Of a DNA stretch of 64,000 nucleotides, positions 1-64,000 are shown in pieces. Source of the stretch: Chloroflexota bacterium (GTDB lineage Bacteria; Chloroflexota; UBA6077; FW602-bin22; JACPRP01); the NCBI GenBank assembly GCA_016189905.1, contig JACPRP010000007.1:1-64000 (forward strand), written 5' to 3'. The notes below the pieces were generated by a model that was given only the letters and a program-made list of their open reading frames with translations, was not told where the DNA came from and searched no databases. How positions within the stretch are numbered: the stretch's first letter is position 1; each line of letters opens with the position of its first letter. The position numbers were made by a program, and so were the translations under genes.

Positions 1-130
1 ATATGGCTACCCGTAGCGCAGGGGCTCGTCCCCCGCCCCGCCCAGCGGGGGACGAGCCCCCGCGCTACATTGCATACGCTCGGTATATCGGTGGCTGCTC
101 CGCTAGCCAAAATCCTTTGGAAACTGCCAT
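1..130. repeat. Dispersed palindromic repeat, copy of 23009-23139
   Basis: Near-identical text 'ggctacccgtagcgc.ggggctc.tcccccgccccgcccagcgggggacgagcccccgcgctacattgcatacgctcggtatatcggtggctgctccgctagccaaaa' occurs at both places; contains a strong GC hairpin. Confidence 0.9.
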
Positions 131-162
131 AGAGTACGAGGGTGGAAGGGGGCACGCAAGGA

Positions 163-1719
163 ATGGGTAGCTTCTCGCTAAGATCAGTCCGACATAAGCT
201 CCAACAGGTTCTACTCGCGCTCTTAACGCTGCTTTCATCGGTGTCTGCCACCGGTACGATGCCCAGCGCTTCGGCCTAGCCCGAGTCGCCCTATCGGGTG
301 ACGGAGTTCCCGATTCGAGCTGGAGCCGACGGCACGTACGAGGCTGCGGTATCGGGCAAGTGGGTGGTGTGGCGCAACGCGGGGGACCACCGGCTGATTT
401 CGGGTCGGAATCTGGAATTGGGGCTGGACTTCACCTTCGATGCGGGAGGCAGCGTGCAGGCCCCTGTGGACCTGGATAGGGAGACAGTGGTGACCGTAGC
501 GGCACCTGGCGGACCGGGTGAAGGGGTTTACCACTACCGTCTGCCGGAAGCTCCGCGCTTCCCCGTGGCGCAGCCCGTGGCGGATGCGGGACCATCTTCC
601 CCCGCTTCGCGACGGTGGCCGAGGGTCAGCGGGAATGTGGTGATCTGGGCCCAGATAAGGGGGATGGGCTCAGACATTCACGGGCACGACCTGGGGAGCC
701 AGCAGTCTTTCGCCATCACCTCGGACGCCGCCTACCAGGAGTGGCCGGCTATCTCCGGCAATTACGTCGTGTGGCGCGACAACCGCAACTCGCCGCCGAT
801 GGTGCCCGGGCCCTCCGGAATGCTGATTCCGCAGGAGAAGGATATCTACGGCTACGATCTGTCCACGCGCCAGGAGTTTCGCATAACCGCCAGGGCAGAA
901 GAGGTCGGACCACCGGCGATTTCGGGCACGATAGTCGTCTGGTCGGTTCGGCGAGAGGGGGTGAACTACCTGTACGGGTATGACATCGCCAAGAAGCAGG
1001 AGTTCAAGATCACCCAACTGCCTCCTTCGCCCTACGGGGGTGTTTCAGTGGACGTGGACGGCGATCTCGTGGACTGGAGCGCCCAGGGGGACCTCGACGA
1101 GGACGTGTTCGCCTACGATCTCAAGCAGGCCAGGCAGCTCGCCGTCACCCGCGCCGTTGGCGCACAGCGGTCGCCCAGGGTATCCGGGAAAACCGTGGTT
1201 TGGACCGACCACCGGCGCAGTGGCGTCGCGCTAGGCGAATTCGACGCCGACATCTACGGGGCCACGATCGAGCCGGGCAGCGGTGCAGTTCCACCCATCA
1301 TCAGCGCTCCGGAGGTCGCGGACGCCAAGGTGGAGATCGTCTGGCCGCACGAAAACGCATCCGTGGATCAGGCAAAGAAGGTGAACGTGAGCGCTTCCCT
1401 GTTCGCGCCGGGGACACTCCTTTCTCCCCCGACGGACTGGAATCCCACAGTCCGCCTCCATCGCGCCCTCAACAACGAGGTCAGCCAGGAGGCGGCGATA
1501 GGGCAGAAACGTCTCGTGTCTACCGCGTCCGTAACGTACCCCGTGTGGGACTTCAACGACATCGACGTGGCAGATGCTAACGATCCGGCCAACAAGTACT
1601 ACTTCACATTGAGCGTCGACGGCGTGACCACGTTCACGAACGTCTGGGCCCACGGCGCGGACGCGCGGACACACTTCCCGGAGATGGATACGCCGATGCG
1701 GAGCTGCCTAGGGAATTGA
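163..1719 (+). pseudogene. Secreted TolB-like beta-propeller repeat protein, interrupted by in-frame TAG (277-279) after signal peptide
   Basis: ATG at 163 encodes MGSFSLRSVRHKLQQVLLALLTLLSSVSATGTMPSASA* then same frame PESPYRVTEFPIRAG...; repeated 'ISG..VVW.D.R....DIYGYDL' blades. Confidence 0.65.
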
Positions 1720-1781
1720 GCGGGCGTTTACGGGGAGTGCCCCCCGGGGCAATAATGGTCTCCATAACCACAGGTCCAGTC

Positions 1782-2264
1782 TCACCATAGGGACACGGAG
1801 GGATCGTCGCCCGACTTACATCTGGGCCGTGGGGCTCGGGCGACCGTCAGGAACAAGCCCCCAATAATGAGCGGCGGCAGGACCGCCAATGCCAGGCCCG
1901 CGGCCAAGTTCCCACGCGGGAAAGTGGGGTCCAACAGGTGCACGAACCACAGGAAGATCTGCGCTATGCCAGCGAAGAGCAGGATGCCCCCTGCTGCCGC
2001 CTCCGAGCGGAAGGCTAGGATAGCACCAAGGAGGAACAGAGTGTTGGCTACGCCGAAGGTAAGCAAGCTGAGTTGGGTCGGCTGCGCGTACGTTCCGAAG
2101 GGAGCGCCGTCCAGGACAAACGGCATCGGCACGCCTCGCAGCTCGCCAATGAGGCCCAGGATGATGAAGGCGCTCAAGAGCGCTCCAAGAAGGGATAGTA
2201 TTCTCGCCAGCCACCTCACGGCTGGGCGAACGCGACGCGATGGGGGTGCATAACCATCGTCCAA
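1782..2264 (-). CDS. Hypothetical membrane protein
   Basis: ORF with four hydrophobic segments. Confidence 0.55.
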   Translation of the reverse strand: MDDGYAPPSRRVRPAVRWLARILSLLGALLSAFIILGLIGELRGVPMPFVLDGAPFGTYAQPTQLSLLTFGVANTLFLLGAILAFRSEAAAGGILLFAGIAQIFLWFVHLLDPTFPRGNLAAGLALAVLPPLIIGGLFLTVARAPRPRCKSGDDPSVSLW

Positions 2265-2318
2265 ATCAGCCTCCTCACAACTCGGAATATGGCGTAGAGT
2301 TTATGTCGACCATGGCGA

Positions 2319-2789
2319 TCAGTCCTTTTGAGCTGTCGGTAAGCGTCCAGCACCTCGCGTAAGGCGGTAGCCGGCGACGTAAGTGGCGAAAACCACGAAA
2401 ACCAGTCCTACCAGGTGACGCACGAAAAGCGCCGATGGGCCAGCGTATTGCTGGAAGATGATAACGAGCGTGGAGATGAGCATTAGGCCATCGAACGCGG
2501 CCACAGCCCAGAGCAGGGCAATGCCGAGGATCACGACGGCCCGTCTTATGCCGCCATAAGGGATCAAGGCGGCGAGCGCGAAAGGACAACTTACAGCCAG
2601 CAGCGACAGGCTGACCAAGGCCAGCCCCAGATAGGCGTTATCGGTTCTTTGCACGAGCACTGCCAGGATGAAGCCACCGATAATAATCAACAGCAGGGCG
2701 CTCATTCCTGACGCCCGTCGGCTTGGCTTACCTGTATCGGATAACATCGCCATCGTGGCCATTGTACAGGCAGACTGCGCTCGGATCAA
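2319..2789 (-). CDS. Hypothetical membrane protein
   Basis: ORF with several hydrophobic segments. Confidence 0.5.
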   Translation of the reverse strand: MIRAQSACTMATMAMLSDTGKPSRRASGMSALLLIIIGGFILAVLVQRTDNAYLGLALVSLSLLAVSCPFALAALIPYGGIRRAVVILGIALLWAVAAFDGLMLISTLVIIFQQYAGPSALFVRHLVGLVFVVFATYVAGYRLTRGAGRLPTAQKD

Positions 2790-2867
2790 TGGGTCAGCAG
2801 AGTGAAGCGACTGCTCGGGTGACCGATAGACACAAGTGTGTGCCTCGGAAAGAATGCGATTAAGGCG

Positions 2868-4460
2868 TCAACCTCTACGGCCGAATCTTAACGCGAGCAC
2901 ATCGCGCACGCGGGCGACTTCATCGGAGCGCACGACAAGCGAAAACGCGAGGTAGGCGCCTCCCCCAACGAGGATCGAGGAACCGACGAAGACAAGTCTA
3001 TCGGCTATCTGCGGCAGATCGAGCAAAGCCAGTAAAGGAGCCACCGCATCCGCGAACCCGAGGACCACGAACCCCATCAAGACCGCGGCCACCGACGTCT
3101 TGGCAACGGAGGCCAGCAGCCGTTGCTCGCCAAGGCCTCCCAGCCGGCGCCGGGCGAGAAAGAGCAAAGTAATGGCCTCGAACGTCGCCGAGATTGAAGC
3201 GGCGAGGGCAAGGCCGCCGTGCGAAAGGAACTGAACGAGCACCAGGGCCAGCATCACGTTGATCAGCATGGCGGCGAAGGCCACGACGACCGGCGTTCGC
3301 GTGTCTTGCAGGGCATAGAAAGCCCGCGTGATGATCTCTGTGGCCGAGTGAGCAAACAGCGCGGCCGCGTAGAATTGCAGGGCGAAGGCCGTCAAGTCGG
3401 CGGATTGAGGATCGAACTCTCCCCGTTGAAATAGCAACTGGATGATCGGGTAGCGCAACACGATCAGACCGATGCTGGCGGGGATCGTCAGATAAAGAAT
3501 AAGGCGGAGCGAGGTGGCCATTGTGTGGCGCAGCGCTGCCAGTTGATCGGTTGCCCCCTGGGCCGCCAGGGTCGGGAAGACGGCCGTGGAGATGGCCATG
3601 GCGAAGATGCCAACGGGCATCATCGTCAGCGTCCACGCGTAGTTCAGCGCCGCGAAGCGCTCCTCCATTCCCGAGGCAAAGAACAAGATCACCGCGAAAT
3701 TCACCTGGGCCACCGCCAGGCCGATGGTGCGCGGCAGCATCAGGCGCCCCACCTGAACCACACCCGGATGCTTGATATCAATGATCCGGGTGTATGTCAT
3801 GCGCACCCGCCAGAGTCCGGGGATCTGCACCAGCAAGAACAACAGCGCTCCGATAGCGGACCCGAGGGCCAGGCCGTAGATGCCAAACGGACCGGCCAGA
3901 AACAGCGCGCCGACGATGATGCCGACGTTGTACACGGTTGGCGCGAGCGAAGCGAGGAGAAAGCGGTTGTGCGAATTGAGCACGCTGGTGGCGAAGCAGC
4001 CGAGACTGAAAAAAATCGGCGAGAGCAGCATGACGCGAGCCAGGTTCGCCGCGAGCAGACTTGTCTCTTCGTCGAAGAACGGCGCCAGCAGACGGACGAG
4101 CTGCGGCGCAAAGATCATCAGCACGACGCAGACCGGCGTCAGCACCGCCACGGAGAGATTGAACAACGAGCTGACCATCTTCCAGCCCTCGTCGTGATCT
4201 CCTCGCGCCAGGTAGCCGGTGAATACCGGGATGAAGGCCGAAGCGACGGCGCCGCCAACCAGCACCTGGAAGATCAGATCGGGAATGCGGTTCCCAGCCA
4301 GATACGCCTCGTAATCGCGGCCAGTGCCGAACTGATAGCTGATAACCATCTCACGAAGGACCCCGGTCAGCCGGCTGGTCGCCATAGCCGCCATCATCAT
4401 CAACGCCGCGCCAGCCAATCGCTGTCGAGAGCCTGCCGTCGCCGATTGCCTCAACGCCAC
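2868..4460 (-). CDS. murJ: Lipid II flippase MurJ
   Basis: MATSRLTGVLREMVISYQFGTG...AYLAGNRIPDLIFQVLVGGAVASAFIPVF, MviN/MurJ N-terminus; multi-TM. Confidence 0.93.
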   Translation of the reverse strand: MALRQSATAGSRQRLAGAALMMMAAMATSRLTGVLREMVISYQFGTGRDYEAYLAGNRIPDLIFQVLVGGAVASAFIPVFTGYLARGDHDEGWKMVSSLFNLSVAVLTPVCVVLMIFAPQLVRLLAPFFDEETSLLAANLARVMLLSPIFFSLGCFATSVLNSHNRFLLASLAPTVYNVGIIVGALFLAGPFGIYGLALGSAIGALLFLLVQIPGLWRVRMTYTRIIDIKHPGVVQVGRLMLPRTIGLAVAQVNFAVILFFASGMEERFAALNYAWTLTMMPVGIFAMAISTAVFPTLAAQGATDQLAALRHTMATSLRLILYLTIPASIGLIVLRYPIIQLLFQRGEFDPQSADLTAFALQFYAAALFAHSATEIITRAFYALQDTRTPVVVAFAAMLINVMLALVLVQFLSHGGLALAASISATFEAITLLFLARRRLGGLGEQRLLASVAKTSVAAVLMGFVVLGFADAVAPLLALLDLPQIADRLVFVGSSILVGGGAYLAFSLVVRSDEVARVRDVLALRFGRRG

Positions 4461-4473
4461 TACACCGTGCTCC

Positions 4474-5235
4474 TCAAATCGCTCCCGTGTTCATCTTACC
4501 CCGGCCCCGGATTCTGGCGATCACGGCGCGGTGAGCCCTCTCCTCGAGGCCCGCGTCGACCGGAGGCAAGACGATATTCTGACCGTAGCGGCGGCGCAGC
4601 GCGCTCGCGATGAGATGGTCCGTCAGCCACGCGTTCTTTGGCAGGATAGAGCCGTGCAGGTAGGTGCCGTAAGCGTTCTTGTACACCGCTCCCTCGAAGC
4701 CATCCTCCGCGTTGTTGCCGAAGCCGTGGAGAACCTTGCCAATCGGGCGCGCGGCCGGACCGAGATAAGTCTTGCCGCTATGGTTTTCGAAGCCGACGAG
4801 GGTGCGGCGCTCGCCCGTGAACGAGCATTCGACGACGGCGTCGCCGATGCAGCGCCTATTGCCCGCCACGGTCCACGCGTCGAACAACCCGATGCCTGGC
4901 AGCACCACGTCTTCCCCCGTCTTGAAGTACTTTCCCAACAACTGATAGCCACCACAGACAGCGAGAACGACGGCGCCGTCCTCCACGGCCTCGACGATGG
5001 AGCCGCCCTTGACCTTTTGCAGGTCGTCGGCGATCAGCGACTGCTCCCTATCCTGGCCACCGCCGACGAAGAGGATATCGTACTCGCGGGGATCGAGAGT
5101 CTGCCCGAGCGCCAGGTTCCGCACCTCGACCTCGACGCCGGCCCACTGCGCCCGTCGCGTCAGCGCAATGATGTTGCCTCGGTCGCCGTAGATGTTCATC
5201 AGGTCCGCGTATAAATGGCCGATAACTACCTTCAA
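4474..5235 (-). CDS. gatD: Lipid II isoglutaminyl synthase, glutamine amidotransferase subunit (GatD-like)
   Basis: LKVVIGHLYADLMNIYGDRGNI..., AVCGGYQLLG nucleophile motif; adjacent to MurT; TTG start inferred at 5235 (listed ORF start is upstream of a hairpin). Confidence 0.88.
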   Translation of the reverse strand: MKVVIGHLYADLMNIYGDRGNIIALTRRAQWAGVEVEVRNLALGQTLDPREYDILFVGGGQDREQSLIADDLQKVKGGSIVEAVEDGAVVLAVCGGYQLLGKYFKTGEDVVLPGIGLFDAWTVAGNRRCIGDAVVECSFTGERRTLVGFENHSGKTYLGPAARPIGKVLHGFGNNAEDGFEGAVYKNAYGTYLHGSILPKNAWLTDHLIASALRRRYGQNIVLPPVDAGLEERAHRAVIARIRGRGKMNTGAI

Positions 5236-5305
5236 CTGTCGCCTCGCAATCAATCTTGCAGGGGCCAAGCGTTCTCGACGACGGCCACCCCACCCCGGTT
5301 TATTG

Positions 5306-5352
5306 GGGTGTTTTGGGCGTGTCGCGCGAAGCGCGACACGCCCAAAACACCC
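5306..5352. repeat. Perfect inverted repeat, 22-bp arms, 3-nt loop
   Basis: GGGTGTTTTGGGCGTGTCGCGC-GAA-GCGCGACACGCCCAAAACACCC between murT and gatD. Confidence 0.95.
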
Positions 5353-5420
5353 TTGCCCCTGGCAAGGACGGCTTCCGCAGCCATCCAAGCAAAACGATGC
5401 TCTGAACGCATTGTTCCTGA

Positions 5421-6803
5421 TTAATCCTGCCAGAATTTCCCGACGTAACCTAGCCGCTGGATCACTTCGCGGACCTCTAGCATCGCGGTGTACGTGGGCA
5501 AGACGTAGAGAGTACCCTCTTTCTCGACGCCGGCGAGTCCCGCGTGTAGCGCCCGCGGCAAATCCTTCTCGATTTCCACCTTCGATGGGTCAACCAGGGC
5601 ATATTTCAAGCGCACGGCCATATCTTCGGCCCGGGTTCCGGCGACGACCACACGCCGGGTCCTGGTCTGCAGAACCTCAAAATCGACATCCCAGAGCCAG
5701 GAGATATCCGTGCCATCGGCGATGTTGTCGTTGATCACTATCAGGAGGTCCTTCTGGGCACCATCAAGGAGTATCGTGCGCAGCACCTCGTTGAACCCGA
5801 TGGGATTCTTGACGAGCGCCAGGAAGATCAGCTTATCCTCGATTTGAATGCGTTCGATGCGGCCGAAAGCCGCCGAAAAACCCTCGATCCCAGCCTTGAC
5901 GTCTTCGAGGGGAAGGCCGAGGGCTAGGCCGGTGGCCGCGGCCGCCAGGGCATTGTAGACGTTGTACATCCCGGGGAGGCCGAGCCTCACGTTCAAGGGG
6001 CCCTGCGGGCCCCGCATGAGCAGCTCGGCGCCCACCGTCCCATTCAGCGAGATGCTATCGGCACCCAGGTCAGGTATTGGCCTCTTGGCTCCGCAATTCG
6101 GGCAGGAATACTTGCCGACGTGTCCGTAGAAAGCGACCGCGTAGGCATAGCGCGCGCCGCAGCTCACACAACTCTTCGAATCGGCGGCGTGTTCAAGCGT
6201 GGCGCGGCCGTAGCGCTCATCCTCGATGCCGAAATAGAGCACCGAAGCGGCGAGCGATTTCCCCAGGCTCGCCACCAGCGGGTCGTCGGCGTTGAGCACG
6301 ACACGCGCCGACGACGGCAACTGTCGCAGCGCCTTGCGCCAGAGGCCCGCGATGTAGTCGATCTCGCCGTAGCGGTCGAGCTGGTCACGGAAGAGGTTAT
6401 TGATGACGACGACCGTCGGTTTCGCTTCAGCCACCACCAGCGGCAGGTTGGCTTCATCCACCTCGAAGAGCCCGATATCGCCTCCGGGCCGGCCGGTTAT
6501 GCTCGACGAGTTCAGCAGCGCCGACGTCACCCCGCTGACCAGATTCGCGCCCGAGCGATTGTGCACCGGCTTCAGGCCGGCAACCTGGAGCATGTTGGAG
6601 ATCATGCGGGTGGTAGTGGTCTTGCCATTGGTGCCCGTGACGACGACACAACCCTGGCGTAAACGACCGGTCATTTTCCCGAGGGCGCCTGGATCGATCC
6701 TTCGCGTGATACCGCCGGGCAAGGTCGTGCCGCCCCCAAAATTCAACCGGCGGCTCAAGGAAGCCACCAGCTTACCAGCGACTATCGCAGCAGCCAACCG
6801 CAC
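5421..6803 (-). CDS. murT: Lipid II isoglutaminyl synthase, Mur ligase-like subunit MurT
   Basis: TGTNGKTTTTRM, C-SCGARY...YSCPNCGAKRP Cys4 insertion typical of MurT, DUF1727-like C-terminus. Confidence 0.92.
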   Translation of the reverse strand: MRLAAAIVAGKLVASLSRRLNFGGGTTLPGGITRRIDPGALGKMTGRLRQGCVVVTGTNGKTTTTRMISNMLQVAGLKPVHNRSGANLVSGVTSALLNSSSITGRPGGDIGLFEVDEANLPLVVAEAKPTVVVINNLFRDQLDRYGEIDYIAGLWRKALRQLPSSARVVLNADDPLVASLGKSLAASVLYFGIEDERYGRATLEHAADSKSCVSCGARYAYAVAFYGHVGKYSCPNCGAKRPIPDLGADSISLNGTVGAELLMRGPQGPLNVRLGLPGMYNVYNALAAAATGLALGLPLEDVKAGIEGFSAAFGRIERIQIEDKLIFLALVKNPIGFNEVLRTILLDGAQKDLLIVINDNIADGTDISWLWDVDFEVLQTRTRRVVVAGTRAEDMAVRLKYALVDPSKVEIEKDLPRALHAGLAGVEKEGTLYVLPTYTAMLEVREVIQRLGYVGKFWQD

Positions 6804-6974
6804 CGGCTATCACTCCCACCGCCGAACATCTCCCGGCTCGCCAATTCCTGAGCTATTGTACTGCAAAATGAGTGCCAATTGGGAGTAGTATAACATGAAT
6901 TGAGGGGATGGTGTGCAGTACCAACGGGGACGGGGTCAACGCAGAAACACGGAGCAGGGTAATATCGGGTGGCT

Positions 6975-7010
6975 GAGACCGACGCGGTTTTCGAAAACCG
7001 CGTCGGTCTC
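6975..7010. terminator. 36-nt perfect palindrome, probable terminator
   Basis: GAGACCGACGCGGTTTTCGAAAACCGCGTCGGTCTC, just 3' of the TPP-enzyme gene. Confidence 0.7.
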
Positions 7011-7087
7011 GTGCGCCCGGCATCTGAGCAATTCGCCGCTGTGTTCCCGACGATACCTTTTGAAATGGAAGTGACGGGCGGCAATGG

Positions 7088-8872
7088 CTAGCGATAGCGA
7101 GTGACCGTGTCCACGAGCGCGGGCTGGCCGTGCTTCACCGCCTCCAGGGCGCGGCGCAGAGCTCCTCCGACCTGGGACGGGTGTTCTATCGGGCCCTCGG
7201 CGTGCCAGCCGAACGAGCGCGCCAGGTTGGCGAAGTCTGGCGGCGGGTCGTCGATGGCCTGGCCGATGTGGGCATTCTCCACAGGCGTTCCCCGAAACTT
7301 GGCGAGAGCGATCTGATGGTCGTAGTCCTGGTAGTACGCGCGGTTGTTGAACATCACGACGAGCAACGGTATCCGCTCGTGGGTGGCGACCCATAACGCG
7401 CCCGGGTCGAACATGAGGTCCCCATCTGGCTGTACGTCGACCACCACCTTTCCGGTGCCCTTGTAGGCCAGAGCGACGCCCAGGGAGATGCCGATCTGGG
7501 TGCCGGTGCCCAGGCTGATGCCGGGATGGCGCTCGGGCCGATCGAAATCCCAGAGCTTGAAGGCCCAGTTTGCCAGCGTATTGGCCGTTAGCACCCAGTC
7601 TTCGTTACGGATCACCTCCCATATCTCGCTCGCCAGCCGAGCCGTCGCTATCGGCGTGGCGTCCCAATCCATCCTGGCTTCTTCTCGCCACTGGGCTCTG
7701 GCCGCGCGGTGCAGCGCGCCGATCCTCTCCGCACGCGCCCGCACCCGAACCTGAGCGGAAGTGTCGGCGCTCACTCGATGCTGGACCCGCTCCGCGAGCA
7801 GCGGCAGCGCCACCGAGGAATCGGCGATGATCTGCAGGTCGACGGGCACGATTTGCTGGAATTCGTCAGACCACCGACTGATGTTAATATCGCGATAGCC
7901 AATCTCGGCAATCTTGCAGTGTGGAGGAATTATGTACTTGATCTTCTCCGTGGGAGTGCCGTACTGCAGCTTTGGATCAGCCTGGACCACCGAATTCCAC
8001 AGCTCCTTAACGTCCACCGCAAGGATAAGGTCGGCCTGACCGAGGAGGTCTTTCTGACTCTGGCCGTATCTGAGGGTATGGGTGACGTGAAAGCTGACAT
8101 TTAGCGGGTGCCCGGTCGGGAAGTTGAGCCGATGATTCAGATCGACGACAGGGGCGCCGCACGCCTCGGCGAGCTTAACCAGGTCGAAGAAGGCCGAGTG
8201 ATTGCGGCCGGAGTATCCGGCAATGATTATCGGGTTTTCGGCTTTCGCGAGGAGATCGGCCAGCTCGTCGAGGGCAGCAGGATCGGGATGCGCCAGCGTG
8301 CCGGGGCCGAGTCTGGCCGGATTCGGCAACTGGACATCTTCCTGCAGCGGATCGAGCTGGAAGGCCTGATCGAAGCAGATGTACACCGGTCCGCACGGCT
8401 CTTGTGTGGCAACGCGGTAGGCGCGGGCGAAGGAGTCGACCACATCCTGGGCGTTCACCGGTGTGCGGTCCCACTTGGTGAACTCGCGTATCGGCAGCGA
8501 CTGGGGCGTGCTGCTGTGGATCCAGTCCATGTAGGGGCGACGGCGGCCGGGGTCCAGCGGGCCACCCGCGCCCAACAAGATCAAAGGCACGCGGTCCAGA
8601 TAAGTGTAGTAGAGACCCATCGTGCAATGGAGTAGCCCCACCGTATCGTGCACGATAGCGGCCATCGGGCGGCCGGTGACCTTAGCATAGCCGTGGGCGA
8701 TGAGCACGGCTATTTTCTCGTGCGGGCAAAGGATCATGGGCGACCTGTTGCCGCCATAATTAACGAGAGAATCGTGCAGGCCCCGAAAAGTCGAGCCCGG
8801 GTTCAGGCTAACGTAGGAGATCTCGTACCGGTGGATCAGGTCGACGATAAGGTCCGAACCGTATCTAGTCAT
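7088..8872 (-). CDS. Thiamine pyrophosphate-dependent enzyme (acetolactate synthase/benzoylformate decarboxylase-like)
   Basis: N-terminal HEKIAVLIAHGYAKVTGRP; C-terminal QPDGDLMFDPGALWVATHERIPLLVVMFNNRAYY TPP motif. Confidence 0.85.
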   Translation of the reverse strand: MTRYGSDLIVDLIHRYEISYVSLNPGSTFRGLHDSLVNYGGNRSPMILCPHEKIAVLIAHGYAKVTGRPMAAIVHDTVGLLHCTMGLYYTYLDRVPLILLGAGGPLDPGRRRPYMDWIHSSTPQSLPIREFTKWDRTPVNAQDVVDSFARAYRVATQEPCGPVYICFDQAFQLDPLQEDVQLPNPARLGPGTLAHPDPAALDELADLLAKAENPIIIAGYSGRNHSAFFDLVKLAEACGAPVVDLNHRLNFPTGHPLNVSFHVTHTLRYGQSQKDLLGQADLILAVDVKELWNSVVQADPKLQYGTPTEKIKYIIPPHCKIAEIGYRDINISRWSDEFQQIVPVDLQIIADSSVALPLLAERVQHRVSADTSAQVRVRARAERIGALHRAARAQWREEARMDWDATPIATARLASEIWEVIRNEDWVLTANTLANWAFKLWDFDRPERHPGISLGTGTQIGISLGVALAYKGTGKVVVDVQPDGDLMFDPGALWVATHERIPLLVVMFNNRAYYQDYDHQIALAKFRGTPVENAHIGQAIDDPPPDFANLARSFGWHAEGPIEHPSQVGGALRRALEAVKHGQPALVDTVTRYR

Positions 8873-8993
8873 CGATTCCTCCTTGCCTGATTTTCTCTAG
8901 CACGAAGATACGTCAACCGTCCTTCTGCCGAAGGATACTTACTTCCGCAGAAGGACAAAGAGCGCAAAGTGAATTATGAAGAGAACTACGGCA

Positions 8994-10028
8994 TTACTTG
9001 ACCGCCTTGTACTTGGCAAATATGGTATCAAGCTGACTGGCTAGACCCTTATCCGCCTTCATCGTGACCATCCTATCCTGCAGATCCTTGCCCGGGATGA
9101 AGGCGCGCCACATCCCCGTTATCTTCTCTATTTCTTGCTGGAACTCCTTTATCTCGCTAATCTTCAGGAACACTTTTCGCAAGTACGCTACTCTGTCCTG
9201 GGGGACACCCGGCGATACGAAGGAAGACGTCCCGTTAGCTCCGATGTAAGTGAGTGGACCTTCTAGCTCTTTCGGAACCTTAACGCCAAGCTCAAACATC
9301 GTCGGCAGATCAGGGAGCGCCGGGCTTCTCTCGTTGGTAACGGCGAACAGATTGATCAACAAGCCATCCGCTTCGTTTTGCTGTGCTCCGCCATCGGTGC
9401 CGACCAAGAAATCCGCCTCGCCCCGTCCGACAGCCATAAGCACCGCTTTCTGCCCGTCGTAGCCGGTGACAACCGTGCCATCTAATCCCAGGATTTCCAT
9501 CATAACCGCTCCGCCCACCGCCATACTGCCTCGGGCCGAGCTAGCACCTGCTTTCAATCCTTTAGCCTGGCGCAGCGCTTCAACCGTTCTGTAGGAAACT
9601 TTCGGAGACACCTGGAGCAACTGGCTTGTAGGGTTAACATCGGCAAGGAAATTGAACTTCTCGGTCTCGTAGCGTACACCGGGCGACTTCAACAAATCGT
9701 TCGACAGCATCGCGTTAGTGTTATCGTACGCGATGATAAGCCCGTCACGCGGAGCCTCCTCGAACACGTAGTTATCAGCCGCATCGCTGGCGATCATCTC
9801 CACCTTCGCCACGCCGCCGGTCTCTTTGCCGAGATAAGGGGCGATGGCACGGAGCAGGAGATCCGAGAGTCCACCTGCCTTACTCGAAGAGACCAAGGTG
9901 AAAGTCTTTCCCTTGTAGAACTCCTGAGGGTCTGTCGCCGTCGGCGCGCTGGCACATCCTATCGCCAACACAAGGCTCAAACCCAACACACCGAAAATCA
10001 CCACCGGCCTGAACATCCAGTTTCGCAT
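8994..10028 (-). CDS. Tripartite tricarboxylate transporter (Bug/TctC) substrate-binding lipoprotein
   Basis: Lipobox LVLAIGCAS; FYKGKTFTLVSSSKAGG; TctC-like C-terminus. Confidence 0.75.
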   Translation of the reverse strand: MRNWMFRPVVIFGVLGLSLVLAIGCASAPTATDPQEFYKGKTFTLVSSSKAGGLSDLLLRAIAPYLGKETGGVAKVEMIASDAADNYVFEEAPRDGLIIAYDNTNAMLSNDLLKSPGVRYETEKFNFLADVNPTSQLLQVSPKVSYRTVEALRQAKGLKAGASSARGSMAVGGAVMMEILGLDGTVVTGYDGQKAVLMAVGRGEADFLVGTDGGAQQNEADGLLINLFAVTNERSPALPDLPTMFELGVKVPKELEGPLTYIGANGTSSFVSPGVPQDRVAYLRKVFLKISEIKEFQQEIEKITGMWRAFIPGKDLQDRMVTMKADKGLASQLDTIFAKYKAVK

Positions 10029-10097
10029 TGCTGCCTCCTTTCGCAACACTCAATTTCGGGATACACCGGTTTGGCAACTTCGTGGGCTCACGCAGAA

Positions 10098-12479
10098 TCA
10101 TAAACCCTGGGCCGAAGAACTCCGCTCCTTCAGGGCGCGGAGGACTTTCTCGGGGGTGATCGGAAGGTCACGTATTCTGACGCCGACGGCATCGTAGACG
10201 GCGTTGGCGATGGCCGCGGCGACCGGCGTGGTCGAGACCTCGCCGATACCTCGTGCGCCAAACGGGCCGAGCGCCGATGGCCGCTCGATCAGAATGGCGT
10301 GCACGTCGGGTGTGATATCCGCCGCTGGCAGATGGTAATCGACATAGAATGGATTCAACACACGCCCTTCCCGAACGACGATCTCCTCTGTCAGGGCATA
10401 ACCCAGACCGGCCGCGACCGCGCCGTGGATCTGCCCAACCGCGCTCAGGCGGTTCAAGGCGCGACCCACATCCTGGGCGACGACGTACTTGAGAACCGTA
10501 ACCTGGCCGGTCTCCGGGTCTACCTCGACCTGTGCCGCGTGGGTGCAGACCATGCCTTCGTCGACCACCGCGCCGTGCTCGTGCTCGCGGGCAAGCCACT
10601 CCGCGCGCTCGCTCGAGCCGGTGCCAATGATTGCCCCTTCGGGCGAAGTCAGCGCCTCCCTCGCCACCGAAGCAAGGCTAATGGTCCGCCGCGGCGTGCC
10701 TTTCACGAAGACCTGCCGGTTCTCAATCTCCAGGTCTTCGGGTTTCGCCTCCAGCTTGGACGCTGCCAGCCCAAGAATCTGGCGGCGGGCATCCTCGGCG
10801 GCGAACTTCGCCGCGTTGCCGACACGCGTGGTGCCTCGGCTACCTCCTGGCCCGATGTCATACGGCGCCAGATCGGTATCCCCGCCAGCTACCGCTACTT
10901 CCTCGGGGTCCAACCCCAGCACTTCGCCGACGATTTGGGAGAGGACGACGTACTGGCCCGCCCCGTTGTCAGGCAACCCCGTTAGCAGGGCGGCGCTGCC
11001 GTCCTCGTTCAGCTTCACGATACACTTCGTCGGGCTCACGTCGTGCGAGAGCCAGACGTGCCAGGAGCCACACGCCACACCTATCCCACGGTTCGGTTTG
11101 CGCTCCGACATTTGCGCGGCGACGTACTCGTCGATCCTGTCGACGGTTTCGCGCAGCCCCGCGCCCCCCATGGTACCCTTGCCGCCCGGGCCCGGATCCC
11201 CCTCCTGCAGCACGTTGATACGCCGGATAGCAATGGGATCGGCGTTCAGACGCCGCGCTATCTCGTCGAGAAGACATTCGATACCGAAGTTCGTTTGCGG
11301 CCCGCCGGGCGCTCTGAAGTGGCCTGCCGGCGCGCTGTTCGTATACACCGAGTGCCCTTGCAGACGTACGGCAGGGACATTGTACGGCCCCTGCAGGTTG
11401 CAGCACTTGTTGGCGATGCCTTCCACCCCATCGCAGTAGGCACCGCAGTTGAACGTGATCTCCCCCTGGACACCCAGCAGCCTACCGTCACGGTCTGCAG
11501 CCGCCTTTAGCTTGACGACAGACGGATGGCGCACAAAGTTGGTCGCAAGCTCCTCCTGCGTGCTGAGGGCAATTCTGACCGGGCGACCAGCCTTGATCGC
11601 CAGCAGGGCACAGATGGGCTCGATGGTCGGCGCCCCTTTGCCGCCGAAATCGCCGCCAACCGCAGGCGTGATAACTCTTACCCTGGACAAAGGCAGGCCA
11701 AGGCCGCGGGCGATCATGGTGCGGTTCAGGAAAGGCGACTTAGTGCTGGCCCAGACGGTGACTTTCCCGTCATGATCGACGCTAGCCACGCAGGCTTTCG
11801 ACTCGATGAACCCTTGATGGACCGGTTGCGTCGTGAATACGCCCTCAACCACGACATCCGCCATGGCGAAGGCGGCATCGACACCGCCATGTTCGATTAC
11901 CACGAGATTGCGCTGGTTGCCAACGCGCTGGCTGTGTTGGGGATCTTCGTAGCTCGCCAGGTCTTCATGGATGTTTGGGGCACCGGGCGCGAGAGCCTGA
12001 TCCGTCGTAAACACCGACGGCAACTGTCGATACTCCATCTCGATCAGCGAAAGCGCTTCCTCGGCCGTGGCCTCATCGATCGCGGCGACCGCCGCGACTG
12101 GCTCCCCTACGCAGCGCACCTTGCCCCGCGCGAGCACAGTTCTATCCCGTAAAAAGCGGCCAATTCGCGCCGGCGTGGCGTCTTCGGCTGTAACGACGGC
12201 GTAGACGCCTGGCAGCGCAGCCGCCTGGCTGGTATCGATCGAGATGATGGCGGCGTGGGCGTGCGGGCTGCGCAGGATCTTGCCAAAAAGGAGACGGCGC
12301 TGGGGCTGACGTATGTCAGCGGCGAAATGGGCTACGCCACAGGCCTTGAGCCTGGCATCCGCTCTGGGGATGCCTTTCCCAACGACGCGCAAGGCTTCGA
12401 CGACGACTTCCTTCAACCTATCCCTCCTGCTGGTCTGTTTAAGGCGGTGATAATTGTTAAGAGTCGAGATTTCATACAT
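10098..12479 (-). CDS. Xanthine dehydrogenase-family molybdopterin-binding (large) subunit
   Basis: GKGIPRADARLKACGVAHFAADI...LLFGKILRSPHAHA; GGDFGGKG; AHGRAPGG-like GHFRAPGGPQ; GPFGARGIGE; start may be internal. Confidence 0.9.
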   Translation of the reverse strand: MYEISTLNNYHRLKQTSRRDRLKEVVVEALRVVGKGIPRADARLKACGVAHFAADIRQPQRRLLFGKILRSPHAHAAIISIDTSQAAALPGVYAVVTAEDATPARIGRFLRDRTVLARGKVRCVGEPVAAVAAIDEATAEEALSLIEMEYRQLPSVFTTDQALAPGAPNIHEDLASYEDPQHSQRVGNQRNLVVIEHGGVDAAFAMADVVVEGVFTTQPVHQGFIESKACVASVDHDGKVTVWASTKSPFLNRTMIARGLGLPLSRVRVITPAVGGDFGGKGAPTIEPICALLAIKAGRPVRIALSTQEELATNFVRHPSVVKLKAAADRDGRLLGVQGEITFNCGAYCDGVEGIANKCCNLQGPYNVPAVRLQGHSVYTNSAPAGHFRAPGGPQTNFGIECLLDEIARRLNADPIAIRRINVLQEGDPGPGGKGTMGGAGLRETVDRIDEYVAAQMSERKPNRGIGVACGSWHVWLSHDVSPTKCIVKLNEDGSAALLTGLPDNGAGQYVVLSQIVGEVLGLDPEEVAVAGGDTDLAPYDIGPGGSRGTTRVGNAAKFAAEDARRQILGLAASKLEAKPEDLEIENRQVFVKGTPRRTISLASVAREALTSPEGAIIGTGSSERAEWLAREHEHGAVVDEGMVCTHAAQVEVDPETGQVTVLKYVVAQDVGRALNRLSAVGQIHGAVAAGLGYALTEEIVVREGRVLNPFYVDYHLPAADITPDVHAILIERPSALGPFGARGIGEVSTTPVAAAIANAVYDAVGVRIRDLPITPEKVLRALKERSSSAQGL

Positions 12480-12820
12480 CTAGCGACAGCGTCTGGGCAA
12501 GAAAGATGGCGTCATCTAGAAAGAGAACAGGTTAACCGCAAAGTGAATCGTGAAGAGAACCTTGGGGTTATATTAATAAGTATAGCACGGCTGTCAACCA
12601 TAGAGCGCAACGCGGTTGATCAGAAAGGTGGGTTGTGGTAATTATGATTAGGAGTGAAGCTGAGTACCGGGAAGCGCTGAAACGTCTGGCGGAACACTTA
12701 TTCACATCAGCAGCTAAGACACAATCAGGATACCCTTTTAGATTTTGAAGCCACTATCAGCCGCAGACTAAGAGGGGAGTTACTGGGGGACACCTCTCAA
12801 GCTACCGGCCTCCCGGCGCG

Positions 12821-14143
12821 CTAGCCAATCTGAACCCCCGCGATCTGCACCAGAGATATGCCCACCAGGAACATGCTCAGAGCGATAAGCGCCGCGGTGG
12901 TGATCCAGGCCACGGCGTTGCCGAAGCGACCGTTGGTGTGACGGCCCATGATCCGGCGGTCGCTCGCGATCCTGATGGCGAACACCAGCACCACGGACAG
13001 AAGAATACCGTTGACATCCTGCGACAATATCATCACCGGGAAGAGGGGTAGATCGGGGATGAGCGCGACGAGCGCGCCGAAAGCGATGGCGAAGGCATAG
13101 AGCGTATGAAATGCCGGCGCTTCACGCCAGGACCGGCCGACGCCCGCCTCCCAACCGAACGCCTCGCACACCGTGTAGGAGGTAGCCAGGGGAAGAATCG
13201 AGGCCGCCAGCAGGGAAGCGTTGGCCAATCCAACGGCAAAGAGATAATGAGCCATTGGCCCGGCCAGAGGCTCCAGCGCCATCGCTGCCTGGGCCGCGTC
13301 GGTTATCCCGATTCCCCGAACGTACAGGGTGCTCGCCGTGGCGATGATTATGAAAAACGACACGATGTTGGTAATCAGGGCACCAAACAACACGTCGATT
13401 CGTGTCGTCGCGTACTCCCGTGGGCCGATGCCCTTGTCCACGACATAAGCCTGGATGAAGAACTGGCCCCAGGGGGTGATGGTCGTGCCAACCGTGGCGA
13501 TGAAGAGCAGAAGGTAGGCGGCATCCATCCGGAACGTGGGCGTCACCACCTCGTGGAACACCTGTCCCCAGGGGGGGCCGACCATCAGGCCCGACAGCGG
13601 ATAGGCCAGATACACCGCCGATAGCGCCAGAAAGACCTTTTCCACCGAGCGAAACGACCACTTGACGACCAGCAGCCATACGATCAGGGCGGCGATCGGC
13701 ACCGAGATCCAACGTGGGAGCCCAAATAGCTCGCCGGCGGCGGCGATGCCGGCGAACTCGGCGACCGTCGTCGCCAGGTTAGCGACTAGCGTACAGATCA
13801 TGGCGAACGCCGTCCATTTAACGCCGTACCGCTCACGGATGAGCGCGGCCAGCCCTTTGCCGGTCGCGGCGCCGGTACGCGCCCCCATCTCCTGTGTGAC
13901 GGCCAGGCTTATGGTAATCAGAGCCAACACCCACAGCAGAGAGTAGCCGTATTGCGCGCCAGCCACCGAATAGGTGCTGATTCCGCCGGCGTCGTTGTCG
14001 GCGTTGGCCGTGATGATGCCCGGGCCGATCAACGAGAGCACGGCGAGCAGGCGCAACCGCCAGGTTGAGATGCGGCCGAAGAAGCCCGAGGCAGCGGCGA
14101 CATGCGGTCGTCTCTCCTGTCGCTCCCTGGATGGCACTGTCAA
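12821..14143 (-). CDS. Nramp-family divalent metal transporter
   Basis: LIGPGIITANADNDAGGISTYSVAGAQYGYSLLW; 11-TM pattern. Confidence 0.9.
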   Translation of the reverse strand: MTVPSRERQERRPHVAAASGFFGRISTWRLRLLAVLSLIGPGIITANADNDAGGISTYSVAGAQYGYSLLWVLALITISLAVTQEMGARTGAATGKGLAALIRERYGVKWTAFAMICTLVANLATTVAEFAGIAAAGELFGLPRWISVPIAALIVWLLVVKWSFRSVEKVFLALSAVYLAYPLSGLMVGPPWGQVFHEVVTPTFRMDAAYLLLFIATVGTTITPWGQFFIQAYVVDKGIGPREYATTRIDVLFGALITNIVSFFIIIATASTLYVRGIGITDAAQAAMALEPLAGPMAHYLFAVGLANASLLAASILPLATSYTVCEAFGWEAGVGRSWREAPAFHTLYAFAIAFGALVALIPDLPLFPVMILSQDVNGILLSVVLVFAIRIASDRRIMGRHTNGRFGNAVAWITTAALIALSMFLVGISLVQIAGVQIG

Positions 14144-15501
14144 CGGCGCACCCCGGGGAACCAGGATCGGCCCTCCGGCAAAAGGGCGGCCAGTGCGTCG
14201 TCAACCGTGATTACTCCCACCAGTCGATTGGCCTCATCCGTAACCGGCACGGCCAGCAGGTTGTACTTGTCGAGGGTGTGAATGACCTCGTCTTCAGGCA
14301 GGTCCACCGGCACGTGAACCACTTCGCCATCTCTGATAATCTCCCCGACCTTCGTCGTTGGCGGAGCGACGATCAAATCGCGCAGCGATAGCACGCCGAC
14401 GAGCTTTCGATCTTGATCCACCACGTAGACGTAATAGATCTCTTCCGCCGGTGGCGCGAGCTTGCGCAGCGTGTCGATCATCTCCTGCGCCGTCAGGTTA
14501 GCCTGAAGGGCGACGAAATCGGTGTTCATCATGCCGCCGGCCGTATCTGGCGGATAGGACATCAAACGCCGCACGGCCAGCGCGTCGGCGGCATTGAGTC
14601 CACTCAAAAGCTCGTCAGCTCGCCGTGCCGAGACCTCGGCGAGCGCATCGGCAGCCTCATCAGGCGGCAGCTCGGCCAGAATCTCCACCGCGGCCTCTGT
14701 CGGCAGGTCCTCCAGAACATCGCCCCGCATGTCCGGATCTAACTCGCCCAACGCCTCCGCTGCCGTCTCGGCGTCCAGCGACTCGATGATCGCGGCACGG
14801 TCTGGCGCCGAGAGCTGAGCGACCAGCTCGGCCACATCCGCCGGGTGTAGCTCGGCCAGTTTCTCGTGAGTCAACTGCAGGCCGTGGGCCACCACGGGTT
14901 GGTCAGCAGTAGTCCTCGCCCTCACACTGGCATATTCACCGCCCAGATGCTCAAGCTGCAGATCCGATAAGTCCACCGGATCGATGCCTTCCCACGGGAT
15001 GACTCGGTCCGGGACGCTGAACGGCGTGTGGGTCGACAGCCAACCCGCAAAACCGCTGAGATCCAGCCGCCGCAGCAGGCCCTGAACCCCCACATCGATG
15101 CCGGCGAGCCGCAAATCGATGCCTTCGCGACCCGCTGCCACAAGCTGTACATCGTTTACTCGCACGAGCTTTCTGCCGTTCAGGTCTATGACCTGTTGGT
15201 CCAGAAGGTCGCGGCTAAGGAGTAGCTCCCCGTCACGACGACGAAACGGCTGGAGATCCAGCCTGGTCGAAGAGAGGATCAAGCCAGCCGGCGTCACCGA
15301 CGCCACCTGCCCCCAGGGGAGGAAGGTCGCCAGCGGGCCGATGCCTCGTCCGCCACCTAGACGGAGAGCCAGCCCGGTGACGGGAGGAAATGGCTCGCCA
15401 AGACGTACTATTAGCTCGTCAAGACGGCCCACAGGCTGCCCCTGCGGGTCGAGCACTGGCTTGCCGATAAGCTGGCTGAGGTAATATGTTGTCGTGACCA
15501 T
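14140..15501 (-). CDS. PRC-barrel + MgtE N-domain + CBS-pair protein coupled to Nramp
   Basis: KLAELHPADVAELVAQL..., ELPPDEAADAL (MgtE_N), AGGMMNTDFVAL and CBS repeats; ATGA overlap with Nramp; no MgtE TM domain. Confidence 0.88.
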   Translation of the reverse strand: MVTTTYYLSQLIGKPVLDPQGQPVGRLDELIVRLGEPFPPVTGLALRLGGGRGIGPLATFLPWGQVASVTPAGLILSSTRLDLQPFRRRDGELLLSRDLLDQQVIDLNGRKLVRVNDVQLVAAGREGIDLRLAGIDVGVQGLLRRLDLSGFAGWLSTHTPFSVPDRVIPWEGIDPVDLSDLQLEHLGGEYASVRARTTADQPVVAHGLQLTHEKLAELHPADVAELVAQLSAPDRAAIIESLDAETAAEALGELDPDMRGDVLEDLPTEAAVEILAELPPDEAADALAEVSARRADELLSGLNAADALAVRRLMSYPPDTAGGMMNTDFVALQANLTAQEMIDTLRKLAPPAEEIYYVYVVDQDRKLVGVLSLRDLIVAPPTTKVGEIIRDGEVVHVPVDLPEDEVIHTLDKYNLLAVPVTDEANRLVGVITVDDALAALLPEGRSWFPGVRR

Positions 15502-15647
15502 AGGTCGTCCTCCTCGGCCAGCGCGGTCGGAGTAGATTGTGATGTTCGTCGCATTCGGTTGCGGTCGTCCATAGTGTTCACCTCGCTGTGGTTGTTTGGG
15601 AGGGCTGTCAGGGCGTTAACGGATGTGAAACGGATCCCTTCCAGGAT

Positions 15648-15699
15648 GGCCGCGCCCTTTTGCAAAATGAGACGGGTGCAAAATGAGAAGGGCGCGGCC
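15648..15699. repeat. Inverted repeat (12-bp arms) enclosing two tandem copies of TGCAAAATGAGA
   Basis: GGCCGCGCCCTT ... AAGGGCGCGGCC with tgcaaaatgagacggg/tgcaaaatgagaaggg. Confidence 0.85.
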
Positions 15700-15833
15700 G
15701 AAAACGGATGGTGTTTCCGTCGTAGGCAATGTCGTTGATGGTATCGTGCGAAAGCATGCGCCAGGTGGCCTGATTGGGAATGCCATCACTCGCGCATATC
15801 CTGCTGCATTCGCTCGCTTCTATTTTCGGCCAC

Positions 15834-15863
15834 GCCCTGCCCATTTGCTGGAATGGGCAGGGC
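15834..15863. repeat. Inverted repeat, 12-bp arms
   Basis: GCCCTGCCCATT-tgctgg-AATGGGCAGGGC. Confidence 0.9.
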
Positions 15864-16769
15864 CAGAGTGAGATGGATCCGTCGCACAACCATTCACACC
15901 GAAGACCCTTCCTTTCCGCAATCATCTACAGACTTCCCGCGCGGACGCGCGCTAGACGGGCGGGGTGGAATGGACAGCCCTCGGACCTGAGACTATTCGG
16001 TTTGGGAAGCGCTGTTTGGCAAGGCCTGGGCGGGTACCGAACGAAGGGGGGATCGAGCGTTGCTAAGGGGTTCGCTTTCGGGTCCTAAATGACCAACCCA
16101 TCCGGAAGCGAAGTCAAAGTCAGTGAGCCTGGGCATCGATCCGCAGCCGTCGGTCCCGATTCGCCACTCGGTCGCCATATTGGGGGACGTTCATCAGCGT
16201 CCAAGCGCTCACCTCCTCCGTCATCCGCGCTGCAGGTTGCGGCACCACACTGTGCCACGACGCGGAGGCAAGAAAGCATCCAGGCTTGTGCACGTTACAT
16301 ATGGGACGGCTGATGGACTCAGGGCTTACGCTTTCTTCGAACTGGTTACGGTCCCATCTGTTCCCGGAGGCAGGCTCTGGCTCGCCGGCGGCGTTGACCT
16401 GCTGGCAGGTTTTTTGGCCAGACGCAATGCTTTCTCTACATTAGCAAGTATAACGCGGTAGAAGAGCGCGTGTCAATGGCAGATTGCCAGCTCTCCCCAC
16501 ACTTCTTAACTCTCCCATTCGGGCGGGAGCCTGGCACACTTCTTGCTGCACAAACCGGATTAATACCCGCCATTTTTCGGGAGAGTTATCGACGGTATCC
16601 ACAGCAGAGCCACAGTCTGATGGGGAGTTAGACCCAACAGTGTGCGGGCGTTGACCAGGAAGCGCCAGGACTGAGGCCGTTGCCGGGCATCTGCCCGTTT
16701 ATCAGCCACTGTTCTCCGACGATCCTCCGATAGGAGTAGAACAGTTTGATCGAAAAGGGGTGCGCAAGG

Positions 16770-17048
16770 ATGTCACACATCGGGTATGGTATGAGACTGA
16801 GTGGCCGGGGCATGTTTCTAGTGGGCGTGACGGGGGCCATCGTCGGCACTACTATCGGCGCAGCCATGTCACGGGTGACCGTGCCGCTTGCCGTGGGAGC
16901 GATCAAGCAAGGCATCATCTTCCGCGAAGGCGTGAGGGCGCGCGTGGAAGAGCTGCGAGAGGACTTAGAGGACCTCACAGCCCGAGCGGAGCAAGAGTAC
17001 CGCGCGGAGCGAAAGGCTCAAAGACGAGAACCACGCGAGGGAGCCTAA
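16770..17048 (+). CDS. Small membrane-anchored protein with charged C-terminal tail
   Basis: MSHIGYGMRLSGRGMFLVGVTGAIVGTTIGAAMS... one TM then charged helix; co-directional with P-type ATPase. Confidence 0.6.
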   Translation: MSHIGYGMRLSGRGMFLVGVTGAIVGTTIGAAMSRVTVPLAVGAIKQGIIFREGVRARVEELREDLEDLTARAEQEYRAERKAQRREPREGA

Positions 17049-17097
17049 CTGATCACAAGGCGGCAACACGCGGACGAGTCTATCGTGGAGGAAAAAG

Positions 17098-17331
17098 ATG
17101 TCCGACGAGAACCGAGAGGGCGGCTACCACGAGAAGCACAAGCACGAGGAGCACAAGCACGGGGACTACGGCAAGGGCAAGTATGAAACCGTCGACTGGG
17201 AGCGCTGGGGGCGTTCATTGCGGAGAACAGGCTACCTGACGCGCGTCTTCGCGATCTCTGCGGGGGCATCGCTGGGAGCGCAGGCGGTCATCGGTCTATG
17301 GCGCTGGCTGCGGCGACCGCCAGGTGGCTGA
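17098..17331 (+). CDS. Small His-rich membrane-anchored protein, candidate metallochaperone for the downstream P-type ATPase
   Basis: HEKHKHEEHKHGDYGKGKY N-terminus, C-terminal TM segment; RBS GGAGGAAAAAG. Confidence 0.65.
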   Translation: MSDENREGGYHEKHKHEEHKHGDYGKGKYETVDWERWGRSLRRTGYLTRVFAISAGASLGAQAVIGLWRWLRRPPGG

Positions 17332-17370
17332 TTCCCGTTGCGTCCTAACGCAAGAACAGGTCAATCGCAA

Positions 17371-19587
17371 ATGGATCACACGCAAATGGATCACGTGTTA
17401 GTGGTTAACATGCTGCCCGGGCGTGTACGCTTGAGAGTGCGAGGGCTGTATCGAGAAGTCGAGCGGGCACACGGCATCGAGGAGGCGGTGGCCGCTCTGG
17501 CTGGAGTGCGCGGGGTGCGAGCCAATCCAATAAGTAGCCGTGTGCTGGTGGAGTTCGACGAGAACGAAACTAACCTCGACGCCATCATCTCCGCCATCGA
17601 GGGGGCTTCGCCTGTAGTGCGACCGTCGGCACGGAGAAAGGGCGATTTAGAGCCAGGATATGCCTGGGAAATCCTGCGCCTTGCCGGAAGCGGTGTTATT
17701 CTGAGTGGCCTCTTCGTAGGAAGATTACTGGGTGGCCTGCCGCTGCTTGCCGCCGCGCCCCTGGTCAGCGTCGCCTCGTTGACGACGCTGTTCACGGGCT
17801 ATCCCATCTTCCGCAGCGGTTTCCTCGCCCTCGTCCGACAGCGACGAGCAGCGATGGACACACTCATCAGCAGCGCAACCTTTATGTCACTCCTCTTGCG
17901 TGAGGCTCTAACGGGGCTGGTGGTGGTTTTCCTGATCAACCTTGGTGATCTCCTGCAGTCTCTCACGCTTCGCCATTCGCGTCGGGCCATACGCGATCTA
18001 CTTTCGCTGGATGACGGGTGGGTCTGGGTCGTGGTTGGCGAACAGGAGGTGAGCGTGCCGATCGCCCAGGTGCGCATCGGCGATCTCGTAGTCGCGCACC
18101 AGGGTGATAAGATAGCCGTAGATGGGATCATCGTGAATGGCGAAGCAGCGATCAATCAGGCGACGATCACCGGGGAGTCGCTGCCGGTGGCGTGCGCCGC
18201 GGGCGATACGGTCTTCGCCGGATCGCTCGTGGAGACAGGCCATCTCGTGGTGCGGGCGACCGCTGTAGGGGACGAGACAGCGATTGGTCGGATAATCCAG
18301 CGAGTCGAGGAGGCGAGCGAACATCGTGCACCCATCCAGCGCGCCGCCGATCACTTCGCCGATCACTTCGTGCCCTTCTCATTCGCTCTCTCGGCTCTGG
18401 TGTTTCTGCTCACGCGTGACTTCCGCCGCAGTATGAGCATGCTTGTCATCGCCTGTCCCTGCGCCGCCGGACTCGCAACCCCGACGGCGGTTGGCGCAGC
18501 AATCGGCAACGCGGCCAGACGGGGCATCCTCATCAAAGGTGGCCTGTACCTGGAGGCAGCCGGCAATTTGAATGCCGTAGTGTTCGATAAGACCGGCACA
18601 TTGACGACAGGTATTCCACATATCGCGAGAGTGATCGCCTGCAGTCCCTATTCTCCCGAGCAAGTGCTGGCGCTGGCCGCTGCCGCAGAGCGCCACTCCC
18701 ACCATCCATTTGCCGCCGCGATCCGCCACTGCTCTGAGGAGCAGGGGGTTGCCGTGATGCCTGCGAGCGACTACGAAACGCTGGTCGGTCTGGGCGTCCG
18801 GGCGCACGTCGACGGCACAATGGTGACGGTCGGCAACAGGCGGCTGTTTGCATCGATGAGTATCCCGATGCCGGCTATCGAAGAGGTCGAAGCGCGTCGG
18901 GAGTCCACACTCTGGGTGGCGCTGGACAACGAGGTCATCGGGCTGCTCGGCGTAGATGACACCGTCCGCCCCGAGGCCAGTGAGGCCCTCGAGCAACTAC
19001 GGGCGGCGGGCGTGCGGCGTCTGGTGCTGGCAACGGGCGACAATCCGATAGCGGCTCAGCGCGTGGCGCAACTGCTTGGCCTGAGTGAGTGCTGCGCCAC
19101 GGTGCTGCCCGAAGACAAGCTCGCCCTCATTCGCGAGTTACAGACCACCGGATATCGGGTGGCGATGGTTGGCGATGGCATCAACGACGCGCCGGCGCTA
19201 GCTGCCGCCGATGTGGGAATCGCGCTGGGCGCAGGTGGCACTGATGTCGCCATCGAGGCGGCGGATATCGCGCTGGGCGGCGACGATTTACGACAGGTCG
19301 CCGCGACCATTCGGCTCAGCCATCAGACGCTGCGGGTAGTACGCTGGAATTTCACCGTTGCCATCGGGGTCAACGCCCTGGGGATAGCCCTCAGCGCCAT
19401 CGGCCTGCTATCTCCCCTGCTCGGCGCAATCGTCCACAATATGAGCACTGTGGCGGTGGTGTTGAATTCGACGCGGCTGATCGGTTACCGCGACCCAAGC
19501 CAGGGCTATCGGTTAGCCCGCGCGGCGAAGCCTAGCCGGAGTCCAGGAGGATCAGCCAGGCCAGATGGCGGCAATCCAGCCAGCTAA
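17371..19587 (+). CDS. Heavy-metal translocating P1B-type ATPase
   Basis: DKTGTLTTG, TGES, ACPCAAGLATPTAVG, GDGINDAPAL motifs. Confidence 0.95.
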   Translation: MDHTQMDHVLVVNMLPGRVRLRVRGLYREVERAHGIEEAVAALAGVRGVRANPISSRVLVEFDENETNLDAIISAIEGASPVVRPSARRKGDLEPGYAWEILRLAGSGVILSGLFVGRLLGGLPLLAAAPLVSVASLTTLFTGYPIFRSGFLALVRQRRAAMDTLISSATFMSLLLREALTGLVVVFLINLGDLLQSLTLRHSRRAIRDLLSLDDGWVWVVVGEQEVSVPIAQVRIGDLVVAHQGDKIAVDGIIVNGEAAINQATITGESLPVACAAGDTVFAGSLVETGHLVVRATAVGDETAIGRIIQRVEEASEHRAPIQRAADHFADHFVPFSFALSALVFLLTRDFRRSMSMLVIACPCAAGLATPTAVGAAIGNAARRGILIKGGLYLEAAGNLNAVVFDKTGTLTTGIPHIARVIACSPYSPEQVLALAAAAERHSHHPFAAAIRHCSEEQGVAVMPASDYETLVGLGVRAHVDGTMVTVGNRRLFASMSIPMPAIEEVEARRESTLWVALDNEVIGLLGVDDTVRPEASEALEQLRAAGVRRLVLATGDNPIAAQRVAQLLGLSECCATVLPEDKLALIRELQTTGYRVAMVGDGINDAPALAAADVGIALGAGGTDVAIEAADIALGGDDLRQVAATIRLSHQTLRVVRWNFTVAIGVNALGIALSAIGLLSPLLGAIVHNMSTVAVVLNSTRLIGYRDPSQGYRLARAAKPSRSPGGSARPDGGNPAS

Positions 19588-19829
19588 GTACATTGCAATA
19601 TGTATAGCACGAAGCTTCACCGCAAAGGGCGCCAAGAAACCAACGGGGGTCTTGCGCCCTTTGCGCAAATGGTGTGGCCGAGACCGATGCGTCCTTCGGC
19701 GGAAGGACAGGTCGGTCTGAAGCCGTCCGGCACTTGAGCCGTACGAAATTTTGGGAGAGAAAGAATAGGAGACCCTGTAGCGCAGGCAAACCAATAAGAA
19801 CCACATTCAAGAGGTGCAGGAGGTTAGCA

Positions 19830-20240
19830 ATGACCAGGGTCGGAGTGAAGCTCGATTATACCGTCACCACATCCAGGGGATTTGACGAAGCGGTGGAGGC
19901 GGTGCAAGACCAGGTAGCCAGGGCATGGTTCAGGGTCTTGCACATCCATGACGTGCAGGCGACTTTCCGCGAAAAAGGCTTCGAGCGCGATCCCTACAAG
20001 ATAGTCGAGGTCTGCAACGTCAAGTACGCGAAACAAGCGCTGGAAAAAGACCTGTTGCTTGGTTTGATGATGCCCTGTAAAATAAATGTATACGCAGATA
20101 ACGGCCAGACCAAGATCAGCCTGATGCTTCCATCAGCCCTAACAAGCTTCTTCCCAGAGAGTGGTAAGGAAGCTGGCCTCGGGCCGCTCGCCGAGGAAGT
20201 CGAGAACATCCTGCGCCAGGTGGTCGATGCGGCTAAGTGA
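19830..20240 (+). CDS. DUF302-domain protein
   Basis: Preceded by GGAGGT; F..VLHIHDVQATFREKGFERDPYKIVEVCNVKYAKQAL.KD..LGLMMPCKINVY pattern of DUF302. Confidence 0.75.
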   Translation: MTRVGVKLDYTVTTSRGFDEAVEAVQDQVARAWFRVLHIHDVQATFREKGFERDPYKIVEVCNVKYAKQALEKDLLLGLMMPCKINVYADNGQTKISLMLPSALTSFFPESGKEAGLGPLAEEVENILRQVVDAAK

Positions 20241-20347
20241 GCACACGCTACTGCCCGATCGCGGTGGAGACGCTGGCCGCGCCGCCCAGCGTAGTTTACA
20301 GCAAGAGGGTCGGCGAACGGGTCCGGACCGATGGGAGGTTGAGTTAC

Positions 20348-20548
20348 ATGCCGGTGTACGAGTATCGATGCGCTGAATGCCACGAGAAGTTCGAGAAGCT
20401 GGTGAGATCGAGCCAGTCTGAAGGGGAGGTGGCCTGCCCATCCTGCGGCAGCGAGTTGGTGAAGCGGCTGGTCTCGCTGTTCGGCTCGCTGGGCCTCTCG
20501 ACCAGCTCATCCGGCGGCAACTGCGCGCCGAGAGTGGGAGGCGGGTGA
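20348..20548 (+). CDS. FmdB-type zinc-ribbon protein
   Basis: MPVYEYRCAECHEKFEKLVRSSQSEGEVACPSCGSELVKRLVS. Confidence 0.88.
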   Translation: MPVYEYRCAECHEKFEKLVRSSQSEGEVACPSCGSELVKRLVSLFGSLGLSTSSSGGNCAPRVGGG

Positions 20549-20549
20549 G

Positions 20550-20588
20550 GATTCTAGCGCGGAGGATCGTGCATCCTCTCTAGAATCG
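20550..20588. terminator. Hairpin downstream of the fmdB-like gene
   Basis: GATTCTAG-cgc-GGAGGAT-cgtgc-ATCCTCt-CTAGAATC. Confidence 0.55.
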
Positions 20589-20695
20589 CTAGCCAGCGCT
20601 AGGGGGCAACAGCGCAGTCAGACAAACCAAGTTCAGTTATCGGAGATATCTGTCGCGAGGGACATCTTACACCAGCGATGGATTGGGAGGGCGAA

Positions 20696-21052
20696 ATGGA
20701 AACGACGCAGGCTCAGATGACCGTCAGGGTATACAACGACAGCAGCAAGGAGAGATGCTTCTCCTTTGGCTGAGGGCCCCGCTGGTCTCAGGAAGAGATC
20801 ACGATAATCACGGCCCAACATTTGCGCCGCAAATACGGCGATGTCGTGCGCGTGGAGTATCTCGACTTCGCGAACCAGCAGACACGCGAGCAGTACGCCG
20901 CCGTTGTTGAGGAGATCGAGAGCAAGGACCTGATGTTCCCCGTCATCGCCGTCGACGACGACTTCATCGCCGAGGGAATCGTAGACTACTGGACAATCGC
21001 CACAGCTCTCGAAGAGCGGCTCAACAGGGAGCAACAGAACAAGGAAGTGTAG
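20696..21052 (+). CDS. Candidate selenoprotein: thioredoxin-fold YuzD/DUF1462-like protein with in-frame TGA (Sec) at 20771-20773
   Basis: RBS GGGAGGGCGAA-ATG; METTQAQMTVRVYNDSSKERCFSFG-U-GPRWSQEEITIITAQHLRRKYGDVVRVEYLDFANQQTREQYAAVVEEIESKDLMFPVIAVDDDFIAEGIVDYWTIATALEERLNREQQNKEV*; SECIS-like hairpin follows. Confidence 0.82.
20783..20801 (+). promoter_or_regulatory. Candidate bacterial SECIS element
   Basis: T-GGTCTC-AGGAA-GAGATC-A: 7-bp stem (one G-U), 5-nt loop AGGAA; first loop G is 18 nt after the TGA. Confidence 0.75.
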
Positions 21053-21058
21053 CTCGAA

Positions 21059-22024
21059 ATGTTCGACTTCAGAATAAAGCGTGAGGAAACAGTCCCCGAT
21101 ATCGATCGTGAAGCCGTTTACGACACGGTCATCCTTGGCGGTGGGCCGGCGGGCCTGGCCGCCGGACTTTATGCCGCGAGGGCCGGGCTAAACACTTTAG
21201 TCGTCGAGAAAGCAGTGGTAGGTGGACAGATCGCCTTGACGGCCTTCATCGAGAACTGCCCGGGCTGCATCGAAGGGTCGGGGCAGGAGTTCATCGCCTA
21301 TATTCAGAAGCAGGCTACCAAGTTCGGAGCCGGGATCGCCTACCGCGAGGTTGTCGGGGTCGATCTCCAGGGAGACGTGAAGACGATCGACACGCGGGAT
21401 GGGAAGCTACTCACCCGAACGGTGATTATCGGGACTGGCGTCTCGTCGCAGAAGCTCGGCGTGCCGGGCGAGGAACAGTATCGCGGAAAAGGCGTGTCCT
21501 ATTGCTCCACCTGCGACGGACCTTTCTACAAAGATCAGGAGGTGGCGGTCGTCGGCGGTGGTGACGCGGCTGTCGAGGAGGCGAACTACCTCACCCGCTT
21601 CGCCTCTAAGGTGACGATCATCCACCGTCGCGATGTGCTACGCGCGACGAAAGTGATTCAAGATCGCGCAATGGCTAATCCCAAGATAGAGTTTCGTTGC
21701 GGCACCGTGGTCGAGGCCATCATGGGCAATCACAAGGCGAACAAGCTGCTCATCAGGAATCTCAAGACGGACCAGAAGATCGAGATGTCGATCGGCGGCC
21801 TCTTCGTCTACGTGGGCATGATCCCGAATACTAAGCTTTTCGAAGGCCAGCTACGGCTGAGTCCCGAAGGTTACATCATCACGGACGAGAAGATGGCGAC
21901 GAGCGTGCCCGGGGTATTCGCGGCGGGCGATATCAGACAGACACCGCTGCGCCAAGTGATAACGGCGGCGGCCGACGGCGCCATCGCCGCCACCTACGCG
22001 GATCGATATATTCACGCTGATTGA
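21059..22024 (+). CDS. trxB: Thioredoxin-disulfide reductase
   Basis: VILGGGPAGLAAGLYAARAG; YCSTCDGPFYKDQEVAVVGGGDAAVEEANYL; GVFAAGDIR. Confidence 0.96.
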   Translation: MFDFRIKREETVPDIDREAVYDTVILGGGPAGLAAGLYAARAGLNTLVVEKAVVGGQIALTAFIENCPGCIEGSGQEFIAYIQKQATKFGAGIAYREVVGVDLQGDVKTIDTRDGKLLTRTVIIGTGVSSQKLGVPGEEQYRGKGVSYCSTCDGPFYKDQEVAVVGGGDAAVEEANYLTRFASKVTIIHRRDVLRATKVIQDRAMANPKIEFRCGTVVEAIMGNHKANKLLIRNLKTDQKIEMSIGGLFVYVGMIPNTKLFEGQLRLSPEGYIITDEKMATSVPGVFAAGDIRQTPLRQVITAAADGAIAATYADRYIHAD

Positions 22025-22034
22025 GGCAGGATAG

Positions 22035-22127
22035 ATGGAGAATCTGGGAGTTGTGTTGCTGGCAGGGGGTATTCTGCTCATCATACTACTGAACAGAAAA
22101 GGCGGCGGAGGCACCTGAGGGCGCTGA
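22035..22127 (+). CDS. Tiny single-TM protein MENLGVVLLAGGILLIILLNRKGGGGT, stop TGA 22116-22118; possible UGA read-through to TGA 22125-22127 (..TUGR)
   Basis: ORF between trxB and PDO gene; hydrophobic helix plus Gly-rich tail; hairpin GCGGCTT-CGTGC-AAGCCGC downstream of the first TGA. Confidence 0.4.
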
Positions 22128-22185
22128 GCCAGCGCGGCTTCGTGCAAGCCGCGTTACTGCAGAATCGACAAAGGAGGACACCGCA

Positions 22186-22866
22186 ATGCCATTGATCCCG
22201 GTGGACGACCAGAGTTTTCTGAGGGACAAGTTCGCCAAAGAGCTTGTCAACCCGGTGAACATTCTGCTTTTCACGCAGCACGACACACCCTCGGCGATCC
22301 CCGGGCCCGAGTGTATGTATTGCAAGGAGACCCGCGAGCTCGTGGAGGAGATCAGCTCCCTATCCGACAAAATCAATTTGAGAATCTACGACTTCGTGGC
22401 CGACGCCGAAAAGGCACGACAAATGGGCATCGACAAGATTCCCGCGATCACCTTCGACGGCGACTCTGGCGGGCGTGTGAGGTATTACGGCATCCCTGCC
22501 GGCTACGAGTTCCCATCGCTTATCGAAGACATCATCGATATTTCGCGCCACAGCACAGGCCTCTCACAAGAGACCAGAGAGAGCCTGCAAAAACTCGACA
22601 AGGACGTCGATATCCAGGTCTTCGTGACCCCAACCTGACCATACTGCCCATCGGCGGCCAGGTTGGCCCATCAAATGGCGATGGAAAGTCCGCACGTAAC
22701 GGCCGAAGTTATCGAAGCGTCCGAGTTCCCGCAGCTAGTCGCCAAATACCACGTCGGCGGCGTCCCGAAAGTCGTCGTGAACGAGACGGTGGAGTTCGAG
22801 GGCGCGTTGCCTGAGGACCGGTATATGGACCAGGTGCTCAAAGCCGCCGCGCCCCCTGACGCTTGA
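22186..22866 (+). CDS. Candidate selenoprotein: protein disulfide oxidoreductase (two thioredoxin folds), in-frame TGA (Sec) at 22636-22638 in C-terminal UxxC motif
   Basis: RBS AAAGGAGG; N-half ..PGPECMYCKETRELVEEI..; C-half ..DVDIQVFVTPT-U-PYCPSAARLAHQMAMESPHVTAEVIEASEFPQLVAKYHVGGVPKVVVNETVEFEGALPEDRYMDQVLKAAAPPDA*; 227 codons in one frame. Confidence 0.9.
22656..22668 (+). promoter_or_regulatory. Candidate bacterial SECIS element (apical hairpin)
   Basis: GGCC-AGGTT-GGCC, first loop G 23 nt after TGA; possible lower stem CCAT (22648-22651)/ATGG (22675-22678). Confidence 0.72.
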
Positions 22867-22868
22867 TT

Positions 22869-23229
22869 TAGAGCGGTTTGCGAAAGGCTGGAGCTAGCGA
22901 AGTAGCTACCGAGAGGCCGAGCCTATCAACTTAGCGCGTCCCGAGACGGGATCCGTCTCGGGACGCGCTACAGTTACGGCGGGTTGCGCTATAGCAGTTT
23001 GCATTTTGATGTGGCTACCCGTAGCGCGGGGGCTCATCCCCCGCCCCGCCCAGCGGGGGACGAGCCCCCGCGCTACATTGCATACGCTCGGTATATCGGT
23101 GGCTGCTCCGCTAGCCAAAACCCTTTGCAAACTGCTGTAGCGTTCATCCAGCGACCGAGCTGGTCCGCAAGGGCGGGTTTCCAAACCCGCCCCTACCTTG
23201 CCTGACAAAGGTCATCGCAAACCGCTCTA
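22869..23229. mobile_element. MITE-like modular repeat with 15-bp terminal inverted repeats
   Basis: TAGAGCGGTTTGCGA ... TCGCAAACCGCTCTA; internal palindromes; internal modules recur at 1-130 and 32088-32174. Confidence 0.6.
22932..22970. repeat. Perfect inverted repeat, 18-bp arms, 3-nt loop
   Basis: TAGCGCGTCCCGAGACGG-GAT-CCGTCTCGGGACGCGCTA. Confidence 0.93.
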
Positions 23230-23260
23230 GCCACATCCAAACGCAAACTGGTGTAAGCTA

Positions 23261-23446
23261 CTAAGGAAGAGTAGGACGTCTGGAATAGTAGCCTACATAT
23301 AGTCCCACGAGCAACATAATTATGCCGACGATAACCGAGTTCCACGTGGCCGGCTGATCGCCAGAATAGCGCAGCACCCACGGGGCGATGATCAGCCAGA
23401 TGCCAAGGATTACCGATACCCACGGCAAATACGACCAGTCACGCAT
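23261..23446 (-). CDS. SPW-repeat small membrane protein
   Basis: MRDWSYLPWVSVILGIWLIIAPWVLRYSGDQPATWNSVIVGIIMLLVGLY; AGGAGG RBS. Confidence 0.8.
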   Translation of the reverse strand: MRDWSYLPWVSVILGIWLIIAPWVLRYSGDQPATWNSVIVGIIMLLVGLYVGYYSRRPTLP

Positions 23447-23753
23447 CACCAACACCTCCTTCATAACCCTACGTCGTAGAATCCTAATTTGCAAGATTCA
23501 GGCCAAGGAAACGTAACATAGGGTGGCGATAGCCGGGTGACCACAGCCGACCGGGGCCTTCGTCTATCATCAAAGAGAGCATCGCCAAGAACACCCCAAT
23601 AAGCTACTCCGTGCCTCCTTGTTGAACACACCCCAACCGCATCGCGAATGCCCTGAAATCTTGCCCAATCCCTGGCTTGCCGGTTTGCTTCAGTTTTCCC
23701 ACATATTGTGATATCATATAGCAGCTATTCGTGCGATTTCCGGAGCCGTTGTC

Positions 23754-25289
23754 TTGACAAAAAAGTTTTATGTAACCACGGCGATAATCTATGTTAACGC
23801 GCTGCCTCACGTCGGCCACGCCTACGAGATGATCGCGACGGACGCCATCGCCCGCTATAAACGCCTCACCGGCCACGACGTATTCTTTCTCACCGGAACC
23901 GATGAGAACAGCCTGAACGCCGAGCGAAAAGCTCGCTCGTTGGGGCTGCCCACCCAGCACTATGTGGATGAGATGGCCGCGACCATCAAGAAAGTCTGGC
24001 GCAAACTGAACATTTCATTTGACGACTTCGTCAGAACCACCGACGAGCGCCACAGGCTAGCCTGTCAGGAGTTCTTCACGCGCACCTACGACGCAGGCGA
24101 CGTCTATCCCAGCACCTACGAGGGTTGGTACTGCGTTTCGTGCGAGGCGTTCTACCGCGCCGAGGAGCTGATGGATGGGATGTGCCCGGTCCACAAGACA
24201 AAGCCCGAATGGCTGAAAGAAAAGAACTATTTCTTCGCCTTGTCTAAATACCAGGATCGCCTGTTGCAGCACATCGAGGCAAATCCTGACTTCATTCAGC
24301 CAGAAGCCCGACGGAACGAGATACTGAGCTTCATTCGGGGAGGCTTGCAGGATTTCAGCATCTCGCGCTCCTCGGTGCGCTGGGGGATACCGGTGCCAAT
24401 CGATCCATCGCAGGTGCTTTATGTCTGGTTTGACGCCCTGATTAACTACCTGACAGGGGTCGGCTGGCCGACCGATTTGACAAGGTTCCAGCATTACTGG
24501 CCCGCCGACGTCCACATTGTTGGCAAAGATATCACGCGCTTCCATTGCGTTTACTGGCCCGCGATGCTTATGTCCGCGGGGCTGCCACTGCCACGGGAGG
24601 TGTTCGGCCACGGTTTCGTCTACCTTCGTGGGGAGAGAATGAGTAAATCGTTGGGAACAGGCGTCGATCCGGGCGCCATCGTCGACGACTTCGGCGCCGA
24701 CTCGCTGCGTTACTATCTTCTGCGCGAGGTGCCTTTCGGCCGTGACGGCGACTTCACCTGGGAGGGATTCGTCCAGAGACATAATGCCGACCTGGCTAAC
24801 GACCTGGGCAATCTGCTCAATCGCACAGTGAGCATGGTCAACCGCTACTTTGGCGGCGTGGTTCCGACCCCAATTGGGGCGCCGACGGGGCCTGATGCCG
24901 AGCTGATGGCGCTGGCCGCCGACACGTTCGCCGAGCTTGAGCGCAGCATGAACGCGCTGGCGTTCAGCGATGCGCTGGTGGCGATCTGGCAGTTCGTCGG
25001 CCGAGCTAACAAGTACGTCGAGGAGAGCGCGCCGTGGGTGCTGGCTAAGTCGGACCGCGACCGCCTTGCCTCGGTGCTCTATAACCTTGTGGAGTCTCTC
25101 AGGCTGATCGCCCACGCCATCTACGCCTTTGTGCCTGAGACGGCAGAGAGAGCCGTCGAGCAGCTTGGCATCGAGCTCGAGATCGGCACGAATTGGGGGC
25201 AAACGCGCCAATGGGGAGGCTACAGGCCCGGCACCAGGGTGATCGAAAAGCCGGTGCCGTTGTTCCCCAAGAAAGAACTGCCGAGTTAG
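23754..25289 (+). CDS. metG: Methionyl-tRNA synthetase
   Basis: KKFYVTTAIIYVNALPHVGHAYEMIATDAIARY; ERMSKSLGTGVDP. Confidence 0.96.
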   Translation: MTKKFYVTTAIIYVNALPHVGHAYEMIATDAIARYKRLTGHDVFFLTGTDENSLNAERKARSLGLPTQHYVDEMAATIKKVWRKLNISFDDFVRTTDERHRLACQEFFTRTYDAGDVYPSTYEGWYCVSCEAFYRAEELMDGMCPVHKTKPEWLKEKNYFFALSKYQDRLLQHIEANPDFIQPEARRNEILSFIRGGLQDFSISRSSVRWGIPVPIDPSQVLYVWFDALINYLTGVGWPTDLTRFQHYWPADVHIVGKDITRFHCVYWPAMLMSAGLPLPREVFGHGFVYLRGERMSKSLGTGVDPGAIVDDFGADSLRYYLLREVPFGRDGDFTWEGFVQRHNADLANDLGNLLNRTVSMVNRYFGGVVPTPIGAPTGPDAELMALAADTFAELERSMNALAFSDALVAIWQFVGRANKYVEESAPWVLAKSDRDRLASVLYNLVESLRLIAHAIYAFVPETAERAVEQLGIELEIGTNWGQTRQWGGYRPGTRVIEKPVPLFPKKELPS

Positions 25290-25298
25290 GAAGCGTCC

Positions 25299-26078
25299 TT
25301 GATCATCGACACACACGCGCATCTCGACCAGCCTGAGTTCGAAAACGATGTCGATGAGGTCATCCGCCGAGCCCAGGAGGTCGGGGTCGAGGCGATCGTT
25401 TCGATAGGGTTAGACGTCGCGTCGAGTAGATCGACTATCGCGCTCGCCGAAAGGTACGAAATCGTCTGGGCCACGGTGGGCGTTCATCCGCACTACGCGG
25501 CCACTTTCGACGAGGCCACGATGGACGAATTGCGCTCGCTGGCCAGACATTCGAAGGTAGTAGCCATCGGCGAAACCGGTCTCGATTATTACAGGATGAG
25601 AGCGCCCAGAGACGCGCAGATCAAGGCTTTCGAAGGCCAGTTGACCCTGGCGAAGGAATTGGGCATCCCGGTCATCGTACACGACCGGGATGCCCACGAC
25701 GATGCCGTCGCCATACTGAGAAAATCGTCCTTGCCCCCACCTGAAGAAGGGGGATTCGCCGGCGTGCTGCATTGCTTCTCTGGCGACGTCCAGATGGCCT
25801 TTGAGGGGATCTCTCGCGGTTTTGCCATCTCGATCGCCGGGCCCGTGACATACCCAAAGGCCGAGCGGCTTGCGGACGTGGTGCGCAGCGTTCCGGTTTC
25901 GGCGCTGGTCGTGGAGACGGACTCACCGTTCCTTACACCCCAGCGTTTTCGAGGCAGGAGGAACGAGCCAGCTTACGTCCGATTTGTCGTCGAGCAGATA
26001 GCGCAACTGTGCTCCGAGCCGGTGGAGGCCATCGCGTTCGCGACCAGTGATAACGCCAGGCGCCTGTTCCGATTTTGA
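25299..26078 (+). CDS. tatD: TatD-family deoxyribonuclease
   Basis: MIIDTHAHLDQPEF; AIGETGLDYY; VETDSPFLTPQRFRGRRNEPAYV. Confidence 0.94.
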   Translation: MIIDTHAHLDQPEFENDVDEVIRRAQEVGVEAIVSIGLDVASSRSTIALAERYEIVWATVGVHPHYAATFDEATMDELRSLARHSKVVAIGETGLDYYRMRAPRDAQIKAFEGQLTLAKELGIPVIVHDRDAHDDAVAILRKSSLPPPEEGGFAGVLHCFSGDVQMAFEGISRGFAISIAGPVTYPKAERLADVVRSVPVSALVVETDSPFLTPQRFRGRRNEPAYVRFVVEQIAQLCSEPVEAIAFATSDNARRLFRF

Positions 26079-26136
26079 GGCAAATACAAATTCCCGGCCT
26101 GACCCAACTGACCGGGTCAGGTAGAGAGAGGATAAG

Positions 26137-27114
26137 TTGCCAGTAGCATCGATCTTTAGCACCGTTCAAGAGGATCTTGAAAAAGTAGAGGCGAAGCTGC
26201 AAAGCATCGCCGATGTCGAATACCCTGTGCTCTCGGCGCTGCTGCGCCACATCTTGAACACTGGCGGCAAGCGTCTTCGCCCTGCCCTTGCATTACTTTC
26301 GGCCAAGTTCCACTGTTACGATCTCGAGACGCTCATCCCACTCGCTTCGGCGCTGGAGCTCTTGCACACGGCCACACTGGTGCATGACGACATCATCGAT
26401 AACGCCACCACCAGACGTGGCGCCTCAACCCTGAATACCATAGTGGATGGCAGATCGACGATATTGATCGGCGACTACCTTTTCGCCAGGTCTGCTGCTT
26501 TCGCGGCAGAAAGCGATAACCTCCGAGTTATGAAGATTTTCGCCAGGACGCTCACCAAGATCTGCGACGGTGAGCTCCGGAACATGCTCGGCAGCGACGA
26601 TCTGGACCACACGCGCCGCGAGTATTATCGGAAGATCGAGAGCAAGACGGCGGCCTTGTTTGTGGCCGCTGTCGAGTCTGGCTCCGTTCTGAGTAACGCG
26701 CCCGAAAACGAGATACAGGCCCTCGTCTCCTACGGCCACAGCGTGGGCACGGCTTTTCAGATCGTAGACGATATTCTGGATTTCGTCGGCGACGAGCGCA
26801 AGATGGGGAAACCGGTCGGTAGCGACCTGCGGCAAGGCACCGTGACCCTACCGGCAATCTATCTCCTGGAGAGTCGGCCCAACGACGTCGAGCTGCGCAG
26901 GCTGATGCGCCACCACGGCGATTTCCCCGATCGGGAGGAGGGTATCAAGCGGCTGATCGAAACGATCGCCAATTCGTCCGCCATCGCCTCCGCGCGGAAC
27001 GAAGCGCTAGACTTCGTCCAGCAAGCCAAGAAAGCGTTGTTCGTCCTTCCAGATAACAAGTATCGCCGCGCCCTCGCCGATCTCGCCGACTACGTTATCG
27101 AGAGAAGCAGCTAA
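26137..27114 (+). CDS. Polyprenyl diphosphate synthase
   Basis: GGKRLRPAL; ATLVHDDIIDNATTRRG; DDILDFVGDERKMGKPVGSDLRQGTVTLP. Confidence 0.94.
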   Translation: MPVASIFSTVQEDLEKVEAKLQSIADVEYPVLSALLRHILNTGGKRLRPALALLSAKFHCYDLETLIPLASALELLHTATLVHDDIIDNATTRRGASTLNTIVDGRSTILIGDYLFARSAAFAAESDNLRVMKIFARTLTKICDGELRNMLGSDDLDHTRREYYRKIESKTAALFVAAVESGSVLSNAPENEIQALVSYGHSVGTAFQIVDDILDFVGDERKMGKPVGSDLRQGTVTLPAIYLLESRPNDVELRRLMRHHGDFPDREEGIKRLIETIANSSAIASARNEALDFVQQAKKALFVLPDNKYRRALADLADYVIERSS

Positions 27115-27190
27115 GAACCACGCTGACGGCTTTCCCACGGTTCGATATTATGCTATAATAAGCTTCGATCAGTTCGCCTGCGGTGGAGGG

Positions 27191-28456
27191 GTGGCAGTGG
27201 AGACGCGACTGTTTAACGATCGAGACTCGTGGAACTTGTGGGTGGCGGAGACCCCTGCCGGCAACATCCTGCAATCCTATGAATGGGGTGAGCTCAAAGC
27301 GTCGTTCGGCTGGAAGGTCCTCAGGATCGGCATCAGCGACGAGCGCGGAATCTGCGGCGGCGCGCAGGTACTATTGCGTCGCCTGCCCATCGGGACCATC
27401 GCCTATTGCCCCCGAGGCCCTATCGTCCGCCACGACGACGACAGCCTGGTTCCGAAGCTATTCGAGGCGCTGCACAGAATTGTGCGCGACGAGGGCGCTA
27501 GCTTCCTCAAAGTCGAGCCTCCGGTGATCGATTCCGAAAACTTCGAGCGCACGCTGCGGCGCCTGGGATTTCGCCAGAGCGAGGAGATTCAGCCCCGCAG
27601 CACGATAATCGTCGATCTGACGCCAGACCTGGAAACGATCAAGGCCCGTCTCAATATTAAGACACGTTACAACATCGGCCTCGCCAGCAGGCGCAATGTC
27701 AAGATACTCGAGGGGCGCGACGACGACATCGCACTTTTCTATAGCTTGCTGCGGCGAACGAGCGAGCGAAGTGATTTTCTCATTCATTCGAAGGACTACT
27801 ATGAGAGGGTCTGGCAGCACCTGAGGCCCAAGGGGATGGCACATCTATTGCTGGCATCGTGCGATGGCGAGATAGTGGCGGGGACGATGTTGTTCTTCAT
27901 CGGCTCGCACGCCTACTATATGTATGGTGCGTCCAGTGGCAAGTGTCGCAACCTCAAGCCGAGCGATCTGCTGCAGTGGGAATCGATCAAGTGGGCGAAG
28001 TCGGTGGGCTGCACTTCCTACGATATGTGGGGCATCCCCGATGAGGTAGGGAAGCTACCTGGCGACGAAGGCGAGAGCCACCTAAATGGCAATGGCCACA
28101 ATGGTAACAGAGCCGAGGGAAATGCACCCCGAGGAGACAGCATCCTCAAGATCGACAGGAACGGCCACAACGGATACAACGGCGGCAACGCCAACGGAAA
28201 CGGCCAGGATAGAGGCAAGGACGACGGGAAAGGATATAACCGTGGCAGCATCGACAGCAACGGTCAGGCCGCGTCCTCGCCACTCTGGGGAGTGTACCTT
28301 TTTAAGCGTGGATTCGGTGGTCAGGTCGTCCGATACGCGGGCGCGTTTGATTACGTCTACTCACCGGCACAGTACTGGCTGTGGACGAAGGCGCTTCCCT
28401 TCCAAAGGCAGCTTTTCGGCAAGTTCAAGAAGCATCAATCTTCCAAGGCGAGCTAG
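27191..28456 (+). CDS. FemAB-family peptidoglycan bridge peptidyltransferase with Asn/Gly-rich insert
   Basis: GNILQSYEWGELKASFGWKVLRIG; IKARLNIKTRYNIGLASRRNVKI; YMYGASS..N; GVYLFKRGFGG; low-complexity NGNGHNGNRAEG..GNANGNGQDRGKDDGKGYNRG. Confidence 0.9.
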   Translation: MAVETRLFNDRDSWNLWVAETPAGNILQSYEWGELKASFGWKVLRIGISDERGICGGAQVLLRRLPIGTIAYCPRGPIVRHDDDSLVPKLFEALHRIVRDEGASFLKVEPPVIDSENFERTLRRLGFRQSEEIQPRSTIIVDLTPDLETIKARLNIKTRYNIGLASRRNVKILEGRDDDIALFYSLLRRTSERSDFLIHSKDYYERVWQHLRPKGMAHLLLASCDGEIVAGTMLFFIGSHAYYMYGASSGKCRNLKPSDLLQWESIKWAKSVGCTSYDMWGIPDEVGKLPGDEGESHLNGNGHNGNRAEGNAPRGDSILKIDRNGHNGYNGGNANGNGQDRGKDDGKGYNRGSIDSNGQAASSPLWGVYLFKRGFGGQVVRYAGAFDYVYSPAQYWLWTKALPFQRQLFGKFKKHQSSKAS

Positions 28457-28468
28457 CGTGGAGGAAAC

Positions 28469-29962
28469 GTGAAGCTTGGCGAGCTTTTGAGCGCCATCGA
28501 CCAAAAAGAGGTCTGGGGCGCGACCGATATCGATATTCAGGAAATCGTTTTCGACTCCCGGCAGGCCAAGCCGGGGGCTCTGTTTATCGCCATACCCGGC
28601 ACACAGAGGGATGGGCACCTGTTCGTCTCCGACGCGATCGCAAGAGGGGCTGCGGCTGTGCTCGTCGAGCGGAAGCTCGCGCTATCGCCTGACGTGACCC
28701 AGGTCGTGGTTCCGGAGGCGCGCAAAGCCCTGGCCCTCGTGTCCGCGGCCTTTTACGGCTTTCCCGGCAGGAAGCTGCGGGTGATCGGAGTGACCGGCAC
28801 CGATGGGAAGACGACCACGTGTACGCTCATTGGCTCCATCCTCGAAGCCGCCGGGCGCAGGACCGGTCTGATCACCACGGTCAATGCCAGGGTAGGCAAC
28901 CGTTTGATCGATACCGGATTCCATACCACGACACCCGACCCGCCGGACGTGCAAAGATATCTCGCTGAAATGGTTGCCGACGGGGCTGAATACGTCGTAC
29001 TGGAAACCACTTCTCACGGACTGGCTCAGCATCGCACGCTTGGCGCAGAATACGACGTCGCCGTGATCACCAACGTCACCCACGAGCACCTTGATTATCA
29101 CCGCACTTATGACGAGTACCTCGCCGCCAAGGGAAGGTTGTTCGAGCAACTGGCGACCTCGACGCGCAAGCCGAGCACGCCAAAGGTCAGCGTGACCAAT
29201 ATCGACGACGCTTCGTACAGGTACCTGAAGCAGTTTCCCGCCGACGTGAAGCTGACCTACGGGATTTGTAGTCCAGCCGACGTCACGGCCGAAGGCATAT
29301 CGTTGAGCGGCAAGGGAATCCACTTCACGGCGGTCACGCCGCAAGGCCGGTTCGAGGCTCAAAGCTCACTCCTGGGAACGTTCAACGTCTATAACATACT
29401 GGCGGCCATCGCCGTCGGCGTGTCACAAGGATTCTCGTTCTCAGATATCCAGATGGGAATCCAGGCGGTGAAGGGCATCGCTGGGCGAATGGAAAGCATA
29501 GATTGCGGCCAGGATTTCTCTGTGATCGTCGATTTCGCGCACACCCCCGGCAGCCTGGAGCACGTGCTGGAGCTGGCCAGGACACTGACGGACAGACGTG
29601 TCATCGTGGTCTTCGGCTGCGCCGGGCTCCGTGACAGGGAGAAGCGACCATTGATGGGGGAGGTGGCCGGGCGGCTGGCTGATGTCACGGTCGTCACGGC
29701 CGAGGACCCGCGCACGGAGAGGCTGGAGGCGATCATAGATCAAATTGCGTCGGGCCTGGAAAAGGCGGGCCGCCGCGAGGGGATAGACTATTTCAAGATC
29801 GGCGATCGAGCACAGGCTATCGAGTTTGGGGTGAGCACCGCGCAGACAGGCGACCTGGTAATCATAACTGGCAAGGGGCACGAGAGATCGATGTGCTTCG
29901 GCGAGACCGAATACCCTTGGAGCGACCAGGACGCTGCGAGGAAAGCACTCGGCTGCAAGTGA
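28469..29962 (+). CDS. murE: UDP-N-acetylmuramyl-tripeptide synthetase
   Basis: GVTGTDGKTTTCTL; TTTPDPPDVQRYLAEMVADGAEYVVLETTSHGL; VDFAHTPGSLEHVL. Confidence 0.95.
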   Translation: MKLGELLSAIDQKEVWGATDIDIQEIVFDSRQAKPGALFIAIPGTQRDGHLFVSDAIARGAAAVLVERKLALSPDVTQVVVPEARKALALVSAAFYGFPGRKLRVIGVTGTDGKTTTCTLIGSILEAAGRRTGLITTVNARVGNRLIDTGFHTTTPDPPDVQRYLAEMVADGAEYVVLETTSHGLAQHRTLGAEYDVAVITNVTHEHLDYHRTYDEYLAAKGRLFEQLATSTRKPSTPKVSVTNIDDASYRYLKQFPADVKLTYGICSPADVTAEGISLSGKGIHFTAVTPQGRFEAQSSLLGTFNVYNILAAIAVGVSQGFSFSDIQMGIQAVKGIAGRMESIDCGQDFSVIVDFAHTPGSLEHVLELARTLTDRRVIVVFGCAGLRDREKRPLMGEVAGRLADVTVVTAEDPRTERLEAIIDQIASGLEKAGRREGIDYFKIGDRAQAIEFGVSTAQTGDLVIITGKGHERSMCFGETEYPWSDQDAARKALGCK

Positions 29963-29980
29963 TTTTGACGAGGGAGTATT

Positions 29981-31084
29981 ATGAAGGTCTCGTTTCCCCA
30001 CATGGGGCAGGTCTGGGTCGCATTGAAGACCTTATTCGATAAGAACGGGGTGGAGTGCATCGTGCCCCCGAAGTGCAGCAAGCGAACGCTTTCGCTGGGC
30101 ACGCAATACTCTCCAGGCTGGGTTTGCATGCCCTATAAGACCATCCTGGGCAACTATCTGGAGGCGCTCGAGCTTGGTGCGGATACGCTGATCGGCGTCG
30201 CTGGACCAGGTCTTTGCCGTCTCGGCTATTACGCGAAGGTACACGAGCAGATCCTGCGGGAGCTTGGCTACGACTTCAAGATGTATACCTTCGACTGGCA
30301 GGAAAAACAGATCGTGGGGCTCGCCACGTTCATCAAGACACTCCTGCAGGAGAACTCCTGGCGCAAGATCGCCGGAGACATCAAGTTCGGGCTCACACAG
30401 CTTTTCTATCTCGACGACATCGAGCGATACACCCACGTCATCCGGCCAAGGGAGAAAGAGCAGGGCGCGACGAGCAAGATATGGAGCACAGTCGGCGATC
30501 GCATCTGCGCGGCCCACGATCCAAAGACCTTGAAGAACACTAAGAAGCAGATAATGGATGAGCTTAACGCCATCGAACAGATTCCCGGCATTCGCCCGCT
30601 GCGTGTGGGCCTGCTCGGCGAGTTCTTCGTGGCTACCGAGCCTTTCATCAATATGGATATGGAAGAAGAGATGGGCAAGATGCACGTGGAGGTCACCCGC
30701 TCCGCCTACGTCAGCGACTGGGCCAAGGTGTGGCTGTTCATCGAAGCGTTGGGGCTCGGCCACGGTGAAAAAGTCAAGAAGGCGGCCCGTCCTTATCTCA
30801 CGCGCGACGTGAGCGGCGACGCGATACAGTCGCTTGGTGAGACCGCGCTGCACGCCCAGGAAGGCTTCGACGGCATCGTGCATATCCAGCCCTTCACCTG
30901 CATGCCCGAGATAATCGCGCAAAACCTGCTGCCTCAGGTGAGCCGTGACCACGATATCCCGGTTATGAGCATCATCCTCGACGAGCAAATGGGCAAAGCA
31001 GGCCTGGTCACACGCCTCGAAGCGTTCGTCGATCTGATGAACCGGCGGCGAATGACGAAGGAACGAGGGAAGAAGGTATCGTGA
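29981..31084 (+). CDS. Acyl-CoA dehydratase activase-related protein (2-hydroxyglutaryl-CoA dehydratase D-component-like)
   Basis: MKVSFPHMGQVWVALKTLFDKNGVECIVPPKCSKRTLSLGTQYSPGWVCMPYKTILGNYLEAL; Cys-rich BadF/DUF2229-like. Confidence 0.8.
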   Translation: MKVSFPHMGQVWVALKTLFDKNGVECIVPPKCSKRTLSLGTQYSPGWVCMPYKTILGNYLEALELGADTLIGVAGPGLCRLGYYAKVHEQILRELGYDFKMYTFDWQEKQIVGLATFIKTLLQENSWRKIAGDIKFGLTQLFYLDDIERYTHVIRPREKEQGATSKIWSTVGDRICAAHDPKTLKNTKKQIMDELNAIEQIPGIRPLRVGLLGEFFVATEPFINMDMEEEMGKMHVEVTRSAYVSDWAKVWLFIEALGLGHGEKVKKAARPYLTRDVSGDAIQSLGETALHAQEGFDGIVHIQPFTCMPEIIAQNLLPQVSRDHDIPVMSIILDEQMGKAGLVTRLEAFVDLMNRRRMTKERGKKVS

Positions 31085-31278
31085 AACTTCGAGTTCCTTA
31101 AGTCCGTTCGAGACAGATTTACTACGATATACCACCTGAAATCGTACCTGGCTCAATGGGCCAACACCAGAAGACGCTTTGCCGGTTCCCGGTTCATTGA
31201 CAATCGGCAGGCCCTTTGGTAAGCTAGAGGCGGCTGCAGCATGACTGGCTGCCTTCGCAGATTCTTCAGGAGGGAAAC

Positions 31279-32049
31279 GTGAGCTTCGAAAACATCCTAT
31301 ATGACAAGGGCAATGCCGTCGCCCGCATAATCATCAACAGGCCACCGTATAACGTTCTCGATATCAAGACGACCTCGGAAATGAACGTCGCGTTCGACGA
31401 CGCCAGCGGCGATAACGCGGTCAAGGCGATCGTCGTCACCGCGTCGGGCAACAAGGCTTTCTCGGCCGGCGTCGACGTTAGGGACCACTCGCCAGACAAG
31501 ATGGACGATATGCTGGCGAACTTCGACAAGCTTTGCTACAACCTGTTGAGCAGCGAGAAGCCGACGATTGCCGTCGTGAACGGCGTAGCGCTCGGCGGGG
31601 GCTGCGAGGTGGCCATCTCCTGCGATATGGTGATCGCCTCCGAGAAGTCGCAGTTCGGCCAGCCAGAGATCAAGGTAGGGGTATATCCTTCGGTCGCCGT
31701 GGCCCTCTTTCCACGCATGGTCCCCTGGAAGATCGCGCTCGAGCTGCTGCTGACTGGCGATAACATCAGCGCGGCCGAGGCTAAGAGCATTGGTCTGGCA
31801 AACGTCGTCGTCCCCGAAGAGGAGCTGGACACGGCTGTCGAGAAGTTTCTGGCGCGGCTGACCGATAAGAGCCTGGCGATCCTTCGCGCAACCAAGCGGG
31901 CCTACCTGCGGTCCCTCGATCTTGGCGTCAAAGATTCGCTGGATACCCTCGAGGACGATTACAAGAACGACCTAATGAAGACCGAGGATGCCGTCGAAGG
32001 GATCAGCGCCTTCCTGGAGCGCCGCAAGCCGGTGTGGCGAGACAGGTAG
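31279..32049 (+). CDS. Enoyl-CoA hydratase/isomerase family protein
   Basis: RIIINRPPYNVLDIKT; KAFSAGVDVRDH; VNGVALGGGCEVAISCDMVIA. Confidence 0.93.
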   Translation: MSFENILYDKGNAVARIIINRPPYNVLDIKTTSEMNVAFDDASGDNAVKAIVVTASGNKAFSAGVDVRDHSPDKMDDMLANFDKLCYNLLSSEKPTIAVVNGVALGGGCEVAISCDMVIASEKSQFGQPEIKVGVYPSVAVALFPRMVPWKIALELLLTGDNISAAEAKSIGLANVVVPEEELDTAVEKFLARLTDKSLAILRATKRAYLRSLDLGVKDSLDTLEDDYKNDLMKTEDAVEGISAFLERRKPVWRDR

Positions 32050-32087
32050 CCTGACTTTAAGCAGCTATTACGGCGTTTTGCGCTATC

Positions 32088-32174
32088 GTTCGTCCAGCGA
32101 CCGAGCTGGTCCGCAAGGGCGAGTTTCAAACCCGCCCCTACCTTGCCTGACAAAGGTCATCGCAAACCGCTCTA
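32088..32174. repeat. Copy of the right half of the MITE-like repeat (23143-23230)
   Basis: cgttcgtccagcgaccgagctggtccgcaagggcg.gtttcaaacccgcccctaccttgcctgacaaaggtcatcgcaaaccgctctag. Confidence 0.9.
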
Positions 32175-32296
32175 GCACCGCAAGATCGGGGCTGGACGGA
32201 GGAGCTGTCAACGGATTCGGGGAGCGGATTGAACGGATTGAAGGGTCTGACCCACGTAGCGAGCGCCAACCTCGTGGCACAGATCATAAATGAGTG

Positions 32297-32338
32297 AACG
32301 GACTGAGCGGATTGAAAGGTCTATCCGTTCAGTCCGTT
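32297..32338. terminator. Inverted repeat 16-bp arms (one mismatch)
   Basis: AACGGACTGAGCGGAT...ATCCGTTCAGTCCGTT between convergent genes. Confidence 0.6.
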
Positions 32339-32396
32339 CCTTGAGTTAGTTGACCGCTCATTCTGCAGCCAGCTTTGACATCATTTTGAGATGATC

Positions 32397-33224
32397 TTAA
32401 TGGTGATCGTGCTCGTCGGCGTGTGAATGGCGGTGCGCGTGCTGAATTGGCCCGTGACGGTGGAGATGCTGGTGCAGGAGGTTGGCCCGAACCAGTAGAT
32501 CGACGTCGTCCAAGATCGTCTGCGCATCGCCCTCGGCGATGGGCCTTCGCTCTTCGTCGCCGAAGACGATTACCCTGCTGGCAATCGTGGGAACGATGTC
32601 GAGCTCGTGCGTCGTCGCAATAATGGTTTTTCCGAGCCGGCCGAGCCCGGCGATCAGGTCCACGAGCACAGCCTTGCTGCGCGGGTCGAGATTCGCCGTC
32701 GGCTCGTCCATCAGTAAGACCTCCGGATCGATGGCCAGCACGGTCGCTATCGCCACGCGCTTCTTCTCACCACCACTCAGCTCGAAAGGGGCGCGGCTCG
32801 CGAGGTCCTCAACGCCCATAACGGCCAGCGCCTCTTGCACCCGGCGTCGCACCTCGTCTGGCGTCCAACCCAACTGCAGCGGACCGAAGGCCACATCGTC
32901 CCAGACGGTCGCGGAGAAGAGCTGGACGTCGGAATCCTGGAAAACGAGACCCACGCGACGGTGGAACTGCTGGGCGCGAGCCGGATCGTCGGCAATCCCG
33001 GTGACATCCTCGCCGAAGGCTTCGATTCGCCCGCTTACCGGGCGATGAAGGCCATCGAGTATCTTCAGGAGCGTAGATTTGCCGCAGCCATTGGCCCCCA
33101 GAATGACCACTTGCTCCCCGCGCCGAATGGTCAGGTCTACGTCCCGCAAAGCCGGGCAACGCCCCAGATAGGTGTGCGACAGCTTCTCGATTCGGAAGAT
33201 AGGGGTCTCGGTATTCACATTCAT
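32397..33224 (-). CDS. cbiO: Ni/Co ECF transporter ATP-binding protein, His-rich C-tail
   Basis: GANGCGKSTLLKILDGL; ELSGGEKKRVAIATVLAIDPEVLLMDEPTANLDP; tail HQHLHRHGPIQHAHRHSHADEHDHH. Confidence 0.92.
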   Translation of the reverse strand: MNVNTETPIFRIEKLSHTYLGRCPALRDVDLTIRRGEQVVILGANGCGKSTLLKILDGLHRPVSGRIEAFGEDVTGIADDPARAQQFHRRVGLVFQDSDVQLFSATVWDDVAFGPLQLGWTPDEVRRRVQEALAVMGVEDLASRAPFELSGGEKKRVAIATVLAIDPEVLLMDEPTANLDPRSKAVLVDLIAGLGRLGKTIIATTHELDIVPTIASRVIVFGDEERRPIAEGDAQTILDDVDLLVRANLLHQHLHRHGPIQHAHRHSHADEHDHH

Positions 33225-34051
33225 GCCAGACCTCGATCCAAAAGCATTGTGCTGGCGACGAAGACGACGACGAGCCCGAGGAGAAGCCAGTCACGGTCAG
33301 CCATACGGAACTCCGCCAGGGTCTTGATCTCGCCGGTAAAGCCACGGGATACCATCGCCTGATAAACGTCCTCGCTCATCTTGAATGACTTGTTGACAAG
33401 GACGCCAGTCGTGCTCGCGATCCAACGGCGCTGTTCTCTTCCCTCGATCGGGCCCACCGTGCGGCTCGCGCGCGCGAGGAACAGCCCGTTGACCGCGTGC
33501 AACAACAGAAAGAGATACCGATACGTCATCCCGAAGACGACGATGAACGCATCCGGGACGTGGAGGATACGCAGCGACTTCAACAGATCCGTCCAGCGGG
33601 TGGTCAGCACCAGGAGGAGCCCCAGGGAGACCGAGGTGCCGGCCCTGACAACCAGCAGGATGGCGCTGGATAAGCCATTGTCGCTAACGGCAATTTGCAT
33701 GTCGCCTAACGTCCCGACGGTCAAAAGCGCGCGCCCGGGCATGGTAAACACCGTCGGCAAGGCCACAATCGCCGCGAAGAGCGGCATGCCAAGCCAGACC
33801 CCTTTGAGCAGCACCGAGGACGGGAGAAGGGAAAGCCGCGCAAACAGTAATGATACCAAGTACACCCCGATGACGACAACCAGGTGCCGTGCCGTGCTCG
33901 CGGCCAGAAGCAAAAGGATCACCATCGCCAGCTTCGCGCGAGGGTCGGTCCCCTGCAGCAATCCGGGGAATCGAGCGTGTTCAGCGCTAAATACTGTTCG
34001 CTCTACCGTCTGGGATATTCCAGATATCGTCTTAGGAATAAAACTACTCAA
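33221..34051 (-). CDS. cbiQ: Ni/Co ECF transporter transmembrane protein CbiQ
   Basis: DPRAKLAMVILLLLAAS; MTYRYLFLLLHAVNGLFLARASRTV; TTG start overlaps cbiM stop (TTGA). Confidence 0.9.
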   Translation of the reverse strand: MSSFIPKTISGISQTVERTVFSAEHARFPGLLQGTDPRAKLAMVILLLLAASTARHLVVVIGVYLVSLLFARLSLLPSSVLLKGVWLGMPLFAAIVALPTVFTMPGRALLTVGTLGDMQIAVSDNGLSSAILLVVRAGTSVSLGLLLVLTTRWTDLLKSLRILHVPDAFIVVFGMTYRYLFLLLHAVNGLFLARASRTVGPIEGREQRRWIASTTGVLVNKSFKMSEDVYQAMVSRGFTGEIKTLAEFRMADRDWLLLGLVVVFVASTMLLDRGLA

Positions 34052-35073
34052 GGCTCCCGCCGTGCCAGAATCATACGAACGGCAAACAAAGACACAAAAA
34101 TCAGGCCAACCCCTATGATGGCCGACAAGACGTAGGCAGGTGCGGTATCGAGGAAGGCCCCTCCGCTTCCACTGCCTGGCAACTGATAGTCGGCAAAGGG
34201 AGCATACCGCCACAACCCGCCAAGCGCATTGAGCCCTGTCGGAGCATAACCGACCAGTCCCCGCAATTCATTGGCGTTCCATTCGCCGAACGCCCCTCCC
34301 GAGGCAACTAGTCCGAGCGGCGTCAGCGCCGCGACCAGCGCAACCGCGACCAGCAGACCACGTGCGCCTCGCCAACCGTGCCGCGAGCCTGTATCGGCAC
34401 GTGCATCGTCAGGTAGAAGGTGAGGGTACGCCCGCAGCAGATAGGCGACGGCCAGACCCGTCAGAAGCGCCTCGGCAGCGCCGGCGATGGTTGCGTCGGC
34501 CAGCGCAACGGCCGGCACGGCCACGCTGAGTCCGTAAGGGTTATATAGAGCCTGCCCGTTCACGCTCCAGAAAATCGGCTGAATTCCCAGCTCTACGCCA
34601 GCCAGAAGACCGGCCGTGTTGAGTCCGACGTAGGCGCCGACGCCCGCGGCAATCGCCCGGCGCCTGGGACTCGGGACACCACCTTTGCAAAGCAGGCGAT
34701 AGACCGCGTGTCCTGTCAGCGGCAACACGATGGCCAGATTGAACGCGTTTGCGCCCAGCGTGGTTATTCCACCGTCGCCAAAAAACAGGGCCTGAATCGC
34801 CAGCGTGACTGACATCCCGATGATGCTCGGCCAGGGTCCCAGGACAATGGCCATCAAGGTTCCACCCACCGCGTGCGCCGTAGTGCCGCCGGGAATCGGG
34901 ATATTCAGCATCTGAATCGTGAAGCTGAAGGCGGCGAAAATGGACAACAAGGGCACCATTCTCGTGCTGATTCCCTGCTTCATCCGCTGGCTGGCTTTAT
35001 ACCAGAAAGGCACTGCCGCACCGTAGAGCGCTATGCAGGTCGTTGGGCTCAGATAACCGTCAGGGATATGCAC
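34048..35073 (-). CDS. cbiM: CbiM/PDGLE-domain (CbiMN-like) Ni/Co transport protein
   Basis: MHIPDGYLSPTTCIALYGAAVPFW; GGTTAHAVGGTL; FFGDGGITTLGANAFNLA; C-terminal PDGLE-like region. Confidence 0.93.
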   Translation of the reverse strand: MHIPDGYLSPTTCIALYGAAVPFWYKASQRMKQGISTRMVPLLSIFAAFSFTIQMLNIPIPGGTTAHAVGGTLMAIVLGPWPSIIGMSVTLAIQALFFGDGGITTLGANAFNLAIVLPLTGHAVYRLLCKGGVPSPRRRAIAAGVGAYVGLNTAGLLAGVELGIQPIFWSVNGQALYNPYGLSVAVPAVALADATIAGAAEALLTGLAVAYLLRAYPHLLPDDARADTGSRHGWRGARGLLVAVALVAALTPLGLVASGGAFGEWNANELRGLVGYAPTGLNALGGLWRYAPFADYQLPGSGSGGAFLDTAPAYVLSAIIGVGLIFVSLFAVRMILARREP

Positions 35074-35085
35074 TGTCTGGGCTCC

Positions 35086-35523
35086 TTAGCTCTGGCACTG
35101 CCTACAATTGCCGAAGATCGCCATGTGGCGTTCACAGGCTTTGAAATTATAGCGCTTCCTCAACGCTTCCCACAACGGCTCAAGTTCCTGCTCGTCAAGA
35201 TCGACGATCCCACCGCAGCGCTGGCAGACCAGATGGTGATGATGAGCCTCGTCAGCGCGATGATACTGCACCCTGCCCGCCCCGAGGTCGGACTTCGTAA
35301 TCAGCCCGATCTCTTGCAGCAGGTCGAGAGTCCGATAGATGGTCGAGAAACTGATGCGGGGGAACTGAGCGCGAACGCTGGCGAAGATGTCGTCGGCGCT
35401 AACGTGCCCTCGGCTCTCGTCCACCGCCCGCAAAACAAACATTCTCTGCGGCGTCATTCGATAGCCCAGTTTCTCCAGAGATCTGGTCGTGTCGGCTAAG
35501 CTTCTATCCAACTCTAACTCCAA
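35086..35523 (-). CDS. Fur-family metalloregulator, first gene of cbiMQO operon
   Basis: LEKLGYRMTPQRMFVLRAVDESRGHVSADDIFASVR; STIYRTLDLLQEIGLI; ADEAHHHHLVCQRCGGI; start inferred. Confidence 0.92.
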   Translation of the reverse strand: MELELDRSLADTTRSLEKLGYRMTPQRMFVLRAVDESRGHVSADDIFASVRAQFPRISFSTIYRTLDLLQEIGLITKSDLGAGRVQYHRADEAHHHHLVCQRCGGIVDLDEQELEPLWEALRKRYNFKACERHMAIFGNCRQCQS

Positions 35524-35572
35524 ACAAAACAGCCATGCCCACGAGCGATATATTACTACACTTCGGCGATAA

Positions 35573-35604
35573 ATGCAACTATTTGCAATTGCTAACATTT
35601 GCAA
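35573..35604. promoter_or_regulatory. Tandem operator: two imperfect inverted repeats WTGCWA-N4-TTGCAA
   Basis: ATGCAACTATTTGCAA directly followed by TTGCTAACATTTGCAA, in divergent intergenic region upstream of fur-cbiMQO. Confidence 0.65.
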
Positions 35605-35662
35605 CACCACAGATTATGCAGAAATCAAAACAATGTGCTATCATTGCGGCGGAAACGGGGGG

Positions 35663-36157
35663 ATGATGGTGAATTTGATGAGGTATACAATCGTCGAGAC
35701 AACTGGCGCCGTCAGCTTTATCGCCGATTGCCATGCGCTTTCTGCCCTGGTCGCTGCCTGCGCGGAAGGAGCTGACAGCCTTGAGGATTTGCTTGACTAC
35801 GCGGAACGTTATGACAAACGATTGAAGCAGTACGTGACCAGCGGCCTCGCCGTCTTTGACGAGCACAATGCCAACGGGAACTACACGGCGATTCACCAGG
35901 CCATAGAGTTCTGTTTACCGCACGAGGTTCCAGTCTTCCGCATCGTGGACGACAAGACAAGACAGGCCAGCCTGCAATCAGTCAAAGCAGGCGCCATCAT
36001 CTTCAATCTGCACGATCGCCGCATCGTTCAGATTCAGAATACATATTCAGAGATTCAGCGCAAAGGCAAGGTGCGGATTCACGACGGCAACAGGCTAACC
36101 AGCAAGGTATACCCCTACGAGCTGCCGGCGGAGTGGTCCGTGGTGCCTAGAATGTAA
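35663..36157 (+). CDS. Conserved hypothetical protein, divergent from fur
   Basis: ORF with upstream GGAAACGGGGGG; no recognised domain. Confidence 0.6.
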   Translation: MMVNLMRYTIVETTGAVSFIADCHALSALVAACAEGADSLEDLLDYAERYDKRLKQYVTSGLAVFDEHNANGNYTAIHQAIEFCLPHEVPVFRIVDDKTRQASLQSVKAGAIIFNLHDRRIVQIQNTYSEIQRKGKVRIHDGNRLTSKVYPYELPAEWSVVPRM

Positions 36158-36162
36158 CTCCC

Positions 36163-36831
36163 TCAGGCCGTTTGATACCCCAGCTTAGCCAGAAGATGTC
36201 GGGGATTCTCTTCCAGCGTCCGCGCCACCTCAGCCGCGTCGAGCCCAGCCCCTTGAGCCACCTTGGCGGCAAACGATGGGGTCAGGAAGTCTTTCGGCTC
36301 GTGAGAATCGCTGTCCACCAGGAACCTCACACCGGCCTCGCGCCCGACACGGGCGACGTGGCCGTTTGTATAACAGTGCCCTTTGCGCCCGCTGATCTCG
36401 ATAAAAACTCCGTTGGTCGCGGCCGTCGCCGCCACTTCGGCGGTAAGGAGTCCTGGATGCGCCAGGATATCGACATCTCCGCACGTCACCGCCGCCAGGT
36501 TCGTGCCGGGCTCGACCGGCTCGACGATGGTTTCGCCGTGCACAACCACTATTTTCGCCCCGTGCTCGCGAGCAAACCGCGCCACCTCGGCGATGCCTGG
36601 GGACGGTACGTGCGTGAGCTCGACGCCGGGAATCGCGATGATATTCCAGTGGCGCGCGCAGAACTCGCATTCCTCGATAACCTGCGCCAGCACCTGGGCG
36701 CAATTCCCCGGCCCCACGTGGTCGGTGATGGCTATCGCCCGGTACCCGTAAACCACGGCGTGCCTCAACACCTCGACCGGCGACAAGACACCATCGCTCA
36801 AAAAGCTATGCGTGTGGAAATCGTATACCAT
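36163..36831 (-). CDS. PHP-domain phosphoesterase (histidinol-phosphatase-like)
   Basis: DFHTHSFLSDGVLSPVEVLRHAVVYGYRAIAITDHVG. Confidence 0.88.
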   Translation of the reverse strand: MVYDFHTHSFLSDGVLSPVEVLRHAVVYGYRAIAITDHVGPGNCAQVLAQVIEECEFCARHWNIIAIPGVELTHVPSPGIAEVARFAREHGAKIVVVHGETIVEPVEPGTNLAAVTCGDVDILAHPGLLTAEVAATAATNGVFIEISGRKGHCYTNGHVARVGREAGVRFLVDSDSHEPKDFLTPSFAAKVAQGAGLDAAEVARTLEENPRHLLAKLGYQTA

Positions 36832-36935
36832 CGAATGTTCTCCTAGCGCATCATTGAGAAGACCGCTCGGCGGTTAGCTCGGCCAGATCGCTCTAAGCCG
36901 GCTCAACTGCCAGCCGTTGAATAAAATAACAGAAA

Positions 36936-37393
36936 TCAGGTGCGGGTGCAAGGAAGGATGCCCGTGCTCGGATCGTAATGCCTCGCCCTGAAGTAGTACA
37001 GCCCTGCATCGGCGTCGAACTGCTCGCCCGTGAACCGAAACTCGTTGGCCAGCGTGCCCGTGATCGACTTCAAGCCGCCGAAGGCGTCGTATGTATAGCT
37101 GAATATAACCTGGCCCGAGTAATCGGTCAAGTTCCTTATACCGCCGGGGTGCGGAACACGTTTCCGCGAGCGTCGTAGTCGAAGTAGGTGTTGGTGGCCG
37201 AACTGTTACGAAGGTCCTGGACACGGGTGAGATTGTTCTCGCTATTCCAGTATTGAGAGACTTTCTTGTCGTAGGCGTCGATGATCTCCATCACCCGGTA
37301 CTGGGTGTCGAAGCTGTAGGTCGTCGTCTTGCCCAGCGGGTCTCGACGCACGCGCCGCATTGGATCGATGCACGAGATAGGCGTGCCAGCCAT
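36936..37393 (-). pseudogene. RHS/YD-repeat protein remnant
   Basis: Two adjacent frames: DPLGKTTTYSFDTQYRVMEIIDAYDKKVSQYWNSENNLTRVQD..YFDYDARGN and YSGQVIFSYTYDAFGGLKSITG..NEFRFTGEQFDADAGLYYFRARHYDPSTG. Confidence 0.8.
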
Positions 37394-37746
37394 TCTCGTG
37401 AGCGCGGCAGAGCTCTTTTGAGGCCAGGAACAGGAGGGGCCAAAACAGGTTGAGCAATGCCATTGCGTTCAGGTTAACACGCCAGCCTTTGTCCGGCATC
37501 CCCCAAGCTTCCCGTTTGGTGGCCACCCATTTGTCCTATTGGTTCAGCACGTTGAGGTCGAGAGAGGCTCTTCACAAAGGTGTCCTTCAAGACCGCGTGC
37601 GCCCTGGCGAGAAACAGATACATCGGGACGGCGGTCCAAGAGGGTCGCGGACGCTTGACATCCTGCCGCGCATTATATAACATATAAGCGCCTGTTTAAG
37701 GGTCGAAAAACCGATCGACGTCGGGCTCAAGGCTGGGCAGACCACA

Positions 37747-38076
37747 GTGTTGATAATGGCGATGAAGGAGCTAGGCTCCTGTTTCCGAGCGCTAGCCGAC
37801 GCGAGTCGGTTCTGGATAGTCAAAGAGTTGTCTATTCGCGGCGAAATGAAGGTTTCTGACCTTGCTGGGCTGGTCAAGGTCAGCCAACCACTGCTTTCCT
37901 GGCATTTGCGCAAGTTGGAGCGAGCAGGACTAATCAGCACTAGAAAAGATGGCAGGCAAGTTCTCTGCTCGTTGAACCGGGCGCAACTCCGTCGATGCGA
38001 AACAGTGCTCTCCGAATTGGCGAGTTCAGACGGCTCCACAACTGTGCAGCACATTGGGACCGGCCGTGAGAAGTGA
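37747..38076 (+). CDS. ArsR-family HTH regulator
   Basis: [58 protein letters not shown]. Confidence 0.88.
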
Positions 38077-38099
38077 ATTGCGAAAGGAGTTCTGGCAGG

Positions 38100-39185
38100 T
38101 TGGGCAAGATTAGAGTGGGGATTGTTGGAGTTGGTAACTGCGCCTCGTCCCTGGTGCAAGGAGTCCATTATTATCGCAACGCAAAGGAAGACGATTTTGT
38201 TCCCGGCCTAATGCACGTTAATCTGGGGGGCTACCATGTCAGCGACATCGAGTTCGTTGCGGCGTTTGACATAGATGCCAACAAAGTTGGCAAGGATATA
38301 TCAGAGGCCATTTTCACGCCTCCGAATAACACATACAAGTTCGCGGATGTGCCTCTGACAGGCATAAAGGTCGAGCGGGGTATGACCCACGACGGGCTGG
38401 GGAAGTATCTTTCACAGGTGGTGAAGAAAGCGCCCGGCTCGACCTCCGACATCGTCCGTATCCTCAAAGATACCGGAACCGATGTCGTCATCAACTATCT
38501 GCCGGTCGGGAGCGAGGAAGCCACCAAATGGTATGTCGAGCAGGTGCTCACCGCGGGATGCGCTTTTATCAACTGTATTCCCGTGTTTATCGCTCGTGAG
38601 GCCTACTGGCAAAAACGCTTTGCGGACCGGGGTCTGCCCATCATCGGGGACGATATCAAATCCCAGGTTGGCGCGACGATAACGCACCGTGTCCTCACCC
38701 GGTTGTTCCGCGACCGAGGCGTCAAGCTGGAGCGCACCTATCAGTTGAACTTTGGCGGCAACACAGACTTCTACAATATGCTCGAACGCGACCGACTGGA
38801 ATCTAAGAAGATATCCAAGACCAATGCCGTGGCCTCACAACTCGACTACGACCTCGGCGCGGACAACATTCACGTCGGCCCCAGCGACTACGTCCCCTGG
38901 CTCAGCGACCGTAAATGGTGTTATATTCGGATGGAGGGGCGCACCTTCGGCGACGTGCCGCTGAACGTCGAGTGCAAGCTTGAGGTGTGGGACTCTCCCA
39001 ACTCGGCCGGGGTCGTGATCGACGCGGTCCGCTGCTGCAAGCTAGCCCTCGATCACGGGCTGAGCGGCGCCTTGATCGGACCGGCGGCCTATTTCATGAA
39101 GTCGCCTCCCGTGCAGTATACAGACAGCGAAGCTATGGATATGGTCGAGGATTTCATCGGAGCAAGAGCGAAGGCGGAGGAATAA
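38100..39185 (+). CDS. ino1: Inositol-3-phosphate synthase
   Basis: [61 protein letters not shown] start with AAGGAG RBS. Confidence 0.95.
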
Positions 39186-39188
39186 GCG

Positions 39189-40154
39189 TTGGACATTGCT
39201 CAGAATACTGAGCGCACTCGCGAACCTATGTGGCGCCAAACAATAGCCCTGGCAAACCGCTTGAACCTGACGTACTGGATAATCGTGTCTCTGAGCTTCC
39301 TGGCGCACGTTCTCCCGCTGAGAATCAGCTACGCGATAACTGTCGCCCTGTCGTACGTGATTTACATCTGCTGGCCAGCGCTGCGGAAATGCGTCATGGC
39401 CAATATGCGTCAGGTGCTGGGCGATGACGCCGACGAAGCGACTGTAAGGGCCCTTACCAGGAGCGCCTACCGCAACTATTTCAAGTACCTGGTGGACTTC
39501 CTGAGATTCCCACACCTGAGCAAACGAGAACTCGAGGGGGTCATCAAGTCAAGCGGGTGGGAGCACCTCGACAAAGCGCTGGAATCCGGCAAGGGCGTGA
39601 TCTTCGTCGGCTTCCATTTTGGAAACTGGGACCTGGCCGGCGCGATGCTGGCGTTGAGGGGATACCCACTCAACGTGGTGGCGGAGAGTTTTCAGCCGGC
39701 AAAGCTGAACGATCTCATTCAGAGATATCGCATCGAAAAAGGGATGAAGATCATCCCTCTAGAAATAGCCGCCAGAAAGGTTCTGAGGGCGCTGCGCCAG
39801 AACGAGATCCTCGGTCTCCTGATCGACCGGCCCGAGCCTGCCAGCGGTGTGCCCGTGGAGTTCTTCGACCGGACGGCGTCAGTGCCCGGCGGCGCAGCCA
39901 CGCTGGCGGTGAAGACCGGCGCCAAGATTGTCCTTGGCTACCTTGTTCGCTTACCCGACAACACTTTTTCCGGGCTTATCTCACCGCATTTGGACTTCGA
40001 ACCGACCGGCGATTTCGCGCAGGACGTCCAACTGGTTACACAGAAGATAATGGACATCGTGGAAGAGTGCATCCGACAGTATCCGGATCAATGGTATATG
40101 TTCCAGCATATGTGGGGCGATAATCAAACGGCTACAAGTAGCAGTTTTGCTTGA
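39189..40154 (+). CDS. LpxL/HtrB-PatA family lysophospholipid acyltransferase
   Basis: GVIFVGFHFGNWDLAGAMLALRGYPLNVVAESF; GMKIIPLE..ARKVLRALRQNEILGLLIDRP. Confidence 0.9.
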   Translation: MDIAQNTERTREPMWRQTIALANRLNLTYWIIVSLSFLAHVLPLRISYAITVALSYVIYICWPALRKCVMANMRQVLGDDADEATVRALTRSAYRNYFKYLVDFLRFPHLSKRELEGVIKSSGWEHLDKALESGKGVIFVGFHFGNWDLAGAMLALRGYPLNVVAESFQPAKLNDLIQRYRIEKGMKIIPLEIAARKVLRALRQNEILGLLIDRPEPASGVPVEFFDRTASVPGGAATLAVKTGAKIVLGYLVRLPDNTFSGLISPHLDFEPTGDFAQDVQLVTQKIMDIVEECIRQYPDQWYMFQHMWGDNQTATSSSFA

Positions 40155-41017
40155 TGCCGACTTATTATCTGTTCAGGGTCGCGGCGGCGATTGTGCCACT
40201 GATGCCGCTATGGTTAGGCTACTGGCTGGCCGACGTTGCCGCCGAGATATCGTACAGGGTGTGGGCTGGGGCTCGCCGTAACGTCAGAGGCAACCAGCGT
40301 CGGGTCCTGGGATCGATGGCAACCGATGCCGACGTCGAAAGGGTTACGAGGCAGGTATTTCATTCCGCGGCGAAGAATTATTACGACCTCTTTCGCCTGC
40401 CGAAGCTTGGGCTGGAAGAGCTGCGAAGAATCGTGAAGGTGTACGGAATCGAAAATCTCGTGGAGTGCTTGAGGGATGGCAAGGGAGTGATAATCTTCGC
40501 GCCGCATCTCGGCAGCTTCGATCTGGTTGCCCAGATCGCGCTGGTCTATTCCTACAAGATAACGATTCCTGTGGAGCGCATCAAACCGCAGAAGCTGTTC
40601 GATCTGGTAACCAGCACCCGAGGAGCGAATGGGGTTCAGCTAGTGCCCGTGGGTGGCGGGGCCTTAAAGCACATATACCGTGCTCTGAGCGGTAACGAAA
40701 TCGTCGCCATCGCGGCCGACCGTGACGTGCTGAAGAACGGTATCCCCGTGAAGTTCTTCGGCGCAGAGACGACGATTCCCGAGGCTCCCGCCGTGCTCGC
40801 ACAAAGAACGGGAGCGAGCCTGCTCCCTGCCTGTTGCGTACGAAACGGGGATGGGACATACGAGATCCACCTCGAGCCAAGGCTCATTCTGCAGACCTCG
40901 GACAATGCGAGGGAAGATGTCAGGGTGAACTCGCAAACGGTTGCACAGATCCTGGAGAAGTTCATACAGAGATATCCTGAGCAGTGGGTGGCTTTTGACG
41001 CGATATGGAAGAATTGA
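40151..41017 (+). CDS. Second LpxL/PatA-family acyltransferase
   Basis: GVIIFAPHLGSFDLVAQIALVYSYKITIPVERIKPQKLFDLV; VAIAADRDVLKNGIPVKFFGA. Confidence 0.88.
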   Translation: MMPTYYLFRVAAAIVPLMPLWLGYWLADVAAEISYRVWAGARRNVRGNQRRVLGSMATDADVERVTRQVFHSAAKNYYDLFRLPKLGLEELRRIVKVYGIENLVECLRDGKGVIIFAPHLGSFDLVAQIALVYSYKITIPVERIKPQKLFDLVTSTRGANGVQLVPVGGGALKHIYRALSGNEIVAIAADRDVLKNGIPVKFFGAETTIPEAPAVLAQRTGASLLPACCVRNGDGTYEIHLEPRLILQTSDNAREDVRVNSQTVAQILEKFIQRYPEQWVAFDAIWKN

Positions 41018-41811
41018 GGATCGACGCGGAGGCCGGTTTGAACGACAACGGACACGGTAGGATCGAGCGCTGGGGCAAGGCCGACCTGCACATTCATAGC
41101 GCGGCGGGGGACGGGCTAGCTTCCGTCAAAGCAATAATGGACTACGTCGAGCGAACGCGTTTCCTCGACGTGATCGCCATCACCGATCACGACGAGATGT
41201 CAGGCGCCATAGAAGCCCGCAAGCTGGCCGACCAGAAGGATTATGGCTTCGAGGTCATCGTCGGCTCAGAGATAACCACTTTGGACGGACATCTGATCGC
41301 GCTGTTTATTGAGAAGCCTGTGCGCATGCTGCAATCACTCGAGAAAACCATCGCGGCCGTCCACGAACAGGGAGGCCTTTGCATTGTCCCGCACCCGATG
41401 AGCTGGCTAACGCTCAGCGTAGGCCACAGATTGCTGGTCAGAGTGATGAGCAATCCTTCTCCGGAGATCTACTTCGACGGCATCGAAATGATTAACTCCA
41501 GCATTGCCGGCAGGGTTGCCTATAAGAAAGCCAAAGTGTTCAACGAGACGGTGCTGGGGCTGCCCGAACTGGGCGGAAGCGACGCGCACCATTTGCCGCT
41601 GATCGGCAGCGCGCACACGCTGTTCGAAGGGACGAGCGCGGCCGAGCTACGCCGCGCACTGCTAGAAAAAAGGACGAGGGCGGCCGGGAAGTTCCTCACG
41701 GCCAACGAGCAACTGCAGGGGGCGGCAGAACAGCAACTGAAGAGCCTGGTGATACACCCGAGCCAGAAGCTTTACCGCGCGATTAACTCCATGTTGAATC
41801 AGGGGCAGTAG
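41005..41811 (+). CDS. PHP-domain metal-dependent phosphoesterase
   Basis: KADLHIHSAAGDGLASVKAIMDYVERTRFLDVIAITDHDE. Confidence 0.88.
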   Translation: MEELRIDAEAGLNDNGHGRIERWGKADLHIHSAAGDGLASVKAIMDYVERTRFLDVIAITDHDEMSGAIEARKLADQKDYGFEVIVGSEITTLDGHLIALFIEKPVRMLQSLEKTIAAVHEQGGLCIVPHPMSWLTLSVGHRLLVRVMSNPSPEIYFDGIEMINSSIAGRVAYKKAKVFNETVLGLPELGGSDAHHLPLIGSAHTLFEGTSAAELRRALLEKRTRAAGKFLTANEQLQGAAEQQLKSLVIHPSQKLYRAINSMLNQGQ

Positions 41812-41812
41812 G

Positions 41813-41886
41813 ATGAATCCTTCTCATTTTAGAATTGGAGGAGAAGGATGAATTCTTCTCATTTTAGAATTAGAGGGGAAGGATGA
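41813..41886 (+). repeat. Tandem duplicated 35-bp leader encoding two 12-aa uORFs overlapping by ATGA
   Basis: MNPSHFRIGGEG* (41813-41851) and MNSSHFRIRGEG* (41848-41886), the latter overlapping the glycosyltransferase ATG at 41883. Confidence 0.85.
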
Positions 41887-43088
41887 AGATAGGCCTAGTT
41901 TCGGCTTATGACTATCCCTACCCGGGCGGAGTGTCGGAACACGTTCACCATCTGGAAGATGAGTTCAGACGGCTCGGGCACACTGTCAAGATCATCGCCC
42001 CTTCGTCGAGCGACATGGAGGAGTTGGCCCGGGAAAACATCTTGAAAGTTGGCAACGTTATGCCGATCCCCGCCAACGGCTCGATCGCGCGCATCTCCGT
42101 ATCTTTTCGGCTTTCCGGCCGCATAAAACAGATCCTGCGGCAAGAACAGTTTGACGTCATCCACCTGCACGAGCCGTTGCTGCCGGCGCTACCGGTGACC
42201 GTGCTGCGGCACTCGCAGGCCCTCAATATCGGCACGTTCCACGCCTATCAGAGCAGAAGCCTCGGCTATTTTTATGGCAGGAAGATTCTCAAGCGGTTTT
42301 TCAACAAGCTGCACGGGAGGATCGCCGTGTCGGAAGCTGCCAGGGGGTTCGTGGCCAAGTATTTCCCTGGAGACTACAGCGTCATTCCGAACGGAATCGA
42401 TCTGCGAAGGTTTCACAGCGGGGTGGAACCGCTGCCGCAGTTTCTTGACGACTGCTTGAACATACTTTTCGTGGGGCGGCTGGAGAAGAGAAAAGGCTTC
42501 CAGTATCTCCTGAAGGCCTTCCCCTATGTAAAACACGATTTCCCGAAGGCCCGCCTCATCGTGGCGGGGGGATACAGCGACGACGACAAGGCACAATATG
42601 AGTACCTGGCCGAGCGAGCAGGGTTGAGGGACGTCGTCTTCGCCGGCTTCGTTCCCTCCGACCTGCTGCCAAGATACTACCAGAGCTGCGACATATTCTG
42701 CGCGCCATCGACAGGAGGGGAGAGCTTTGGCATAATCTTGCTGGAGGCGATGGCGATGGGGAAGCCGGTCGTCGCATCAGATATCACGGGCTATCGGCAC
42801 CTCGTGCAAAGCGGCGAGGAGGGGCTTCTCGTGCATCCAAAGAACGAGACCTCGCTGGCCGTGGCCCTCACCAGGCTGCTGGCTGACAGAGAAATGCGAG
42901 AGAGGATGGGCGAGAAAGGGCGCTTGAAAGCCCTCGATTACTCCTGGTCAAAAATAGCGCGACGCGTGCTCGACTACTACGACGAGACCGCGAAGCGGGC
43001 CGGCATCACCTTTGGCAAAGGCTATCGCGAGCCCGCGTCGTTTTTTAGACGCAGGTTGCGCCCCAGATTCTCGTTTCAAAGCGATTAG
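41883..43088 (+). CDS. GT4-family glycosyltransferase (PimA-like)
   Basis: MKIGLVSAYDYPYPGGVSEHVHHLEDEFRRLGHTVKIIAP; STGGESFGIILLEAMAMGKPVVASDI. Confidence 0.92.
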   Translation: MKIGLVSAYDYPYPGGVSEHVHHLEDEFRRLGHTVKIIAPSSSDMEELARENILKVGNVMPIPANGSIARISVSFRLSGRIKQILRQEQFDVIHLHEPLLPALPVTVLRHSQALNIGTFHAYQSRSLGYFYGRKILKRFFNKLHGRIAVSEAARGFVAKYFPGDYSVIPNGIDLRRFHSGVEPLPQFLDDCLNILFVGRLEKRKGFQYLLKAFPYVKHDFPKARLIVAGGYSDDDKAQYEYLAERAGLRDVVFAGFVPSDLLPRYYQSCDIFCAPSTGGESFGIILLEAMAMGKPVVASDITGYRHLVQSGEEGLLVHPKNETSLAVALTRLLADREMRERMGEKGRLKALDYSWSKIARRVLDYYDETAKRAGITFGKGYREPASFFRRRLRPRFSFQSD

Positions 43089-43090
43089 AA

Positions 43091-43690
43091 GTGATTACGG
43101 ATAGCATCAAGAAATTCTGGCGACGCATAGCTGAATCGGTCGCCCGTGCCATTGCCTCGACGGGAATCACGCCAAACACGTTGACGCTTCTGGGTTTTGC
43201 GCTCAACGTAGCCGTGGCCGCCGTCCTGGGGCTGGGCTATCTGCAACTTGGCGGCATCCTGTTTCTCGTCGTCGGCGCGCTGGACACGATGGATGGCGCA
43301 CTGGCCAGGGTAACGGGCAAGGCTTCCACCTTCGGCGCTTTCCTGGATTCTACCCTCGACCGTTACTCGGAAGCGGTCGTGCTTCTGGGTCTGCTGCTCG
43401 CGTACCGGGGCAAAGAAGACCTGCAAACGACCGTGCTCATCTACGCCGTTATCGTCGGATCGTTGATGGTGAGCTACACGCGGGCACGGGCCGAAGGCCT
43501 CGGATTGGACTGCGAGGTAGGATTGCTCGCGCGGCCCGAGCGCATCGTCTTGCTCGGCCTCGGCCTGATCGTCGATCAGGTGACGATCGTGCTCTGGATA
43601 CTCGCGATCCTGACGAACGTCACGGCGGTGCAGCGGATGATTCACGTGTGGGGCCTCACAAAGAGCCAGGCCGAGGGCTCGCGGCGGTGA
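43091..43690 (+). CDS. CDP-alcohol phosphatidyltransferase (PgsA/PIP-synthase-like)
   Basis: ALDTMDGALARVTGKASTFGAFLDSTLDRYSEA = D-G-A-R-G-D-D motif. Confidence 0.92.
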   Translation: MITDSIKKFWRRIAESVARAIASTGITPNTLTLLGFALNVAVAAVLGLGYLQLGGILFLVVGALDTMDGALARVTGKASTFGAFLDSTLDRYSEAVVLLGLLLAYRGKEDLQTTVLIYAVIVGSLMVSYTRARAEGLGLDCEVGLLARPERIVLLGLGLIVDQVTIVLWILAILTNVTAVQRMIHVWGLTKSQAEGSRR

Positions 43691-43742
43691 AGGGCACAAC
43701 GCTTGTGTCTTTGGAACGAATCTCGTATAATTTTGTTGTCAG

Positions 43743-43817
43743 GCCCCGTTAGCTCAGAGGATAGAGCACCGGCCTCCGGAGCCGGGTGCGGGCGTTCGAG
43801 TCGCCCACGGGGTACCA
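43743..43817 (+). tRNA. tRNA-Arg(CCG), left copy flanking the integrated element
   Basis: GCCCCGTTAGCTCAGAGGATAGAGCACCGGCCTCCGGAGCCGGGTGCGGGCGTTCGAGTCGCCCACGGGGTACCA folds as cloverleaf; anticodon CCG. Confidence 0.95.
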
Positions 43818-43871
43818 GAAAAGCTTGATATATCAGCGTTTTCTCGTCGCCAAGCCCATTTCTCCTCTACA

Positions 43872-43917
43872 TGACAGCATTTCCAAGTGCTGTCAAAGTG
43901 CTGTCAAAGTGCTGTCA
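43872..43917. repeat. Left-end TGCTGTCA repeats (putative integrase arm or excisionase sites)
   Basis: TGACAGCA-N8-TGCTGTCA-aag-TGCTGTCA-aag-TGCTGTCA. Confidence 0.75.
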
Positions 43918-44257
43918 AGGCTTGACTGCTTCCCAAAAACATAAACCCGCCGGTGTTGCTTCCGACGGGCGCTCGTGTTATGCTACTTCCGTCAGTCGCC
44001 TTAACCGACTGGCCACGCTCTGGGATGCTCCAACATCGCCAGGGCATCTTTCTTTTTTGATGTGCTATCCAGCTTCTACACCCTGGCCTAAAGGGATGCA
44101 ACCGCCATCAGCGCCACTGACAAGCGCTTATCTCCCGTTTGCTGCCAATATCGCCTATTATCGCCCATTGTCTCCCTTATCAACTTCGCACTATAGGTCT
44201 TATGACAAGTTAGCTTACTAACGCTTGTATTCTTGGATGTAAGGGCGTGAAGTCAGT

Positions 44258-44348
44258 ATTCAGCCCACGGGTGATAAGACGGGAGGGCATGCGCTGGCAG
44301 CTGTCGGACGTGGTCATCATTCAGCCCACGGGTGATAAGACGGGAGGG
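44258..44348. repeat. Two 30-bp direct repeats separated by 31 nt
   Basis: ATTCAGCCCACGGGTGATAAGACGGGAGGG at 44258-44287 and 44319-44348. Confidence 0.9.
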
Positions 44349-44547
44349 TGGCAGAAAGTCTCAACAAATCTCAACTTCCGGGAAACCTCATGGATGGCGA
44401 AAAGTCCAAGAAACCTCATGGATGGCTTGGTTGCTGAGACATGGTGCTCACTTCGGCGCCGCCATGCATAAACTATCCTAAAGTAGAGGATAGCGTACCG
44501 TTCGCATACAAGCACGCTTCGATGGCTTTTGCAAAGCCGCCGCATGG

Positions 44548-45048
44548 TTACAGTAAGTTACAACGCTCGCCTAGCTGGTTCTCGGTTCTAGTCAGTTTCT
44601 TGAAGTCGTCGAGCGTCATAACGACCAGGTCATCGGCGTGTCTTGTGCCCACGACGTGAAGCACGACCGTCGGCAGTTGCTCAGGGCTCGCCGCCATCGT
44701 CGCTTGCAGCATAGCTTCTAAACCAGCTTGCGCCAACCGCATTGTAAACATACGTGCCATGTCTCCTGTCCCGACAGGTATTCCACGAAAAGCCAGCCGT
44801 GGTACCTCGGACACTTCGGTTGCATCGTCATCACCTCCTACGTAGACAGGGCACGTAAGGCCACCAAAATCAGCAAAGGCGTAAGCGATGTTTCCACATA
44901 GGGCAGCATCACGACAAGTCTGACAAATAGTGGGCTCATTGCTTCCCTCGGATAGTTTTGGGCTTAACCTTGATGCCACGGGCGACAGGCTCTTTGGCGA
45001 TAGTGGGATGCCCTCATATTGCACCTCCCTTACTTTCAAGTAGGGCAT
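44548..45048 (-). CDS. Hypothetical protein of the integrative element
   Basis: MPYLKVREVQYEG..; overlaps 3' end of primase gene. Confidence 0.5.
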   Translation of the reverse strand: MPYLKVREVQYEGIPLSPKSLSPVASRLSPKLSEGSNEPTICQTCRDAALCGNIAYAFADFGGLTCPVYVGGDDDATEVSEVPRLAFRGIPVGTGDMARMFTMRLAQAGLEAMLQATMAASPEQLPTVVLHVVGTRHADDLVVMTLDDFKKLTRTENQLGERCNLL

Positions 45049-46843
45049 CCCACGCTGCGTCGTCAAGGTCCGGCTCGTCTCCATTTGTTGCTACCACGGG
45101 GCATGTGTAGGTAGAAGTCGTGGTAGCAACAAATCGCCATTGGTCGGGTCTGCTTCCCCGGCCCTCGATACGCTCAACAGCCCCAGCTCTGTGCAGCTCG
45201 TGGAGTGCTCGGCGCAGGTTCTCCCTGCCAGGCTTAGGCTCGTCGAACGCTTCCAGAAGCTGCGCTGTTGTCTGCCAGTCCTCGGCCAAGACTTCACGAA
45301 CACGCCGCTTCACGTCTTCCAGGGCTACGTCATCCGGGCGTCCCAATGCACGATATTGACCATCGATGCTTAGTTCTAGCAACAGTTTATCCGGGCTCTC
45401 GTCGAAGCGTGAACGAACGCTTAGATGCCGCCGGCGCTCGGCATCCTCTCGCAGCGAGACTGCGATATCACAGCTTCCGACGAAAGCGTGAGAACCGGCG
45501 TGGTCGGTGCCCTCGGCGCCGGCCGCCTTGCGACGGTGATGTAGCACGAGCAAGGCGCTGTTCAGTTCCCTGGCCAACATAATGAGGGAAGCCAGTTTTC
45601 GGTGCACTAGACCGGCGTCGTTTTCGTCGTAAATACTGAGAAACTCACGGGCTGTGTCCACGATAATCACGTCGGGCGCCAGGGCTCTCAGTCGTTCGCA
45701 CCACGTCTCAGGCTCAGCGCCATCCTGGAAGCCAAGGAGTAGATTACCGTGCGCTAGTTCGAGCTTGGCGATACGCTCTCGCCATTTTGGTTTGGGTTCT
45801 TCGCTGAGCCATGCTACACGCAGCCCGTCAAACAGCCAGTTTTTGACGGCGTGAGCAATGAGCGTTGTCTTCCCGGCTTTGGGACGGGCACTCAGCAGCG
45901 TGAATATCCCTCGCCCGACTAACCCGTCAACATCGAGTAGGGGGAACCACTCCACGGCGCTTGTGCTATCGCCGTTGGCCAGGTTATCGGCAGCGATGAA
46001 GCCGCTTAATGGGTCCGGATTTGCTGCTACCACGCCCTCAGTGTAGGGGTGCTCTGTGGTAGCAGCAAATTGTGGCTCGTAAAGCGCCGCAGCCTCTACC
46101 AGAAGCAGCAGCTCGTCTCTCGTGCCGCCACTGGCGAGCCAGTCCGATACATCGCCTTTGGGGGGCAGGTTCGGCACTTCGACGATACGCACCTGAGCAG
46201 CCCTGCCGTGAACACTGGCGGCTATCTGCTGGGCGTGGTGCCGCCCAGGGTCGTCATTGTCGGGCAGGATGGCTACCCGCCTGCCGCTAAGCTCAGCGCT
46301 GTACTCAGGTCGCCATTTCCCGGCACCCCCACAATTGGCTGTGGCCACCAGGCCAAGCCTGGCCAGGGCCTCAGCGTCCTTTTCGCCTTCGACGATGAAC
46401 ACCCACTCGCCAGGGTCCGCTTTTCGCAGCTCAGGAAGGCGATAAAGCACTCGTGGCGTGTCGTCGAGATGCCATATCCAGCCGCCGCTACCGTCGGGTC
46501 GCCGTTGGCGAAAATCCTTCGGCTCTAGCCGAACAACTTGATACAGAAGCTGTCCGTCGGCATTGCGATAGTCGTAGATCGCCGCTATCCTGCCCTGTGG
46601 TTTGTGACCGTTGCCGTTCGGCGTCTCGAACAAATCAGTCATCCTTAAGCCCAGAGTGTCGAGGATGCTTTCTGTCGGGCATCCTGCATGGCAATACATT
46701 AGCAATCTGCCGTCTTTCTCGGCAATACTCAGGGAGGCTTTCCGGTCATCGTGGCCAGGGCACTTCGCTTGATAGCCAGCGCCGTTTTGCCGGGCATCAG
46801 GGAACAGTGGTAGTAGGTCGCTCAGGTTCATCGTCATCACCAT
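45014..46843 (-). CDS. Primase-helicase: CHC2-type zinc finger, TOPRIM and RepA-like ATPase
   Basis: AKCPGHDDRKASLSI..LLMYCHAGC; VFIVEGEKDAEAL; LPDNDDPGRHHA; LLSARPKAGKTTLIAHAV; VIIVDTAREFLSI. Confidence 0.88.
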   Translation of the reverse strand: MVMTMNLSDLLPLFPDARQNGAGYQAKCPGHDDRKASLSIAEKDGRLLMYCHAGCPTESILDTLGLRMTDLFETPNGNGHKPQGRIAAIYDYRNADGQLLYQVVRLEPKDFRQRRPDGSGGWIWHLDDTPRVLYRLPELRKADPGEWVFIVEGEKDAEALARLGLVATANCGGAGKWRPEYSAELSGRRVAILPDNDDPGRHHAQQIAASVHGRAAQVRIVEVPNLPPKGDVSDWLASGGTRDELLLLVEAAALYEPQFAATTEHPYTEGVVAANPDPLSGFIAADNLANGDSTSAVEWFPLLDVDGLVGRGIFTLLSARPKAGKTTLIAHAVKNWLFDGLRVAWLSEEPKPKWRERIAKLELAHGNLLLGFQDGAEPETWCERLRALAPDVIIVDTAREFLSIYDENDAGLVHRKLASLIMLARELNSALLVLHHRRKAAGAEGTDHAGSHAFVGSCDIAVSLREDAERRRHLSVRSRFDESPDKLLLELSIDGQYRALGRPDDVALEDVKRRVREVLAEDWQTTAQLLEAFDEPKPGRENLRRALHELHRAGAVERIEGRGSRPDQWRFVATTTSTYTCPVVATNGDEPDLDDAAWDALLESKGGAI

Positions 46844-47349
46844 AGCGCTAGCTGCCGCTCGGCCACGTCCGCCGGTTCGGCGTCGAGCCGCACCACGTCA
46901 GTCACGTAGTCCCACTCCTCCCAGCGAACCGCCGTGAACCTCGCCAGGGGCACGAACCACTCAGGGCAACCGTCCGATGGTCGCAGCCAGCCTACACGCT
47001 CCACGTCGGCCAGGGGCAGGGCGTAGCATCGACCATCGGCGTCCAGTCGCACCAGCCACAGCCGTGCGCCGTGCTGTCGGGCGTAGCTCAGTATCGACGG
47101 TGGTATAGATGCGTGGGCCACGGTCTGGCGGTGGCGGTACGGCATCGCTAACACGGTCTCACCGAGCGGGGACGCCAGAACTAGTTTAGCGATGATGCAG
47201 GGGCGCCCACGCTTCGTCACCGCTAGCGCCACCGGGCGATACGGTGTATGATGTGGTTGACCGCTAACAACGGTCGTTGAACCTCGCCCGCTCCCCTGTC
47301 CCGCCTGCCAGCTAGCCAGGGTTGCGGGCGTCGTCGTTAGTCGGTGCAT
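46837..47349 (-). CDS. Hypothetical protein of the integrative element
   Basis: ORF in polycistronic array, overlaps neighbours. Confidence 0.55.
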   Translation of the reverse strand: MHRLTTTPATLASWQAGQGSGRGSTTVVSGQPHHTPYRPVALAVTKRGRPCIIAKLVLASPLGETVLAMPYRHRQTVAHASIPPSILSYARQHGARLWLVRLDADGRCYALPLADVERVGWLRPSDGCPEWFVPLARFTAVRWEEWDYVTDVVRLDAEPADVAERQLALW

Positions 47350-47486
47350 GGCGGCACCTCTTTCTTCTCGATTTCCTGTTTCTCTCGGATGAGCAGTTTC
47401 ACGGCTTCCGCAAGCGTCACGTTCTTCTGCTTCGCCACCCCCTTGAGGGTTCGCAACTCATCTTTGCTAAGAATCAGCGTCGTCAC
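47337..47486 (-). CDS. Small ribbon-helix-helix-like protein (not in supplied ORF track)
   Basis: GTG start with GGAGG RBS: VTTLILSKDELRTLKGVAKQKNVTLAEAVKLLIREKQEIEKKEVPPCTD*. Confidence 0.65.
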   Translation of the reverse strand: MTTLILSKDELRTLKGVAKQKNVTLAEAVKLLIREKQEIEKKEVPPCTD

Positions 47487-47506
47487 GTTCGCACCTCCAA
47501 CAAAAA

Positions 47507-47529
47507 AACTGAGTTCACTAAACTCAGTT
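47507..47529. promoter_or_regulatory. Palindromic operator upstream of RHH-like gene
   Basis: AACTGAGTT-cacta-AACTCAGTT; followed by GGCGAA-type repeats at 47533-47566. Confidence 0.6.
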
Positions 47530-47616
47530 TACAATTGGCGAATTGGCGAAATGGCGTTTCGCCAACTACACGTTTCAGCTTTGCAGATGAATTATTCTGG
47601 CCGTGTCATTCCTAGC

Positions 47617-48267
47617 CTAGTCTTCCGGGTATGTGATGTCCAAGACGTACCTGTCGAATGTGCGAATGTCGATTCCCGCCCTCTTACAAGCCGTGGTCTT
47701 GAACTCCCCAGCGTCGATAAGCTCCTGAGCCTCTCTCACTCGGTCCAGCGTCCCGCCGTGAGCACCGTACTTCGTGTTCGTGGCGCTCGCTGCCTCTGGC
47801 CCCTTCGCTGTCTCTCGCCCTTCCTCGGTAGAAGCGGCATCCGCCCCCAGGTATCCGTCTATCGCCGCCTTGCTCTCAGGCCAAGTCTTGCTTATCTCAG
47901 CCAGCAGTTTGATAAAGTAGCCTTTTGCCGGAGGGAAGCAACATTCCGCCGTCACACTGGTTATGTGTTCGGGGTCTCTCAGTACCCATTTGAACGTGAT
48001 TGCCGGGCCACAATCCTGCTCTAGCCGGGGGTCTCTCCCTTCGATATGTGGGACTGAGCAAGTGTAATCGATAAATCCCGACGCTCGGTTCCAACGCTCA
48101 TCAGGGTATGTGGCGTTTGGGCATTTCACGATGAACGGCCCTAAACAACCGCTCCCGCCAATACACGGAAGTCTGAAGTGTTCCGTGATATGACGGTCCC
48201 TCGTGGCATCGTCGAGGAACCTAATGATATACTCAGGGGATGCGGAAATGGGGAACGTAACTTTCAA
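47617..48267 (-). CDS. Hypothetical protein of the integrative element
   Basis: ORF; possible C-terminal helix-turn-helix (LIDAGEFKTTACKRAGIDIRTFDRYV). Confidence 0.55.
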   Translation of the reverse strand: MKVTFPISASPEYIIRFLDDATRDRHITEHFRLPCIGGSGCLGPFIVKCPNATYPDERWNRASGFIDYTCSVPHIEGRDPRLEQDCGPAITFKWVLRDPEHITSVTAECCFPPAKGYFIKLLAEISKTWPESKAAIDGYLGADAASTEEGRETAKGPEAASATNTKYGAHGGTLDRVREAQELIDAGEFKTTACKRAGIDIRTFDRYVLDITYPED

Positions 48268-48391
48268 TGTGCACCTCCAACCAGGTTAATGAAGCTTGCC
48301 GGGCTCTCTCGTGGGTTGGCACAAGAGACTTGCGGGCTTTGGCCAAAGCCACCCGGCATCAGGTCAATTATACGGTTGCACGCCAGCTAGT

Positions 48392-48697
48392 TCAAGCTTC
48401 CTCTATCGCCATAGAAGGGAACGCCTCGCTTACATCGACTTGTTTCTCCGGCAGGTCCTCGTACAACTCATAAGCGGCGTCCTCGTCGAGCGGCTCTATT
48501 CTGTCCCACTCCCCCTGCCATCGTGTCAGATGCACCGCAAAATAGCGGCCCTTTGGCGTGCGGTATAGGAACGTGTTTCGCCCGTGCCGCTCGAAGTTGT
48601 GTCCATCCCAATACTCGTCATCGGCAATCAGGATGCTATCCGCCACTCGGTAGCGAACTCTGCCTATGACTTGCTCCATGCTTTCGTTCGGTTGCAT
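48392..48697 (-). CDS. Small acidic hypothetical protein
   Basis: IADDEYWDGHNFERHGRNTFLYRTPKGRYFAVHLTRWQGE. Confidence 0.55.
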   Translation of the reverse strand: MQPNESMEQVIGRVRYRVADSILIADDEYWDGHNFERHGRNTFLYRTPKGRYFAVHLTRWQGEWDRIEPLDEDAAYELYEDLPEKQVDVSEAFPSMAIEEA

Positions 48698-48700
48698 TGC

Positions 48701-48913
48701 TTACCTCCGTTTCCATTCTGCTTTGATAGGGATATCCACAGTGAAGACGTACATGTTGTGTCCAGCGTGTCCGCAATGAGCCGACACTTTCACGAAACCG
48801 TCTCCCTCGGCTTCATAGTGGACCTTCGTCAGATACTCGCCGCACGTATCGCACCTGTGGCAACGACAGCGCACCAGGGCCAGCGCCGCTTCAATGATTC
48901 GATCATCGTACAT
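48701..48913 (-). CDS. Small Cys/His-rich (zinc-ribbon-like) hypothetical protein
   Basis: CRCHRCDTCGEYLTKV..SAHCGHAGHNMYVF. Confidence 0.5.
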   Translation of the reverse strand: MYDDRIIEAALALVRCRCHRCDTCGEYLTKVHYEAEGDGFVKVSAHCGHAGHNMYVFTVDIPIKAEWKRR

Positions 48914-49076
48914 CGTCTTCTCTCTCCTCCTACAAATCTGTTTGGTCCATCGAAACAGTGACATTTTGTGACTCACCACGGCGTTACATTGTCTGTCGCC
49001 GTAGATTGCGGTACGGGTTTAGTATTCCTTTGGTGATATTTTCACTGACTGACACACCCTGAAGGCGGGCCAACCC

Positions 49077-50216
49077 TTACACACTCATGGCGCTACCCCC
49101 TTTCAACACACCCTCCAGGGCTTCCACCGCCAACCTATCGCCATCGCCAAGAACGTGCTGATAGATGTTCAACGTCACCGCCGCCGTCGAGTGTCCCGCT
49201 CTCTGCTGCGCCACTTTTACGGGAACACCGCTCATCGCCAGGAGAGATAAGCTGATATGCCGCAAGTCGTGAATGCGGATGGTCGGCAGTCCCAGATGGC
49301 CACAGAGCCACCATAAGCCCCGTCGCACATTAGACGGGGTCGGCGTGGTTCCTGCCTCAGTGACAAAGATACGCTCGCCGCCCTTCCAGTTCGCACCCGC
49401 TTTGAGCTTCCAAGCAGCAACCCGTCCTTTCTGGCGTCTCAGCGCTTCCATTCCCCACAGAGGCAAGGTGATACTTCGGACTCCCGCCGCCGTCTTGGGC
49501 TTCGATTCCACGGGCTTGTTGTGGACGTAGGTAATCTGCCGCTCGATTCGGATAGCGCCCGTCTCCCAATTCACATCCTGGTTGCACAGTCCGAACGCTT
49601 CCCCCATTCGACAGCCGGATGCAAGAAGGAATCCCAGCAGATAACCGTGGTTCTTGCCCTCGCCGTTCAGCATCGCTTTCAGGAACCCCGTTATCTGCTC
49701 CTGTGTCCACAGAGAGGGGGTCTTGGGCTCTGCCTTGGGGGTATCGACAAGCTCAGCTACGTTGTTTGCCACCATTCCCCATTTTGCAGCGTCGCTAAGC
49801 GCCTTGTGCAAGACACGGTGACATATCTGCACGGTTCGCTTTCCTGTCGTCTTGTGCAGCACAGCGTAAGTTGTGGCGAGCCTCAGCGAAGTGAGCTTGG
49901 CTAAGTGGACTTTGCCCAGGGCAGGAACGATGTGCAGCCTTATGACGCAATCGTAACGGTCCGCCGTCGATGGCCGTAAACGGGGTTTTGCCTGGTTGAA
50001 CCAGTCGTCGAGATAGTCCCCCAGGGTCAGCCGTGAAGAGGCAGGAAAGCCGCCGCCCCTTCTCGCCTGTTCGCCCAGCTTTCTGAGCTTCTGGGCCACC
50101 TCGGAACGGGTCTTGCCGTAGGCGGTCTTACGGATACCTTCAACCTGTAGGGCGCCTTGCCATCTGCCATCTTTTCTCTGTGTGATCGAACCTTCACCGT
50201 GAGCACGAATGGACAC
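49077..50216 (-). CDS. int: Tyrosine recombinase/integrase
   Basis: IRIHDLRHISLSLLAMSGVPVKVAQQRAGHSTAAVTLNIYQHV catalytic R-H..H-Y; N-terminal SAM-like/AP2-type arm domain. Confidence 0.94.
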   Translation of the reverse strand: MSIRAHGEGSITQRKDGRWQGALQVEGIRKTAYGKTRSEVAQKLRKLGEQARRGGGFPASSRLTLGDYLDDWFNQAKPRLRPSTADRYDCVIRLHIVPALGKVHLAKLTSLRLATTYAVLHKTTGKRTVQICHRVLHKALSDAAKWGMVANNVAELVDTPKAEPKTPSLWTQEQITGFLKAMLNGEGKNHGYLLGFLLASGCRMGEAFGLCNQDVNWETGAIRIERQITYVHNKPVESKPKTAAGVRSITLPLWGMEALRRQKGRVAAWKLKAGANWKGGERIFVTEAGTTPTPSNVRRGLWWLCGHLGLPTIRIHDLRHISLSLLAMSGVPVKVAQQRAGHSTAAVTLNIYQHVLGDGDRLAVEALEGVLKGGSAMSV

Positions 50217-50240
50217 CGCTTTTCCTTTCCGATGCCCCGG

Positions 50241-50272
50241 TGACAGCATTAAAAGTGCTGTCAAAGTGCTGT
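50241..50272. repeat. Right-end TGCTGTCA repeats matching 43872-43917
   Basis: TGACAGCA-N7-TGCTGTCA-aag-TGCTGT. Confidence 0.75.
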
Positions 50273-50332
50273 AGAGGGTCCTTGGCGCATTTGGCGAGAG
50301 AGAATTGCTTGATATATCAGCGTTTTTGTCAG

Positions 50333-50407
50333 GCCCCGTTAGCTCAGAGGATAGAGCACCGGCCTCCGGAGCCGGGTGCGGGCGTTCGAGTCGCCCACGG
50401 GGTACCA
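50333..50407 (+). tRNA. tRNA-Arg(CCG), right copy flanking the integrated element
   Basis: Identical to 43743-43817. Confidence 0.95.
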
Positions 50408-50542
50408 GTTATTCCCCTATTCAGAGTTGAACTAGCCGCCTCTTCGCACAAAGGAGCGTAGCCGAAGTGGTCTCCAGGTTGGTGTCCGCCACGATAGTCA
50501 TCACCATCACGTCTCGACGACGCGGACCAGAAAGGAGCCGAG

Positions 50543-50770
50543 ATGAAGATCACCCATGATCCAGAAGTAGACGCGCTCTATATCGAGCTGAAAGAAGCGA
50601 AGGCCGAGGACAGCATGGATGTGGAGGAAGGTGTGATCGCCGATCTGGACGCCGAGGGCCACGTCATCGGTTTGGAGGTGCTTGACGCCAGCCAGCGAAT
50701 GGGAGGCGATCCGCTGGCAAGCCTCACCATAGAGCGCCTGCCACTATCACTCAAGGTTTTGGGGCCGTAG
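50543..50770 (+). CDS. DUF2283-domain protein
   Basis: MKITHDPEVDALYIELKEAKAEDSMDVEEGVIADLDAEGHVIGLEVLDAS. Confidence 0.9.
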   Translation: MKITHDPEVDALYIELKEAKAEDSMDVEEGVIADLDAEGHVIGLEVLDASQRMGGDPLASLTIERLPLSLKVLGP

Positions 50771-50786
50771 TGCGTCGGAGGTAGCC

Positions 50787-51362
50787 GTGAGCAAAAAGCG
50801 TGGGCCAGGCGTCCGCGCCACAATAGGTCTTGCCGTTATCTCTTTGGTGGGCGCGGCTCTGGGTGCTCTAGTGTTGCTCGCAGCCCCTGGGTCAGATTCG
50901 CCATATCGCCTCAGTCTTACATCCTTCAAGGTAGCAGGGGTCGACATGCAGCCCGGGCTCGCTGGAGGAGACTACGTCCTGGTGAATAAGCTGAATCGAA
51001 CTCCGACCCGGGGAGAAATCATCGCTTTCAGGTATCCGAAGGACGAGAGATTGGTCTTTATCAAACGAGTTGTCGGCCTACCCGGTGAGAGCGTTCGGAT
51101 CGAGGACGGCCTGGTTTTCATCAATGAAATATCGTTGGATGAGCCTTACATCGCTGAAAGGCCAGGTTATTCCTGGCAGCCCACTACGGTGCCAAACGGT
51201 GCGTATTTTGTCCTCGGCGACAACCGCAACAATTCCCTCGACTCCCACATCTGGGGTCTTTTGCCACAAGAGAATATCGTCGGCGCCGTGGTCCTGAAGT
51301 ACTGGCCCAAATGGAAATCATTAGCGGCGGAGACGATGACTGATAACCGGGCGAATCGTTGA
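50787..51362 (+). CDS. Signal peptidase I (S26)-like protein with atypical catalytic position
   Basis: GGDYVLVNKLNRTPTRGEIIAFRYP; RLVFIKRVVGLPGESVRI; YFVLGDNRNNSLDSHIWGLL; SMxP motif reads DMQP. Confidence 0.85.
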   Translation: MSKKRGPGVRATIGLAVISLVGAALGALVLLAAPGSDSPYRLSLTSFKVAGVDMQPGLAGGDYVLVNKLNRTPTRGEIIAFRYPKDERLVFIKRVVGLPGESVRIEDGLVFINEISLDEPYIAERPGYSWQPTTVPNGAYFVLGDNRNNSLDSHIWGLLPQENIVGAVVLKYWPKWKSLAAETMTDNRANR

Positions 51363-51403
51363 CGATGAGAAGCCAACGCAACCTCTGAGGCGGCGGTTAA
51401 TGA

Positions 51404-51439
51404 ATCGGCGGGAGCACGGGCAACCGTGCTCCCGCCGAT
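51404..51439. terminator. Bidirectional terminator-like hairpin, 16-bp arms
   Basis: ATCGGCGGGAGCACGG-gcaa-CCGTGCTCCCGCCGAT between convergent genes. Confidence 0.8.
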
Positions 51440-51468
51440 GCTTGGTGAGGAGGAAACGTTGCTGGAGG

Positions 51469-52821
51469 CTATTGCTCGAACGTGAGCTTCGTTACTCCGT
51501 ACTGGACGGCGTGGCCTATCTGGGCGTTGTCGAACACTGCTATGCCAAAGTAGGCCTCGCCCTTGGAATCGAACTGAACGTCAGTCTTGCTCCCGGTCTG
51601 GAGCTTGCGACTCCACTCCATCGTCCACAAGCCGTCTTTCCAGACGGCTTTCGCCGAGAGGTCGCCACGATCGCCGGCGAATGGCGCGATCACGATGCCT
51701 GGCACCTCATCGCCAGCCTTGTACTTGGAATCGTCGAAGGGCACCTTCTCCGAATCCAGTATCCAGTATGGCGGAGCGGGCTTGTTGCCGGGAAGCGCAA
51801 ATGGTGGGGTCGCCTGGCCTTCTTTCTTATTATCGGCGTAGCCACCCGCGGTCTTGGCATCGGATTTCCGCCCTGCTTCGGCGGACTTTGTATCATTGTC
51901 AACATACTGATCGTCGATCTGGCCGACGGGATTTGTGCGCACTATCTTCATATGCCAGATGTCGCCTAGCTCGCCCTCGGCGTTTGTGTACTTGAGCGGC
52001 TTATCACGCCCTGACGTCGTGCCGTGGCACGTAGCCGCGCACCCCTGCTCGTTGAAACCCTTGATGCTACCGTTGATGTTCCAGAGCAGCGCCATTTTGT
52101 CCTCGTAGGCCTCGCTCCCAGGCAAGGCTTTCCACGATCCATCCTGCTGCTTGACCCAGGGTTGGCGTCGCAACGACTCTGTCGGGTCCTTGTACTGGGC
52201 CAGGAAATAGATCGTGTCCTGGGCATAGAGCGCTTTCATCGTGACGTCGGTCTCGCCCTTGTTTATCCCGCCGTCCACGTGAATGGTGAGGGGTTTGGCT
52301 TTGTTCCACACGTCCTCGACCGCGCCATCCAAGGTTGGAGCCTTGTCGGCTTTCGCGGCTACGAGATTCAGCACCGGTGGCTTCTCGGCTGGCTTGGCCT
52401 GGTGACAGGAATTACAGGTATCGCCCGTGCGGCCCGCGTGGCTCGCGGGCGCAGGCATGAAGCCACCTTGCTTGTGGCACGCGAGACATTCCGCCCTTTG
52501 CTCTATCGGCTGATGCGAAGCCGGGATGAGAGGTATGCCGCTTACGGCAGCCGGTTTGGCGCTTGCAGCAGGGGTGACCTGGGCGGTGGGTTTAGCAGCG
52601 GCAGCCGGGGTGGCCGGCGCAGCGGTCGGCTTCACTGGAGCCACCGTGGGCTTCGGTGCCGAGGTGGGCGTCGGTGTCGGTTGGGCCTGAGCGCACGCCG
52701 CGAGGGCAAGTATGCCCAGACTTATCAACACCACTGCCAGAAACCTGACGTCTAGTTTCGTCAACATGTTACGATTAACATCCTCCTTTTTCGAGCTTTG
52801 ACGCGTTGGAATGGAACCCAA
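51469..52821 (-). CDS. Secreted multiheme cytochrome c / ethylbenzene dehydrogenase-related lipoprotein
   Basis: Lipobox LALAAC; CLACH, CNSCH, CAATCH heme motifs; APTLDGAVEDVWNKAKPL..MKALYAQDTIYFLAQYKDPTES. Confidence 0.85.
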   Translation of the reverse strand: MGSIPTRQSSKKEDVNRNMLTKLDVRFLAVVLISLGILALAACAQAQPTPTPTSAPKPTVAPVKPTAAPATPAAAAKPTAQVTPAASAKPAAVSGIPLIPASHQPIEQRAECLACHKQGGFMPAPASHAGRTGDTCNSCHQAKPAEKPPVLNLVAAKADKAPTLDGAVEDVWNKAKPLTIHVDGGINKGETDVTMKALYAQDTIYFLAQYKDPTESLRRQPWVKQQDGSWKALPGSEAYEDKMALLWNINGSIKGFNEQGCAATCHGTTSGRDKPLKYTNAEGELGDIWHMKIVRTNPVGQIDDQYVDNDTKSAEAGRKSDAKTAGGYADNKKEGQATPPFALPGNKPAPPYWILDSEKVPFDDSKYKAGDEVPGIVIAPFAGDRGDLSAKAVWKDGLWTMEWSRKLQTGSKTDVQFDSKGEAYFGIAVFDNAQIGHAVQYGVTKLTFEQ

Positions 52822-53120
52822 CGCACACCATCACTACCTGGGATCATACTCAATCACTATAATGCCACTATAATGCCGCTGTCGCTATCCGACAATCCGC
52901 AAACATACGCCTTTTGTTTGGCGGCAATATGCCAGAATTGGTGGCGGAAACTATGTAGCAACAGTGGGGACATACAGGGCAACGAAGATCGAATCACGCG
53001 AAACTAGCTCGACGATGGATGTCGCGGCTGGTCTGGGGGGTAATGTGCGCCAGCCATCCGTCTTGTGCAACTTACAGCGTTTCAGGCAAGGGTTGGCGCA
53101 TCCCTGCTCGCCAGTGGGGC

Positions 53121-53162
53121 ACAATGGATCGGGGCGCGATGAATCGCACCCCGATCCATTGT
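53121..53162. terminator. Inverted repeat 14-bp arms 3' of response regulator gene
   Basis: ACAATGGATCGGGG...CCCCGATCCATTGT. Confidence 0.7.
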
Positions 53163-53190
53163 CGGCGATCCAATGCTTTCGCAAAATGCT

Positions 53191-53850
53191 TTAAGTGCGA
53201 GGAGCGATCATGCCTTTCCGGATAGCGTACTGTACAACCTCACTGCGGTTGTGCAGGTCAAGCTTCTCCATTAGGTTGGCGCGATGGCGCTCCACTGTTC
53301 TTGGGCTCAGCGCTAGCATGATTCCTATCTCCCGGGCGGACCTGCCCTCTGCCGTCAGGCGCAGGATTTCTCGCTCTCGCTCTGTCAGGAGGCTGTAGCT
53401 TTCATGTTCCTCACCGGACTGCACACGATGAAGGTAATCATCCAACAGCTTCCGCCCGAGGCGGGGATGAAAGGCCACTCCTCCGCGAGAGACGATCCGC
53501 AGCGAAGAGACAACTTCATCGGGCGTGGCCTCCTTAAGTATGTAGCCGGACGCACCCAGGCTTACTGCCTGAAAGAAATATTCCTCATCGTCGTGCATGG
53601 TGAGCATCAGCACTCGGGTATCGGGATTTGTCCGCCGAATCTCGCGAGTGGCCTCCAATCCGGACAGCCCGGCCATGGCCACGTCCATCAGCACGATGTT
53701 TGGAGCCAACTCGCGCGTTTTCGCCACGGCTTCGGCGCCGTCACTGGCCTCCCCGACCACCTCGATGCCCTCCTGCGATTCGAGAAGAAGCCGTATGCCG
53801 GCCCTCACGACCGCGTGATCGTCTGCGATTAATACTCGAAGAATGTCCAC
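53191..53850 (-). CDS. NarL/LuxR-family response regulator
   Basis: RVLIADDHAVVRAGIRLLLE; LMDVAMAGLSGLEATREI; LTEREREILRLTAEGRSAREIG. Confidence 0.95.
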   Translation of the reverse strand: MDILRVLIADDHAVVRAGIRLLLESQEGIEVVGEASDGAEAVAKTRELAPNIVLMDVAMAGLSGLEATREIRRTNPDTRVLMLTMHDDEEYFFQAVSLGASGYILKEATPDEVVSSLRIVSRGGVAFHPRLGRKLLDDYLHRVQSGEEHESYSLLTEREREILRLTAEGRSAREIGIMLALSPRTVERHRANLMEKLDLHNRSEVVQYAIRKGMIAPRT

Positions 53851-53856
53851 GGTTGA

Positions 53857-55362
53857 TCAGTTCCTTTCCAACGTGGGAAGTCGAACGTCGAGTCTTGTGC
53901 CTTTACCAGGACCGGAGTCGATAACCACCGTACCGCCCAATAGCAGCGCCCGCTCGCGCATACCCATGATTCCAAGCCCACACCCGCTCTCCAGATGTGC
54001 CGTTGCCTTTGCAGGGTCGAAGCCGATGCCGTTGTCTTCCAAGACAGCTCTCACCTCCGAGCCATTGCGATCGAGGCGAAGCACGGCACGCGAAGCCTGG
54101 GAGTGCCGCGCGACGTTGTTCATCCCCTCTTGCAGGATGCGGAACAACACTGTCTCTACCTCCGGCGCAAAGCGTCCTTCCAGATCATCGGCGAAGATAT
54201 CGAAGTGCACCGAAGAACGCCTGCCAAGGTCCTCAGCCACTCGGCGCAAAGCTGGCGCCAGCCCGAGGTCGTCAAGAAGAGCGGGCCGCAGGCCGAGGAT
54301 GATCTGCCTGACACCATCCAGTGTGTGGACAGCTATCTCACGTACATCTTCAAGAATCTCACCCGCTTTCGCCGAATCACGAGGCAAAGTCTCGACGGCT
54401 GTCCCAAGGCCAAGTATGACAGCGCTAAGACTCTGGCCCGTCTCGTCGTGCAGCTCTCGGGCCACCCGCTTGCGTTCCTCCTCCTGCGCGGCTATCACAT
54501 GCGCGTAGAGCTGGGCGCGAGCCTCACCCGTTCGCTGCAGCTCAGCCCGCTCCTCGATAAACCTGTCGGTCTCAAGCTGAAAAACCTGGATGCCTCTGAT
54601 AACGCCAAATGCTATCCCGAATCCAGCGATAGAGCGCAACACGGGAGCAGGTATCGTTCCCATGCCCACGAAGAACGCGAGATCAGAAAACGCTGGAAGT
54701 GGTCCCGCGTTCCCTGTCGTCGATACTACCCATTCGCCTCGGGACGCAAGCAGCCCAGCCACGATAGCGTAAAACGCGAAGCAAACGGCGGTCCAGCGGA
54801 AGTACCAGACGATGCGTCCTGATCCGGCGAGCGCCACAATGTTGGCCTGGCGAATCATCCCGAAGCACGCCAAAGCTGCCCCAGTGAAGCCGATAAGGAC
54901 CCGCGCCAGATCTGTGGTCAACGGCAAGCGTATCGAAACTCCTTCCCCAGAGGCTACCACCGCCCCGGCGGCAATCGATAGGGATAACCAGGCGAACAAA
55001 ACCATCAAGGGAAATACGCGGAGCAACCAGGTATGTTTTGCGGTCGGGAAGGCAACCAGCCCGGCAAATTGCAGAAGTAGATAGAACGATATGACTAGAG
55101 TCAAAGTGCGAATGTCCTCAAGCGTTGTCACCGCGCCCGCGGAGAGATACGCCGCCTGAATCGGAATGAACGCGTGCCCCCACTCGTACACCCCGTGAAC
55201 TATGCCAAACGCGGCCAGCCATTTGAGGTGACGTGCGAGATCGAGACGACTATGCTTGCGCGATTGGAACGCAATAGCGAGGCCCAGCGTGAAAAACACC
55301 TGCCCGTAGGCAAAGTAGACGATGACCTCGTTGATTTTCAGGACGTCCAGCAGGTTTTCCAC
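53857..55362 (-). CDS. Membrane sensor histidine kinase (HisKA_3 type)
   Basis: ARELHDETGQSLSAVILGLG; DNGIGFDPAKA; GLGIMGMRERALLLGG. Confidence 0.94.
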   Translation of the reverse strand: MENLLDVLKINEVIVYFAYGQVFFTLGLAIAFQSRKHSRLDLARHLKWLAAFGIVHGVYEWGHAFIPIQAAYLSAGAVTTLEDIRTLTLVISFYLLLQFAGLVAFPTAKHTWLLRVFPLMVLFAWLSLSIAAGAVVASGEGVSIRLPLTTDLARVLIGFTGAALACFGMIRQANIVALAGSGRIVWYFRWTAVCFAFYAIVAGLLASRGEWVVSTTGNAGPLPAFSDLAFFVGMGTIPAPVLRSIAGFGIAFGVIRGIQVFQLETDRFIEERAELQRTGEARAQLYAHVIAAQEEERKRVARELHDETGQSLSAVILGLGTAVETLPRDSAKAGEILEDVREIAVHTLDGVRQIILGLRPALLDDLGLAPALRRVAEDLGRRSSVHFDIFADDLEGRFAPEVETVLFRILQEGMNNVARHSQASRAVLRLDRNGSEVRAVLEDNGIGFDPAKATAHLESGCGLGIMGMRERALLLGGTVVIDSGPGKGTRLDVRLPTLERN

Positions 55363-55701
55363 TGACCGTCAATCTCCACTCAGCCTTTTAACACTTGCTC
55401 TACAGCGGTTTGCGTTAATATTGACCACTCGGTTCGCTGCTGATGGCGACTGCCAGTCGCCCGTACACAGCCTACACACGCTGGACGACAGCTCGATCTT
55501 ATCGCAAAACGCTACAAGCGATCTGATAAGGCCTGCCCTCACTCTCGATGCAGATGGCTTATGAGTGCAAGCGACGCTATTATAAGACACATTGCTAAAT
55601 CGGTAAACAAACGTTAGACAAAGCGCGTGTCCGTGCAGCGTTGGATCACCGACGAGGAACAATCCAGCTAACATGTGGTTATCGCAGGATGTTGTTTGCG
55701 C

Positions 55702-56220
55702 TCACCCACTGCAATCGCTCTCCCTCGATCCAGGCGCTTCAAGCATCCGGCAGAGGATGGTGAGCCCCTTCAGAATAGCCTCTAGCTCTTCAGGCTGCAC
55801 TCTACGCAGGGCATCCATTATGCGCCCGAGCCGGCGTACTGGTAGCACCTCTCGCACATAGGTTCTGACCGGCTCGGTCAGATGGATTCGGATGAAGCGC
55901 CTGTCCATCGGGTCTGGCCGGCGCTCCACCATCTCGCGACGCTCCAAACGATCGACTATGCCTGAGACCGTGCTGTGGGCAAGGCGCATCCGCTGGCTCA
56001 GATCATTAAGGCTCAAGCCATCCGCCTCCATCAGCTCGACTAGCACGCTCACCTGGGGCAGGGTCAGCCCGCTCGCCGCGATCTCCACCCTGCGATGCTG
56101 CCGCAGGCGCTGAATTAGAACGCGTAGCGCTTCCTCGATCTGCCCGGCTGCACGCTCCAGGTCTTCGTCTTTAAGTGGCGTTAAGTCTTCGGGCATCAAC
56201 GGAACTCCAATATCTGGCAT
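55702..56220 (-). CDS. MarR-family regulator
   Basis: LTLPQVSVLVELMEADGLSLNDLSQRMRLAHSTVSGIVDRLERREMVERRPDPMDRRFIRI. Confidence 0.92.
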   Translation of the reverse strand: MPDIGVPLMPEDLTPLKDEDLERAAGQIEEALRVLIQRLRQHRRVEIAASGLTLPQVSVLVELMEADGLSLNDLSQRMRLAHSTVSGIVDRLERREMVERRPDPMDRRFIRIHLTEPVRTYVREVLPVRRLGRIMDALRRVQPEELEAILKGLTILCRMLEAPGSRESDCSG

Positions 56221-56317
56221 AGCAGGCTCTTTGCACCCAGCCGGTCCCGCGCCGGCTGAAGCCGTCGGCTACATCTCCACATCGCATCCCCACGTATACG
56301 TCTCTCTGTGTCTACTC

Positions 56318-56333
56318 TGAAAATAGATTTTCA
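56318..56333. promoter_or_regulatory. 16-bp palindrome, candidate MarR operator
   Basis: TGAAAAT-AG-ATTTTCA upstream of marR-like gene. Confidence 0.55.
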
Positions 56334-56396
56334 TCCCTGGTGGTCCTTCCTCGCGAAGGATGGGTAACTCCATGTTGCACAGGGCCTCGAACTGTC

Positions 56397-58238
56397 CTAA
56401 CGGCCAAAGCCGCTGTCGATCGTCTGGCCATCCGGCGAGCCGTCGGAAGGCAGATCACGGAACTGGCGGCGATAGAGGTCGGCGTAGAGGCCGCCGTGTG
56501 CGATCAGCTCGCGATGGGTGCCCTGCTCTGCTATCTGACCGTCTTCTATGAGCAGTATATGATCAGCATTGCGGATGGTACTTAGACGGTGGGCGATGAC
56601 GAAGCTGGTTCGCCCCTTCAAAAGCACTGCCAGGGCTTGCTGAATGAGCGCCTCGGTTCGAGTATCCACGCTCGAGGTCGCCTCGTCCAGAATCAGAATC
56701 CGGGGATCGGCGAGAATCGCTCGGGCGAAGGCTATCAGTTGACGCTGGCCCTGGCTCAGCGTGCCCCCCTTCTCCCCAAGCACCGTGCTATAGCCTTGAG
56801 GCAGAGCGATGATGAAGCCGTGGGCGTTGACGAGCTTCGCCGCCGCTTCTATCTCCTGGTCGGGAGCGTCAAGCCGGCCGTAGCGGATGTTCTCAGCTAT
56901 GGTCCCCGCGAACAAGAAGCTGTTCTGCGGAACGATGCCCATCTGTCGCCGCAGCGAGGCGACCGTCACCGTGCGCAGGTCGGCCCCATCTACCAGCACC
57001 TGCCCCGCCGCCACGTCGTAGAATCGCGCTATCAGGTTGGCGATGGTCGTCTTGCCCGTGCCGGTCGCACCTACTAGCGCGATGGTCTGCCCTGGCTTGA
57101 CCACGAAGCTGACGCCGTCAAGGACCATGTGAGATGGACTATAGGCGAACTGGACATCCTTGAACTCGACCTGACCCTCAATCTGATCGAGGGGCACAGC
57201 GTCCGGCGCGTCGTTCAGATCGACCGGCGTGTCTATCAGATTGAAAGTGCGCTCAGCCGCGGCAAGGGCCGATTGCGACTGGGCGTAGAGCAGACCAAGC
57301 TGCTGTATCGGGTTGTAGAACTGCTGGACGTAAGCCAGAAAGGCGACGACGACCCCGACGGTCGCCTGGCCGTGAATAGCAAGGTAGCCACCGAAGCCAG
57401 CGATGATCCCGATCGAGATCGTGCTGAGCACGTCCATGGCGGGAAAAAGTGCGGAGGTGACGGCGGTGGCGCCGACGTTGGCATCCCGGTTCGCAGCGTT
57501 CCGTTGGGCAAAGCGTGCGCGGTTCACGTCGGTCCGATTGAATGCCTGGGCGACCTTGACCCCAGCGATATCCTCCTGGAGGTTAGCCGACACATCGCCG
57601 ATCGTCTCTCGGGTTCTTCGGAAAGCCCGTCGAGCCAGGCCGGACAAAAAGCTGGTGGCGAAGAACATCGCCGGCAGGACGATGAAGCTCGCCAGAGCCA
57701 GCTCAAAATTCAACGCGAGCATCGCCACGACCATTCCTAATAGCGCGAAGAACCCGCTCAACGCCTGAATCAGCCCCTGACTCAGCACGACGTTGATCGC
57801 CTCGACGTCGTTGACCAGTCGAGACATGAGGTCACCGACCTCGTTGCGGTCAAAGAAGCGAAGCGATTGGCCCTGCAGCGACCGGAAGATCGAAAAGCGT
57901 ATGCGCGCCAGCGTCATCTGGGAGAGCCAGCCCATTATGTAGGTTTGAAGCACCCGAGCGACAAGCGCGGCCACGTAGACGCCGATGAGCGCCACCATCA
58001 GGAGAGAGAGGCCATCGATCTGGCCGTTGGCGATGTACTGGTCGATAGCCACGCCGATCAGATATGGCCCTGCCGCGCTGGTAGCGGCGATGACAAGTGT
58101 CAGCCCGAGAACGACCAGCATCCGGTGCCAGAAGGGACGGGCGTAGCTGAAGAGGCGGCGCGCAACCGCCGCCGAATCCCTTGCCTTGCCCTCGGTTGTC
58201 GACGCGGTGGCCTGCAAATGGCCGTGAAACATGCTCAT
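56397..58238 (-). CDS. ABC exporter half-transporter (ABC_membrane + ATPase)
   Basis: GATGTGKTTIANLIARFYD; LSQGQRQLIAFARAILADPRILILDEATSSVD. Confidence 0.95.
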   Translation of the reverse strand: MSMFHGHLQATASTTEGKARDSAAVARRLFSYARPFWHRMLVVLGLTLVIAATSAAGPYLIGVAIDQYIANGQIDGLSLLMVALIGVYVAALVARVLQTYIMGWLSQMTLARIRFSIFRSLQGQSLRFFDRNEVGDLMSRLVNDVEAINVVLSQGLIQALSGFFALLGMVVAMLALNFELALASFIVLPAMFFATSFLSGLARRAFRRTRETIGDVSANLQEDIAGVKVAQAFNRTDVNRARFAQRNAANRDANVGATAVTSALFPAMDVLSTISIGIIAGFGGYLAIHGQATVGVVVAFLAYVQQFYNPIQQLGLLYAQSQSALAAAERTFNLIDTPVDLNDAPDAVPLDQIEGQVEFKDVQFAYSPSHMVLDGVSFVVKPGQTIALVGATGTGKTTIANLIARFYDVAAGQVLVDGADLRTVTVASLRRQMGIVPQNSFLFAGTIAENIRYGRLDAPDQEIEAAAKLVNAHGFIIALPQGYSTVLGEKGGTLSQGQRQLIAFARAILADPRILILDEATSSVDTRTEALIQQALAVLLKGRTSFVIAHRLSTIRNADHILLIEDGQIAEQGTHRELIAHGGLYADLYRRQFRDLPSDGSPDGQTIDSGFGR

Positions 58239-59998
58239 TCCTCCATCTCCACGGCTTCGCCAGGAACAGGCACGTCGTCGTGAAGCTGCGAGGCGACGAT
58301 CTCGCCGTATAGCGCGTTTGTCTCCAGTAGCTGTTCGTGCGTGCCCCGGGCGACGATTCGCGACTGATCGAGCACCAGGATCAGGTCAGCATTTCGAACC
58401 GTGCTGATGCGCTGAGCGATGACAAAGGTCGTCCGGTCTTCTATGAGACTGGACAGCGATTGCTGAATTTGGTACTCCGTCTCGGCGTCGACTGACGAGG
58501 TACTGTCATCCAGAATCAATATCGGTGGCTCGAGCAGCAGCGCGCGAGCGATGGCAATGCGCTGCATCTGGCCCCCGCTCAGACCCACACCCCCCTCGCC
58601 TATCCTCGTGTTGTAGCCTTCAGGCTGCTCGAGGATGAAGTCGTGAGCGTGGGCCAACTTGGCCACCCTTACCACATCGTCTAGAGACGCGTCTGGCACG
58701 CCATAGGCGATGTTCTCTCGGATCGTTCCTGAGAAAAGAATCGTATCCTGAAGAACGATCCCGATCTGGCGGCGCAGGCTGCCGACGGTCACATCACGCA
58801 CGTCTCGGCCGTCAACGGTGACACGACCCGCGGTGACGTCGTAGAAGCGAGGAATGAGATTGATGATCGTGCTCTTGCCGGCGCCGGTCGTTCCGACGAT
58901 GGCCACCGTCTGGCCGGGTTCGACGACGAAGCTGGCGCGTTCGAGCACGTTCCGCTCTGCTCCGACATAGCGGAAGCTGACATCCTCGAACGTCACCCGC
59001 CCTTTGACCTCAGGCAAAGGCACCGCGCCAGGACGATCGTTGACCTCGCTCTCGGCATCGACGACCTCGAAGATGCGAGTTGCCGAGGCGCCAGCCCGCG
59101 CGATGCCCGCCGAGACCATGCCGAGGATGAACGCCGGGAACATCAGCAGGCCCAGGTAAGTGTTGAAAGCCACAAGCTCGCCCAGGCTCAATTCACCCGC
59201 GACGACCTGGCTTCCACCGTACCACAACACCGCGACCGTGCCGAGACTGGCGATGAAAAACATGAGCGGGAATGAGGTGCTGAAAACCCGAGCCACCCTG
59301 ATGTTTTGCAGGAGCAACTCGTCGTTAGCCCTGGCGTAGCGATCAGCCTCGTATGGTTCACGAACGAACGCCTTGACGACGCGGATGCCCGCCAGGTTTT
59401 CCTGCAGGATCGTGTTCAACTCGCCCAGGCGAGCCTGGACGCCCATGAACAGCGGATGAGCCCTGGAGATGAAGATGATGAAACTGGCGAAGATCAAGGG
59501 CAGGGTCATAAGCGTCACCAGCGCCAGGCGCCAGTTCATCAAGAGCAGGATGGTCGCGGCGCCAAAGAACATAAGAATGGCGCTCAGGAGCTGTAAAAAG
59601 CCCTGGCCCGTGAACTGGCGCACCATCTCGACGTCGCTTGTGACCCTGGTCATCAGTTGCCCCGTTTGCGCCTGGTCGTGAAAGCTGAAACTGAGCGTCT
59701 GAAGCTTGCCGTAGATGGCATTTCTCATGTCGTAGGCGGCGCCCTGCGAGGTTTTCTCTGAGAGATATCCCTGGGTAAAGCTGAACCCTCCGCGAACGAT
59801 CGCAACGCCCAGGAGTCCGGCCGCCACCGCAAAGGTCGCGCCGAGATCCCCCTTCATAATGCCATCGTCGATGGCCCTGCGAATCAGTTGGGGATAGGTG
59901 AGATTGGCCACCGCGACAAGGGTCATGCTGATGAACGCGCCCAACGCCGAGGCCCAATATGGTAGAAGATAGCGCAAGGCTTGACCTAAAGGTCTCAT
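58235..59998 (-). CDS. ABC exporter half-transporter, heterodimer partner
   Basis: GTTGAGKSTIINLIPRFYD; LSGGQMQRIAIARALLLEPPILILDDSTSSVD; overlaps the next gene by 4 nt. Confidence 0.95.
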   Translation of the reverse strand: MRPLGQALRYLLPYWASALGAFISMTLVAVANLTYPQLIRRAIDDGIMKGDLGATFAVAAGLLGVAIVRGGFSFTQGYLSEKTSQGAAYDMRNAIYGKLQTLSFSFHDQAQTGQLMTRVTSDVEMVRQFTGQGFLQLLSAILMFFGAATILLLMNWRLALVTLMTLPLIFASFIIFISRAHPLFMGVQARLGELNTILQENLAGIRVVKAFVREPYEADRYARANDELLLQNIRVARVFSTSFPLMFFIASLGTVAVLWYGGSQVVAGELSLGELVAFNTYLGLLMFPAFILGMVSAGIARAGASATRIFEVVDAESEVNDRPGAVPLPEVKGRVTFEDVSFRYVGAERNVLERASFVVEPGQTVAIVGTTGAGKSTIINLIPRFYDVTAGRVTVDGRDVRDVTVGSLRRQIGIVLQDTILFSGTIRENIAYGVPDASLDDVVRVAKLAHAHDFILEQPEGYNTRIGEGGVGLSGGQMQRIAIARALLLEPPILILDDSTSSVDAETEYQIQQSLSSLIEDRTTFVIAQRISTVRNADLILVLDQSRIVARGTHEQLLETNALYGEIVASQLHDDVPVPGEAVEMEE

Positions 59999-60201
59999 CT
60001 CTCAAATCCCATCAATCGCGGCATCAGGTGGTCGAGGATAGTTCGAGTCAGCGCCAATCCCCACGCCGTGTCCTACGAACCGCTCAATCATCGCCAGAAT
60101 ATGTAGCATACGACGTGTCGTACACTACGTATTTTCCCTCATTACCGGCTGGTTGTCAAGACAAATTGTGGTATAATCGTCCCTGGAGTGTGAATACGCT
60201 G

Positions 60202-60810
60202 ATGGAACCAGTATCTTTGGCGTCTATTTCGGCCAGTTTGGACCCAGGTCTCGCTGCAATAGCCTTTCCCGTCGCGTTCAGGGCTGTTGGCGCGATGGCA
60301 ATATTATTGATAACCCTTGTGATGGCTGGCAAGGCGCGCAGAGGCACGGCGGCCAGCATCGGACGTACGAGGGCTGATCCCAATATCGCCGTGTTCGTCG
60401 GCAGGTTTGCGCATCTGGGGGTGTTGACCATCGGCGGGTTGATAGCCCTCGGCATAGCGGGCATCGACTGGACAGTCATCCTGGCCCTCGCCGGTGCTAT
60501 TGGTTTGGCAGTCAGCCTGGCAGTTCAGGATGTGCTCAAGAACCTGGTAGCCGGCCTCTACCTCCTGATGGAGCGCCCATTCAGGGTAGGGGAAACCATC
60601 AAGGTCAGGGATTTCACTGGCAGGGTTGAAGACATAGGTATCCGCACGACAGTGCTGCGCACGGATGATGCTCTACTGGTGATCGTGCCCAACACCGTCA
60701 TGTTTGCCGATGTGGTCGTGAATAAGAGCGCCCGTAAGAGGGCACAGGATGGCGTCGACGAGGACGAGAAACCGGCCGCGGCCGAGATACCCCTGAACAG
60801 ATGTCAATAA
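60202..60810 (+). CDS. MscS-family mechanosensitive channel (short)
   Basis: ALAGAIGLAVSLAVQDVLKNLVAGLYLLMERPFRVGETIKVRDFTGRVEDIGIRTTVLR. Confidence 0.9.
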   Translation: MEPVSLASISASLDPGLAAIAFPVAFRAVGAMAILLITLVMAGKARRGTAASIGRTRADPNIAVFVGRFAHLGVLTIGGLIALGIAGIDWTVILALAGAIGLAVSLAVQDVLKNLVAGLYLLMERPFRVGETIKVRDFTGRVEDIGIRTTVLRTDDALLVIVPNTVMFADVVVNKSARKRAQDGVDEDEKPAAAEIPLNRCQ

Positions 60811-60933
60811 CCGCCTGTCGCCCCGTGGCTCCCTTTAGTACAACTCAAAACACCGTGCCCTGATAGCTTGGCCCCTTGATTGTTGGCATCAAATTTGCTT
60901 GACTTCTCTTGTCCCTAAGGGGGTAACCGATTA

Positions 60934-61050
60934 ATGAAAAGGAAAACAACACCAACCATCGATGAGATGAGAGAGAAAACGCTGCCTATCCTGGCCCGTT
61001 ACGGCGCCAAGCGAAAAGAGGCCAGCCCTAAGCCCACTGTCCTTGGCTAG
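60934..61050 (+). pseudogene. 38-aa N-terminal fragment resembling MNT-type nucleotidyltransferase antitoxin
   Basis: MKRKTTPTIDEMREKTLPILARYGAKRKEASPKPTVLG*; resembles the N-terminal helix of MNT domains (..ILPILKRYGVKRASLFGS..). Confidence 0.4.
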
Positions 61051-61100
61051 AGTGGAGGATGGGCGCCGGTCCCGAAACACGCCACGATCATTTCCTACGA

Positions 61101-61517
61101 TCATTCCCCTAAGATCTGCACCAGAACATCACGTCGACGTGGGCGATTGTCGAAGTCGACCAGGATGATCTGCTGCCAGGTCCCGAGGCTGAGGCGCCCG
61201 TTCTCGAATGGGATCGTCAACGAGGGCCCCATGACGGTCGCTCGAATGTGGGAGAAGCCGTTGCCGTCACCCCAGCGTATATCGTGATTATAGGGGATGT
61301 TGCTTGGGATGAGTTTCTCGATGGTGCGCTGCAGATCGGCCACAAGACCGGGCTCGTACTCCATTGTCGAGACAGAGGCGGTAGATCCTTTGACAAAAAC
61401 CGTTACCAGGCCGCCACGGACCCGTGACGCGGCAACCTCCAGCTCCACCTTATCTGTTATGTCGATCACGTCCGCGAATCCCTTAGACTGCACGGCGAAG
61501 GTGGCTGAAACGATCAT
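61101..61517 (-). CDS. YjbQ/UPF0047 family protein
   Basis: GLVTVFVKGSTASVSTMEYEPGL; HDIRWGDGNGFSHIRATVMGPSLTIPFENGRLSLGTWQQIILVDFDNRPRRR. Confidence 0.93.
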   Translation of the reverse strand: MIVSATFAVQSKGFADVIDITDKVELEVAASRVRGGLVTVFVKGSTASVSTMEYEPGLVADLQRTIEKLIPSNIPYNHDIRWGDGNGFSHIRATVMGPSLTIPFENGRLSLGTWQQIILVDFDNRPRRRDVLVQILGE

Positions 61518-61526
61518 CGGTTACCC

Positions 61527-62294
61527 TCACCAGCCGTAGCTTAAGCGCATCCACAGCCGCGTGGGCAGGTTTGCCGCCTGCATCTTACGCTGGGTTGCCT
61601 CGATGTCGTAGCTGATCCGACGGTACGAAATCGTGCGCTGGTCCAGGTCCAGAACTATATACCTCGCCTCCGGAATGCCATCACGCGGCTGTCCCACACT
61701 GCCGGGATTGACGATCAAGCGGTCCTGTGCCAGTTGCAAAGGCGCATCGTAGGTCGGCTCGACCGCTATGCAGGCACCATTCGACACAGGTATGCCGACA
61801 AGCGAAGGGTCAGGCACAGTCGGCGCGTGGCACGAGTAAATCACCGGAATATGGGTGTGCCCCACAAAGCAATACGCGGTGCCAAAGTGGCTCAGGTTTG
61901 CCTGAGCGATGGTCGGGGATAGCAGATATTCCCAGATTGGCTCTCTGGGGCTGCCGTGCGCCAGGGTGATGCCGTGCTTTTCGATCTCCAGAGGAAGGGA
62001 TTCAAGGTAGCGAAGACTATCCGTGGCCAGGTGGCTGGCCGTCCAGTCGATCGCGGCCGCAGCATCAGGGTTGAAATCGTCGGTCTTAATCCGGCCAATG
62101 GCTGCCCAATCGTGATTTCCAGCGATGCAGAGATGATTCTGGGCGCGCAGTAGGCTGACGCACGCGTTAGGATCAGGACCATAGCCAACCACATCACCCA
62201 GGCACCACACTTCGTCAACGCCTTGCAGGTCTGCGATCACGGCCTCGAAGGCCGCGAGGTTAGCGTGAATATCCGAAACAACGGCAATTCGCAC
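61527..62294 (-). CDS. Calcineurin-like metallophosphoesterase (YfcE/MPE family)
   Basis: VRIAVVSDIHANLAAFEAVIADL; WCLGDVVGYGPDPNACV; GNHDWAA; GHTHIPVIY. Confidence 0.92.
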   Translation of the reverse strand: MRIAVVSDIHANLAAFEAVIADLQGVDEVWCLGDVVGYGPDPNACVSLLRAQNHLCIAGNHDWAAIGRIKTDDFNPDAAAAIDWTASHLATDSLRYLESLPLEIEKHGITLAHGSPREPIWEYLLSPTIAQANLSHFGTAYCFVGHTHIPVIYSCHAPTVPDPSLVGIPVSNGACIAVEPTYDAPLQLAQDRLIVNPGSVGQPRDGIPEARYIVLDLDQRTISYRRISYDIEATQRKMQAANLPTRLWMRLSYGW

Positions 62295-62403
62295 GGAATC
62301 TCCTCCCTGAAACGAGTATAACACGCAGCCGGCGTTGTAGACAACCTGGTAAGAGTGTATAATTTGGACAGAGCTAACTGCAGCCGCATAGCAAGAGCGG
62401 TGC

Positions 62404-62603
62404 GCCGAGGCGCGCCTCGGCGCAACAGGGCGTATGCGTTCTAATCACTGACAAACTATGTCACAGCAGGTCATACCCGTCCTTCCCGGGTTCTTCCCAG
62501 ACGGATGGGTATCCACGCGCTCGGAGGATCGTGGATACCCATCCGTCTGGGAAGGGGATGACGCGGGTTGCGCAGTTCGTCGGCTTAGAACGCATACGCC
62601 CTG
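62404..62603. repeat. Nested palindromic structure 5' of tsaE
   Basis: GCCGAGGCGCGCCTCGGC palindrome; outer IR CAGGGCGTATGCGTTCTAA (62426-62444)/TTAGAACGCATACGCCCTG (62585-62603); inner IR CTTCCCAGACGGATGGGTATCCACG (62493-62517)/CGTGGATACCCATCCGTCTGGGAAG (62530-62554). Confidence 0.92.
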
Positions 62604-62645
62604 CTCGGCGCAAGGCTTTTGGTTGCACACCAGAAGAGGTTGAAT

Positions 62646-63172
62646 TGGCGCAGAAGGCCGTAGAAACGTTTGAGCTGACCAGCCATGGCCCGACCGAAAC
62701 CCGACGCATCGGGCGCAAGTTAGGCAAGCTTCTCAGATCGGGCGACGTGCTTCTGCTCGAGGGAAGCTTTGGCGCCGGTAAGACCGTCCTGGCCCAAGGA
62801 ATTGCCAGGGGGCTTGGAGTCGAAGAGCGAGTGATCAGCCCGAGCTTCACCCTTGTCAACGAGTACATGGCGGGGAAATCGCACGGGTCGATTCCTGTGT
62901 ACCACGCAGACCTCTACCGCATAGCTAATGTCGACGAAGCGCTCGCGTTAGGACTGGAAGAGTACCTGGCTGCGCAAGGCATATTTATTGCTGAATGGCC
63001 TGAGAACATAGCCGAAGTCTGGCCCGAAGAGCGCCTTTGGATTCGGCTGCGCACAGATGATGGCGAACAGCGAGTGATTCGGTTTGAGGCGCGGGGGGTT
63101 AGATACGTCCGGCTCTTGCACGATCTTGAAACAGAACTCGCGGAACACGTAAGAAATGATTCTGGCAATTGA
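62646..63172 (+). CDS. tsaE: tRNA t6A biosynthesis ATPase TsaE (start approximate)
   Basis: GDVLLLEGSFGAGKTVLAQGIARGLGVEERVISPSFTLVNEY; YHADLYRI. Confidence 0.9.
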
Positions 63173-63950
63173 TACGTCAACCAATACGATAAGCCTCGCA
63201 CTATTCGACGGGAGCTTAGACGCGGAGCACACCTGGGTAGTTGACCAGCACCACACGAGGCGACTTCTGCCTGAGCTTCGGCATATGCTGAGCCGGGCCA
63301 GGATAGAAGCCACTCAACTGGAAGGCATTGTCGTCGCGCTGGGGCCCGGAAGCTTCAACGGGCTCCGCGTCGGCTTGAGCACCGCCAAATCCCTGTGTTT
63401 CGCCCTCGGGATAAGCATCGCTGGCATCGGCACGCTCGAGGCACTGGCGTATCAGTATGCTCACCTTCACCTGCCCATTCGCCCGATTAGCGACGCTGGG
63501 CGGGGTGAGTTCAACACGGCACTCTATCAAAACAGGGATGGCAAATGGATTGAGGTAGAGAAGCCGTGGATTGCAGGCATTGGAGAAATAAGGGACCGGA
63601 TCAATGAGCCAACGTTCGTGTGCGGCGATATTAGAAAGGAAGCCATCGCACACATGCGCCACGACCTAAGCCAGTTGATTTCCACGCCCAGCAACGCGGG
63701 TGTATCGTTACGCGCGGGGTATCTGGCAGAGCTCGGGCTAAGGAAACTGCAGACAGGGCATGCCGACGACCTGGTCTCGCTACAGCCAATTTATCTTCGT
63801 CGCCCAGCAATCACCAAAAGCAAGCGTAGCACCGCGCAGGTCCCCGATACGCAAGGCGACGGTGGCGCCAGCCACTCGGGGAATCAAAGACAAGGTACAC
63901 AAGCTGAACGCAGCCTGCTCGAAGGAGGCCATAGCGCTTGCCGTATGTGA
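63156..63950 (+). CDS. tsaB: tRNA t6A biosynthesis protein TsaB
   Basis: MILAIDTSTNTISLALFDG; LGPGSFNGLRVGLSTAKSLCFAL. Confidence 0.93.
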   Translation: MILAIDTSTNTISLALFDGSLDAEHTWVVDQHHTRRLLPELRHMLSRARIEATQLEGIVVALGPGSFNGLRVGLSTAKSLCFALGISIAGIGTLEALAYQYAHLHLPIRPISDAGRGEFNTALYQNRDGKWIEVEKPWIAGIGEIRDRINEPTFVCGDIRKEAIAHMRHDLSQLISTPSNAGVSLRAGYLAELGLRKLQTGHADDLVSLQPIYLRRPAITKSKRSTAQVPDTQGDGGASHSGNQRQGTQAERSLLEGGHSACRM

Positions 63951-64000
63951 TAAGACCGATGGAGATTGACGACATACCTGAAGTAATGGAGATCGAGAGG
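63938..64000 (+). CDS. rimI: RimI-like N-acetyltransferase, 5' part only (runs off window)
   Basis: GGAGG RBS then TTG: MPYVIRPMEIDDIPEVMEIER... Confidence 0.7.
   Translation, partial: MPYVIRPMEIDDIPEVMEIER

Follow-up and report, generated by a model that had tools for sequence, protein, structure and literature searches.

A compact candidate integrative replicon with a complete tRNA-Arg(CCG) gene at each end and palindromes inside its primase gene in a Chloroflexota bacterium

Results and Discussion

Gene content of the locus

We analyzed a 64,000-nucleotide stretch of a Chloroflexota genome (contig JACPRP010000007.1; hereafter the window). It contains two complete tRNA-Arg(CCG) genes identified by ARAGORN at 43743-43817 and 50333-50407, both on the plus strand, which are enclosed by an 86-nt direct repeat (99% identity) with 83 identical nucleotides (43736-43818 and 50326-50408). 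The two copies are 6.5 kb apart, and the whole element is about 6.6 kb long. Its eight ORFs, all on the minus strand, comprise the genes for a tyrosine integrase and a primase-helicase and six shorter ones. The features are as follows:

43736-43818, plus strand: attL, the complete tRNA-Arg(CCG) gene with flanks; host promoter region in front (TATAAT at about 43727)
43823-43842, plus strand: 20-bp repeat GCTTGATATATCAGCGTTTT on the inner side of the left tRNA; also present at 50307-50326
43885-43920, plus strand: left arm-like sites, three copies of AAGTGCTGTC, 11-bp phasing
44250-44430, no strand: non-coding; contains short direct repeats of 36 nt and 22 nt, one pair of each
44548-45084, minus strand: p178, overlapping the 3' end of the primase gene out of frame; CxxC-type cysteines; start uncertain
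45014-46843, minus strand: primase-helicase with CHC2 zinc ribbon, TOPRIM, RecA-like AAA_25 and C-terminal winged helix
45081-45136, no strand: palindrome 2, 18-nt arms and 20-nt loop, at primase residues ~569-587, after the winged helix; DNA fold z -5.9
46019-46070, no strand: palindrome 1, 16-nt arms and 20-nt loop, at primase residues ~258-275, in the TOPRIM-AAA linker; DNA fold z -4.7
46837-47349, minus strand: p170, conserved replication-module protein; weak restriction-endonuclease/Holliday-resolvase-like fold
47337-47486, minus strand: p49, RHH (CopG/RelB-like) regulator, first gene of the p49-p170-primase operon
about 47536-47566, no strand: GGCGAA repeats forming the inverted repeat ttggcgaattggcgaaatggcgtttcgccaa upstream of p49, read directly
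47617-48267, minus strand: p216, weakly similar to an ORF at the same place in the G269 element (L253)
48392-48697, minus strand: p101, with one homolog (48% identity) in 300 Chloroflexota genomes
48701-48979, minus strand: p92, cysteine-rich, a probable zinc ribbon
49077-50264, minus strand: tyrosine integrase
50251-50273, plus strand: right arm-like sites, two copies of AAAGTGCTGTC, 11-bp phasing
50326-50408, plus strand: attR, the complete tRNA-Arg(CCG) gene with flanks; element DNA in front

No third copy of tRNA-Arg(CCG) was found in the host genome (G000; 125 contigs, 86% complete), the next-best matches (78-79%) being other arginine isoacceptors. The inner repeat GCTTGATATATCAGCGTTTT flanks the tRNA on both inner sides, so that a joined attP would have the order repeat-tRNA-repeat, and it may have a bearing on the capture of the whole tRNA. 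The short repeats at 44250-44430 could be an alternative origin or a regulatory site.

An earlier reading of the sequence alone had proposed a compact integrative element in tRNA-Arg(CCG), and the 83-bp repeat with two whole tRNAs, the intact integrase and the replication module agree with this proposal; likewise, no conjugation or capsid genes were recognized in the element. Not all relatives carry both tRNAs: in G001, a genome of the same family, pgsA is followed by a short insertion and then by a single tRNA-Arg(CCG), the 5' flank of which matches the left flank in the window. On the 3' side, the match of G001 to the right flank is about 12 bases longer than its match to the element DNA, and beyond this the right flank of G001 is not syntenic; as the homolog of lepB, which lies to the right of the element in the window, is on another contig in G001, the right host side is weakly supported.

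Related elements and their tRNA target

The comparison set comprised twelve delimited elements with related integrases, including the one in the window; eleven are from Chloroflexota and one (L165) is from Desulfofundulus. Seven elements have a partial tRNA copy (L165, L213, L253, L254, L257, L271 and L288), in which the identity begins at tRNA position 27-34, in the anticodon stem-loop; in L254 the repeat block extends through a neighboring complete tRNA-Ser. The five others, hosted by the window genome, G004 (L207), G168 (L263 and L264) and G016 (L278), carry an essentially whole copy, which spans tRNA positions -6 to 76 in the window element, 2-75 in L263, 0-76 in L264, 4-75 in L278, and, in L207, the 3' part of which has diverged, -5 to 58. 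The complete tRNA at both ends, an observation of the sequence-only reading that ARAGORN bears out for both copies, is thus not unique to the window element. Since the integrases are related, the same crossover at the anticodon loop is probable for all twelve elements, the whole-copy ones included. Whole-tRNA attP sites have precedents in actinomycete elements; a non-exhaustive search of the open-access literature yielded no direct precedent.

The copies of tRNA-Arg(TCG) at the ends of L207 in G004 lie at 13719-13795 and 6428-6504. The one behind the host promoter has mismatched acceptor and T arms. The copy behind element DNA is the sole intact tRNA-Arg(TCG) that this genome yielded, which is consistent with reliance of G004 on an element-side promoter for this tRNA. 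The damaged 3' third of the host-promoter copy resembles the 3' end of tRNA-Arg(CCG), suggesting target switching between arginine tRNAs. The two G168 elements, L263 (6922-11441) and L264 (5429-10182), are 4.4-4.7 kb long and reside in tRNA-Val and tRNA-Pro. They contain little beyond integrase and primase genes, and each is bounded on both sides by a complete or almost complete tRNA copy.

Integrase and arm-like repeats

The right tRNA and the start of the integrase gene are about 70 bp apart, an adjacency that had been noted from the sequence alone. The gene product matches Phage_integrase (E = 9e-14) and SAM_3, and the motifs that hold its catalytic set (R219, K255/257, H332, R335, H358 and Y368) are intact.

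Arm-like repeats of the AAAGTGCTGTC type, absent from the sequence-only reading, are found at equal distance from the tRNA at either end of the element, and the same motif also frames the elements of G004 (L207) and G269 (L253); several other related elements have different but equally phased repeats readable at both ends, while base shuffling yields an expectation of 0.05 phased arm-like repeats per element. Their presence at both ends supports functional element boundaries.

The side of the integrase and its reading direction relative to the tRNA vary among the window element, L207, L263, L264 and L278; the arms hold their orientation relative to the integrase in L207 and the window element. 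Either orientation may be possible because the anticodon loop (TCCGGA) is nearly palindromic. Elsewhere in the host genome (contig C86; L003 and L289) an integrase-like ORF of 222 aa, adjoining a tRNA-Arg(CCT)/Glu/Thr cluster, is 33% identical to the C-terminal part of the element's integrase over 181 aa; it is probably a remnant.

We rejected, as the main reading, a tandem duplication of the host tRNA with the element lying in between, since the same target is seen in relatives with a partial copy and the arm-like repeats frame the element.

Replication module

The primase-helicase proposed earlier was confirmed by the CHC2 and TOPRIM signatures, a match to AAA_25 (E = 3e-12) and a structural model whose best fold matches are T7 gp4 and Twinkle (E about 1e-16 to 1e-14); the replication module is of the plasmid/phage type. 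A sequence search of PDB with the primase gave no match. The C-terminal part (residues 503-571) is modeled as helix-helix-helix-strand-strand, a topology consistent with a weak GntR match in this primase and with clear winged-helix matches in L254.

The model of p170 has a confident core (mean pLDDT 76) and weakly matches restriction-endonuclease or Holliday-resolvase folds (best PDB E = 0.03); no conserved ExK motif was seen, and therefore we claim no activity. No match to p170 was found in phage or plasmid records, and its alignment is too variable for scanning contigs. The 49-aa p49 has a weak RHH-type match (DUF6290, RelB-like). RHH-type genes occupy the same position in relatives, with L208 having an HTH protein there, and the order RHH-type gene, p170, primase is found in the window, G004, G382 (L206) and G377 (L255), as well as in G269 (L253), where the primase is a PrimPol. 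An RHH-like regulator with an operator and iteron-like GGCGAA repeats had been suggested from the sequence; the repeats are real and the regulator is in line with the weak RHH match. The GGCGAA inverted repeat is the probable operator of p49, and the repeats are better read in this way than as an origin, for which the paired primase palindromes described below are stronger candidates.

In L253 (9474-10256) and L254 (6466-8922) a PrimPol primase is present instead of CHC2-TOPRIM; in L254 this primase is fused with AAA_25 and a winged helix. These PrimPol sequences indicate exchange of the primase module among related elements.

Palindromes inside the primase gene

Both palindromes in the primase gene fold better than shuffled sequences. 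They have a common core, TTTGYTGCTACCAC, which occurs without mismatches nowhere else in the window, and its hairpin pattern is found at only these two sites in the whole genome. Of the disordered segments predicted in the primase, the two largest (residues 259-300 and 575-592) are those that the palindromes overlap.

Across 155 homologous primase genes, most of which have no palindrome at the stringency used, 29 hairpins were found vs 4.0 in synonymous-codon shuffles, an approximately sevenfold excess. The hairpin density is 0.086 per kb in primases, 0.016 per kb in integrases (one hairpin in 54 genes) and 0.027 per kb in further long ORFs from the same loci. By our reading of the domain coordinates, about 24 of the 29 hairpins are situated either in the TOPRIM-AAA interval or behind the AAA/winged-helix part. 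Where a gene has at least two palindromes, these in most cases have 10-36 nt in common, compared to a between-gene mean of 5.3, the exceptions being mostly close relatives. In a broader scan, repeated 12-mers were only modestly enriched (direct, 88 vs 58; inverted, 61 vs 37), and hence the signal resides in the hairpins. Paired element-specific palindromes in the two primase linkers were observed in the window, L263, L264, L206, L262 and L145.

We infer that the palindromes form a replication origin embedded within the gene of its own initiator, and we would call the paired intragenic palindromes, which the earlier reading did not mention, the unexpected part of the finding; no description of origins inside primase genes was found in a non-exhaustive search of the open-access literature. 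A generalization, which we offer tentatively and to which we give less than even odds, is that many mobile primase-helicase genes carry their own origin as paired, fast-changing palindromes in disordered linkers flanking the helicase/winged-helix part, so that each such gene would be a transferable replicon, complete in itself and of distinct specificity.

Small ORFs

The four remaining small ORFs (p178, p216, p101 and p92) obtained no function from Pfam, PHROGs, NCBIfam or PADLOC, and the suggestion that such ORFs are candidates for anti-defence or packaging roles finds no support in these databases. The PHROGs matches of the small ORFs are weak and limited to families without known function; PADLOC identified no defence protein among them, its sole match being that of the primase TOPRIM region to a DnaG-like accessory. 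In particular, p178 has no family match and no match in the collected related loci, p216 has none in 400 Chloroflexota genomes or IMG/VR, and p101 has no phage match.

Proposed mechanism and alternative explanations

The best explanation, to which we assign a probability of about 0.8, is an integrative replicon of about 6.6 kb with a whole-tRNA attP, crossover at the anticodon loop, its own replication module, a palindrome origin and no transfer genes. The tyrosine integrase would recombine an attP carrying essentially the whole tRNA-Arg(CCG) with the host tRNA gene; crossover would occur at the anticodon loop, a point suggested by the relatives, the boundaries themselves being observed, and with such an attP the host would keep a working tRNA on each side. 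The excised circle would replicate from its own module: p49 may repress the p49-p170-primase operon via the GGCGAA inverted repeat, in an autoregulatory manner, and the primase-helicase may open and prime the origin formed by the two palindromes in its own gene, which its C-terminal winged helix would recognize. As there are no transfer genes, the element would move with a helper or passively.

A different account of the palindromes is that they are sites of module exchange, or mobile palindromes similar to the Rickettsia palindromic element, tolerated only in disordered linkers. They do bracket the RecA-like/winged-helix module, and primase similarity often ends near the first palindrome; on the other hand, similarity among copies is largely confined to the same gene or to very close elements, and the window motif does not recur elsewhere in the host genome, unlike a dispersed mobile palindrome. 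We regard this account as possible but somewhat doubtful.

Other explanations concern the element as a whole. It might be a helper-dependent phage satellite similar to PICMI, which excises and replicates itself and is packaged by a helper phage, as its size (6.6 kb vs about 6.1 kb) and its set of an integrase, a primase, a small regulator and few other ORFs would suggest (PMC10803314). However, it has no AlpA and no DUF3987/DUF5906 primase, the site is not fis, no packaging or capsid-remodelling gene was recognized in it, and p170 is without a match in phage or plasmid records, which makes a satellite unlikely. Still less probable is a mobilisable element (IME) with an unrecognised relaxase or oriT: two relatives encode, at the p49 position, RHH proteins with weak similarity to the relaxosome accessories NikA (E = 3e-5) and TraY (E = 0.01), but no relaxase family match was found in the window element, RHH proteins are mostly repressors, and p49 opens the replication operon. 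We consider it equally improbable that the second tRNA is an old duplication and the element a dead, immobile remnant. The sequence comes from a metagenome-assembled genome and provides no proof of mobility, the small ORFs have no assigned function, and p178 overlaps the primase out of frame; yet the integrase and primase frames are intact together with their catalytic motifs, the arms are preserved at both ends, and no base differs between the 83-bp repeats.

Under the preferred reading, an integrative replicon, the locus belongs to a family of very compact integrative replicons found in Chloroflexota, the smallest of which measure about 4.4 kb and encode hardly more than an integrase and a primase. 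In several members the tRNA gene is carried essentially whole, and elements of this class are excluded by design by one standard island finder; G004 suggests that a host can become dependent on its element for an intact tRNA. Should the palindromes be origins, the primase gene alone could reveal the origin of many uncharacterised integrated elements.

Comparison with known systems

Islander-type tDNA islands are similar to this element in having a tyrosine integrase, a tRNA target and an anticodon-centred crossover class; Islander looks for a single tRNA accompanied by a single fragment, discarding BLAST hits inside a full-length tRNA gene (PMC4383910), and such a search would therefore miss the whole-tRNA class. 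AICEs such as pSAM2 likewise combine an integrase with a replication gene and integrate in tRNA genes, but they are described as entering the tRNA 3' end (PMC3218068) and the Rep type is different here, with no Pfam match to an FtsK/SpoIIIE-type Tra protein, RepSA, RepAM or Prim-Pol in the window element.

PICMI elements, of about 6.1 kb with int, alpA and a primase, share the size of about 6 kb and the core of integrase, primase and small regulator (PMC10803314). The differences are the primase family (CHC2-TOPRIM-AAA_25 here), the tRNA-Arg site instead of fis and the lack of a known helper; AlpA/HTH_17 had no match in the scanned window proteins. The alpha protein of P4 also combines a TOPRIM primase with a helicase and, for origin binding, a winged-helix domain (PMC4234260). 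It differs in its helicase domain, which here is RecA/gp4-like, and no PHROG matches to the P4 core genes psu, delta and sid were found in the element. P4 alpha binds iterons outside its gene.

In the pRN1 family of archaeal plasmids, a small repressor gene and a primase-helicase with a C-terminal winged helix make a minimal replicon, and a stem-loop required for replication is the proposed origin (PMC4234260). The primase of pRN1 is of the archaeo-eukaryotic type and its helicase of SF3, whereas here CHC2-TOPRIM and a RecA-like domain are found; the element, unlike pRN1, has an integrase, and its palindromes are inside the gene, the pRN1 stem-loop being downstream. Stem-loops are present in the element, with a putative origin role. 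It is best labeled as an integrative replicon that resembles pRN1, P4 and PICMI and is a member of none of them; pRN1 is the nearest working analogue, and the ssi hairpins of RSF1010 (described in PMC4234260) are another.
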